Positions 1 to 37,889 of a stretch of 37,889 nucleotides of DNA are shown here, one piece after another. The notes below the pieces were generated by a model. The model did no database searches and was not told the DNA's origin. It saw only the letters and a program-made list of their open reading frames with translations. Each line of letters starts with the position of its first letter. The first letter of the stretch is position 1. The position numbers and the translations under genes are program-made. The stretch spans positions 1 through 37,889 of the forward strand of contig CAMWLW010000020.1 of assembly GCA_947175245.1 (NCBI GenBank), written 5' to 3'. Source of the DNA: an uncultured Bacteroidales bacterium (GTDB taxonomy: Bacteria > Bacteroidota > Bacteroidia > Bacteroidales > Muribaculaceae).

Positions 1-75
1 GTCGGGGTGACAGGATTCGAACCTGCGACCACCTGGTCCCAAACCAGGTGCGCTACCGGACTGCGCTACGCCCCG
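1..75 (-). tRNA. tRNA-Pro (anticodon UGG)
   Basis: Read on the minus strand, the sequence folds as a full cloverleaf. The acceptor 5' strand CGGGGCG pairs with CACCCCG (one C-A mismatch), the T-arm contains GGTTCGAATCC, and the anticodon stem CCTGG/CCAGG encloses the loop TTTGGGA, which puts TGG at positions 34-36. It decodes proline CCN codons. After discriminator A only one base is visible before the window ends, so whether CCA is encoded cannot be told. A promoter with both boxes lies about 40 bases upstream. Confidence 0.96.
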
Positions 76-115
76 ATTGTCTCCACCCCTGATTATAGGG
101 GGCGATAGAACGTTG

Positions 116-146
116 CAAAGTTAGTTAATATTTTTATTTCGTGCAA
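116..146 (-). promoter_or_regulatory. Bacteroidetes-type promoter of tRNA-Pro
   Basis: The minus strand has TAACTTTG (116-123), a perfect -7 box of the TAnnTTTG class, and TTG (144-146, within TTTG) placed 20 bases upstream as the -33 box. Transcription would start about 40 bases before the mature tRNA. Confidence 0.75.
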
Positions 147-152
147 ATCATT

Positions 153-953
153 TTACTCGGCCGTGTAGGTCGGGTCGAACAGTGTGTTGAGCATGTGGGC
201 CAGGCGCAGACCGCCGCGCAACAGCTGCTGCTCGATGACGGGTGTCCAGCGGGCTACCTCGTTATATGACACGTTGGCACCCTCGGGCATCTCGCGGTAC
301 ACGTCGCCGGTTATGGCGATTGTCTCCTTGGCCCAGTCGTCGACAGTGCCTTTGAGCAGCGAGGGGTTGTGGGCTTCGGGTTCGCGCTCGAGCATCATCA
401 CCCACTCGGTGAAGCCCCATTTGTGGGCCGACTCGGGCAGGTTTGAGTCCCACACGCTGTGCAGGTTGGTGTCGCGGCCAAAGTATTTAATTTTCACGCG
501 GTTGCCGCCCAGGTCGGTGGCATGGCCCATGTGCATGGGCTGGTGCAGGTCGCCGACGATGTGCAGCAGCATCTTCAGCGCCAGCTGTTTGTCGGCGAGC
601 GACGAGTGAGGGTCTTGCAGTATCTCCATGCGCGACTTGATGGCTGTCACAGCGTCGCCCGACGGGTTGGCCTGAGCCTCCTCATAGCGCACACCCTCGT
701 CGACATTCTTGTAGTGCCATGTCTTGGAGTAGGCATACTCGGGCGTGTGGCTGGCGTTATCGAGCCAGTTGGCCCAGTAGACCATCGAGCGGCCGTCGAG
801 CAGAGAGTCAACCACGGCGCGCGTGCGCTCGGTCAGGTGTTGTTCGGCGAGATAGGCCGTCACGTCATGGCCTTTCTGGCCCCAGGCGCCTGCCATTACA
901 GGCATCAGCATCGCGCCGATAAGGGCAAATGCTTGTATCAGTGATTTTTTCAT
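153..953 (-). CDS. S1/P1-type secreted nuclease
   Basis: A 266-residue exported zinc nuclease of the S1/P1 family, which cleaves single-stranded DNA/RNA and 3'-nucleotides. A signal peptide (residues 1-23) would be cut to leave Trp24 as the new N-terminus. In this family the N-terminal Trp and a His five residues later (here His29) bind zinc. Further ligand motifs are visible: WANWLD, HYKN, HIVGDLHQPMH, GGNRVK and NLHSVWD. Length is normal for bacterial members. Its ATG overlaps the TGA of the upstream yitT-like gene by four bases (ATGA), so the two are probably translationally coupled. The likely role is periplasmic nucleic acid scavenging (inference). Confidence 0.92.
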   Translation of the reverse strand: MKKSLIQAFALIGAMLMPVMAGAWGQKGHDVTAYLAEQHLTERTRAVVDSLLDGRSMVYWANWLDNASHTPEYAYSKTWHYKNVDEGVRYEEAQANPSGDAVTAIKSRMEILQDPHSSLADKQLALKMLLHIVGDLHQPMHMGHATDLGGNRVKIKYFGRDTNLHSVWDSNLPESAHKWGFTEWVMMLEREPEAHNPSLLKGTVDDWAKETIAITGDVYREMPEGANVSYNEVARWTPVIEQQLLRGGLRLAHMLNTLFDPTYTAE

Positions 954-1918
954 TTTGTGCTGTTTGTTTTTTGATTATTATGTGCCTCGGTGTCGTCGTG
1001 ATGTTGGGAGGGGGCTTTCATCTTGAGTTTAAGCTCGTCAAATCCCTGACCATAGACGCCGTTGACGTTGGCCTGGGTGATGAACGCGTCCTTGTCGATG
1101 GCGCGTATGATGCGGAACACGGTCATGGCCTCATACTTGCGGCATATCACCAGCAGCACCTTGACCTCCTGTTTGCTGTACCATCCCATGCCCGACAGCA
1201 CTGTGCAGCCGCGGTGAGCCTCATTGTTGACCGCCGTGGCTATCTCCTGCCAGTGGCGTGAGAATACGGTGAACTGAACCGACTGGCGGTTGGTGTTGAT
1301 CATCATGTCGGCCATGAATGGCACTATCAAGAGCACGATGTAACCGTAGACAGGGCTTGCGATAATCTCGTCGCCCGAGCGTGGCAGCAGCAGTGATGAT
1401 GTCACGATGCAGAAGTCACATATCTGCATTATGCGTCCTATCGAGATATTGCTGTGTTTCGATACCATCGCCGCGATGATGTCGATGCCGCCCGAGCTGC
1501 CGTTGTGAACGAACGCCAGACCCACGCCGATGCCGCACATCATACCGCCGATGATAACGTTCATGAACGTCTCCTGCTGTACTATCGGAGCCTTGAACAG
1601 CGGTTGCAGGATGCCGATCATCAACGCCAGCACCGTGACGCCGAAGATGGTGCGCACCACGAACGTGCGGCTTACCGTCTTATAGGCTATAACCAGCAAT
1701 ATGATGTTAAGTACGTAGATTGATACGGCGATAGGCACTCCGTACGAGAATATCTTCTCGGTGATAAAAAATATCAGCTGGCCGAGACCTGCCATGCCGC
1801 CGATGACGACGTTCTCGGGAGCGAGGAACGCCGAGAATCCGAATGCGTAAATACAAAGGCCCAGCGTGATCATTATATAATCCTTGGCGCTGATCCAAAC
1901 TTTGTCTTTTGATATCAT
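950..1918 (-). CDS. YitT family membrane protein (DUF2179 C-terminal domain)
   Basis: A 322-residue inner-membrane protein of the YitT/DUF161 family: about five to six hydrophobic segments in residues 15-205, rich in Gly (for example PENVVIGGMAGLGQ and NGSSGGIDIIA), then a soluble DUF2179 domain from about residue 225 (GCTVLSGMGWYSKQEVKVLL). The substrate is unknown for the family. I chose the ATG at 1918. An upstream in-frame TTG at 1945 would lie inside the -7 box, so it cannot be translated from that promoter. It is first in an operon with the S1/P1 nuclease. Confidence 0.9.
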   Translation of the reverse strand: MISKDKVWISAKDYIMITLGLCIYAFGFSAFLAPENVVIGGMAGLGQLIFFITEKIFSYGVPIAVSIYVLNIILLVIAYKTVSRTFVVRTIFGVTVLALMIGILQPLFKAPIVQQETFMNVIIGGMMCGIGVGLAFVHNGSSGGIDIIAAMVSKHSNISIGRIMQICDFCIVTSSLLLPRSGDEIIASPVYGYIVLLIVPFMADMMINTNRQSVQFTVFSRHWQEIATAVNNEAHRGCTVLSGMGWYSKQEVKVLLVICRKYEAMTVFRIIRAIDKDAFITQANVNGVYGQGFDELKLKMKAPSQHHDDTEAHNNQKTNSTK

Positions 1919-1942
1919 GTCTTGTAATCGGTTTTGATAGCG

Positions 1943-1950
1943 CAAAGTTA
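1943..1950 (-). promoter_or_regulatory. -7 box for the yitT-nuclease operon
   Basis: TAACTTTG on the minus strand, 25 bases before the chosen ATG. No good -33 TTG is seen at 19-21 bases upstream. It decides the start codon of the yitT-like gene. Confidence 0.6.
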
Positions 1951-2010
1951 AACATTATTAAGAACGATAGAAACAGTAGGGGACAATTTTTTTAATAACC
2001 GGGCGACTTT

Positions 2011-2481
2011 TCAGTGACGCCGGCTGTATAACAACCACCCCATGAGCGGTATGGCGATGAGCAGCCACCACCACGCGCCCGGTGATGGCGTCGCTGTCTC
2101 CGTGTCCCGTTCGGCGTGTGTGTCGGCCGCGATATCCTGTCGATTGCCGGCGGTTTTGATAGTCGATGTGCTGTCGGTCACGTCAATGCCGTGGCTCACC
2201 ACGGTGTTGCGGCTCAGTCGGTTGGCCTTGATGCTCACTGTGTGTCCCGACGGTGTGGCGATAGTGATGACCGGGCTGTCGATGACCGTACCCGCGTGGG
2301 CGACCAATAGCTCGCTCATGGCTGTGACTGCATGAGTGACCGTGCTGTCGGTTGCCGATTGGCTTGATTGGATGTGGTGGTCGGTTGAGGTGTGACGCTG
2401 AGAGCGGCAGCCGCCTGTTATCACAAATGCGATTAAGCCGATACCGATGATGACGGTAAAAGTGTGTGCGTGTGTTTTCAT
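2011..2481 (-). CDS. putative unimolecular-spanin-like lipoprotein, third gene of lysis cassette
   Basis: A 156-residue protein with no family I recognise. It has a hydrophobic N-terminal signal ending in VITGGC (candidate lipid-bearing Cys25; the -3 residue is non-canonical), a Ser/Thr-rich periplasmic middle (residues 26-131), and a C-terminal membrane helix (about 136-152, GAWWWLLIAIPLMGWLLY) followed by Arg-Arg-His. An outer-membrane lipoprotein anchor at one end and an inner-membrane helix at the other is the layout of phage u-spanins, which fuse inner and outer membranes in the last step of lysis. Position fits: it directly follows holin and endolysin genes on the same strand (14-base gap). 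The spanin call rests on architecture and context only; it could instead be an envelope-spanning protein of other use. Confidence 0.5.
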   Translation of the reverse strand: MKTHAHTFTVIIGIGLIAFVITGGCRSQRHTSTDHHIQSSQSATDSTVTHAVTAMSELLVAHAGTVIDSPVITIATPSGHTVSIKANRLSRNTVVSHGIDVTDSTSTIKTAGNRQDIAADTHAERDTETATPSPGAWWWLLIAIPLMGWLLYSRRH

Positions 2482-2495
2482 AGCGTGTGCGATTT

Positions 2496-2903
2496 TTATA
2501 GGTTGGCGTATTCTTTGGTGGCATCAAAACAGGGGCAATCCTTGGCTGCGAAATCGCGGTGACCGCGAATTGCTGCCCCTGGATACTGCCGTCGCAATTG
2601 CCTCAGAAGCTCCACGAGTGCCTGTCGTTGGGCCGGAGTGCGTGTGTCACAAGGCTTCATATTGCTGTCGAGGCCGCCCACATAGCAGACCCCTATCGAC
2701 CGCGCGTTGCGGCCCAGACAGTGAGCCCCGGCGCGCTCGATGTCGCGGCCTGGGTAGACCGTCCCGTCAAGTCCTATCAGATAGTGATAGCCTATGCCGT
2801 CAAAGCCGCGCTCGCGGTGCCAGCGGTCAACGTCGGCCACGCTCACCGGGCGCCCTGCCGGTGTGGCCGTGCAATGCACAATTATCAGGTCGATTGCTCT
2901 CAC
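2496..2903 (-). CDS. N-acetylmuramoyl-L-alanine amidase, T7-lysozyme type (endolysin)
   Basis: A 135-residue Amidase_2 domain that hydrolyses the amide bond between MurNAc and the stem peptide. It is compact, like T7 lysozyme. Zinc ligands and catalytic residues are in place: His10 (IIVHCTAT), Tyr39 (GIGYHY), His115 (RGHRDF), Lys121 and Cys123 (KDCPC), with the same spacing as in T7 lysozyme. No signal peptide, so release would depend on the holin upstream. The start is a GTG at 2901-2903 preceded by AGGAGGTG, an unusually strong Shine-Dalgarno sequence for this phylum; the GTG overlaps the holin stop (GTGA). A longer in-frame reading to 3068 is only the holin gene in another frame. Confidence 0.9.
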   Translation of the reverse strand: MRAIDLIIVHCTATPAGRPVSVADVDRWHRERGFDGIGYHYLIGLDGTVYPGRDIERAGAHCLGRNARSIGVCYVGGLDSNMKPCDTRTPAQRQALVELLRQLRRQYPGAAIRGHRDFAAKDCPCFDATKEYANL

Positions 2904-3343
2904 TGCTTCACCTCCTTTCTCCCGGCCGCCTCGACGTCGCCCATGCGCTTTATCATCTCCACGATGGCGCCCGCCAGGTCTTCCTTGTTCTCGATAATAA
3001 GTCTCATAGTCTCGGCTGCCTCCCTGATTTCGTTCTTGTCGTGAATTGTTTCCATCACCGACTTCCACTCACAAAAGATATTGAACGCACCCATAGCCAT
3101 CGTCAGAAACGGCGCCGCAAAGAATATCGACGCCAGGAAGTCGATGCAGCTCAGACACAGCATCGGCAAAAAATACTTGACCGCCTTGTCACAGGTCATT
3201 TTGTAGCCGCGCGAGCGGGTTTTCACTCCGGCCATGCGCGCCTTGCGCACACCGCTCACGAAGTCGACGCCGATAGCCACCAGCACGCACGTGTAGGTAG
3301 CCGCCAGCCACATGATGAATGAATCGGATAGTGTTGTTGACAT
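2900..3343 (-). CDS. phage holin family protein
   Basis: A 147-residue membrane protein resembling the phage_holin_4 / toxin-secretion holin family: hydrophobic stretches at about residues 9-30 and 53-92, then a charged C-terminal tail (about 93-147) predicted as helix. Holins form holes in the inner membrane that let an endolysin reach the wall. The ATG at 3343 gives a short leader of about 30 bases behind the -7 box at 3378-3385; the in-frame extension to 3421 would run through the promoter. Overlaps the amidase start by four bases. First gene of the cassette holin-amidase-spanin-like. Confidence 0.82.
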   Translation of the reverse strand: MSTTLSDSFIMWLAATYTCVLVAIGVDFVSGVRKARMAGVKTRSRGYKMTCDKAVKYFLPMLCLSCIDFLASIFFAAPFLTMAMGAFNIFCEWKSVMETIHDKNEIREAAETMRLIIENKEDLAGAIVEMIKRMGDVEAAGRKEVKQ

Positions 3344-3377
3344 AGTGTTTATAGATTTAGATTGATGATTGGAGATG

Positions 3378-3422
3378 CAAAGATACACTATGCCGTGGCC
3401 TAAACCATGCAAAATTCCCACA
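3378..3422 (-). promoter_or_regulatory. lysis-cassette promoter with 26-bp element shared with the gene at 25217
   Basis: On the minus strand, positions 3422-3397 carry a 26-bp block (core GGGAATTTTGCATGG, ending TTTAGGCC), then 11 unrelated bases, then the -7 box TATCTTTG (3385-3378) followed by CA. The same 26 bases, the same 11-base gap and the same box plus CA occur at 25049-25095 on the plus strand. The block lies where the -33 region and an activator site would be. Confidence 0.8.
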
Positions 3423-3586
3423 AACGCCCCAAGAATTTTGTAAACGCCTTTATCTCAGCCTGAACTAATAGCCGCCACAGCATCCTCCTGCGCGATCTCA
3501 CCCTCGACTGAGGCCTTCCCTCACAGCCCACCGGCCCAAAAGGCTATAAGTTTAGGCATAAAGGCACAAATATACCCGATAATATT

Positions 3587-3615
3587 TTGTCATTCGGTAG
3601 ATTATCGCTATCTTG
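3587..3615 (+). promoter_or_regulatory. candidate promoter of the 3687 gene
   Basis: TTG (3587-3589, within TTTTG), a 19-base spacer, then TATCTTG (3609-3615), one base short of the TAnnTTTG consensus. It lies about 70 bases before the ATG at 3687. Confidence 0.45.
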
Positions 3616-3686
3616 CCCCCGATTAACCAATCTCCCAGGCATCTACACATTCATATATTTATCACGTCTCAACTGATATATTAATT

Positions 3687-4325
3687 ATGAAAAAAATTCT
3701 ATATACGACTATTGTCGTAATGATTACTATTATTGCTTACGCCAGTTCCCCCAAAGATCCTATTATTAGTGATCCAAGGGATATAGTTGTAAGGGACGTG
3801 GAGATTGTAGACAGTCAATTGATGGACCAGATACTCCTACATGTTACCAGCGACTCGGTAAGAGAGATATTTAAACGATACTTTTCAGAGTACATAGACT
3901 TTTCGGAAGTAAATGATTTTTCAGAATACCAGAATTGGCCCAGTGGTATTATAATATATACCGACAAACGTATATATCTTGAATCTGATGATATTGATTT
4001 GCCCACTATTGATGATATCATTGAAGATGAGCTTAGAGAGGTCGTTATGAACGATACCCTCAATCAGGTAATAATAAGATTTAGTACTTATATATCACCT
4101 GAGTATAAAACTCAATACTTAGGAAAAGTATTTTACTTCAGTGAAAATTGCTCTATAGATAATAAGCCTGTATTCAATCTAAAACCAACACAAAAAACGG
4201 TAACAATCGATGATGATGAAGTTTTTTTGCATATATACGAAGGCCCTTGGATTCCACTTATATACCACAATGGACGACTTTTTATTGACCCGGCAAAAGC
4301 TCAGTGGTATGCTACTACTGAATAA
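3687..4325 (+). CDS. secreted hypothetical protein
   Basis: A 212-residue protein I do not recognise. A signal peptide is clear (residues 1-20, MKKILYTTIVVMITIIAYAS); the mature part is acidic, with segments such as DDIDLPTIDDIIEDELREVV. It contains one motif reminiscent of TonB-like tails (VIIRFSTYISPEY), but I would not assign a domain on that. Base composition is far more AT-rich than the neighbours and codon use is loose (many ATA, TTA, AGA codons), suggesting recent acquisition or weak selection. It stands alone between a minus-strand lysis cassette and a minus-strand envelope operon. Confidence 0.75.
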   Translation: MKKILYTTIVVMITIIAYASSPKDPIISDPRDIVVRDVEIVDSQLMDQILLHVTSDSVREIFKRYFSEYIDFSEVNDFSEYQNWPSGIIIYTDKRIYLESDDIDLPTIDDIIEDELREVVMNDTLNQVIIRFSTYISPEYKTQYLGKVFYFSENCSIDNKPVFNLKPTQKTVTIDDDEVFLHIYEGPWIPLIYHNGRLFIDPAKAQWYATTE

Positions 4326-4340
4326 ACAAATTACCAAAGA

Positions 4341-4421
4341 ATGAATAGGGTAGTATTTATAGCCGTTGCAGTGCTGGCAGCATGGACGGGAGCGGCGACG
4401 AGGACGATGTATAGGGTGTAA
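4341..4421 (+). CDS. possible 26-residue signal-peptide-like ORF or gene remnant
   Basis: ATG at 4341 to TAA at 4421 encodes a short peptide with a hydrophobic core (VVFIAVAVLAAW) like a signal sequence, then stops. It begins 15 bases after the preceding gene. It may be the first codons of a decayed exported protein; no continuation is seen in other frames. Weak evidence. Confidence 0.2.
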   Translation: MNRVVFIAVAVLAAWTGAATRTMYRV

Positions 4422-4489
4422 TATCTTGATAGTAATAAATAAAGTATTTTGCGCTCGCCGCCGACAAGCCTAATTGTGTGAATTGTGCT

Positions 4490-5185
4490 TTATTTCAGGC
4501 GGAACTGGTAGCCGAGCGTTACCATGATGGTGCTGCCGCGCGAGGCGTTGAAGTAGTCTTTCTTTGACGACGGGAAGATGTTGCCGAGTCCATAGTAGTA
4601 TCGGCCTTCGAGCGTGATGCAGTGCTTGCGCTTGATTGTCAGCATCATGCCGGCGCCGCCACAGATGCCGTAGTCAAATCGGTTGGTGACCTCCATCGCC
4701 ATCTGCTCGGTAGTGCGGTTCCTGGTCGGGAAGTCGGGTATCGACTTGATGTCGTGGTAGTCAAAGTTGGCATCGACGTTGTCGCCTATCATGTAGCACA
4801 GCTGCGGGCCAAGATTGAAGAAGCCTTTGAACCGGCGGCTGCCAAAGAATATGTGGGTCATTATCGGCACCTCGACATACGTCAGCCGGTGGATGTAGCT
4901 GAACTCGGGCGTGTCGGTAAAATCTTCCTGCCAGCCGCGCTGGGTCAGGTTGACCTCGGCGCGCAGACCCACATGGCGCTCCTCGGCCCATGTGACCGAC
5001 GCTCCCATAGTGATGCCTTGCAGCATCTTCTGCTCGATCGACGGGTTGAACGACTGTTGTGACAGCGTCGCGCCGGCGTGGCCGCCCACGTGCAGGTGAG
5101 GCTTGTAGAGTGTCTGCCCCCTGAGTCCCTGCACTGTGGCTGTCAGCACCACGGTCAGTATCAGCAGTATGCGTCGCGTCATCAT
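4490..5185 (-). CDS. outer-membrane beta-barrel protein, PorT-like
   Basis: A 231-residue exported protein (signal peptide about residues 1-23, ending GLRGQ) with the alternating strands and long Gly/aromatic-rich hairpins of the OMP_b-brl_2 / PorT-like family: VGGHAGATLSQQ, VGLRAEVNLTQRGW, VEVPIMTHIFFG, GFFNLGPQLCYMIG, YGICGGAGMMLTI, ITLEGRYYYGLGNIF and a final strand ending in YQFRLK, typical of a C-terminal barrel strand. PorT itself helps type IX secretion in Porphyromonas; here only the fold is supported. Its ATG overlaps the stop of the LysM-protein gene (ATGA), so the pair probably works together at the envelope. Confidence 0.82.
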   Translation of the reverse strand: MMTRRILLILTVVLTATVQGLRGQTLYKPHLHVGGHAGATLSQQSFNPSIEQKMLQGITMGASVTWAEERHVGLRAEVNLTQRGWQEDFTDTPEFSYIHRLTYVEVPIMTHIFFGSRRFKGFFNLGPQLCYMIGDNVDANFDYHDIKSIPDFPTRNRTTEQMAMEVTNRFDYGICGGAGMMLTIKRKHCITLEGRYYYGLGNIFPSSKKDYFNASRGSTIMVTLGYQFRLK

Positions 5186-6915
5186 TCAATCGTGGTTTTA
5201 ATGGCATTGCCGCCGGGAGTGAATGTCACTATCATCAGCGCGCCGTTCACATAGCCCGCGCTGTTGTCGCGGCCGAAGTTCATCACGCTCTGCAGGCCGG
5301 TGTAGCTGCCAGGGTGTGCGGCCCATTCGGCGCCATACTCTTTCAACAGCCCCATCAGATACATGCCCGTGTCAAAGCCCAGCAGACCCTGAACCGGCGC
5401 GGCGTCGAGCATGTCACAGCCATACATATCGCGGTAACGTCTCATCACCTCGGCCGTGGCCTCATCCTTGACGTCGGCATAGAAACGCGAGTAGATCGTT
5501 GCCTCCAACTGTGACAGCCGCGACAGGTACTCGCCGCGGAAGGTTATCCAGTCGGGGTAGCCGAATATGCGTATCGAGTTACCGGGCCGTGACTCTCCCA
5601 GACGGTGGATTGACTCGCTTATCTTGGCAAACTCGGCACGCGCGCCCGAGACGGGTACGAACACATAGTTGCGGCCCTCGGCCAGCGTGTCGACGTCGTT
5701 GTGAGACAACAGGTTGCGGAAGGTTATGTTGCGGTACTCGGTCCCGATGCTGTCAAGCCGCGACTTGAGCAACGACGTGAACGCATCCTTGTCGGCCGCG
5801 CCGTCGATGCGCGACAGGAACACCGGCGTGTAGGCCTCGTACATTTCGAGAAATGTATTCACAGCCTTGTTGAGCATCGGCGAGTGGGGTATGTTGGCCT
5901 GCATCACGTTTGACTTTGCCCGGTACAGGTCGCTCCTGACGTTGAACGTGTTGTAGAGCGTCGCCGACGACGGCATCTGATCGGCAATGAGGTTCAGGTG
6001 GCTCTCGTTGTCGGGGCCTATGATCAGACTCATCGAGCCGATCTCGGGGCGGCGCATTATCGACTCGACAGTCTCGGCCGACCCCTCGGTGTCGTAGGCA
6101 TATATATTAATGTAGTGCCCCCTCTGGCTTTTCAGCGAGTCGGCCGCCAGCAGCATTCCCTTGTAGAACTCGACGAACAGCTGTGACGTCTTGGGTGCCT
6201 GCTCGTTGTTGAGCATCAGCGGCAGCATCACAGCCATGTTGACCGTGTCGACAGGCATGTCATCGTCGATGTCCGATACCTTTACGACATACTGCGACAG
6301 GCGCTGTTCGCTCGGAATGAGCGAGTAGTTTATCTCCTGCTCGGGTATGAACGATGGCTCGCTTGCAGCCGTGTCCTCAGTCCCGGCGGCTGAGCCGTTG
6401 CGCTTGATTACCAGCACGTCGCCGGCCTTGACGCCATATTCGGCCGACGGATTCATGGCAATGAGCTCCTCCATCGGTATATCCAGTTTGTTGCTGATGC
6501 CGTATAGCGACTCGTTCTTACCGACCGTGTAGGTCGACGCGCCGTCGGGAGCGACGCTACCGGCCGGTGCCGATGTGCGTGCGGCGGGCACGCTGACGGC
6601 TGTCCCGGCATGCTGTGGCGTGGCGTCGGCACGGGCGGCGTTCCCGTTGTTGCAGTCGACTATAGCCACCGGGATGTACAGTCTCATGCCGGCCCGCAGG
6701 CCGTCGGCCGCCGACGGGTTATAGCGAGTGATCTCGACCGTGGGTATTCCCAGGGCGCGTGACACGTCATATATGTTCTCTCCCTTTTTTACATCATAGA
6801 CATAGCACTCGCGGTTGCCTACCATCGTGACAGGCAGCTCGCGCGACATGGCCGTCACACCGGCGAACATGCCTATTATCAGCGCCATTAAAATATGTTT
6901 TGTGACTCGGGTCAT
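5182..6915 (-). CDS. LysM-domain protein with a periplasmic-binding-protein type I-like domain
   Basis: 577 residues. A signal peptide (about 1-24) is followed by two LysM peptidoglycan-binding modules: residues about 38-82 (YVYDVKKGENIYDVSRALG) and about 128-172 (YTVGKNESLYGISNKLDIP). From about residue 225 the protein resembles type I periplasmic binding proteins of the branched-chain amino acid receptor kind (VAVMLPLMLNN-like start, FYKGMLLAADSL, LIIGPDNESHLNLIAD, VFVPVSGARAEFAKI, FGYPDWITF). Such Bacteroidales proteins are annotated as LysM/amino-acid-ABC-receptor-like; the ligand is unknown. First gene of a two-gene operon with a PorT-like barrel, so a wall-to-outer-membrane link is plausible (inference). 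Confidence 0.85.
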   Translation of the reverse strand: MTRVTKHILMALIIGMFAGVTAMSRELPVTMVGNRECYVYDVKKGENIYDVSRALGIPTVEITRYNPSAADGLRAGMRLYIPVAIVDCNNGNAARADATPQHAGTAVSVPAARTSAPAGSVAPDGASTYTVGKNESLYGISNKLDIPMEELIAMNPSAEYGVKAGDVLVIKRNGSAAGTEDTAASEPSFIPEQEINYSLIPSEQRLSQYVVKVSDIDDDMPVDTVNMAVMLPLMLNNEQAPKTSQLFVEFYKGMLLAADSLKSQRGHYINIYAYDTEGSAETVESIMRRPEIGSMSLIIGPDNESHLNLIADQMPSSATLYNTFNVRSDLYRAKSNVMQANIPHSPMLNKAVNTFLEMYEAYTPVFLSRIDGAADKDAFTSLLKSRLDSIGTEYRNITFRNLLSHNDVDTLAEGRNYVFVPVSGARAEFAKISESIHRLGESRPGNSIRIFGYPDWITFRGEYLSRLSQLEATIYSRFYADVKDEATAEVMRRYRDMYGCDMLDAAPVQGLLGFDTGMYLMGLLKEYGAEWAAHPGSYTGLQSVMNFGRDNSAGYVNGALMIVTFTPGGNAIKTTIE

Positions 6916-6938
6916 AATAAATTATTGTGTTGGGACTA

Positions 6939-6946
6939 CAAAATTA
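6939..6946 (-). promoter_or_regulatory. -7 box for the LysM/PorT-like operon
   Basis: TAATTTTG on the minus strand, 23 bases before the ATG at 6915. No -33 TTG is evident at the usual distance. Confidence 0.5.
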
Positions 6947-6969
6947 GATAAAATATCGCAAATTATGTG

Positions 6970-6977
6970 TAACTTTG
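6970..6977 (+). promoter_or_regulatory. -7 box for typA
   Basis: TAACTTTG, 22 bases before the typA ATG. A mirror copy, CAAAGTTA, lies at 6991-6998 just before the start codon, forming an 8-bp inverted repeat with a 13-base spacer. Confidence 0.6.
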
Positions 6978-6999
6978 CGCCCTGAAAACACAAAGTTAT

Positions 7000-8796
<1,797 letters not shown>

Positions 8797-8798
8797 TT

Positions 8799-11111
8799 AT
8801 GACCAGACTGTTCGTTACCGGAATATTGTTGCTGCTTGCGTCCGTGACGCGGGCGGCAACTTCTTTTTTGGCCGATTCGGTCAGCACTCACCAGTCGGTA
8901 GGTCTCGTTCTGAGTGGCGGCGGCGCCAAGGGTATCGCCCACATCGGCGTCATCAAGGCGTTGGAAGATAACGACATCCCGATTGACTATATAGCCGGTA
9001 CGTCGATGGGCTCGATTGTCGGTGGTCTCTATGCCTCAGGTTACACCCCCGACGAGATGCTCGACCTCATCCTGTCGCGCGACTTTTCCTACTGGTCGAC
9101 CGGCCGTATCGATCAGAACCTCGTCTACTACTTTGCCAAGGACGAGCCGACGCCGGTAATGGCCACATTCCCTGTCGCCAAGAGCGACACCACGGTGACA
9201 CGCTCGCCGGCGAGCCTCATATCGCCGCTGCCCATGAACTTCGCGTTCATGGATCTCTTTGCCACCTATACGGCCCAGTGTGGCGGCGACTTCGACAATC
9301 TGTTCGTGCCGTTCCGCTGTGTGGCTTCCGACGTGAAGAACAAGCACAAGGTCGTCATGTCACGCGGACAGCTCGGCGACGCCATACGTGCGTCGATGAG
9401 CTTCCCGGTTGTCTTTCAGCCTATTGAGATAGATAGCGTGCTGCTGTATGACGGCGGTATCTATGACAACTTCCCGGTCGACGTGATGCGCTCTGAGTTC
9501 GCCCCCGACATCATGATAGGAGTCGACGTGCATGGCACCACCGACCCCGCCAACGCCCGCGACCTCGTCAACCAGATCGAGGAGATGGTCATCCAGAACA
9601 ACGACTATGACCTCCCGGCCGACGAGGGCATCAAGATACGCATCAACCTCGACCGTTTCTCGCTGCTCGACTTCCCGGCCGCCCGTCAGATATATGACAT
9701 AGGCTACAGCCACGCTATGGCAATGATCGATTCGATCAAGGGCCGCATCGCCAGCCGCGACCCCATGACGGCGCGCACGCTGCGTCGCCGGGTGTTCAAG
9801 TCGGCCACTCCCTACCTGCGTTTTGACCGCGTCGGGGTGAGCGGAGGCACGCCGGCCGAGAACCGGTACATCGACTACCTGTTCACCCACAACCGCCGTG
9901 ACACAATCGATGTCACTTCGGCCCGCCTCTCCTACTACCACGCCATCACGTCGGGCAAGCTCAAGGATCTGTTCCCCACGGCCGTCTACAACGACACCAC
10001 CGGCCTGTTCAGGCTCAATCTTCAGGCCAATGTGCGCAACAACTTTACCGTCGGCGTCGGTGGCTACATCACATCATCGTCCAACAGCATGATTTTTGTC
10101 ACCGGCCGCTACACCTCCATGTCGCTCAAGACAATGGATGTCGCCATTGACGGCTGGATAGGCCAGAGCTACATGGCCGCCGCCCTCAACACGCGCTTTG
10201 TGCTCCCCTCTCACATTCCCACCGCGCTGTCGCTGCAGGGCGTCATTTCGCGGCGTAAGTACTTTGAGAGCGACAAATTCTTCTTCGATGCCTCCGTGCC
10301 CACGTTCATTACCCGCACCGAGGGCTTCGGCCGCCTGCGCTACAGCATGGCTGTGGGACGCAGTGCCGTTGCCACGATCGATGCCGGCGGCGGCACGATG
10401 CTCAACCGCTTCTACCGCAACGGTGCCTTCAACTTCGATCATCCCGACCGCGACTACACACGCATCAACATAGCCCAGGCCCGCGCCCTGTTCGAGTCAT
10501 CGACCCTTGACAACCTCACGGCGCCCACCAACGGCATTTACAGCCGCATCCTGGGCTCATACAACACCGGCAGGTACCACTACAATTCGGGCATAAAGAC
10601 CTATGCCGACCACGACAGCCACATCGACTGGTTCGAGGCTCACGCCAAGGTGAAAGGCTACACGCGCCTGTCACGGCACTTCAGCCTCGGAGGCGAGCTC
10701 GACGCCCTATACAGCACCCGCGGTTGCCTCGACAATTACAACGCCACCATAGTCAACGCTCCCGCCTTCACGCCGACACCGGCAGCCGATAACAGCTTCA
10801 ACCCGGCGTTCAGAGCCAACTCATACATCGCGCTCGGCGCCGTGCCCGTGTGGATAATCAACGATAATCTGCAAGTCAGGGGTAACTTCCACATCTTCCA
10901 GCCCGTCAGGCGTATACTGCTTGACCCTGTCGACGGCGCCGCCTACTACGGGCGATACTTCAGCAAGCGCTTTGCCTACTGCGAGCTCTCGGCCGCCTAC
11001 ACCCTGCCGTTCGCCACCATCAGCGTCTACGGCAACTACCAGAGCTACCCGGCCCGCAACTGGAACGTCGGCGTCTCGTTCGGCCTCTACTTCCTCGCCC
11101 CCCGCCTCTAA
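8799..11111 (+). CDS. patatin-like phospholipase with outer-membrane barrel domain (PlpD-like)
   Basis: 770 residues, exported (signal peptide about 1-20). The N-terminal patatin domain (about 30-320) has the oxyanion loop GGGAKG, the nucleophile elbow GTSMG (Ser69) and the dyad Asp in YDGG (Asp218). A short POTRA-like stretch comes next (VFKSATPYLRFDRVGVSGGTP), then an Omp85/surface-antigen-type barrel to the C-terminus (ending VGVSFGLYFLAPRL). This is the type Vd autotransporter layout of Pseudomonas PlpD. The likely activity is phospholipase A at or outside the outer membrane. I chose ATG 8799; the TTG at 8793 overlaps the typA stop. A clear terminator follows. Confidence 0.9.
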   Translation: MTRLFVTGILLLLASVTRAATSFLADSVSTHQSVGLVLSGGGAKGIAHIGVIKALEDNDIPIDYIAGTSMGSIVGGLYASGYTPDEMLDLILSRDFSYWSTGRIDQNLVYYFAKDEPTPVMATFPVAKSDTTVTRSPASLISPLPMNFAFMDLFATYTAQCGGDFDNLFVPFRCVASDVKNKHKVVMSRGQLGDAIRASMSFPVVFQPIEIDSVLLYDGGIYDNFPVDVMRSEFAPDIMIGVDVHGTTDPANARDLVNQIEEMVIQNNDYDLPADEGIKIRINLDRFSLLDFPAARQIYDIGYSHAMAMIDSIKGRIASRDPMTARTLRRRVFKSATPYLRFDRVGVSGGTPAENRYIDYLFTHNRRDTIDVTSARLSYYHAITSGKLKDLFPTAVYNDTTGLFRLNLQANVRNNFTVGVGGYITSSSNSMIFVTGRYTSMSLKTMDVAIDGWIGQSYMAAALNTRFVLPSHIPTALSLQGVISRRKYFESDKFFFDASVPTFITRTEGFGRLRYSMAVGRSAVATIDAGGGTMLNRFYRNGAFNFDHPDRDYTRINIAQARALFESSTLDNLTAPTNGIYSRILGSYNTGRYHYNSGIKTYADHDSHIDWFEAHAKVKGYTRLSRHFSLGGELDALYSTRGCLDNYNATIVNAPAFTPTPAADNSFNPAFRANSYIALGAVPVWIINDNLQVRGNFHIFQPVRRILLDPVDGAAYYGRYFSKRFAYCELSAAYTLPFATISVYGNYQSYPARNWNVGVSFGLYFLAPRL

Positions 11112-11166
11112 CCTGTATAGGTTGCCCCTCCCCTCGAAATTCACATTATAAAAATGTCATTTACTG

Positions 11167-11200
11167 AAGCTGCCAATTTTGGCAGCTTTAGTATTTTTTT
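11167..11200 (+). terminator. rho-independent terminator after typA-patatin operon
   Basis: A 9-bp perfect stem AAGCTGCCA / TGGCAGCTT (67-75 with 80-88 of the 111xx block) closes a 4-base loop and is followed by a T-rich run (TAGTATTTTTTTT). It marks the end of the GC-rich operon and the left edge of the AT-rich island. Confidence 0.9.
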
Positions 11201-11223
11201 TCAAAAAACATAAAATGAGCTAA

Positions 11224-11261
11224 GGTGTATCACGATTTGTGACACCTCGATACTAATTTTG
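11224..11261 (+). promoter_or_regulatory. candidate promoter with operator-like inverted repeat, island operon
   Basis: TAATTTTG (11254-11261) is a -7 box about 49 bases before the ATG at 11310. Just upstream lies an inverted repeat, GGTGTATCAC (11224-11233) against GTGACACC (11239-11246), complete apart from two extra bases in the left arm. It sits where a regulator would block or guide RNA polymerase. Confidence 0.4.
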
Positions 11262-11309
11262 GCACCATGAAACGATAGTCTGATACACAACAGCTCAGTT
11301 ATATATATT

Positions 11310-12071
11310 ATGAAAACTTTTAGAAATTATATTGAGGAGAATGACTTTGAAGAGGTCTGGCCGGCGATAGTCGAAATTTATGAAGAATCAGAGGAGATAA
11401 AACCGGTGTACGCACAGTATTATGACAAACTGAAAGAGCTACCCTTCAATCCCCGATTAGATGAAATTAAGTTTCAGCGCTTGGAATTTATTCTTACCCG
11501 GGGCCGACAACCGTTAGGTATGAATGATTCTCCCGAGTATCTCATTGATAAGAAAATATCTATAGACGAAGACAGCGAAGTGATGGAAATTAAGTCTAAT
11601 GAAGTTGCAGCGATTTTAGTTTATTGGGCTTCATTTCATACTTTCATGACTTCAAAAGAGCATGACGACGACCTTCATCATTATTTGGAAATTATTACAA
11701 GTGGTGATCCATCGCGCCTCAGTGAGTATCTCTCAGCTCACCTTTATAAAAAAGATCCTTGCGCGGATATTAAAGATGAGAGTCTGGAACAAAAAAACAA
11801 ACGTTTTTGGAAGAGTACATTAGATCGCATTTCACCGGGCGACTGGAGAGACATTTTATTGGTATTGAAACGTGCTATTGAGTATAATATCGGGTTCATG
11901 CGTGGCTATGCCGATCATGCCGGGCGTGAACACGATGCCGATAGGATGCAGCTTTGTTGCAGACTTATTGATATAGCTACCCTAAACAAATATCCCGATA
12001 ATCGTGGGAAAAAGGCCTTAAAACTCCTGTTTGGTATTCTCGCTAAAGAAATAACAGGTTGGGATGATTAG
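11310..12071 (+). CDS. hypothetical protein, first gene of the AT-rich island
   Basis: 253 residues, cytosolic, acidic, predicted mostly helical, with no signal or membrane segment. The opening (MKTFRNYIEENDFEEVWP) and the middle (NEVAAILVYWASFHTFM) resemble a group of uncharacterised Bacteroidales proteins often found in variable regions; I know no function for them. The C-terminal half has a Cys/His-containing stretch (GREHDADRMQLCCRLIDIA). Followed after 32 bases by another unknown gene on the same strand. Base use is AT-rich compared with the flanking typA operon. Confidence 0.75.
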   Translation: MKTFRNYIEENDFEEVWPAIVEIYEESEEIKPVYAQYYDKLKELPFNPRLDEIKFQRLEFILTRGRQPLGMNDSPEYLIDKKISIDEDSEVMEIKSNEVAAILVYWASFHTFMTSKEHDDDLHHYLEIITSGDPSRLSEYLSAHLYKKDPCADIKDESLEQKNKRFWKSTLDRISPGDWRDILLVLKRAIEYNIGFMRGYADHAGREHDADRMQLCCRLIDIATLNKYPDNRGKKALKLLFGILAKEITGWDD

Positions 12072-12103
12072 CTCTTTTATTGGCCTTATCAAGACTCGAT
12101 AAT

Positions 12104-12820
12104 ATGACGAACGACCCGACAAGCACACTGCTGGCCGCGCTTAGGATATTGAAGGCTGCTTTCTATTTGCAATTTATTCATTATCACATTACCATAGATG
12201 ACTTTGATGAATGGATGAATAAAAGGGATAGAATTATAATTGAAATTTGTTATGATATTTACGATAAAATCATAGTGCCATCACTGGAAGATTATAAACA
12301 AGGCATGTTGTTCCGCGAAGAACAAAGGATGCTTGCAAAGGCAATAAAGATCATTGCTGAAAACGTTGATTTTTGCCCCCGTCCATGGGATTGGTCAGTA
12401 GACACATCACAAATTCCCCCAAAAACCGTTCTTGAATTCCTTAATAAATGTCGCGATAGTATAAGAAGTTATATTGAAGCCCTAAAGATAACTGATATTG
12501 CTGGTTTCAAAGACATTGCAGGCGATTTGATAAAGATGCTTTCTCCCGACTCACAATTCCTTGATAACCGCATCCTACTAAAAATTCTGCATCCGATAGT
12601 TGATTCTTACGAAGGAGTCGAAGTGTACGAAATGGAAATCATAGGAGAGAACGATCGGATTGAAGTAAGTCCAAATGTTTTCGGGTCGTTTGGTTTTCTA
12701 TTAGAATCAAAGAAAGTCAATATAGAGACTGGCCAAATCCTGAATAAAGTCAAATACGATTTATACAACTACACAATTGATATAGATGATATTATTGATA
12801 ACAATAATACCATAGATTAA
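12104..12820 (+). CDS. hypothetical protein, second gene of the island
   Basis: 238 residues, not recognised. It is acidic and mostly helical in the N-terminal 150 residues (RILKAAFYLQFIHYHITIDDFDEW), with a more beta-like, Asp-rich end (VEVYEMEIIGENDRIEVSPN and YTIDIDDIID). No export signal. I chose the ATG at 12104; the in-frame TTG at 12080 is only 9 bases after the previous stop and adds nothing recognisable. The next gene begins 11 bases after the stop behind GAGAAGAAA. Confidence 0.7.
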   Translation: MTNDPTSTLLAALRILKAAFYLQFIHYHITIDDFDEWMNKRDRIIIEICYDIYDKIIVPSLEDYKQGMLFREEQRMLAKAIKIIAENVDFCPRPWDWSVDTSQIPPKTVLEFLNKCRDSIRSYIEALKITDIAGFKDIAGDLIKMLSPDSQFLDNRILLKILHPIVDSYEGVEVYEMEIIGENDRIEVSPNVFGSFGFLLESKKVNIETGQILNKVKYDLYNYTIDIDDIIDNNNTID

Positions 12821-12831
12821 GTGAGAAGAAA

Positions 12832-13137
12832 ATGGAACAATCAATCGAACTGATGCGCAGGCGGCACGCATATTTTACAAAGTTGATTGCCGGGCACAAC
12901 ATTCACACAGCCGGGGAGTTTTGCGATAAACTCGGCGAGCTGTTTGAAATGTTTGGTGTGGAGGTGTTTGTGAATGTCGATGCGCCCGATACAGCAACTA
13001 TTAGCATTACTTGTGAGGGGTATGACTACGAGGACTACACCGTTCATGATGGGGTAGACGGAGGCCTCGCCACAGTCAGCAACATTGTTGAATGGAAACC
13101 GTTGTGCAGCTCTGAAGAAATAGATATTTTCCACTAA
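12832..13137 (+). CDS. small acidic hypothetical protein
   Basis: 101 residues, not recognised. Starts with a helical part (IELMRRRHAYFTKLIAGHNI) and ends in a strongly acidic segment (CEGYDYEDYTVHDGVDGG). Its position between two island genes with short gaps (11 and 20 bases) suggests one transcript with them. Its size and charge would suit a partner or inhibitor of the neighbouring protease, but that is speculation. Confidence 0.65.
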   Translation: MEQSIELMRRRHAYFTKLIAGHNIHTAGEFCDKLGELFEMFGVEVFVNVDAPDTATISITCEGYDYEDYTVHDGVDGGLATVSNIVEWKPLCSSEEIDIFH

Positions 13138-13157
13138 CCAAAGTAACAAGATAATCA

Positions 13158-14015
13158 ATGATTGTAAAATATAACTCTCTGAAAGAAACCATCGATGCAA
13201 CAACTGCTTTTGTGTCTGAGACACGAGAGGCCGATATAAAGAGGACGAGTCCTGAGAAGATATTGAATTTATTCATTTCAGCTAATAGGTTTGGTCGAGA
13301 AGCCATCGCGGCATGTTGCCGAAAATTATACGGGCCTGAATATCTCACCTCAAATCGTTATGATTATGTTGTCCACCATGCTTATGGTAGATATTTAGCT
13401 CGCCACTATTCTAATAGTTGTATCGAGATATCATGGAAGAGTTTTACTCGATCATACGCTGGATTTATTGCACTTATAGGTCATGAAATTGCCCACGATG
13501 TTGGCCATAGACATGGACATGATGAAATTTTTTGGCAACAATATTATAGAAATTGTCAAGGTTTAGGGCTAATTTCTTCTGACATAGAATACAAGGATGG
13601 AATGATCGAGGATAAGCATAATGTTCGCATTATGGGATATGGTAGTATTATTGGCCTGAAACAATATCCTGAATTTACCGTTTCATTACCTACACTTGAA
13701 AACCGGCTTAAGGCTATGCTTAAACACGATGTTTTTACTTATGATAATATCAGCAATGACTATATAATTAAGCAGGATTTTATGCCGATGGCGTTAGAAA
13801 TATGTCGAGAATATCAAGTTAGGTTAGATCGTCATCAATGCGCTGACATATATAGCCCAAATACTGATTTCATATTAAAATCAATTGATGAGCCGTGGCT
13901 TGATAATCCGTCTGATAATATCTTTGACCCGTCAATACTAAAATGTATAACCCGCAACGATATTAACTTTTATTGGTATATACACGATTCAATTTCTTCA
14001 AGCAGTCCGCTCTGA
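13158..14015 (+). CDS. SprT/YgjP-like zinc metallopeptidase
   Basis: 285 residues with a central zincin motif, GHEIAHDVGHRHGHDEIFW: His109-Glu110-x-x-His113, with third ligand His119 (or His121) and the following Phe125. The spacing matches HExxHxxxxxHGxxxF of SprT/YgjP-type peptidases. An N-terminal helical region (residues 1-95) and a long C-terminal part (about 160-285) are not recognised. No signal peptide, so intracellular. Last gene of the island's plus-strand run; its last 46 bases overlap the end of the convergent nuclease gene. Substrate unknown; such proteases are sometimes effectors in defence or stress loci. Confidence 0.75.
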   Translation: MIVKYNSLKETIDATTAFVSETREADIKRTSPEKILNLFISANRFGREAIAACCRKLYGPEYLTSNRYDYVVHHAYGRYLARHYSNSCIEISWKSFTRSYAGFIALIGHEIAHDVGHRHGHDEIFWQQYYRNCQGLGLISSDIEYKDGMIEDKHNVRIMGYGSIIGLKQYPEFTVSLPTLENRLKAMLKHDVFTYDNISNDYIIKQDFMPMALEICREYQVRLDRHQCADIYSPNTDFILKSIDEPWLDNPSDNIFDPSILKCITRNDINFYWYIHDSISSSSPL

Positions 14016-14998
14016 GAGTCATATCCTAACAGTGTCTCAAAGTCCCACTTTGATTTCTCGAGCAATTTACCTTTAAAGCAGACTCCGTTCCATAGTCCGT
14101 TTGAATTATTACTATTAAGAGACAATTCCGCTATCATTTTACCTTGATGCATGAATTTGAGTGTACCTCCGCATGTGGCAAATTCAAATTTATGGTCAAA
14201 GACTAATTCGCAATCACTGAATTGTGCTATTTCTCTGAGTCGCGGAATTAACTTTGACCAGACAATATATTTACAAAAACGTTTAATCCCCTCATTAGCC
14301 TCATTTTTTCTTGTTTCATCAGCTATTTGATATCCCTGCCAGATTAATCTTCGTGTTTCAGAACTGCCCCGGTCTATATAAACTCTATTATTATGAATTA
14401 ATTCAAAAAATTCCGGATACCCTTTTACATTCAAGCGCACCCACATCCACAAATCAAAAATTTTATTAGTACTTTCTTCATCAAGTTTCTCGGCCATTAG
14501 ACGCTCAAGCCATTTATATATATGTTCATAATAGGAAATGCAAAAGTAATCTTTCCCATGTATCAATGATTGACTTGAATCTGCTGATGGTATGTGCCCG
14601 AACCTGGTGAGATAAAATAGCCATGAAGAATGTTTTGTATATCGTGCGATTTGTTTTTGCTGGTCATTTGCATGAATTTTATTCTCAATAATAATTTTAT
14701 CATTACCTATGTGTAAAACTATGTCCAATCTTCCATCTTCGGTAGAAACTTCAATATTAGCTTTATCGCTTTCTTTTACAAGTAAATCATTAATTTTTTC
14801 ACATCCATCAACAGTAGACAACTCGTCTAAAAGAAATATTATAGCTTTAGACCCTAAATTAAGTACCTCCGTAATCTTTTTTGAGGTAAGAGTCTCAGCC
14901 TGAGAATATACGAATTGTTTATCCGTAATCCTCTTTTCATCGTTCTTGAATTGCGTTGCTAATTGTTGTAATTTATTCTCAAACTCACTTATTACCAT
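13970..14998 (-). CDS. PD-(D/E)XK nuclease superfamily protein
   Basis: 342 residues. The fold signature is visible: Glu35 in an N-terminal helix, Asp92 (GRLDIVL), then IIIENKIHA with Glu105 and Lys107, and a QxxxY element (Gln116, Tyr120) after it, as in the PDDEXK_4 group. The C-terminal part (about 190-342) is a helical/beta extension with a Cys-containing strand (FEFATCGGTLKFM). Probably a DNA-cutting or DNA-binding protein of a defence-type locus. It lies 38 bases after the AspT-like transporter on the same strand without an obvious promoter of its own, and faces the metallopeptidase gene tail to tail. AT-rich, unlike the transporter. Confidence 0.8.
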   Translation of the reverse strand: MVISEFENKLQQLATQFKNDEKRITDKQFVYSQAETLTSKKITEVLNLGSKAIIFLLDELSTVDGCEKINDLLVKESDKANIEVSTEDGRLDIVLHIGNDKIIIENKIHANDQQKQIARYTKHSSWLFYLTRFGHIPSADSSQSLIHGKDYFCISYYEHIYKWLERLMAEKLDEESTNKIFDLWMWVRLNVKGYPEFFELIHNNRVYIDRGSSETRRLIWQGYQIADETRKNEANEGIKRFCKYIVWSKLIPRLREIAQFSDCELVFDHKFEFATCGGTLKFMHQGKMIAELSLNSNNSNGLWNGVCFKGKLLEKSKWDFETLLGYDSQSGLLEEIESCIYQ

Positions 14999-15036
14999 AA
15001 TATCAGTAATCGCGTTAGATGCCTTATATCACTTGT

Positions 15037-16698
15037 TTATACGAAGCAGATGACGAGTAGCTGGGCTATCACCACGCGGGCGAACATAGCCAGCGGATAG
15101 GTCGTGGCGTAGGCTACCGACGCGTCGTCGTTGTGCAGCGTGTCGTTGGCGTATGATAGCGACATCGGGTTGGCCATCGCGCCGCTCACCATGCCGGCCG
15201 CCGTCGCGAAGTCGAACTTCCACCATCTCATCGACACGACCGTCATGAGCAGCGACGGTATGATGGTGATCATGAAGCCCGTACCAATCCACAGCAGCCC
15301 GTCGGCACGCATTATCGTGTCGAGGAATTTCGCGCCCGATTCAAGACCCAGACACGCCAGGAACAGCGACAGGCCTATGCCGCGCAACATCAGGTTGGCA
15401 CTGCGCGTCGTGTAGGTTACCATGTGGAACCGCGGGCCGAAGCGGCCTATCAGTATGCCCACCACTATCGGGCCGCCGGCCAGACCAAGTTTAATCGGCA
15501 CCGAGATGCCGGGTATGCTTATAGGTATCGAGCCGACAATCAGTGACAGCACCAGGCCTATGAAGATGGCGGCCAGATTCGGGTCTTTGAGGTCAGACAC
15601 CGAGTTGCCTACAAGGCCCTCCACACGGTTCACGGCGTCGGTCTCTCCGACTATAGTCAGGCGGTCGCCCAGTTGCAGAATAAGGCTCGGAGTCGCCAAC
15701 AGCCTCACACCCGAACGCGTCACGCGCGAGATGTTGATGCCATAGTGGTTGCGCAGTTTCAGCGAACCCAGTCGGCGTCCGTTCAGGGCCGGCTTGCTCA
15801 CGGTGATGGTTCTCGATATCAGATTTTTGTCGACATTGTCCCAGTCGATGTTCGGGCGGTTCCAGTCAGTGTCGGTCATCTCTCCGAACAGCACAGTCAG
15901 TTTCTGCAGGTCACCGTCGTTGGTGATGGCGAGCACGCGGTCATCGGCCTCGAGCTTGTCCTCGGGGCCCGGTATTGACACCTGGTCACCGTGCCATTTG
16001 CGCGATATGACGAAATCGGCACCCACCAGTTTGTGAGCCTGGCCTATTGTCAGACCGGCTACGGCCGGATTGGTCACCTTGAACTCAGCCACATACGTGT
16101 GGTCGACGTCGGCCTGAGAGCGCGATACCATGTCCTCTTTGCGGGCAAAGAATTTCCTGACGACCACAAATGCAAGTATCACACCCACCACACCGAGCGG
16201 ATAGGTGACCGCACAGCTCAGCGCCGCGCCGTCGGCCTCGACACCCAGCTGGTTCAGCGCCTGTTGGGCCGCGCCCAGCGACGGCGTGTTGGTTGTCGCG
16301 CCGCTGATTATGCCCACCATGTCAGCCATCCTGATGCCCAGCCCGTAGCTCAGTGCCACAGCCAGGCCCGTGCCCAGCAATACGAGTCCCAGCCCCATGA
16401 TGTTGAGCTGCAGACCGCCCGTGCGGAATGAACTGAAAAAGCCCGGCCCGACTTTCAGTCCCAGTTCATATATGAACAGCATCAGACCGAAGTCCTCGGC
16501 ATACTTCAGCATATTCGAGTCAATGGCCAGACCTATGTGCCCCGCCATGATACCCGTGAAAAACACAAACGTGACTCCGAGCGATATGCCCCAGACCTTG
16601 ATTTTGCCCAAACCGAGACCTACAGCGATAATCACCGATATCACGCACACCGCCTGCAGCGGTGACTGTTCCAAAAAGAGGCTTTCAAACCAGTTCAT
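15037..16698 (-). CDS. AspT/YidE-type transporter with TrkA-C domains
   Basis: 553 residues. Two halves of about five to six membrane helices (residues 15-185 and 375-553) flank two cytoplasmic TrkA-C (RCK-C) domains (about 205-370; FVISRKWHGDQVSIPGP and YGINISRVTRSGVRLL). This is the aspartate:alanine exchanger family of YidE/YbjL; the repeated membrane motif GxTTNTPSLGAAQQAL and GAMANPMSLSYA is seen in both halves. Substrate unknown. The -7 box ends only four bases before the ATG, so the mRNA may be leaderless. Confidence 0.93.
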   Translation of the reverse strand: MNWFESLFLEQSPLQAVCVISVIIAVGLGLGKIKVWGISLGVTFVFFTGIMAGHIGLAIDSNMLKYAEDFGLMLFIYELGLKVGPGFFSSFRTGGLQLNIMGLGLVLLGTGLAVALSYGLGIRMADMVGIISGATTNTPSLGAAQQALNQLGVEADGAALSCAVTYPLGVVGVILAFVVVRKFFARKEDMVSRSQADVDHTYVAEFKVTNPAVAGLTIGQAHKLVGADFVISRKWHGDQVSIPGPEDKLEADDRVLAITNDGDLQKLTVLFGEMTDTDWNRPNIDWDNVDKNLISRTITVSKPALNGRRLGSLKLRNHYGINISRVTRSGVRLLATPSLILQLGDRLTIVGETDAVNRVEGLVGNSVSDLKDPNLAAIFIGLVLSLIVGSIPISIPGISVPIKLGLAGGPIVVGILIGRFGPRFHMVTYTTRSANLMLRGIGLSLFLACLGLESGAKFLDTIMRADGLLWIGTGFMITIIPSLLMTVVSMRWWKFDFATAAGMVSGAMANPMSLSYANDTLHNDDASVAYATTYPLAMFARVVIAQLLVICFV

Positions 16699-16702
16699 GT
16701 TG

Positions 16703-16710
16703 CAAAATTA
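16703..16710 (-). promoter_or_regulatory. -7 box touching the start of the YidE-type gene
   Basis: TAATTTTG on the minus strand, ending at 16703; the ATG is 16698-16696. With the usual distance from box to transcription start, transcription would begin at or next to the A of the ATG. Confidence 0.5.
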
Positions 16711-16771
16711 CTCAAAAAATCAACGCCGAGTTAAAATCCCCTAAAAAATTAATCGGGTGTCGGGAAATCAC

Positions 16772-16779
16772 TATCTTTG
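16772..16779 (+). promoter_or_regulatory. -7 box for the CMD-cupin gene
   Basis: TATCTTTG, 30 bases before the ATG at 16810. An in-frame TTG at 16777 lies inside this box and is therefore not the start. Confidence 0.6.
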
Positions 16780-16809
16780 CATAAATCTCACATTAACCCC
16801 TCGACCTGC

Positions 16810-17628
16810 ATGAAACATCTAATAATCACGCTGATATTGTCAGCAACACTAACCCCCAACATCATGGCACAGCAAAAAATAGTTCAGACAGCCGGACGCG
16901 ACGCCCTCGGCGAGTTCGCCCCCGAATTTGCTCATCTCAACGACGACATCCTCTTCGGCGAGGTATGGAGCCGCAACGACCTGCTGTCGCTGCGTGACCG
17001 CAGCCTCGTCACTATCACCTCACTCATCAGTCAGGGCATCACCGACAGCTCACTGCGTTACCACCTCGATGAGGCACGCCGCAACGGCATCACACGCACC
17101 GAGGCCGCCGAGATTATCACCCACATCGCTTTCTATGCCGGGTGGCCTAAAGCCTGGGCAGCCTTCCGTCTCGCCAAGGAAGTATGGGCCGACGATATCA
17201 CAGGCGACGACGCGCGCGCCGCGTTCCAGCGTCAGATGATATTCCCCATCGGCGAGCCCAACACAGCCTATGCTCAGTATTTCATCGGCAACAGCTACCT
17301 CGCCCCCGTATCGACCGATCAGATACCCTTCTTCAACGTCACGTTCGAGCCCCGTTGCCGCAATAACTGGCACATACACCGTGCCACCACCGGCGGCGGC
17401 CAGATGCTCGTGGGAGTGGCCGGACGAGGCTGGTATCAGGAAGAAGGCAAGCCCGCCGTCGAGATACTGCCCGGCACCGTCATCCACATCCCCGCCAACG
17501 TTAAGCATTGGCACGGTGCCGCCGCCGACAGCTGGTTTGCCCACCTTGCGTTCGAAATCCCGGGCACCGATACCGCCAACGTCTGGCTCGAGCCCGTCAC
17601 CGACGAACACTACGACACCCTCAAATAA
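16810..17628 (+). CDS. secreted carboxymuconolactone-decarboxylase-like / cupin fusion protein
   Basis: 272 residues. Signal peptide about 1-20 (ending TPNIMAQ). The first domain (about 25-125) is CMD/AhpD-like: RDRSLVTITSLISQG, an all-helical repeat and HIAFYAGWPKAWAAF; it lacks the CxxC pair of AhpD peroxidases. The second domain (about 150-272) is a cupin with WHIHRATTGGGQMLV and VKHWHGAA, providing three or more His metal ligands. CMD-cupin fusions are known in Bacteroidetes and act on unknown small molecules or quinone-like substrates. Stands alone, with a strong hairpin after it. Confidence 0.88.
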   Translation: MKHLIITLILSATLTPNIMAQQKIVQTAGRDALGEFAPEFAHLNDDILFGEVWSRNDLLSLRDRSLVTITSLISQGITDSSLRYHLDEARRNGITRTEAAEIITHIAFYAGWPKAWAAFRLAKEVWADDITGDDARAAFQRQMIFPIGEPNTAYAQYFIGNSYLAPVSTDQIPFFNVTFEPRCRNNWHIHRATTGGGQMLVGVAGRGWYQEEGKPAVEILPGTVIHIPANVKHWHGAAADSWFAHLAFEIPGTDTANVWLEPVTDEHYDTLK

Positions 17629-17646
17629 TCATCCATAAAACACATC

Positions 17647-17686
17647 ACGCGCAGGCACTTAGCGACATCCCTAACTGCCTGCGCGT
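17647..17686. terminator. bidirectional hairpin between convergent genes
   Basis: A perfect 11-bp stem, ACGCGCAGGCA (17647-17657) with TGCCTGCGCGT (17676-17686), continues inward after one C-C mismatch with TTAG/CTAA. It sits between the stops of the CMD-cupin gene and the small gene at 17729. The T-run is weak on both sides. Confidence 0.65.
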
Positions 17687-17728
17687 CATCGTTTCACCTT
17701 TTCCTTTGGCTCATGAATATGTGGTTAT

Positions 17729-17920
17729 TCATTTGCCAAGTCGTTCAGCAACCATTCTTTCAGCTTCTTCTGCTGAAATCTCTATCGGACGTCCGTTCTT
17801 ATCACATGTGACTATCGTCAGTCCTAATTTCTTTTTATATTCAAGCATCTTCATAAATGACTCTTTAAGAGCCTTGTCCAAGCGCTCGCTTTGTTCAATC
17901 ATTTCTTTTTCTGACATCAT
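17729..17920 (-). CDS. small charged hypothetical protein
   Basis: 63 residues from the tandem ATG-ATG at 17920 (either may be used). A helical N-terminus rich in Glu/Lys (EKEMIEQSERLDKALK) is followed by a short beta-like GLTIVTCDKNGRPIEIS and a helix (AEEAERMVAERL). I know no function. It follows the ompH genes on the same strand but is separated from them by a hairpin. An in-frame extension to 18037 would read through that hairpin and is unlikely. Confidence 0.6.
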   Translation of the reverse strand: MMSEKEMIEQSERLDKALKESFMKMLEYKKKLGLTIVTCDKNGRPIEISAEEAERMVAERLGK

Positions 17921-17941
17921 ACTGTAGTAGAGATATTTTAA

Positions 17942-17977
17942 CGCCCCGCAGGGAGTCGGTGACTCAGTGCGGGGCGC
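17942..17977 (-). terminator. hairpin terminator after the ompH genes
   Basis: CGCCCCGCA (17942-17950) pairs with TGCGGGGCG (17969-17977), enclosing a second stem GAGTC/GACTC with loop GGT. On the minus strand it is followed by TTAAAATAT, a weak U-rich tail. It lies about 45 bases after the ompH stop. Confidence 0.6.
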
Positions 17978-18023
17978 TATGGGGTTGGCTGTGACGGCTT
18001 GACTTAGGCCGTGCGGCCGGCTA

Positions 18024-18530
18024 TTACTGGATGCCAAGTTTGGCTTTCACGAGGGGGGTGACGTCAACAACGTCAGTGCTCTCATAGATAGCTGCACCTA
18101 CGGGGAAGATCATGGTGAAGCCGTTCTCAGCGCCTACCTGTTTGATGGCGTTGATCATCTTCTCCTGGATGGGCTGCATCAGCTGTGCGTTCTGGTTCTC
18201 GAGATCCTGCTGGGCGGTAGCACGGAACTGCTGAGCGCGCTCGTCCATCTCCTGGATTTCCTGTATGCGGCGGTCTTTGATCGACTGGGGAGTGTTGGGA
18301 TCCTGTGACAGCTGCTGGAACTCGGCCATCTTCTTGTTCATCTCGTCCTGGAGGGTCTTGTACTCTGACTGATATTTGGCGCTGGCCTCCTGAATCTGAG
18401 TGTTGGCCTGGGCATACTCGGGCATGCCGGTGATGATGGGCTCAACGTCCACGGTACCGAATTTTACAGTCTGGGCGCTCACAAGAGCGGGAATTGCCAC
18501 GCAAATGGCAAGAAGGAATTTCTTAATCAT
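18024..18530 (-). CDS. OmpH/Skp family periplasmic chaperone (second copy)
   Basis: 168 residues: signal peptide (1-19, ending LVSA), then the Skp layout of a small beta core (VKFGTVDVEPII ... GFTMIFPVG) with a long coiled-coil hairpin between (about residues 40-125, rich in Gln/Glu/Lys: QYQSEY-type, IKDRRIQEIQEM). Skp trimers hold unfolded outer-membrane proteins in the periplasm on the way to BamA, which is encoded just upstream. Has its own -7 box in the gap after the first copy. Confidence 0.92.
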   Translation of the reverse strand: MIKKFLLAICVAIPALVSAQTVKFGTVDVEPIITGMPEYAQANTQIQEASAKYQSEYKTLQDEMNKKMAEFQQLSQDPNTPQSIKDRRIQEIQEMDERAQQFRATAQQDLENQNAQLMQPIQEKMINAIKQVGAENGFTMIFPVGAAIYESTDVVDVTPLVKAKLGIQ

Positions 18531-18577
18531 GATGTTTAATTTGTATTTTTTTGGTTATTTATTTCTATTTATAGTTG

Positions 18578-18585
18578 CAAAGGTA
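18578..18585 (-). promoter_or_regulatory. -7 box for the second ompH gene
   Basis: TACCTTTG on the minus strand, about 47 bases before the ATG at 18530, inside the 61-base gap between the two ompH genes. Suggests extra transcription of the distal chaperone. Confidence 0.5.
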
Positions 18586-18591
18586 GTTTTT

Positions 18592-19107
18592 TTAGTTGGA
18601 ATATCCTAACTTGGCGAGCACCTCGTTCGATATATCTATGCGCGGCGATGCAAAAACTATGTCCGACGAGCTTGCCCGGTCCATAATCATCTGGTAGCCC
18701 TTTTCCTCGGCCAGCTTCTTTATCGCATTGTAGACATCGTCCTGAACGGGCTTGAGCAGCGACTGGCGCTTCTTCTCGAGCTCGCCGTCGGGGCCGAAGT
18801 ATTTGTAACGCAGTTTTGTAGCGGCTGTCTCTTTGTCAACCACCTCCTGCTCGCGGGCCTTGACCTGCTCGGCGGTGAGGAACACCTTGTCCTGCAAGTA
18901 TTTCTGGTAAAGCTCTGATGCCTCGTTATTTGCCACTTCAATTTCACGCTGGTAGCGCTGTGACAGCTGGTTCAGCTGCTCATTGGCCATCTCGTAGGCA
19001 GGGATATTTTTCATGATATATTCCATGTCGACCAGTGCGAACTTCTGAGCGGCTGCTCCAATGGTGGCGGCTATCGCCACGGCGAGTGTTAATAATATCT
19101 TTTTCAT
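18592..19107 (-). CDS. OmpH/Skp family periplasmic chaperone (first copy)
   Basis: 171 residues from ATG 19107 (MKKILLTLAVAIAATIG signal peptide); an upstream in-frame ATG at 19146 would add 13 residues before the signal and is less likely. Same fold as the neighbour: KFALVDMEYIMKNIPAY start, central coiled coil (about 40-120), end YQMIMDRASSSDIVFASPRIDISNEVL split over strand and helix. Two adjacent, diverged OmpH genes after bamA are usual in Bacteroidales. Confidence 0.92.
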   Translation of the reverse strand: MKKILLTLAVAIAATIGAAAQKFALVDMEYIMKNIPAYEMANEQLNQLSQRYQREIEVANNEASELYQKYLQDKVFLTAEQVKAREQEVVDKETAATKLRYKYFGPDGELEKKRQSLLKPVQDDVYNAIKKLAEEKGYQMIMDRASSSDIVFASPRIDISNEVLAKLGYSN

Positions 19108-19201
19108 TTTGGTTAAGATTTTTTGTAAGGTTCGGTTATCTTTCAATATCTGAATGTTTTGTATGTGTCATATATATTAGACAACCGAGGGGTCAAAAGG
19201 T

Positions 19202-21820
19202 TTAGAACTCTTGTCCGAGAATGAAGTGGAAGTGACTGCCGCCCTTGATACCGTAGACCGTGTCAAAGCCATAGGCCCAGTCGATACCCATCATACCCAC
19301 CATCGGCAGGAAGATACGTACACCGACACCGGCACTGCGCTTGAGGTCGAACGGCGAGAAATCCTTGACCGACGTCCACGCGTTACCACCCTCCACGAAT
19401 GCCAGACCGTAGATAGTGGTCGATGTCTGGAGCATGAACGGGAAGTGGAGCTCGGCGCCCAGGCGTGTGTAGGCATAACCCTCGCGGCCCCACGGCGTGA
19501 GAGCACCGTTCTCATAACCGCGCAGGGCTATGGTCTCGGTCGCGTATGTGTAAGAGCCCGACATACCGTCACCGCCCACATAGAACGTCTCGAAAGGCGA
19601 CTTCAGGTACTTGTTGTAGCTGCCTAACAGACCGAAGTCAGCACGGGTCATGAGCACCAGCGTGTAGGTCTCGGCGTTGTTGAGCGGGGTGTACGTGCGC
19701 GACTTGAAGCGCAGTTTCCAGTACTCGATCCAGTTGTACAGCTGCTTCTTCGACTCCACGGTGTTCTCCTGGCTCAGTTTCTTCCAGTTCTTCTTGCCGA
19801 AGAGCGATGCAGGCGGTGTCAGCGAGAAGTTGATCGAGAACGACGAGCCGCGGCGCGTGTACAGCGGGTTGTCGATCGATGTGCGGGCCAGTGTCAGACC
19901 CAGCACCAGCGCGTTCGACGTACCGTTGTTCATGTAGTACAGGTAGTCCCAGTTCTTGAGGTAGTACCAGTTGTATGACAGCTCGGTCGTGAGCGTGAAA
20001 TAGTCATCGGGCCAGCTCAGACGCTTACCCAGACCCACCGTGATGCCGGCCAGCTGCAGCAGCTTGTTGGGGTCGTATGCGTTCTCGTATGAATTCTGAT
20101 AGTAGTCGTTGTAGTAGCTCGAGCCGTAACCGTACCCGTAGCCATAACCGCCATACATGTAGGGGTTATAGTAGTTGCTCGAGTAGTACGACGAGTTGAT
20201 ACCTGTCTGGCGCGAGTAGTAGGCCGATACCTGCAGCGAGTTGGGGCGCTTGCCGCCGAACCACGGGTCGAGGAACGACACCGAGTAGGCCTGATAGTAG
20301 CGCGCGTTGGTCTGGGCGCTGATCGTGAACGTCTGGCCCTCGCCCTGAGGCAGCAGACCCTTGTATGAACTGGGGTTGAACAGGTTCTTGATCGAGAAGT
20401 TGGTGAACTTCAGCGCCAGCTTACCGATAACGCCCGTCTGGCCCCAACCCATCGAGAACTCAATCTGGTCATTGGCCTTCGACTCGAGGTTGAACAGGAT
20501 GTCGACCGTGCCGTTCTCGGCGTTAGGCTGCGGGTCTATACCGATTGTCTCGGGGTTGAAGTGACCCATCTGGGCGATTTCGCGGTAAGAACGCATCAGG
20601 TCGCTCTTGCTGAAGAGCTCGCCCGGACGCACGCGCAACTCACGGCGTATCACCTTTTCATACAGGCGGTCGTTACCGTTGATCACCACCTTGTTGATGC
20701 GGGCCTGCGGGCCCTCCATCATGCGCATCTCCAGTTCAACCGAGTCACCCTTGACATTGCGCTCAATCGGCACGATGTTATAGAACAGGTAGCCGTTGTC
20801 CATATAGTAGTTGGCCACAGCGTCATCGTCGGTCGTGAGGCGTTTTTCAAGAAGCTTCTGGTTGTACACCTCGCCAGGCTGTATGCCCAGTATCTCCTGC
20901 AGGCGGTCGGTCGGATAGATGGTGTTACCCACCCAGTCGATGCCGCTGATGTAGTATTTCTGACCCTCATCGATGGTGATGTACACGTCGACACTCTTTT
21001 CGTTGTAGGGTACGACGCTGTCGGCTACGATTTTAGCGTCGCGGTAGCCCTTCTCGTTATACTTGTCGAGTATGCGGGTGAGGTCGTCGCGGTAGTCGTT
21101 CTGTACAAACTTCTTCTGACGGAACAGGTTGAGCAGCTTGCCGTTCTCGTTGGTCTTCTTCATGACGCGCTGCAGGGCGTTGTCGCTCATCACCTCGTTG
21201 CCGTCGATATAGATTTTGTGCACCTTCACCTTGTCGTGCTTGTCGACGTTGATATTGACTATCACCTGGTTCTTGGCCGACAGGTCATCCTCCAGCGTGA
21301 TATTCACGTCGGCGTTGCCAAATCCCTTGTCGCCATAGTATTTCTTCACGATGGCCGTCGCGCGGTTTATGATATTCTGGTTGATGTTGCTGCCCTTCAT
21401 GAGCTGTAGCATCTTCTGGATATCGTCGCGTTCACCTTTCTTCATGCCGTTGTATTTCACCTCCGATATGCGCGGCTGCGGACGCACGGCAATCTCGAGC
21501 CACACCTTGCCGTCGGCAATCTTCTCGACCTTGATCTGGGCCTGGGCAAACAGGCTCTGCTTCATCAGTCGGCGTACGGCCTGGTTGATGTCATTGCCCG
21601 GTATGTCTATGCGCTGTCCCACCTTCAGGCCGGTGTAACCTATGACAATGAAGTCCTCGTAGTTCTCGGCACCTGTGACAGTGATACCTGCCAGCTCATA
21701 GTTGCGGGGTATGCCGTTAAAGATCACCGCCGGGTTGTAGACGGTGTCGGTGACGGCCTGTGCCGTTGCTGTTAACGAGCTTGCTATAAGTGAGATGATG
21801 AGTAATATCTTAAAACGCAT
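19202..21820 (-). CDS. bamA: outer-membrane protein assembly factor BamA
   Basis: 872 residues. Signal peptide (1-20), then five POTRA domains (about 35-440; motifs such as ITVTGAENY, VWLEIAVRPQPRI, VHKIYIDGNEVM, YYISGIDWVGNTIYPTDRL and INKVVINGNDRLYEKVIRRELRVRPGEL split across modules), and a C-terminal 16-strand Omp85 barrel ending in F. The VRGY/F-like loop-6 motif appears as LRGYENG. It folds outer-membrane proteins into the membrane. Unusual: a Tyr/Gly/Asn/Ser-rich insertion at about residues 538-582 within an extracellular loop of the barrel. Lies downstream of uppS (64-base gap) and upstream of two ompH chaperones. Confidence 0.96.
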   Translation of the reverse strand: MRFKILLIISLIASSLTATAQAVTDTVYNPAVIFNGIPRNYELAGITVTGAENYEDFIVIGYTGLKVGQRIDIPGNDINQAVRRLMKQSLFAQAQIKVEKIADGKVWLEIAVRPQPRISEVKYNGMKKGERDDIQKMLQLMKGSNINQNIINRATAIVKKYYGDKGFGNADVNITLEDDLSAKNQVIVNINVDKHDKVKVHKIYIDGNEVMSDNALQRVMKKTNENGKLLNLFRQKKFVQNDYRDDLTRILDKYNEKGYRDAKIVADSVVPYNEKSVDVYITIDEGQKYYISGIDWVGNTIYPTDRLQEILGIQPGEVYNQKLLEKRLTTDDDAVANYYMDNGYLFYNIVPIERNVKGDSVELEMRMMEGPQARINKVVINGNDRLYEKVIRRELRVRPGELFSKSDLMRSYREIAQMGHFNPETIGIDPQPNAENGTVDILFNLESKANDQIEFSMGWGQTGVIGKLALKFTNFSIKNLFNPSSYKGLLPQGEGQTFTISAQTNARYYQAYSVSFLDPWFGGKRPNSLQVSAYYSRQTGINSSYYSSNYYNPYMYGGYGYGYGYGSSYYNDYYQNSYENAYDPNKLLQLAGITVGLGKRLSWPDDYFTLTTELSYNWYYLKNWDYLYYMNNGTSNALVLGLTLARTSIDNPLYTRRGSSFSINFSLTPPASLFGKKNWKKLSQENTVESKKQLYNWIEYWKLRFKSRTYTPLNNAETYTLVLMTRADFGLLGSYNKYLKSPFETFYVGGDGMSGSYTYATETIALRGYENGALTPWGREGYAYTRLGAELHFPFMLQTSTTIYGLAFVEGGNAWTSVKDFSPFDLKRSAGVGVRIFLPMVGMMGIDWAYGFDTVYGIKGGSHFHFILGQEF

Positions 21821-21884
21821 GATAAATATATGTGGGATAATTGATTCGGTTTGTTGTGATGATATTGGTGTCGGTTGTGTGACG

Positions 21885-22670
21885 TTATTCCTTGGGCGGA
21901 CTGTCAGCTCCCTGAATCTGTTCGCTCGTCATGCCATACCGGCGTTCGCTCCCGGCATACCGGCGCAGGGCCTGCCTCAGATCCTCGGCCGAGTAGTCGG
22001 GCCAGTAGGTATCGGTGAAATTCAGCTCACTGTAGGCTATCTGCCACAGCAGGTAGTTGCTCACGCGGCAGTCGCCGCCCGTGCGTATCAGCAGGTCGGG
22101 GTCGGGTATCCCGGCCGTGGTGAGGTTGGCGGCCACCGTGTCGTCGGTTATCTCGTCGGGTGTCAGTTCACCCTTTGCCGCGAGCGCGGCGAGGCGACGG
22201 GCGGCGCGGGTTATCTCCCAGCGGGCCGAGTAGCTCAGGGCCAGACACAGCGTCAGGCCGTTGCAGTGTGACGTTGCCTCGAAACAGCCCTCGAGACGGC
22301 GGCGCGGCTCGTCGGGCAGACGCTCTATGTCGCCTATCATCGTCAGGCGCACGTTATTCTTGATCAGGTCGGGGGTCTCGCGCTCTATGGCTATGCTTAT
22401 CAGCTCCATGAGGGCGTCGACCTCATCGGCCGGGCGGTTCCAGTTCTCGGTCGAGAATGTGTATAGCGTCAGGTAGCCTATACCCAGACGCGAGCACTCC
22501 TCGGTGATGCGGCGCACGGTGTTCACACCCTCTATGTGCCCCTGGTGGCGCGGCAGGTTACGCGCAATGGCCCAGCGGCCGTTGCCGTCCATGATTATCG
22601 CTACGTGGCGGGGCCTGCGGGCAGGGTCTATATCGTGATCGATGCAATATTGTATGCTGTTATCAGTCAT
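21885..22670 (-). CDS. uppS: isoprenyl transferase (undecaprenyl diphosphate synthase)
   Basis: 261 residues, the usual length. It adds isoprene units to farnesyl diphosphate in cis to make the C55 lipid carrier for wall and polysaccharide synthesis. Motifs: HVAIIMDGNGRWA with catalytic Asp28, HxxG (HQGHIEGVNTV), LTLYTFSTENWNRP, and near the end LLIRTGGDCRVSNYLLWQ (RTGGD in place of the more common RTSGE). I chose ATG 22670, which overlaps the end of the porG-like gene by eight bases; an in-frame extension to 22706 would lie wholly within that gene. Confidence 0.95.
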   Translation of the reverse strand: MTDNSIQYCIDHDIDPARRPRHVAIIMDGNGRWAIARNLPRHQGHIEGVNTVRRITEECSRLGIGYLTLYTFSTENWNRPADEVDALMELISIAIERETPDLIKNNVRLTMIGDIERLPDEPRRRLEGCFEATSHCNGLTLCLALSYSARWEITRAARRLAALAAKGELTPDEITDDTVAANLTTAGIPDPDLLIRTGGDCRVSNYLLWQIAYSELNFTDTYWPDYSAEDLRQALRRYAGSERRYGMTSEQIQGADSPPKE

Positions 22671-23358
22671 AGTAGTGGCATGTTGGGCACCTGAGGCCGA
22701 ATTCATAACTAATTGTGAGCGCTAACTGTGAGTACCAGTCGGTGTTCTTCATGAACGAGCTCTTGATCTGGTACAGGTCGGCTATGTCGCCGTCTATGTG
22801 GTCGTTGAAAGCCTTTGTCATCGTGAACTCCATGCCCACGTTGATACGTTCTTTCAGCTTGTATTTTACACCTAACGACATCGGTATCGTGAACGCCGTG
22901 TGGGTCGAGCCGTCACAGCTCGCCATGAGCACACCGATGCCTACCGACATGTAGGGCGTCCAGCGGCGTAGTTTCTTGTAGCTTTCGCCCTGCCCGAACG
23001 CAAAGAAGTTGACCTCAGCCCGTTCGCTCACGTCTATTACCGTCGACTTGAAGCTGTACTCAAGGTCGCCCGGCAGTGCCGACCCCAGTTGCCCCGAATT
23101 GGCCGACAGCCCCGAGTAGCCCAGCGCGGTGACTATTGCCCAGCGCGTGTCAAAGCGGTAGCGGAACGACAGGTCGGCCGCCAGGCCCGGACTCTTGAAC
23201 GGATTGGAGTTGTTCAGGTCACCGATGTAACCGCTCATGCCCAGCGCCGCGCCTATGTCAAACTTGTAGCTCTCCTCCTGGGCCACCGTGCGTGACGGCG
23301 CCATGAGGGCCACGAGGCTGACAATGACAGTCAGTGTGAGTGTACTAAACGATTTCAT
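22663..23358 (-). CDS. DUF6089 outer-membrane protein, PorG-like
   Basis: 231 residues: signal peptide (1-26, ending RTVAQ), then a barrel with FDIGAALGMSGYIGDLN, LSFRYRFDTRWAIVTALGY, YMSVGIGVLMAS and MSLGVKYKLKERINVGMEF. The family is DUF6089, whose Porphyromonas member PorG belongs to the type IX secretion apparatus and sits likewise just before uppS, bamA and ompH. Whether this genome secretes by T9SS cannot be told here. I chose ATG 23358 over GTG 23367. Ends in a Cys pair, RCPTCHYYD, unusual for a barrel end and possibly a disulfide or metal site. Confidence 0.85.
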   Translation of the reverse strand: MKSFSTLTLTVIVSLVALMAPSRTVAQEESYKFDIGAALGMSGYIGDLNNSNPFKSPGLAADLSFRYRFDTRWAIVTALGYSGLSANSGQLGSALPGDLEYSFKSTVIDVSERAEVNFFAFGQGESYKKLRRWTPYMSVGIGVLMASCDGSTHTAFTIPMSLGVKYKLKERINVGMEFTMTKAFNDHIDGDIADLYQIKSSFMKNTDWYSQLALTISYEFGLRCPTCHYYD

Positions 23359-23385
23359 CAGTGTCACGGTCTTGATGGTGATGGT

Positions 23386-24816
23386 TTACTGCAGCGGCTT
23401 GAACTTGAGCCTGTTGATTGCACCCTTGTAGACGTTGGTGTTCAGCACCCTGTGTGAGTCGATGCCGCCATAGATATAGATGTACGGCGTGTCCCACTCG
23501 GTGATGGGGCGCACGGCGCGCGACTCGTTGGTCACCGTCGTGCCTATGATGACGTCGGCGTTGTACAGCGACGGCAGCAGTGTCGGCAGCTGCATCGTCT
23601 GTGGTGCCTCGCTCCAGTTGAAGCCCAGGTCATAGCTTATGTAGACCTTGCGTATGATTGTGTTCTCGTTAGTCAGTCCGCCCATCGCCACGAGCACCGA
23701 CTTGGAGCTTGCCACCCACGTGTTGGTGTCGTTCTTGCAGCAGTAGTAGGGGAACACCGCGATACCCTCGGCATTCATCGGCGTCGACTCTGCTATGCAG
23801 GCCCATGCCGAGCCGTCGTAGGCCCATGCCGTCGGCGTCGTCTTGCCGTCGGCGCGTCGGCCGCCCACGGTCACTACCTGAGCCTTGGGGCTCCACTGCG
23901 TCACGTAGCGTATCGACGCGCTGTTGCCGCTCACGGGGAAATCAGCTTCTACGTCCGATGTCGGGCCCGCCGGATAGGTCACGTGAGTGAGCTTGCCGGC
24001 TGTGTCGGCTATACCGAGCAGCGTGTCGCCGTATGGCGCTGTGATCGACTTCCATGTGGTGTTGCACGATGTCCAGTTCAGCCCGTCGGTCGATGCGTAC
24101 AGCTTGCCGTCGGCATCAAGTATATATAGGCTTGACTCGGTGGCCGTGAGCGTGGCCAGTTGGGGCTGGAACGGGAAGTTGAACGACACGGGTGCTGACG
24201 ATGTCAGCGGCGAGTCGGCTATGTTGAGGGACGCTTCGGCCAGGCCGTTGGTGGTGAACGTGTAGACCTTGTTGTCAAACATCACCGTACGTTCTACCTT
24301 GACGTTTGACAGCGTCGAGGGCAGCTTTGCAGGGTTCTCGAGGTTCCACGACAGCGAGTCGGCCACCACCTTGTGAACGTTTACATTAATATAATAGTCG
24401 CGCGAGGCGATTTTGTCATACGACACCAGGTGCAGTTTGACGGCACCGAGCGAGAAGTCAATCGAGTCGTTGGGATTAGTCAGGTAGTCGACTATCGAGT
24501 CGGTCTTACCGGCACGCGGATAGTGGAGTTCGACCGTCGAGCACGCGTCGGTGGTCAGGCTCACCAGCAGACGGTCAACCTTGGTGCCGTACGGCAGCGA
24601 GTCGGCGTTGAATATTCGGCCGGCCGTGAGGTCGATCGAGAAGAATACCGAGTCGAGGTTGTTGAGGACTTTAGAGTCAGGCTGGAGCTTGAACTCGGTT
24701 ACCTGCGTGCTGGCATAGTCGGCCGATGTATCAATACCCTCGGCCTCATCGTTACATGCGACGGTCGAGCCAAGCAGGGCTGCTGCTGCCAAGTATAATC
24801 CTATTCTTTTTAACAT
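23386..24816 (-). CDS. DUF6242-type exported lipoprotein
   Basis: 476 residues from ATG 24816 (an alternative ATG at 24840 adds eight). A lipoprotein-type signal ends LLGSTVAC, then an acidic linker (NDEAEG). The N-terminal part (about 30-150) is beta-rich (VTEFKLQPDSKVLNNLDSVF and FSLGAVKLHLVSYD). The rest looks like a Kelch/WD-like beta-propeller of repeated short strands (LNWTSCNTTW, AQVVTVGGRRADG, LLVAMGG-like). This matches the DUF6242 lipoproteins seen next to the porG-uppS locus in Bacteroidales. Surface role unknown. Twenty-seven bases before the porG-like gene, in the same operon. Confidence 0.82.
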   Translation of the reverse strand: MLKRIGLYLAAAALLGSTVACNDEAEGIDTSADYASTQVTEFKLQPDSKVLNNLDSVFFSIDLTAGRIFNADSLPYGTKVDRLLVSLTTDACSTVELHYPRAGKTDSIVDYLTNPNDSIDFSLGAVKLHLVSYDKIASRDYYINVNVHKVVADSLSWNLENPAKLPSTLSNVKVERTVMFDNKVYTFTTNGLAEASLNIADSPLTSSAPVSFNFPFQPQLATLTATESSLYILDADGKLYASTDGLNWTSCNTTWKSITAPYGDTLLGIADTAGKLTHVTYPAGPTSDVEADFPVSGNSASIRYVTQWSPKAQVVTVGGRRADGKTTPTAWAYDGSAWACIAESTPMNAEGIAVFPYYCCKNDTNTWVASSKSVLVAMGGLTNENTIIRKVYISYDLGFNWSEAPQTMQLPTLLPSLYNADVIIGTTVTNESRAVRPITEWDTPYIYIYGGIDSHRVLNTNVYKGAINRLKFKPLQ

Positions 24817-24887
24817 GTCGGTTTTAAGATTGTTGTACATTTTTAGTCGTCGGGCCGGCGTCACGGCATGATGCCTCCAACAAACTG

Positions 24888-24895
24888 CAAAGTTA
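24888..24895 (-). promoter_or_regulatory. -7 box for the DUF6242-porG-uppS-bamA operon
   Basis: TAACTTTG on the minus strand, about 70 bases before ATG 24816. A TTTG (24919-24922) lies 23 bases upstream, slightly farther than the usual 19-21. Confidence 0.6.
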
Positions 24896-25048
24896 CAAGT
24901 TTTTGTTCATTCAGCCTACAAATTTATAATTAAAGTGTCGAATAGTTTACCCGCTAATTGTTTATTAATACAATTAGTGTGATTTTTATAGGTTTTTAAC
25001 TCTATCGGGCGGCATTTTTCGGGTTATATGTGAAAATTTTTTTGACAG

Positions 25049-25093
25049 TGTGGGAATTTTGCATGGTTTAGGCCCCCGCTCATATTATCTTTG
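25049..25093 (+). promoter_or_regulatory. promoter with 26-bp element shared with the lysis cassette
   Basis: Positions 25049-25074 are identical over 26 bp to the minus-strand block 3422-3397; after 11 unrelated bases comes TATCTTTG (25086-25093), again followed by CA. Transcription should start about 25098-25100, at the beginning of the repeat leader. Confidence 0.8.
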
Positions 25094-25099
25094 CACCCG

Positions 25100-25207
25100 A
25101 AAAACCACTAAACCCCTAAACCCCTAAACCTCGACCTTTAGGTCGAATTAAACCACTAAACCTCGGCATTAGCCGAATTAAACCCCTAAACCTCGGCCGC
25201 AGGCCGA
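25100..25207 (+). repeat. three-hairpin repeat leader
   Basis: The 5' leader has repeats of CC[AC]CTAAACC, each of the last three ending in a hairpin: TCGACC-TTTA-GGTCGA (25131-25146), TCGGC-ATTA-GCCGA (25163-25176) and TCGGCC-GCA-GGCCGA (25193-25207). Hairpin starts are 32 and 30 bases apart and each is followed by AAT[TA]A. The stems differ in sequence but each pairs fully. The last ends nine bases before the ATG. Confidence 0.75.
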
Positions 25208-25216
25208 ATAAAAACT

Positions 25217-25780
25217 ATGAAAATCATTCTGACCCAAAAACTGATTGACAGGCTTATGGAGCAGACGCCCGAGATGACCATGCAGGTACTCGCCACCTGC
25301 CGCGAGCTCGCCGGGCTCGACAACGACGCCATCGAGAGCTATCAGCCCGCGCCCGATGCACCGCCCGTGCTCATCGACATCGTTACCGACATGAAGAAAC
25401 GCGCCATACGTTCACGCCGTCGTCGCGAACGCGCCGCCCTGCGTCGTCAGCTCGAGCAGCACCGGGCCATTGCCGGAGCCAACCGTGTTATCAATGTTAC
25501 CGACCCCTCACACACCCACGACGACCTGATGCAGGCCGCCAAGCGCTTCAGTCACGACATGCGTATGGCCCTTGCCGAGGCCTATCCCGACCCGCGGCGG
25601 CTTTCACACTACTACCGCTACCTCGTCACCAACTTCGCCTATCTTGTGAGGTTCGAGCAGGAGCTCACGGCCCAGATGCGTTCCTACGGCATACGCCGTT
25701 CACTTCTCGACCGTTTCCCCGACAAGCTGTCCGACCTTTATATCCCGACAACCACCCCCGGGTCACGCCACGCCGTCTAA
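25217..25780 (+). CDS. hypothetical Arg-rich protein with structured leader
   Basis: 187 residues, not recognised. No signal peptide or membrane helix. The N-terminal 60 residues are helical and acidic; residues about 60-85 form a very basic helix (KKRAIRSRRRRERAALRRQ) that could bind nucleic acid; the C-terminal half (about 100-170) is helical (LMQAAKRFSHDMRMALAEA). ATG at 25217 follows the last leader hairpin; no Shine-Dalgarno sequence is seen. GC content is that of the core genome. Its promoter block is identical to that of the lysis cassette, so the two are probably switched by the same factor; the basic helix would suit a regulator, but that is inference. Confidence 0.75.
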   Translation: MKIILTQKLIDRLMEQTPEMTMQVLATCRELAGLDNDAIESYQPAPDAPPVLIDIVTDMKKRAIRSRRRRERAALRRQLEQHRAIAGANRVINVTDPSHTHDDLMQAAKRFSHDMRMALAEAYPDPRRLSHYYRYLVTNFAYLVRFEQELTAQMRSYGIRRSLLDRFPDKLSDLYIPTTTPGSRHAV

Positions 25781-25860
25781 AAGAGAGCCCCGGGTAAGCG
25801 AGCCCTGAAGAACTCTCCACCCGGGGAAATCGTGCGAACATTAAGGTAACTGTCAAGATC

Positions 25861-25986
25861 GTGCATCGTGCATCGTGCATTATGAATTATGAATTGTGCA
25901 TTGTGCATTGTGCATCGTGCATTGTGCATTGTGCATCGTGCATTGTGCATCGTGCATTGTGCATTGTGCATTGTGCATCGTGCATC
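25861..25986. repeat. 18-copy heptanucleotide tandem array
   Basis: Eighteen uninterrupted 7-bp units: mostly GTGCATT and GTGCATC, with two ATGAATT units at positions 4 and 5. The array ends at 25986, where the last unit runs into the stop codon (TGA, 25987-25985) of the minus-strand aminopeptidase. The open frames through it are just the period-7 pattern read in three codon phases and are not genes. Confidence 0.95.
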
Positions 25987-27361
25987 ACCTCATTGCCTCG
26001 ACTTCATCGGTAGTCAAGGGTATGCGCTTGCCCAGACGACGTTTTCCGTCGGGCGTGATGAGGTAATTCTCCTCGTTGCGCACACCGCCGGCGTCGCGCC
26101 AGCGGTTCACCTCGTCATAGTTGATGAAGTCCTTGTGCAGCCCCTGCGAGCTCCACAGGTCAATCAGCTCGGGGATGAAATAGACGCCGGGCTCGATGGT
26201 GAGCACAAATCCCGGCTCGAGCTCGCGCGCCAGTCTCAGCGACTTGCGGCCGAACTGGGTGCTCTTGGGCTTGCCGCCATATCCTACCCACACCTCGCCG
26301 AGATTTTCCATGTCGTGGTCGTCCATGCCCATCATGTGACCCAGACCGGTGGGATAGAACAGCGCGTGTGCTCCGGCAGCGACAGCCTCGTATGGGTCGC
26401 CCTTCATCAGTCCGAGAGCCTTGAGCCCCTCGACGGTGGTGCGGGCCGACAGGTCGTAGACATCCTCAAACCTTACACCCGGCTTCAGGGCGTCGACCGA
26501 GGCCTGGTGAGCGGCCACCTGGATGTCATAGATAGCCTTCTGGCGCGCGGTGAAGCGTTTGTCGGCCGGTATGGTCGACGACATGTCGCCACAGTAGTAG
26601 CTGTCGGCCAGCTCGGCACCGGCATCGAGCAGGAACATGTCGCCCGGCTTGATGGTGTGTGAGTGTATGAAGTTGTGAAGCGTCTGGCCGTTGATGGTGG
26701 CTATGGTGGGGAACGACGTGTAGCAGTCGTTGGCCATGGCGATAGCCTCGACGGCGGCGAGCACCTCATACTCTTTCATGCCGGGACGCACGATGCGCAT
26801 AGCCTCGAGGTGCATGTCTGATGTCACGTCACACGCTCGCTCTATGAGGGCCACCTCGTCGGGTGTCTTGTGATTGCGCATGTCGACGACGGCCTTGATG
26901 AACGGTACCGACGGTTGCTCGGCACCCGGCTTGATGTCGAGCAGCTCGAACAGGTCGAGGCGGTGACGGTTGCGGTAGGGTGGCAGGTAATGTATCGTGC
27001 GGCCCTGGGCGCGCGCCTTGTCGAGATACTCGCGCAGGGCGGCCGACGGCATCGTCTCGTCGACGCCCACGGCGGCGGCCTTTTCGTGTATGGTGGGCTG
27101 GTTGCCCATCCACACGATGTAGTCGATGGTGAGCTCGTCGCCGAATATTATCTCGCGGTCGTTGTCGATGTCGATGATGGCGTTCAGACCGGCGTACGGC
27201 TGGTCAAAGTAGTACATGAACGTCGAGTCCTGACGGAAACGGTAGCCGTTGTCGGCAAAGTTGCACGGCGCGTCCTGGTTGCCCAGGAAGAGCAGGATGC
27301 CCGACCCGACAGTATCCTTGAGCTGACGGCGGCGGTCAATGTATGTCTGGCGTGAAAACAT
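25985..27361 (-). CDS. aminopeptidase P family metallopeptidase (M24B)
   Basis: 458 residues. N-terminal creatinase-like domain (1-170), then the pita-bread catalytic domain with all five metal ligands visible: Asp in LLDAGAE, Asp in YYCGDMSST, His in PTGLGHMMGMD, Glu in TIEPGVYF and Glu in RNEENYLIT. It removes an N-terminal residue before proline, or acts as a prolidase-like dipeptidase. Cytosolic, normal length. Last gene of the pdxJ operon, five bases after manA. Its stop codon overlaps the heptamer array. Confidence 0.93.
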   Translation of the reverse strand: MFSRQTYIDRRRQLKDTVGSGILLFLGNQDAPCNFADNGYRFRQDSTFMYYFDQPYAGLNAIIDIDNDREIIFGDELTIDYIVWMGNQPTIHEKAAAVGVDETMPSAALREYLDKARAQGRTIHYLPPYRNRHRLDLFELLDIKPGAEQPSVPFIKAVVDMRNHKTPDEVALIERACDVTSDMHLEAMRIVRPGMKEYEVLAAVEAIAMANDCYTSFPTIATINGQTLHNFIHSHTIKPGDMFLLDAGAELADSYYCGDMSSTIPADKRFTARQKAIYDIQVAAHQASVDALKPGVRFEDVYDLSARTTVEGLKALGLMKGDPYEAVAAGAHALFYPTGLGHMMGMDDHDMENLGEVWVGYGGKPKSTQFGRKSLRLARELEPGFVLTIEPGVYFIPELIDLWSSQGLHKDFINYDEVNRWRDAGGVRNEENYLITPDGKRRLGKRIPLTTDEVEAMR

Positions 27362-27366
27362 TGCGT

Positions 27367-28338
27367 TTACTTTTGGGTGGCGTCGATGTGGGCTGTCACG
27401 GCCTTGCCGCTGCCTGTGATGGTGAGGGTGGTGCGCTCGGCGGGCACGAGGATGGTCTCGCCGGGCTGCATCATGGTGACGCTGTTGTCACAGTCAACCT
27501 CGATGTTGCCCTCGGTGCAGGTTACGATTACAAAGCTGCCGTCGGCATAGTCTACGTTCACGGCCCGGGGCACGGTGAGCAGACGCACGTCAAAGTAGGC
27601 ACACTTGGCCAGCTGTGACATACCCTCGGCCAGCGGGGTGGCTACCGACTTGTAGTCGGGGTAGAGGGTGTAGTCGATGGCGTCGGCTGCGAGCTCGGTG
27701 TGGAGCTGGCGCGGATTGCCGTTGGCGTCGCGGCGGTCGTAGTCATAGATGCGGTAGGTGATGTCGCTCGTCTGCTGTATCTCGAGCAGCAGGTTGCCGG
27801 CACCGATGGCGTGTACACGGCCGGCGGGCAGGAAGAACACGTCGCCGGGGTGTGAGTCGTGGGCGGTGATGTCGTCCATGATGGTTTTGTCCTCGACGTC
27901 GCGGCGGTAGGTGTCGGGGTCAAGCTGTTTCGACAGGCCGGCATATATCTTGGCATCGGGCTCGGTGGCGAGTATGTACCACATCTCGGTCTTGCCGGCA
28001 CAGTTGTGGCGCTCGTTGGCGAGCTTGTCGTCGGGGTGAACCTGTACCGAGAGGTCGCGGCGGGCGTCGATTATCTTGACGAGCAGCGGGAACTCGTTGC
28101 CATAGCGGGCATACACGTCGGCGCCTACAAGGCGTGCGCCATACTTGTCGATGAGCTGTGAGAGGGTGAGACCCTTGTCGGGGCCTTCCGATACCGAGGT
28201 CTCGTTGCCGGGCACGCCCGATATCTCCCAGCTCTCGCCTATGTCGGTCAGGTCGGTGTCTATGTTCTTGAGGGCTGCGATGCGCTCGCCGCCCCATATT
28301 ACGCTTTTAAGGTAAGGTGTGAATTTAAACGGTGTCAT
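27367..28338 (-). CDS. manA: class I mannose-6-phosphate isomerase
   Basis: 323 residues, the short Bacteroidetes/Bacillus form. It interconverts mannose-6-P and fructose-6-P, linking glycolysis with GDP-mannose for glycans. Zinc-site and active-site motifs: VQVHPDD, KTEMWYI, FFLPAGRVHAIG and the Arg-containing YRIYDYDRRD. Start ATG 28338 lies 28 bases after the tonB-like stop. In the pdxJ-exbBD operon on the minus strand. Confidence 0.94.
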   Translation of the reverse strand: MTPFKFTPYLKSVIWGGERIAALKNIDTDLTDIGESWEISGVPGNETSVSEGPDKGLTLSQLIDKYGARLVGADVYARYGNEFPLLVKIIDARRDLSVQVHPDDKLANERHNCAGKTEMWYILATEPDAKIYAGLSKQLDPDTYRRDVEDKTIMDDITAHDSHPGDVFFLPAGRVHAIGAGNLLLEIQQTSDITYRIYDYDRRDANGNPRQLHTELAADAIDYTLYPDYKSVATPLAEGMSQLAKCAYFDVRLLTVPRAVNVDYADGSFVIVTCTEGNIEVDCDNSVTMMQPGETILVPAERTTLTITGSGKAVTAHIDATQK

Positions 28339-28366
28339 GATGGTTATGGGTTATAGTAGTTTGGGT

Positions 28367-29071
28367 TTATTTCCTGAAGTGGTAGAATATGGTGCCGGTG
28401 CCGCCCGTTGTGGTGCCGGGGCGGGCCGAGAACCGCGACTTCATCGCTGCCTGGCGGCAGGCGGCGATGGCCTGGCGGTTGTTCTTGATGGCGCCGTTGC
28501 TGAGCGTGGGCTGGAACTCGGCGGCCAGTATGCGGCCCGAGGCGTCGACGGTGATGCTGATGGCGATGGTGCCCGTTGAGCTGAAGGTGCCGGGCGAGGG
28601 GAAACCCTCGCTCGTGAAGCCTTCGAGGCCTATTTTATCGGCGTCGACATCGCTCGTTGATGCCGAGGTCACAGGGGCATCGCCGCCGTCACCCTCGGTC
28701 TCGTCGACAGTGGTGGTGGCGAATTTCACACGGCGGGCTATCTCGTCACGGCGCTGCTGTTGGATTACCTCGGGGTCGGGTGCCGGCGCCGGGGCGGCAT
28801 CGACCTGTGAGCCCTGTGACAGCTGTGGCTCGGGTATAGGCTCGGGCACGGGCTGTGGCTCGGTATATGACCCGCCGGCGACAAGGTCGATGACCTCCTC
28901 GAACGTTATCTCGTTCTCGGGTTCGCTGTCTGACCTTATGACGGCTTCGCGTGGTGTGCGCAGCACGGTGGTGAGGCACACGATCAGCAGCACGGCATGG
29001 AACGTGACGGTGGCCGTGGCCGCCAGGGCGCGGTCGCGGTTATCGCTGTTATGTTGCCGGGTGGTGTTCAC
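28367..29071 (-). CDS. TonB-like energy transducer
   Basis: 234 residues. One membrane helix (about 17-38, FHAVLLIVCLTTVL), a Pro/Glu-rich periplasmic spacer (about 71-100, PVPEPIPEPQ), and a C-terminal TonB-type domain (about 170-234, GTIAISITVDASGRI ... AAMKSRF) ending FYHFRK. It carries energy from ExbB-ExbD in the inner membrane to outer-membrane receptors. The only upstream start is a GTG at 29071, 12 bases after exbD; no ATG is available near it. The spacer's final domain lacks the usual YP motif. Confidence 0.85.
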   Translation of the reverse strand: MNTTRQHNSDNRDRALAATATVTFHAVLLIVCLTTVLRTPREAVIRSDSEPENEITFEEVIDLVAGGSYTEPQPVPEPIPEPQLSQGSQVDAAPAPAPDPEVIQQQRRDEIARRVKFATTTVDETEGDGGDAPVTSASTSDVDADKIGLEGFTSEGFPSPGTFSSTGTIAISITVDASGRILAAEFQPTLSNGAIKNNRQAIAACRQAAMKSRFSARPGTTTGGTGTIFYHFRK

Positions 29072-29083
29072 GGGTCGTGGTGT

Positions 29084-29530
29084 CTATCTGAGGTATTTGC
29101 TTACTGACGATGTGGGCACGGGCTTGGTGGCGAGCACTATGTGCGTGCCGGTCTCGGCGCCGGCGTTGAGGATGTCGACGATGTTGCCGTAGGGCACCGT
29201 CTCGTCGGCATACAGGGCCACCGACAGCTGTGTGTCGGCCGGGGCGTCGGCCGCCCGGGTCTTGAGCCAGGTGGTGAGGGCGTCGCGGTCAAGCGGCGTG
29301 GGATTGTCGTCGCCGGTGGCCACGTAGAGGGTGAGCGTGTTGTCGATGTACAGGCGCACGGCGGGTTTGACGGCCGTCTGGCGCGTGCTCTGAGGCAGGT
29401 TGACGTCGAGGGCGGTGGGGAACACGAAGGTCGATGTGACCATGAAGAAGATGAGCAGCAGGAAGATGACATCGGTCATCGACGCCATCGAGAAGGTTGC
29501 CATCATCGTGTTTGAGCGCTTCAGTGCCAT
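29084..29530 (-). CDS. exbD: ExbD/TolR family proton-channel subunit
   Basis: 148 residues with one N-terminal membrane helix (about 14-36; MTDVIFLLLIFFMVTSTF) containing the essential proton-carrying Asp, and a periplasmic domain (about 40-148; LPQSTRQTAVKP, LSVALYADETVPYGNIVDI). Works with ExbB and TonB. ATG 29530 shares one base with the exbB stop (TGATG); a GTG one codon earlier is possible. Confidence 0.93.
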   Translation of the reverse strand: MALKRSNTMMATFSMASMTDVIFLLLIFFMVTSTFVFPTALDVNLPQSTRQTAVKPAVRLYIDNTLTLYVATGDDNPTPLDRDALTTWLKTRAADAPADTQLSVALYADETVPYGNIVDILNAGAETGTHIVLATKPVPTSSVSKYLR

Positions 29531-30219
29531 CACGCGGGTTCGTTAAGCAAGTCCATGAACTCCATTGTCTTGGCTTCGAGACCGGTCATCACGCGGTTGA
29601 TGCGTGCCACGAGGTAGTTGTAGGCGAATAGTGCTATCACGCCCACAATGAGGCCGGCGACGGTGGTGACGAGGGCGGTGTAGATGCCGTCGGCAAACTG
29701 TGATATGCCCGACGAGTTGCCCGACGAGGCTATCTCGAAGAATGCCTGCACCATGCCTATGACGGTGCCCAGGAAGCCGAGCATCGGGGCGCCGGCGGCC
29801 GTGGTGGCGAGCCAGGGCAGGCCGCGCTCGAGGCGCGATACCTCGATGTTGCCGGTGTTCTCGATGGCTGTCATCACGTCGTTCATGGGGCGCCCTATGC
29901 GGCTTATGCCTTTCTCGATGAGCCGGGCGTATGGGGTGTTGGTCGAGCGGCACAGGTTACGGGCGCTGTCAAAGTTGCCCGAGTGGATGTAGTCGCGTAT
30001 GCGCTGCATGAACGAGGCGTCCTCGACCGAGGCGCGCTGCAGCACGATTGAGCGCTCGACCAGGATGTAGATGCTCACGAGCGAGAGTACGGCGAGCGGT
30101 ATCATGAGCCAGCCGCCTTGCAGGCACAAATCCCAGACGCTGAGCTCGGGGGCGGGGGCAGCGGCGGCCTGTGTGGCCGTGGCCGCTATCGTGTCGGTGA
30201 TGTTGTCAATCTGTAGCAT
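29530..30219 (-). CDS. exbB: MotA/TolQ/ExbB proton channel protein
   Basis: 229 residues with three membrane helices (about 38-58, 130-160 and 170-200). The signature LATTAAGAPMLGFLGTVIGM and the third helix IYTALVTTVAGLIVGVIALFAYNYL are typical. Forms the pentameric channel around ExbD. It follows pdxJ by 39 bases; pdxJ-exbB-exbD-tonB is a frequent Bacteroidales order. Confidence 0.94.
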   Translation of the reverse strand: MLQIDNITDTIAATATQAAAAPAPELSVWDLCLQGGWLMIPLAVLSLVSIYILVERSIVLQRASVEDASFMQRIRDYIHSGNFDSARNLCRSTNTPYARLIEKGISRIGRPMNDVMTAIENTGNIEVSRLERGLPWLATTAAGAPMLGFLGTVIGMVQAFFEIASSGNSSGISQFADGIYTALVTTVAGLIVGVIALFAYNYLVARINRVMTGLEAKTMEFMDLLNEPA

Positions 30220-30258
30220 GGTGGGGTAGGGGGTTAGGTTGTGGGGGTTGGGTTATCA

Positions 30259-30978
30259 TCACACTCTCAGGCACTCCTTGTAGCGCTTGATGGTCTCGGC
30301 CAGGCCCAGATAGAGGGCGTCACACACGAGGGCGTGGCCTATCGATACCTCGTCGAGCCAGGGCACGCGGGCGTGGAAAAACTCGAGGTTGATGAGGCTC
30401 AGGTCGTGGCCGGCGTTGACTCCCAGGCCCAGGTTGTGGGCAACTTTGGAGGCTTCGACATACGGGGCGACGGCCTTCTCGGGGCTGGTGGGGAACAGGT
30501 CGGCGTAGGGCTTGGTGTACAGCTCGACACGGTCGGCGCCGACGGCAGCGGCGGCTTCGATCTGGCGTGGGTCGGGGTCTACGAATATTGATGCGCGTAT
30601 GCCGGCCTGCTTCAGCCTGCCCACGATGTCGCGCAGGAAGTCGGCGTTGTCGGTGACGTTCCAGCCGGCACTCGAGGTGACGGCGTCGGGGGCATCGGGC
30701 ACTAAGGTCACCTGCTCGGGCTTGACGCTGAGCACCAGCTCCATGAATTCGGGCGCCGGATAGCCCTCGATGTTGAACTCGGTGCGCACCACGGGCCGCA
30801 GGGCATAGACGTCGGCACGGCGTATGTGGCGCTCGTCGGGGCGCGGATGCACGGTGATGCCGTTGGCTCCCATGCGCTCGCAGTCCTTGGCTACCTTGAC
30901 GACGTCGGGTGCGTTCTCGCCGCGCGCGTTGCGCAGGGTGGCGATTTTATTGATATTTACACTTAGATTTGTTGACAT
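30259..30978 (-). CDS. pdxJ: pyridoxine 5'-phosphate synthase
   Basis: 239 residues, full length. It condenses 1-deoxyxylulose-5-P with 3-amino-2-oxopropyl phosphate to pyridoxine-5'-P (DXP-dependent vitamin B6 route). Motifs: [54 protein letters not shown] and [11 protein letters not shown] with catalytic His and Glu positions present. First gene of a six-gene minus-strand operon. Confidence 0.96.
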
Positions 30979-31046
30979 CTTTATGTGGTTTACGGGTCGG
31001 TTACAATAATTTGTCGTGAGCTTGCCGCTCGTGTTTCATGTTTTAT

Positions 31047-31077
31047 TTGTGGAACAAGCTCTAATTTTGTAACTTTG
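31047..31077 (+). promoter_or_regulatory. promoter of the nadK-mnmE operon
   Basis: TTG (31047-31049, within TTTG), a 20-base spacer, then TAACTTTG (31070-31077): a full match to the Bacteroidetes consensus. A second box, TAATTTTG (31062-31069), abuts it. Transcription would start near 31083, giving a leader of about 38 bases to the TTG start or 110 to the first ATG. Confidence 0.75.
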
Positions 31078-31082
31078 TAGTG

Positions 31083-31090
31083 CAAAAGTA
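31083..31090 (-). promoter_or_regulatory. candidate -7 box for the pdxJ operon
   Basis: TACTTTTG on the minus strand, 104 bases before the pdxJ ATG and only five bases from the plus-strand box, so the two promoters would overlap back to back. No -33 TTG found at the usual distance. Confidence 0.35.
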
Positions 31091-31120
31091 GGAATTAAAT
31101 AACGAATACTGAAATTTATT

Positions 31121-31510
31121 TTGAATTTGAATCACAATTTACTTGAAACATTGTCGTCGCTCGACCCTGCTGCCGGCGGCGACGGTCTCGCCATGCTCTA
31201 TCCCCACCGCTCTGAAGGGGCCGAGATACTGCTGGGCGTGCGCCCCGACGAGTACAGCGCCGCGACGATTGCACGGGCCGTTGAGGATTGTGATTCTCAT
31301 CTGGTTAACCTCAGTGTGACGTCGGCACGCACGCCGTCGGGCAACCTTGTCGTGGCACTGCGCACCGACGCGTCGAGTCCCGACTCGGTGGTACGCTCGC
31401 TGGGCCGTTACGGCTATGAGGTGCTCGAGGCTGTCGGCTCGGGCGAGTCGGTCGACGAGCATGATGCCCGTGCCCGCGCCGCCGAGCTGCTCTATCTGCT
31501 CGACATCTGA
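31121..31510 (+). CDS. remnant of nadK-partner CBS protein (C-terminal ACT-like domain only)
   Basis: 129 residues from TTG 31121, or 105 from the first ATG at 31193. In many Bacteroidales a gene of about 220 residues before nadK encodes two CBS domains and then an ACT-like tail. From EGAEILLGVRPDEYSAATIA to the end (RYGYEVLEA ... LYLLDI) this protein matches my recollection of that tail, but the CBS pair is missing. It is coding-like (GC-rich at third positions), so it is a shortened gene rather than noise. No ATG exists between the in-frame stop at 31102 and 31193, which makes the start uncertain. Fifty bases before nadK, on one transcript. Confidence 0.65.
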   Translation: MNLNHNLLETLSSLDPAAGGDGLAMLYPHRSEGAEILLGVRPDEYSAATIARAVEDCDSHLVNLSVTSARTPSGNLVVALRTDASSPDSVVRSLGRYGYEVLEAVGSGESVDEHDARARAAELLYLLDI

Positions 31511-31560
31511 TTTTGATAAATTAACTTCTCCACTCCCACCACCATATATCACATCGCTCT

Positions 31561-32424
31561 ATGACTATCGCAATCTATGGCAGCCGCCGCCAAGGCGAGT
31601 ATCTGACACGTATCGCACGCTTGCTGGCACTGCTCGCCGAGCGTGGCGTGACGGTGATAATGCACTCGAAGCTGTACCGACACCTGCGTTCTGAGGTGCC
31701 GGGCAATCTGCCTGTGGCGCGGGTCATAGGCGACGAGCCGTTTGAGGCCGATGTGGCTGTGAGCCTGGGCGGCGACGGCACGTTGCTGCGCACGGCCCGC
31801 TGGGTGGGTGACCGAGAGATTCCGATTGCCGGTGTCAACACGGGCCATTTGGGCTATCTGGCCTCATACAATATCAACGAGATAGAACCGCTGGTCGATG
31901 AGTTGCTGTCGGGCAACTATGATGTTATGAACCGCACGCTGCTATCGGTGACCGATGCCGATGGCTGCCCGGTGTGTGACTACCCCTACGCTCTCAACGA
32001 GGTGGCTGTGCTCAAGGCCGAGGATGCGTCGATGATAACGTCCGATGTCATGATAGGCTCGGCGCCGGCTGCCCGCTATCAGGCCGACGGTATCATCATC
32101 TCGACCCCGACCGGCAGCACGGGCTACAACCTGTCGGTGGGCGGCCCCATCATTGAGCCGACGGCCGGGGTGTGGATTATCTCGCCCATCGCGGCCCACT
32201 CGCTGACCATGCGTCCGCTGGTCATCAGTGATTCCAACTGTATGACGGTCACGACGACCTGTCGTGCGCGCTCCTACCGCGTGTGCCTCGATGGCAATTC
32301 GGTCGATTTTGAGGCCGGGGCGACTATTCACGTGGGGCGTGCGCCGTTCGTGACGCGCATCATTCAGCGTCGCGGTCACAGCTTCATCGATACATTGCGC
32401 AATAAACTCAAGTGGGGCGTATGA
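31561..32424 (+). CDS. nadK: NAD kinase
   Basis: 287 residues. It phosphorylates NAD to NADP. GGDGT motif at residues 70-74 with catalytic Asp72; NEVAVLK; and the Gly-rich ISTPTGSTGYNLSVGGP. The Cys-rich C-terminal strand region is normal. Its TGA overlaps the ATG of the YgjP-like gene (ATGA). Confidence 0.96.
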   Translation: MTIAIYGSRRQGEYLTRIARLLALLAERGVTVIMHSKLYRHLRSEVPGNLPVARVIGDEPFEADVAVSLGGDGTLLRTARWVGDREIPIAGVNTGHLGYLASYNINEIEPLVDELLSGNYDVMNRTLLSVTDADGCPVCDYPYALNEVAVLKAEDASMITSDVMIGSAPAARYQADGIIISTPTGSTGYNLSVGGPIIEPTAGVWIISPIAAHSLTMRPLVISDSNCMTVTTTCRARSYRVCLDGNSVDFEAGATIHVGRAPFVTRIIQRRGHSFIDTLRNKLKWGV

Positions 32425-33176
32425 ATTTCCTGTCGGCCATACGCGGTGGCGATATGGTGACGTCGGGAATGGAATTCGTGCTCGATAATCCGCCCGGTGT
32501 CACGGCCTGCTTTACGGTCAACCGGCTGTCGAGGCGCGTCACGGCGCGTTGGCGTGGAGGCAAGCTGCATGTGGTCGTGCCGCCGTCGATGCCTGTCGGG
32601 CAGGCGGTCGAGGCGCTCGCGTCAATGGGCGACCGTATCGCGTCGATGCGTCCGCGGCTCAGGTTTCACAACGGCCAGTTGCTGGAGTTTGACGGTTTCA
32701 CGGTCAGCATAGCCACTCAGTCGCTGTCGCCTGGCAAGGTGACGCTGACGGGGCGTGACCTCTATGCCCCGACCATATCGGTGGCTGCCGGGATGGATTT
32801 TGACGACGACGGGCTGTCAACGGTGATAAGCCGTCTGATGTGTGTGGTGGCGCGTCGTGTGGCACCGTCGCTGCTGTTGCCGCGGGCCCGCGAACTGGCT
32901 GCAGCGTGTGGCCCTGAGCCTCGGGCGTGGACTATAGCGCGCGGTCACCGCACGCTGGGTACATGTCGCCGCGACAAGACAATATCGCTGTCGGCCGTGC
33001 TGGTCTTTCTGCCTCAGCGGCTGCGCGACTACGTGATATGTCACGAGCTGGCCCACCTCACCGAGATGAACCACGGGCCACGGTTTCATGCGCTGTGCGA
33101 CCGCTACTGCGGCGGGCGCGAGGCCGAGCTCGTCAGGGAACTAAAACATTTTCAATGGCCAATAATAAGACTATGA
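32421..33176 (+). CDS. YgjP-like (DUF45) zinc metallopeptidase
   Basis: 251 residues from ATG 32421. The N-terminal beta-rich part of the family (about 25-120, with RRVTARWRGGKLHVVVPP) is followed by the zincin motif CHELAHLTEMNHGPRFH: His208, Glu209, His212 and His218. Members are cytosolic WLM/SprT-related peptidases of poorly known substrate. Sits between nadK and a NUC1 nuclease with four-base overlaps on both sides, so all are translated together. Confidence 0.9.
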   Translation: MNFLSAIRGGDMVTSGMEFVLDNPPGVTACFTVNRLSRRVTARWRGGKLHVVVPPSMPVGQAVEALASMGDRIASMRPRLRFHNGQLLEFDGFTVSIATQSLSPGKVTLTGRDLYAPTISVAAGMDFDDDGLSTVISRLMCVVARRVAPSLLLPRARELAAACGPEPRAWTIARGHRTLGTCRRDKTISLSAVLVFLPQRLRDYVICHELAHLTEMNHGPRFHALCDRYCGGREAELVRELKHFQWPIIRL

Positions 33177-34039
33177 CTAAGAAAACTTATACTGCCGGTG
33201 CCGCGCGCCGGCGTCAGAAGAAACAGGTTAACCGCGCCGTGTGGCTCATCGTGGCGTGCGGTGTGATTTTCGTGGCGGGCATGCTCATGCCGTCGCGGTG
33301 TGTGGGCGACGATGGCCGCCCGTCGGTATCGTCGGCAACGATCGGCGCGTCCGACCTTGAGAGTGTGGTGACTAACCCGGCGCTCGCGTCTGAGATGGTG
33401 CGCTACACGGGCATGACTATCTCGTTCAACCCCGAGCTGCATCTGCCCAACTGGGTGGCCTACGAGCTGACGGCCGACGAGGTGCAGGGCGACGAGCCGC
33501 GCACCAACAGGTTCTATACCGATCACGATGTGCCCGGCTGTGCGTCGCCCGACGATTACCGCAACACGGGTTATGACCGCGGCCACATGGCGCCGGCGGC
33601 CGATATGAAATGGAACCCGCAGGCTATGGCCGAGTCGTTCAGCATGGCCAACATCGCGCCACAGGCCAATGTGCTCAACCGCGGGTCGTGGAGCAAGCTC
33701 GAGGATAAATGCCGACAGCGTGCGCTCAAGGACAGTGCAGTCATCATTATCTCGGGGCCGGTGCTTACCGACCCGGTGGAAATTCGCATAGGCGATAACC
33801 GCGTTGCCGTGCCGTCGCGGTTCTTCAAGGTGATACTGTCGCCCTACACGACGCCCCCGACGGCCATAGGCTTCCTGATGCCCAACGAGGCCGTCAAGGG
33901 CGGCATGCAGCAGTGTGCCGTGTCGGTCGACTCGGTCGAGGCTGTGACTGGGCACGACTTCTTCAGCGCGCTGCCCGACGAGATTGAAAACTATGTGGAA
34001 TCACAGGTAAATTTCAACAAATGGAGCCGGACACGATGA
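33173..34039 (+). CDS. membrane-anchored or exported DNA/RNA non-specific endonuclease (NUC1 family)
   Basis: 288 residues from ATG 33173, chosen because it overlaps the previous stop (ATGA) as its neighbours do; ATG 33155 is an alternative. A basic N-terminus precedes a hydrophobic helix (about 20-40, AVWLIVACGVIFVAGML), a signal anchor. The beta-beta-alpha-metal catalytic domain shows DRGHMAPAAD with His138 as general base and the metal-binding Asn in NIAPQANVLNRGSW. It cuts DNA and RNA without sequence preference, probably in the periplasm. Stop overlaps the mnmE start. Confidence 0.92.
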   Translation: MTKKTYTAGAARRRQKKQVNRAVWLIVACGVIFVAGMLMPSRCVGDDGRPSVSSATIGASDLESVVTNPALASEMVRYTGMTISFNPELHLPNWVAYELTADEVQGDEPRTNRFYTDHDVPGCASPDDYRNTGYDRGHMAPAADMKWNPQAMAESFSMANIAPQANVLNRGSWSKLEDKCRQRALKDSAVIIISGPVLTDPVEIRIGDNRVAVPSRFFKVILSPYTTPPTAIGFLMPNEAVKGGMQQCAVSVDSVEAVTGHDFFSALPDEIENYVESQVNFNKWSRTR

Positions 34040-35418
34040 CCAATGATACGATTTGTGCGATATCGACGCCGCCCGGCGTCGGAGGCATCGCCGTGGCGCG
34101 CGTGAGCGGCCCCGGAGCCATCGCCATTGTCGACAGCCTGTGGCGCGGTAAGTCGCTCGCCAAGGCCGGCAGCCACACTGCCCACCTGGGCACCATCGTC
34201 GGCTCGGACGGGGCGATGCTTGATCAGGCCGTCGCAACGGTATTCCGCGCGCCGCGCTCGTTCACGGGCGAGGATGTCGTGGAGCTGTCGGTTCACGGCT
34301 CGCGGTGGATTCAGCGTGAGCTGATTGCGACGCTGTGCAAGGCTGGTTGTCGTCTGGCCGAACCGGGCGAATATACACGCCGCGCTTTCGCCTCGGGACG
34401 ACTCGACCTGGCCGAGGCTGAGGGTGTGGCCGACATGATTGCGGCCAACTCGCGGGCAGCCCACCGCGCGGCAGCCACTCAGATGCGCGGTCACTACTCG
34501 CGCTACCTGGCCGACATGCGCTCGCAGCTCATAGACCTGGCATCGCTCATAGAGCTCGAGCTCGACTTTGGCGAGGAAGAAGTCGAGTTTGCATCGCGCG
34601 GACAGTTGCGCGACACGGCCGACAACCTGTATGCTTCGCTCGTCCGTCTGCGCGACTCGTTCGCCTCGGGCTCGGCCATCAAAGAGGGTATCCCGGTAGC
34701 CATTGTCGGCCCGACGAATGCCGGAAAGTCTTCGCTGCTCAACGCACTGACCCACGACGACCGCGCCATCGTGAGCGACATACACGGCACCACACGCGAC
34801 GTCGTCGACGACCTCGTCGAGATAGGCGACTACCAGTTCCGATTTCAGGACACCGCCGGACTGCGCACCACCGACGACAGCATCGAGCGCATAGGCATCG
34901 AGCGCAGCATCGCTGCCGCCCGCCGTGCCCACGTCATCATCTACATGATCGACGCCACATCGCCCCGACAGGCCATCGACAATCTTGCCGACACATTGTC
35001 GCTCAACCCCGATGCCCGCGTTATCCTGGCCATCAACAAGACCGACATCGCCACCGCGGCCGACGTCGCCACCCTCACCGCCCGACTCAAGGCCGATCAT
35101 CCGCAGGCCACAGTCGTGCCCATAAGCACCAAAGAGCCGGCCACCATAGAAAAATTGAGCGGCATCCTCACCCGACTGATAGACGCCGGGCACGCCGACA
35201 GCGACCTGCTGGTAACCAACGCACGCCACGCCCAGGCCCTCGGACAGGCCGCCGCCGCCATAGACCGCGTGCGCGCCGGACTCGCCACCAACCTAAGCGG
35301 CGACCTCATCGCCCAGGACATCCGCGAGACCATCCACCACCTCTCAACCATCACCGGCGCCATCACCACCGACGACCTCCTCGCCACCATCTTCACCCGC
35401 TTCTGCATCGGCAAATAA
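34036..35418 (+). CDS. mnmE: tRNA uridine-5-carboxymethylaminomethyl modification GTPase
   Basis: 460 residues from ATG 34036, chosen for its ATGA overlap with the NUC1 gene. With MnmG it modifies U34 in several tRNAs. N-terminal folate-binding domain (ISTPPGVGGIAVARVSG), helical domain, then the G domain: GPTNAGKSSLL (225-235), GTTRD, DTAG and NKTD. It ends in CIGK, the catalytic Cys motif (CxGK). Complete, so the element downstream did not interrupt it. Confidence 0.96.
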   Translation: MTNDTICAISTPPGVGGIAVARVSGPGAIAIVDSLWRGKSLAKAGSHTAHLGTIVGSDGAMLDQAVATVFRAPRSFTGEDVVELSVHGSRWIQRELIATLCKAGCRLAEPGEYTRRAFASGRLDLAEAEGVADMIAANSRAAHRAAATQMRGHYSRYLADMRSQLIDLASLIELELDFGEEEVEFASRGQLRDTADNLYASLVRLRDSFASGSAIKEGIPVAIVGPTNAGKSSLLNALTHDDRAIVSDIHGTTRDVVDDLVEIGDYQFRFQDTAGLRTTDDSIERIGIERSIAAARRAHVIIYMIDATSPRQAIDNLADTLSLNPDARVILAINKTDIATAADVATLTARLKADHPQATVVPISTKEPATIEKLSGILTRLIDAGHADSDLLVTNARHAQALGQAAAAIDRVRAGLATNLSGDLIAQDIRETIHHLSTITGAITTDDLLATIFTRFCIGK

Positions 35419-35460
35419 CCGGCAGTTAAAGACAGGTAACAATAAGTTGAAATAATAGTC

Positions 35461-35490
35461 AAGGCGTTCAGTTTGAGCGCCTTTTCTTTT
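35461..35490 (+). terminator. terminator of the nadK-mnmE operon
   Basis: AAGGCGTTCA pairs with TGAGCGCCTT (10 bp, one G-T pair) around loop GTT, followed by TTCTTTT. It ends the core operon; everything to the right is AT-richer. Confidence 0.88.
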
Positions 35491-35513
35491 ACCCGAAGAT
35501 TGCCAATCTAATC

Positions 35514-35532
35514 GGTAGAACCCGTTTCTACC
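35514..35532. repeat. candidate att core inverted repeat
   Basis: GGTAGAA (35514-35520), five bases CCCGT, TTCTACC (35526-35532): a perfect 7-bp inverted repeat with a short spacer, as tyrosine recombinase core sites have. It is 24 bases after the mnmE terminator. Related GGTAG/CTACC motifs recur nearby. Confidence 0.4.
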
Positions 35533-35574
35533 TATTTTTCACTCCATTTTTGAACCACATTTGCTGCTCGTCTG

Positions 35575-35604
35575 CTACCCGAGTTAAGTCGCTCTGCTCG
35601 GTAG
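35575..35604. repeat. second GGTAG-containing inverted repeat
   Basis: CTACCCGAG (35575-35583) faces CTCGGTAG (35597-35604), complementary with one extra base. Shares the GGTAG/CTACC motif with the core-like repeat at 35514-35532; may be an accessory integrase or directionality-factor site. Confidence 0.35.
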
Positions 35605-35611
35605 TGGATGA

Positions 35612-35661
35612 TGTTCATACTCGTTCACGCTCATTCAGGCGTGTTCATACGAGTTCAACGA
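35612..35661. repeat. five tandem 10-bp units with phased TTCA
   Basis: TTCA recurs at 35614, 35624, 35634, 35644 and 35654, exactly 10 bases apart. Units 1 and 4 are nearly the same (TGTTCATAC). The array ends about 38 bases before the HTH gene's ATG and puts the motif on one DNA face. Confidence 0.65.
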
Positions 35662-35698
35662 ATTAGCTCCATGAGTGACACAATTTTAACTCTCAGTT

Positions 35699-36463
35699 AT
35701 GGCAACTTCAAACATTAGGATCAAGAAGGTCTGTCAGTGGTGTGGAAATGAGTTTGAGGCTCAAAAGACCACAACCCAGTATTGTTGTAAGCGATGTGCC
35801 GAGCACGCTTACAAAGAACGTAAAAGACAAGAGAAGAAGAAAATCACTGAAACTCTCGATTCGCTTACTGCTCGTGAAAATAAGATAATCCAACTCTCTG
35901 GCCGAGACTATCTATCGGTTGCTGAAGTGGCGCAAATCCTTAATGTTACGCCAAGGGCAGTATATAATCTCATTTACCGAGGTACCATCAAAGCCTATCG
36001 TCTCACCTCACAATGGGCAGTAATCAAGAGAGCGGATATTGACGCAATGATCGAGGCTCGTCCTTATGAACGTAAGCCAAAAGCAACGGCACTTGCCAAT
36101 GATGAAAACGGTGAGGCAATCTCAGAATTTTACACGACAAAGGAGATTATCGAGAAATTTGGAGTGAGCAATTCATGGGTGTTTGCTCAGGGGAAGGCTC
36201 ACAATATCCCGAAGGTGTATCATCGAGGGAAGACACTCTGGAGCAAGTCGCATTGTGACCGGGTGTTTACGGCAAAGCCTGAAACTCCAAAAGAAGATGA
36301 TTGGATATCCTATTCCGATGTGCGCGCAGAATACAACCTGACACATGACCAGCTTCACAATTACGTGAAGTATCACGGACTGCGCCGTAGGAAAGTCGGA
36401 AAGTACACTTATATCTTGAAGTCTGAAATCGATGCGATTCTCCGTCCTCCTACACTGAAATAA
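35699..36463 (+). CDS. zinc-ribbon plus three-HTH DNA-binding protein (excisionase-like)
   Basis: 254 residues. An N-terminal zinc-binding segment (about 11-33: CQWCGNEFEA, then YCCKRCAEH) is followed by three winged-helix excisionase/MerR-type units: about 68-120 (LSVAEVAQILNVTPRAVYNL), 138-186 (YTTKEIIEKFGVSNSWVF) and 198-250 (ISYSDVRAEYNLTHDQLHNY). Only the first is a clear HTH_17; the others are inferred by pattern (E-I/V ... N-W/Y position and a closing K-SEIDAIL-like helix). Probably a recombination directionality factor or regulator for the integrase 104 bases downstream. AT-richer than the core. Confidence 0.8.
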   Translation: MATSNIRIKKVCQWCGNEFEAQKTTTQYCCKRCAEHAYKERKRQEKKKITETLDSLTARENKIIQLSGRDYLSVAEVAQILNVTPRAVYNLIYRGTIKAYRLTSQWAVIKRADIDAMIEARPYERKPKATALANDENGEAISEFYTTKEIIEKFGVSNSWVFAQGKAHNIPKVYHRGKTLWSKSHCDRVFTAKPETPKEDDWISYSDVRAEYNLTHDQLHNYVKYHGLRRRKVGKYTYILKSEIDAILRPPTLK

Positions 36464-36467
36464 GTCT

Positions 36468-36512
36468 GGTTATCGGTTATCTCTTGGTTATCTGCTAAAT
36501 AACTTGATAACC
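36468..36512. repeat. GGTTATC repeat cluster before the integrase gene
   Basis: GGTTATC occurs at 36468, 36475 and 36486, and its inverse GATAACC at 36506-36512. The third copy and the inverse form a perfect 7-bp inverted repeat with 13 bases between. Lies in the gap between the HTH and integrase genes; a likely operator or arm site. Confidence 0.55.
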
Positions 36513-36567
36513 GCATAGCCGCATACGAAATTTGCATCAAAAAAATCATTCATCAAAAAATATCGTT

Positions 36568-37683
36568 ATGGATATCTGCACAAAAGTAACCCTTCGGCAG
36601 CGTCTTCTCAAATCGGGTAAGATCACGCTGTATTTCGACTATTACCCTCCAATCCGAAACCCGAAAACCAACCGTATGCAACGGCATGAGTACCTCGGCA
36701 TATACCTCTATGCCAATCCTACCAATCAGGTTCAGCGCGATTTCAATCGCTCGATGCTTGAAAAGGGTGAACTGATCCGTTGTCGCCGTCAGGAATCTGT
36801 CATTAACCGTCAGTTCGGTTTTATCGACCACAGCCAACTCAAAGCTGATTTTCTGGAATACTTCGAGGCTGTTACAAAGAAGAAGTATCAGAAATGGCGC
36901 ATCGTGTTTGAGCACTTCAAGGTGTTCTGCAAGGGCAAATGCTCCTTCGGAGATCTCACAGTCGAGTTCTGCACAAAGTTTCGTGAATACCTGCTTACGG
37001 CAAAACAACTGAAGCATAAGAGAAAAAGCCTGTCGCAGAACGCTGCAGCCGGTTACTTCTCCACATTCCGTGCCCTTCTGAAAATGGCATATAAGGAGAA
37101 ACTGATTACAGAGAACATCAACGACTATCTGGAATATATCGAATGGGAAGATGTCGAGCGTGAGTTTCTGAATCAGGATGAACTGATACGGCTTGCTCAG
37201 ACTCCATGTGACAGTGATGTACTTCGCAGGGCATCCCTCTTCTCGTGTCTTACCGGCTTGCGTTTCAGTGACATTCTAAATCTCCGATGGAACAATATCC
37301 AGGAGGTTGCCGGAATCGGGCTATGCGTTGTCCTGAAAACACAGAAAACGAAGACTCCTGCCACTCTCCCTCTATGTGAGGATGCTATCGAACTTCTTGG
37401 TGAGCGACAGACAGGAAAGGTATTTGTCGGATTTAAGAAGACCCTGACCGCCAAACCACTCAAAGACTGGATTAAGGCAGCCAAGATTGACAAACGTATT
37501 ACCTTTCATTGTTTCCGTCATACCTATGCGACCTTGCAGATGGCTATGAGCAGCAATCCCTATCTCGTTAGTCAGGCTCTTACACACAAGAACCTTGAAA
37601 CTACTCTCCGATACACTCACAGCGTCCCGACTGCCCTCGTTGATACCTTAGGCAAAATCTCAATTAAACCGAAGACCGAATAA
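36568..37683 (+). CDS. tyrosine-type site-specific integrase
   Basis: 371 residues from ATG 36568 (an in-frame upstream start at 36532 is within the leader). Order: Arm-type N-terminal domain (about 1-90, VTLRQRLLKSGKITLYFDYYP), SAM-like core-binding domain (about 95-190), catalytic domain with Arg232 (TGLRFSD), His314-x-x-Arg317 (FHCFRHTYAT), His340 (LTHKN) and nucleophile Tyr349 (LRYTH); Lys in the beta-hairpin KTQKTKTP. All catalytic residues are present, so it should be active. Typical of Bacteroidetes integrative and conjugative or mobilizable elements. Confidence 0.95.
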   Translation: MDICTKVTLRQRLLKSGKITLYFDYYPPIRNPKTNRMQRHEYLGIYLYANPTNQVQRDFNRSMLEKGELIRCRRQESVINRQFGFIDHSQLKADFLEYFEAVTKKKYQKWRIVFEHFKVFCKGKCSFGDLTVEFCTKFREYLLTAKQLKHKRKSLSQNAAAGYFSTFRALLKMAYKEKLITENINDYLEYIEWEDVEREFLNQDELIRLAQTPCDSDVLRRASLFSCLTGLRFSDILNLRWNNIQEVAGIGLCVVLKTQKTKTPATLPLCEDAIELLGERQTGKVFVGFKKTLTAKPLKDWIKAAKIDKRITFHCFRHTYATLQMAMSSNPYLVSQALTHKNLETTLRYTHSVPTALVDTLGKISIKPKTE

Positions 37684-37741
37684 GTAGGACGAGGTATCGA
37701 CACCTTTTCGGGCAAAGGGTATAAAACGACAATCTTTTTAC

Positions 37742-37795
37742 TTCGGCATTTTTGGCCGAATAAAGGGTCTGCCGCCTCTGGCGGTGGACTTTTTT
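37742..37795 (+). terminator. double hairpin terminator after the integrase
   Basis: First hairpin TTCGGC/GCCGAA (37742-37760, 7-base loop); second CCGCC-TCT-GGCGG (37772-37784), extended by GTC/GAC, with six T following (37790-37795). The second is a standard rho-independent terminator; the first may assist or be regulatory. Confidence 0.75.
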
Positions 37796-37870
37796 GCTAT
37801 TTCCTCCTAAAAACGACACCCCTATGAAAATTTGATGTTGCACATTTCGTTTTTAGCAATCGACCTATTG

Positions 37871-37878
37871 TAATTTTG
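37871..37878 (+). promoter_or_regulatory. -7 box at the right edge
   Basis: TAATTTTG, 11 bases before the window ends, pointing right. Suggests another element gene just outside the window. No clear -33 TTG upstream. Confidence 0.4.
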
Positions 37879-37889
37879 TCGGACAAATC

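Follow-up and report, generated by a model that had tools for sequence, protein, structure and literature searches.

Gene transfer agents (GTAs) have so far been characterized mainly in Alphaproteobacteria and in a few other groups. RcGTA, of Rhodobacter capsulatus and its relatives, is encoded at dispersed phage-derived loci, and its late lysis genes are placed under a dedicated activator, GafA, together with CtrA (PMC9638019). FpGTA, a podovirus-like, GTA-like element of the gut commensal Faecalibacterium, has its small and large terminase, portal, scaffold and capsid genes in one 10.5 kb operon; for Bacteroides, lateral transduction, not GTAs, has been reported (PMC12946183). Mouse-gut VLP DNA shows GTA- or generalized-transduction-like patterns, which have not been assigned to the genes described below (PMC7667829).

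Here, we analyzed a window of 37,889 nucleotides, i.e., the whole stretch of DNA under study, which is contig C20 of a Muribaculaceae genome of 2.79 Mb in 148 contigs (the home genome, G000). The window contains two copies of a 26-bp element, one preceding a lysis operon and the other a small gene of unknown function. In the absence of transcription, particle or packaging data, our analysis indicates that this element is probably the activator site of a dispersed, domesticated regulon for a podovirus-derived phage particle, most likely a GTA. As in RcGTA, the loci are dispersed and phage-derived. Unlike RcGTA, the system points to a podovirus-like particle whose capsid is of the SU10 type, its operons for capsid, terminase and lysis are all separate from one another, and the cis element is near-identical between loci in a genome and differs between genera. 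The system shares with FpGTA a gut commensal host and a podovirus-like character, whereas its operons are separate and its host belongs to another phylum. We found no literature on gene transfer agents in Muribaculaceae or Muribaculum among openly licensed PMC papers, and a GTA-like regulon in this family is apparently unreported.

The phages most similar to this gene set are the temperate Bacteroides phages BF1-TP2, BKO1-TP3 and BS-TP4 and IMG/VR contigs, which have a related terminase (37-41% identity) and the same portal and capsid families. In BF1-TP2, one genome combines an integrase and a repressor with very large internal proteins and a portal longer than 620 aa, whereas none of the first three lies near the chromosomal set of Muribaculaceae, whose portal measures ~440-500 aa. 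The set also resembles bacteriophage SU10 and P22-like short tails in the PF17236 capsid family and the nozzle fold, but this similarity is only structural and remote (~10% identity).

Two identical promoter elements in the window

The two copies of the element lie on opposite strands and read TGTGGGAATTTTGCATGGTTTAGGCC base for base. Each is followed by 11 unrelated bases (CCCGCTCATAT / ACGGCATAGTG) and then by TATCTTTGCA (Table 1), so that the identity and the spacing claimed for both loci in the initial annotation are exact. The number of shared 26-mers expected by chance is ~3e-7, and the region of the element pair is the longest inverted match of the window (47 nt, 85%). An 18-base core, allowed up to 3 mismatches, occurs twice in the window against a mean of 0.04 in shuffled sequence, and 0 of 100 shuffles reached two occurrences. 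The exact 26-mer had no match in IMG/VR. The sequence TATCTTTGCA includes the -7 box TAnnTTTG of a sigma-ABfr-type Bacteroidota promoter, sigma-ABfr being the primary sigma factor (PMC7366714). By reading of the sequence alone, without a reference set of spacings for comparison, TTTTG stands 24 nt before this box in the home genome; promoters of this type have TTTG near -33.

Table 1. Positions of the lysis operon, the small gene and their promoter features in the window.
Feature	Position	Strand	Evidence or remark
Gene with unimolecular-spanin layout (lipobox-like N-terminus, C-terminal hydrophobic segment)	2011..2481	-	role inferred
N-acetylmuramoyl-L-alanine amidase / endolysin	2496..2903	-	PF01510 1.1e-19; phrog_822 amidase 9e-58
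Holin, 147 aa	2900..3343	-	PF05105 2.5e-4, just below its cut-off; phrog_20732 2.5e-25; phrog_199 holin 0.004
-7 box TATCTTTGCA of the lysis operon promoter	3376..3385	-	read from the sequence
Identical 26-bp regulatory element	3397..3422	-	precedes the lysis operon
Upstream regulatory element, 26 bp	25049..25074	+	precedes gene 25217
Sigma-ABfr-type -7 box with flank, TATCTTTGCA	25086..25095	+	11 nt past the element; consensus TAnnTTTG (PMC7366714)
Leader with three short hairpin repeats, CCTCGRC-loop-GYCGAA (25129-25147, 25161-25177, 25191-25208)	25129..25208	+	
Small basic helical protein, 187 aa, of a multi-copy paralogous family	25217..25780	+	function unknown

Orthologs of the holin were found within the genus and beyond, and the spanin-like gene has an equal position and layout in relatives. 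The lysis operon adjoins one membrane-protein gene in the home genome and in G002, G003 and G006.

Element sites in the home genome and the genes behind them

Nine copies of the element were found in the home genome with a 23-base core and up to 2 mismatches, and none with a reversed control pattern. When the -7 box was included in the pattern, there were nine exact matches, all with a constant 16-base gap from GGTTT to TATCTTTGC. A tenth, slightly diverged site (GGCGTGGGAATTTTGCATGGAATGG..TATTAACTTTGCA) precedes a small-gene paralog on C50. Two more copies lie at contig ends (C33:1-136 and C8:1-136), ahead of a gene that is cut after 'MRNTTDTIADYTA'; its continuation was sought in the assembly and was not present, and it is a repeated gene that was not assembled. 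Many matches without genes behind them would have pointed to a dispersed repeat and spoken against a control site. This was not seen, as all 10 readable sites of the home genome precede genes; a degenerate copy at the start of contig C133 has no gene behind it.

The genes behind the nine sites are the holin-amidase-spanin-like operon of the window, a three-gene operon on C6 whose second product is the terminase large subunit (phrog_2, 5e-20), and seven genes for small basic proteins. Thus, terminase and lysis cassette stand under one promoter on separate contigs, suggesting a dispersed phage-derived system. These results bear out the initial proposal of a shared control site and not a duplicated gene, the same site also preceding the terminase operon and a paralogous small-gene family.

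Promoter elements shared within genomes and differing between genera

The home-genome pattern gave only one true site in relatives (in G003) and one chance intragenic match (in G056), which is explained by the element differing between genomes. We compared the capsid, terminase and lysis promoters of relatives, anchored on TAnnTTTG, by ungapped similarity over 45 upstream bases. Pairs of promoters from the same genome had a median score of 12, with 22 of 29 scoring >=10, whereas pairs from different genera had a median of 4 and reached this score in 7 of 632 cases (Mann-Whitney p 1.7e-15; 0 of 10,000 label permutations). The shared blocks are in fixed register, mostly -45 to -15 from the -7 box. 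All three operons have TTTTGCATCAC in common in G002 and a GTTTCG-AAAATCGCAGT block in G018; the shared element of G014 is TGCGAAGTTRCGGGTTCAGCG, the shared blocks of G006 and G007 contain AAAGTG, and GCCCGATTRTRCATAAA is common to the capsid and terminase promoters of G020. In G003, the nearest relative of the home genome, the terminase, holin and several small-gene sites have a TTGTAA-TTT-C-(C/T)GG-type element, not the home type, which is retained at one small gene.

Because the sites at unrelated loci change together, a trans-acting factor is indicated, and we consider it very likely that one factor co-regulates the operons. The initial annotation had inferred a single factor for the two loci of the window; our results support this inference and widen it, since in relatives the capsid, terminase and lysis operons all have equivalent, lineage-specific elements ahead of them. 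Shared promoter elements at dispersed loci were observed, without expression data, in the operons of relatives and in the lysis and terminase operons of the home genome, whose capsid operon (on C3) has a half-site only. This is an exact 16-base left half-site, TTGTGGGAATTTTGCA, at C3:3379-3394, with no -7 box at the correct distance, and the promoter of this operon scored low against the home lysis and terminase promoters.

Whether the factor is an alternative sigma factor or an activator, both of which had been suggested, is undecided by our results, and the primary-sigma TAnnTTTG box in every lineage favors an activator. If the block were instead the -35-like element of an alternative (ECF-type) sigma factor, its fixed register, mostly -45 to -15 from the -7 box, and its overlap with the -33 region would be accounted for. 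However, we regard this as unlikely, given that the -7 box conforms to the primary-sigma TAnnTTTG in every genome (PMC7366714) and that a sigma -35 element is typically shorter than the shared block. The question concerns the identity of the factor and leaves the regulon as it is.

Phage-derived structural and packaging genes

Using proteins of the nearest phages as queries for portal and capsid, we found an SU10-type major capsid protein (PF17236) in 135 of 149 family genomes (103 of 110 good genomes, 29 of 30 genera) and in 0 of 14 control genomes; the portal (phrog_156) is present in most family genomes. The order in the four-gene operon is scaffold-like, capsid, adaptor-like and portal (phrog_156, phrog_1328), with the scaffold and adaptor assigned from their position, and the operon lies amid housekeeping genes. 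No capsid or portal match was obtained in G003, which is of the same genus as the home genome and 99% complete; either loss or assembly may be the cause.

The terminase was found in 65 of 71 sampled family genomes and in 3 of 47 genomes from elsewhere in the order, with no in-frame stops among the matches listed. In the alignment, the KARQWGGST motif is conserved and the acidic residues D444, E503, D603 and D604 are invariant. The terminase tree requires 14 genus changes, the minimum possible, against a mean of 26.9 when shuffled, and it places Muribaculaceae apart from the phage terminases. In the regions read, the gene mostly follows a large gene and lies amid housekeeping genes that differ by genus. 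The fold of the gene ahead of the terminase, modeled from a 32-sequence alignment, has a mean pLDDT of 87.7, and its best Foldseek matches are short-tail nozzles (SU10, Pa223, VP1 and P22 gp10). With VIA-align, the nozzle matches (7z47_G, P22 gp10, Pa223) gave Z 19-23, Pa223 reaching Z 23.0 over 409 residues, and other beta-propellers gave up to Z 20. The product is thus predicted to fold as a podovirus nozzle, a prediction that rests on the match of the whole model and on the gene context. The terminase of G057, a genome from another family, has beside it two genes, of 208 and 864 aa (L073 10469-13997), which might encode internal virion proteins, judging from a weak match to a tape-measure family.

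Across Muribaculaceae, terminase, capsid and portal genes are single-copy, mostly intact and dispersed among housekeeping genes; stops were seen in two portals and one capsid gene of relatives. Close pairs gave dN/dS of ~0.06-0.22 (only where dS was measurable), from which the three genes are judged to be under purifying selection. A single contig carries both the capsid and the terminase locus in G004, ~0.65 Mb from each other, and likewise in G014, at a distance of 0.96 Mb, so the dispersion is real and not an assembly artefact. Distances of TerL and MCP correlate with r 0.85 overall, but with r 0.33 when one genome per genus is used, and the case for co-inheritance between genera therefore rests on presence and promoter sharing, not on trees. 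By inspection of the regions read, which was not exhaustive, the structural genes are flanked by housekeeping genes, with no integration or replication genes alongside. In the home genome, we could not pin down a tail fibre, a small terminase or any internal proteins, and neither the activator gene nor receptor-binding parts were found.

Four features expected of a GTA are thus present. The chromosome contains genes of phage origin for structure, packaging and lysis (terminase, portal, capsid, nozzle, holin and amidase); these have been maintained vertically over the long term under purifying selection; integration and replication genes are absent beside the structural genes in the regions inspected; and, judged from promoter sequence alone and with only a half-site at the home capsid operon, the dispersed loci are under common control. 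A domesticated phage particle controlled by the same shared sites could nevertheless have another use, as a PBSX-like killing particle or a programmed-lysis device. Identical genes and regulation would be expected of a particle that transfers nothing, and PBSX of B. subtilis packages host DNA without transferring DNA (PMC7667829). We hold this to be quite unlikely, as a portal, capsid, nozzle and catalytically conserved terminase under purifying selection would be needless for a pure lysis device, and the regions read around the operons showed neither a toxin-like nor a receptor-binding module. That the loci are separate decaying prophage remnants whose promoters are similar by chance would fit the phage derivation of the genes, the related temperate Bacteroides phages (terminase 37-41% identity) and the few stops. 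This is very improbable in view of capsid frames that are open in more than 100 genomes, a low dN/dS, a terminase that is genus-monophyletic, housekeeping neighbors, the lack of an integrase next to the operons in the regions read, and shared promoter elements that vary together inside each genome. It is scarcely credible that the element is a dispersed repeat or a mobile promoter which transposition or gene duplication has scattered and which answers to no regulator in common. Most copies do stand before small-gene paralogs, which could have carried the promoter with them and whose leaders share hairpin repeats. However, the unrelated lysis and terminase operons have the element at a constant -7 box spacing, and a passive repeat leaves unexplained why the counterparts of the lysis, terminase and small-gene promoters in G003 carry another element.

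Proposed mechanism and significance

For a GTA regulon read from these sites, we propose that an activator would bind the block ~20-40 bases before the -7 box, for which there are no binding data, and would recruit RNA polymerase with the primary sigma factor. The packaging, capsid and lysis genes would be switched on together, presumably in some cells; a short-tailed particle would form and package host DNA, and holin, amidase and spanin lysis would release it. Binding, timing, packaging and transfer are all inferred by analogy with RcGTA. We think it rather likely that the regulon encodes a working GTA, in which particle production and DNA transfer are themselves inferences. With less assurance, we lean slightly toward the broader view that nearly all Muribaculaceae have a working podovirus-derived GTA, with scattered operons tied only by a genus-varying activator site and with the small-protein family as a new accessory part.

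Muribaculaceae are dominant Bacteroidota of the mouse gut, and the phylum is one with much gene exchange. A GTA present throughout the family would, if true, give a specific mechanism to the generalized or GTA-like packaging that has been seen in DNA from mouse-gut particles (PMC7667829). The cis element names the operons of the regulon and can serve as DNA bait for the regulator, and its change from genus to genus provides a natural example of co-evolution between a factor and its sites.

The small basic protein family and other features of the window

The N-terminal helical domain of the 25217 product was modeled from the single sequence with pLDDT of ~88, and this fold had no match in the PDB. 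No convincing match for the family came from Pfam, NCBIfam or PADLOC. There are 11 matches in the home genome, 10 in G003, 8 in G006 and 4 in G002, and the family was not recognizable outside the genus. It carries the regulon element in the home genome and G003. In the G002 paralogs (L328, L333 and L337), a TATATTTGC box follows a palindromic element of the type TGTGC-N9-GCACA, which differs from the element of the GTA-like operons in G002. One to three copies of the leader hairpin also occur in the terminase operon leader and in the other small-gene leaders that were checked, and the hairpin is absent from the lysis leader, being confined in the window to the leader of gene 25217.

Several minor observations were made around these loci. 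A tandem 7-bp repeat, ATYGTGC, lies downstream of gene 25217 (25844-25984) and is also found just upstream of the site on C103 (L005), i.e., beside at least one other copy of the element. One transporter gene is adjoined in the home genome by a small-gene paralog with the shared promoter (L015 8066-8659) and, in G002 and G004 of the same genus, by the capsid operon (L277 and L284), as if modules had been exchanged. In the window, positions 11000-15000 have a GC content of 34-42% against ~58% and several unknown ORFs, and this stretch is probably acquired DNA. Finally, a helix-turn-helix-like ORF and a probable tyrosine recombinase, identified by eye, follow an mnmE-like GTPase gene at 35699-37683, which is possibly the edge of a mobile element.

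Follow-up and report, generated by a model that had tools for sequence, protein, structure and literature searches.

The window, a 37,889-nt stretch of DNA that is contig C20 of a genome presumably of the family Muribaculaceae, contains an array of short repeats in the predicted leader of a gene for a 187-residue protein. The leader opens with TAAACNNN-type octamers, which are followed by three hairpins that alternate with linkers. The features of the locus are as follows.

25050..25069, + strand: conserved promoter-region motif GTGGGAATTTTGCATGGTTT, present at 11 places in the same genome at no more than 3 mismatches, 9 of them exact
25086..25093, + strand: TATCTTTG, a match by sequence to the -7 box TAnnTTTG
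25095..25216, + strand: predicted leader of 122 nt, with the start site predicted from the TAnnTTTG box
25102..25130, + strand: tandem repeat of the octamer TAAACCCC, from Tandem Repeats Finder, with 25 pattern matches in the same genome
25131..25146, + strand: hairpin 1, TCGACC-TTTA-GGTCGA, from the fold and a hairpin scan
25147..25162, + strand: linker ATTAAACCACTAAACC, from the sequence
25163..25176, + strand: hairpin 2, TCGGC-ATTA-GCCGA, from the fold and a hairpin scan
25177..25192, + strand: linker ATTAAACCCCTAAACC, from the sequence
25193..25207, + strand: hairpin 3, TCGGCC-GCA-GGCCGA, -8.9 kcal/mol, ending 9 nt before the ATG
25217..25780, + strand: gene of 187 amino acids, belonging to an orphan Arg-rich family of paralogs that occurs in a single genus among the genomes sampled

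The three hairpins named in the original prediction are all present (25131-25146, 25163-25176, and 25193-25207). With a hairpin defined as a perfect stem of at least 5 and a loop of 3 to 5, positions 25100-25207 hold three that do not overlap, compared to a mean of 0.18 in dinucleotide shuffles, and none of 5,000 shuffles reached three. Moreover, folding of the leader together with the gene start gave a z score of -3.9. Tandem Repeats Finder reported units of 8 bases at 25102-25130 and of 30 bases, in 3.1 copies, at 25117-25213. By bare count, at least three such hairpins are also found in 22 other stepped windows of the contig, and it is the periodic linker rather than the hairpin count that distinguishes 25100-25207. 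The array had been said to run from the predicted transcription start to nine bases before the ATG. The last hairpin does end nine bases before the ATG; the octamers start at 25102 within the 25095-25216 leader, the start site of which is itself predicted from TATCTTTG at 25086..25093, a match to TAnnTTTG, the Bacteroidetes -7 box consensus. An intrinsic terminator was rejected, as the hairpins continue into ATTAAACC or ATAAAAACTATG with no U run, and so was a known RNA family, as Rfam 15 gave only a tRNA in the window above the gathering score. A phage origin was rejected as well: a phage collection held no similar DNA, and viral contigs gave only three stretches, unrelated by eye. We note that a tandem array of the 7-mer GTGCATT, in about 18 copies, lies just 3' of the 25217-25780 gene (25861-25985 of the window).

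The array is repeated elsewhere in its own genome. Units of the pattern TAAACCTCG-N(4-16)-CGAA occur 24 times in that genome (2.79 Mb) and 0 to 2 times in each of seven relatives of the genus, where the matches were unpaired by eye and chance-like. A tighter unit pattern, searched in 397 family genomes, also gave 24 in the own genome and 1 or 2 each in 10 others. A second hairpin type, AAACCRAYGAGGC..GCCTCRTTA, lies within the same arrays and was found five times in the own genome and not at all in the seven relatives, and the octamer pattern, which adjoins most of the hairpin arrays, gave 25 and 0 matches in the same genomes. By our own count, the 24 units group into 17 arrays. Eight of these stand in front of genes of a single orphan paralog family, the 25217-25780 gene included, and are not independent in the array counts; others lie before a gene for PqqD, one for a DUF389 protein, and two that have no Pfam match. 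Twelve arrays are start proximal and five are not, one of the five lying directly after a stop codon. The idea that the array is devoted to control of the 25217-25780 gene is not supported in its original form, as the same units precede unrelated genes, follow a stop codon, and sit far from starts.

The orphan family offers a comparison of leaders between species. A search of 148 genomes gave matches to the family in 4, the own genome among them, and all 4 belong to one genus; ten matches lie in the own genome and ten in the sister species G003. The 25217-25780 product had one subthreshold Pfam match and none in NCBIfam. The family alignment shows a conserved N-terminal part and Arg-rich tract, with variable C-terminal parts, and the tract resembles the arginine-rich motif of lambda N. 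The closest G003 homolog of the 25217-25780 product is 64% identical over 176 of 187 residues and has a leader of 21 nt without hairpins, and nine further G003 paralogs also lack the array. Homologous leaders without pairing, the outcome that the original prediction had named as counting against it, are thus what G003 contains. Nine of these ten array-free leaders are 19 to 41 nt long and one is 86 nt, and those array-bearing leaders of the own genome for which the promoter can be seen measure 50 to 124 nt. Paralog leaders also differ in repeat number (1 to 3 hairpins and 2 to 9 TAAAC units). Because the ten homologous G003 leaders are free of arrays, the arrays are lineage specific. Gain in the own lineage is the simpler reading, and loss in G003 is possible.

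How far pairing is kept while letters change was assessed first within the own genome. Among 21 aligned units, 95.2% of cells pair, compared to 88.8% when the 3' letters were shuffled (0 of 500 shuffles did as well), and among 17 distinct units the arms match at 5.53 of 6 positions, compared to 4.37 when permuted (2 of 10,000). The stems vary less than had been claimed: the closing TCG/CGA and the C-G pair that follows it do not change, 4 of 6 pairs never vary among the 21 units, and a single position clearly covaries (G-C in 12, A-U in 8, and unpaired in 1). At the innermost pair, one change affects both sides and five cells are unpaired; the remaining variation is in stem length and loop. 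Covariation inside the own genome alone is weak and amounts to that one stem position.

Other evidence comes from RUI054, a rumen Bacteroidales metagenome-assembled genome. RUI054 was reached by one scan of genome contigs that gave 106 stretches, of which 80 were listed and the contexts of 9 were read; stretches L126, L151, L161, and L162 are RUI054, and most of those beyond the 9 come from unrelated phyla. In RUI054, AACTAAACCT-N(4-20)-AACTAAACC occurs 32 times, with none in the reversed control, and the interiors are mostly hairpins with differing stems. The mean outer Watson-Crick run is 4.52 of 6, compared to 2.15 with permuted 3' arms (0 of 10,000). In a set picked by eye from among the matches listed, a procedure that favors hairpins, 38 of 49 distinct units pair perfectly over 5 bp or more, with 21 different stems. 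The RUI054 elements may be related to the own-genome arrays, with which they share the linker and some stems. The prediction of paired changes with pairing kept is supported mainly by other loci and RUI054 and less by the three hairpins themselves. We conclude that shape is kept while stem letters change, as is supported more strongly by RUI054 than by the own genome.

Octamer arrays turn up sporadically across the family. Of 304 family genomes, 38 matched the octamer pattern, one of them as many as 257 times; the reversed control gave few matches. In 9 of 55 other-species arrays, the octamers run straight into a perfect hairpin of 6 bp or more, compared to 15 of 1,081 nearby control windows, and the other 46 arrays have no strong hairpin abutting the octamers. 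Where hairpins lie beside octamer arrays, their stems differ between species. The exact linker-hairpin-linker pattern matched 34 of 294 genomes of the order, and by eye the interiors were well paired only in the own genome; thus, the strict linker-hairpin-linker form is rare. We note that in three other-species stretches (L339, L342, and L349), outward-facing GTTTA and TAAAC arrays are predicted by folding to be able to pair across the intergenic region.

We think it probable that the array at this locus belongs to a dispersed hairpin repeat specific to the lineage, in which TAAACNNN octamers and short perfect hairpins between TAAACC linkers secondarily shape mRNA leaders. The octamers may grow and shrink by slippage, and the hairpin units may be copied between sites via recombination or an unknown transposition-like step. 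The copies that persist would be those that still fold. Several points count against a dispersed repeat. The array-free leaders of G003 could be losses rather than empty sites, and the 8 arrays (of 17) found at genes of a single paralog family may have been copied along with the gene. In addition, covariation in the own genome comes down to one stem position, the RUI054 elements are often two-sided and the own-genome arrays one-sided, and in most other-species arrays (46 of 55) the octamers have no strong hairpin next to them.

Perhaps the element acts at the level of DNA, as a substrate for single-strand transposons (REP/REPIN-like or other) or as a recombination or cruciform site, and the mRNA structure is a by-product. 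The RUI054 elements (L204-L233) are often two-sided, with left linkers AGGTTTAGTT complementary to right linkers AACTAAACCT that often meet at GGTTTATAAACC; own-genome arrays are one-sided. Outward-facing array pairs within about 90 nt were seen in 7 of 20 fetched other-species stretches, where sense bias was not evident. On contig C12 (about 19786-21136), two near-identical arrays, L059 and L060, form direct repeats on either side of a DUF1016/YhcG nuclease gene, which looks as though it had inserted into an array. Moreover, G-T and A-C mismatches on the linker strand are not clearly different among the few cases (4 and 2 in RUI054 and a single A-C in the own genome). A DNA-level role nonetheless seems unlikely to us, as 16 of 17 own-genome arrays are sense to the next downstream gene (the remaining one is sense to the preceding gene) and the stem sequence is unconserved, unlike that of REPs. 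In addition, the own genome (96.5% complete) has no match to the Y1 transposase PF01797, which was found in five of eight genus genomes, all five of them without the repeat, and a RAYT-driven REP was rejected on the same count. We note that the two-sided RUI054 elements form a long imperfect palindrome with side hairpins.

Alternatively, the array may control translation, with each hairpin serving as an RNA-binding-protein site, perhaps for the downstream Arg-rich protein autoregulating its own leader. All 12 start-proximal arrays point toward the start codon, and the gap from the last hairpin to the ATG is 9 or 10 nt in 11 of them and 14 nt in the twelfth (nine gaps were computed and three were read off the sequence). 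Arrays accompany eight of the nine exact copies of the promoter motif GTGGGAATTTTGCATGGTTT in the own genome, the exception being the copy at 3402-3421 of the window, and the Arg-rich tract is conserved in the orphan family. Control by a dedicated protein is nevertheless improbable: the G003 ortholog and paralogs have the same Arg-rich tract and no hairpins, other gene families have arrays in front of them too, some arrays are remote from any start, and the loops and stems vary, leaving no constant sequence for recognition except that the loop mostly ends in A. A translation-control array, as first proposed, is not supported as a gene-specific device; a general effect on translation may exist, as the gap hints. 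At no more than 3 mismatches, the promoter motif was found four times in G003, once in G002, and not at all in five other genus genomes. The array-free copy lies ahead of one gene for a holin-like protein and one for a phage-type amidase (PHROG 822; 2496-3421 of the window, - strand).

The narrow gap also counts in favor of the dispersed repeat. In Prevotella bryantii, protein levels fall when structure lies close to the start codon but not when a hairpin is inserted at -21 (PMC3155529); therefore, we infer that the arrays keep just clear of an unstructured initiation stretch. An array within a leader would be transcribed, its last hairpin would be kept just outside the approximately 9- to 10-nt AU-rich stretch needed for initiation, and from there it could damp or tune translation without blocking it. 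Predicted stabilities of nine last hairpins range from -6.4 to -8.9 kcal/mol. The 9- to 10-nt gap may reflect constraints that translation initiation imposes or an effect on initiation itself, and it offers a way to test how leader structure is tolerated or used in Bacteroidetes.

Two further readings are more remote. Template-switch correction could perfect imperfect palindromes while slippage multiplies octamers, such that pairing is kept without selection, and both arms do change together with few half-changed intermediates, octamer number varies, and octamer expansions are sporadic across the family, but we consider this quite improbable because it would leave unexplained a linker that is constant from species to species, the variety of stems set between identical linkers, and the narrow 9- to 10-nt gap before unrelated genes. 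Finally, to our knowledge, Bacteroidetes lack Shine-Dalgarno sequences. We speculate, as a long shot, that what is inherited is a grammar and not a sequence (a fixed TAAACC linker, interchangeable hairpins, and amplification of stems that are each species' own) and that a hairpin 9 to 10 nt before the AUG is a sequence-free mark that positions the start site without Shine-Dalgarno pairing.

Repeats that keep their shape and change their letters go unnoticed by ordinary repeat finders. The openly licensed literature searched gave, among the matches listed, no account of TAAACC-hairpin arrays, and the arrays, if confirmed, would be a class of intergenic elements of gut and rumen bacteria that is unlisted in that literature. 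REP and REPIN elements are short extragenic palindromes, sometimes inverted doublets, with compensatory changes in the spacer hairpin (PMC3116915). The present elements share the short extragenic palindromes, at times paired as inverted doublets, and the compensatory changes, but REP sequences are conserved and tied to the RAYT transposase, whereas here the linker is conserved, the stems vary, and the own genome has no PF01797 match. MacGregor described in 2015 direct repeats of the heptamer TAACTGA just upstream of start codons and pointing to the start, sporadic across lineages, five Bacteroidetes included, and of unknown function (PMC4679880). For six TAACTGA repeats, one pair at 3.9 kcal/mol is predicted, and hairpins are lacking (PMC4679880). 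Short tandem units upstream of start codons, orientation to the start, and sporadic occurrence are shared with the arrays, of which 12 of 17 are start proximal; the unit differs in sequence and length, being TAAACNNN in the own genome, and hairpins are present.

The SDR4, SDR5, and SDR6 elements of Nostoc are reportedly very small hairpin repeats in which pairing is kept by compensatory changes, as Elhai et al. are said to have described in 2008. They are also said to be often embedded in tandem short repeats, genome-wide, and in a narrow lineage. Shared with these elements is a short hairpin with compensatory changes among copies, a likeness that is weak within the own genome alone, as well as the embedding of hairpins in tandem short repeats, here octamers. 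The phylum and the sequences differ, the tandem repeats are heptamers in Nostoc and octamers here, and several hairpins alternating with a constant linker are a feature of the own-genome arrays. On our best reading, the arrays appear nearest in kind to the cyanobacterial SDR elements and the TAACTGA repeats and fit none of SDR, TAACTGA, and REPIN in full. That reading places the arrays among the small dispersed intergenic repeats, as a variant.
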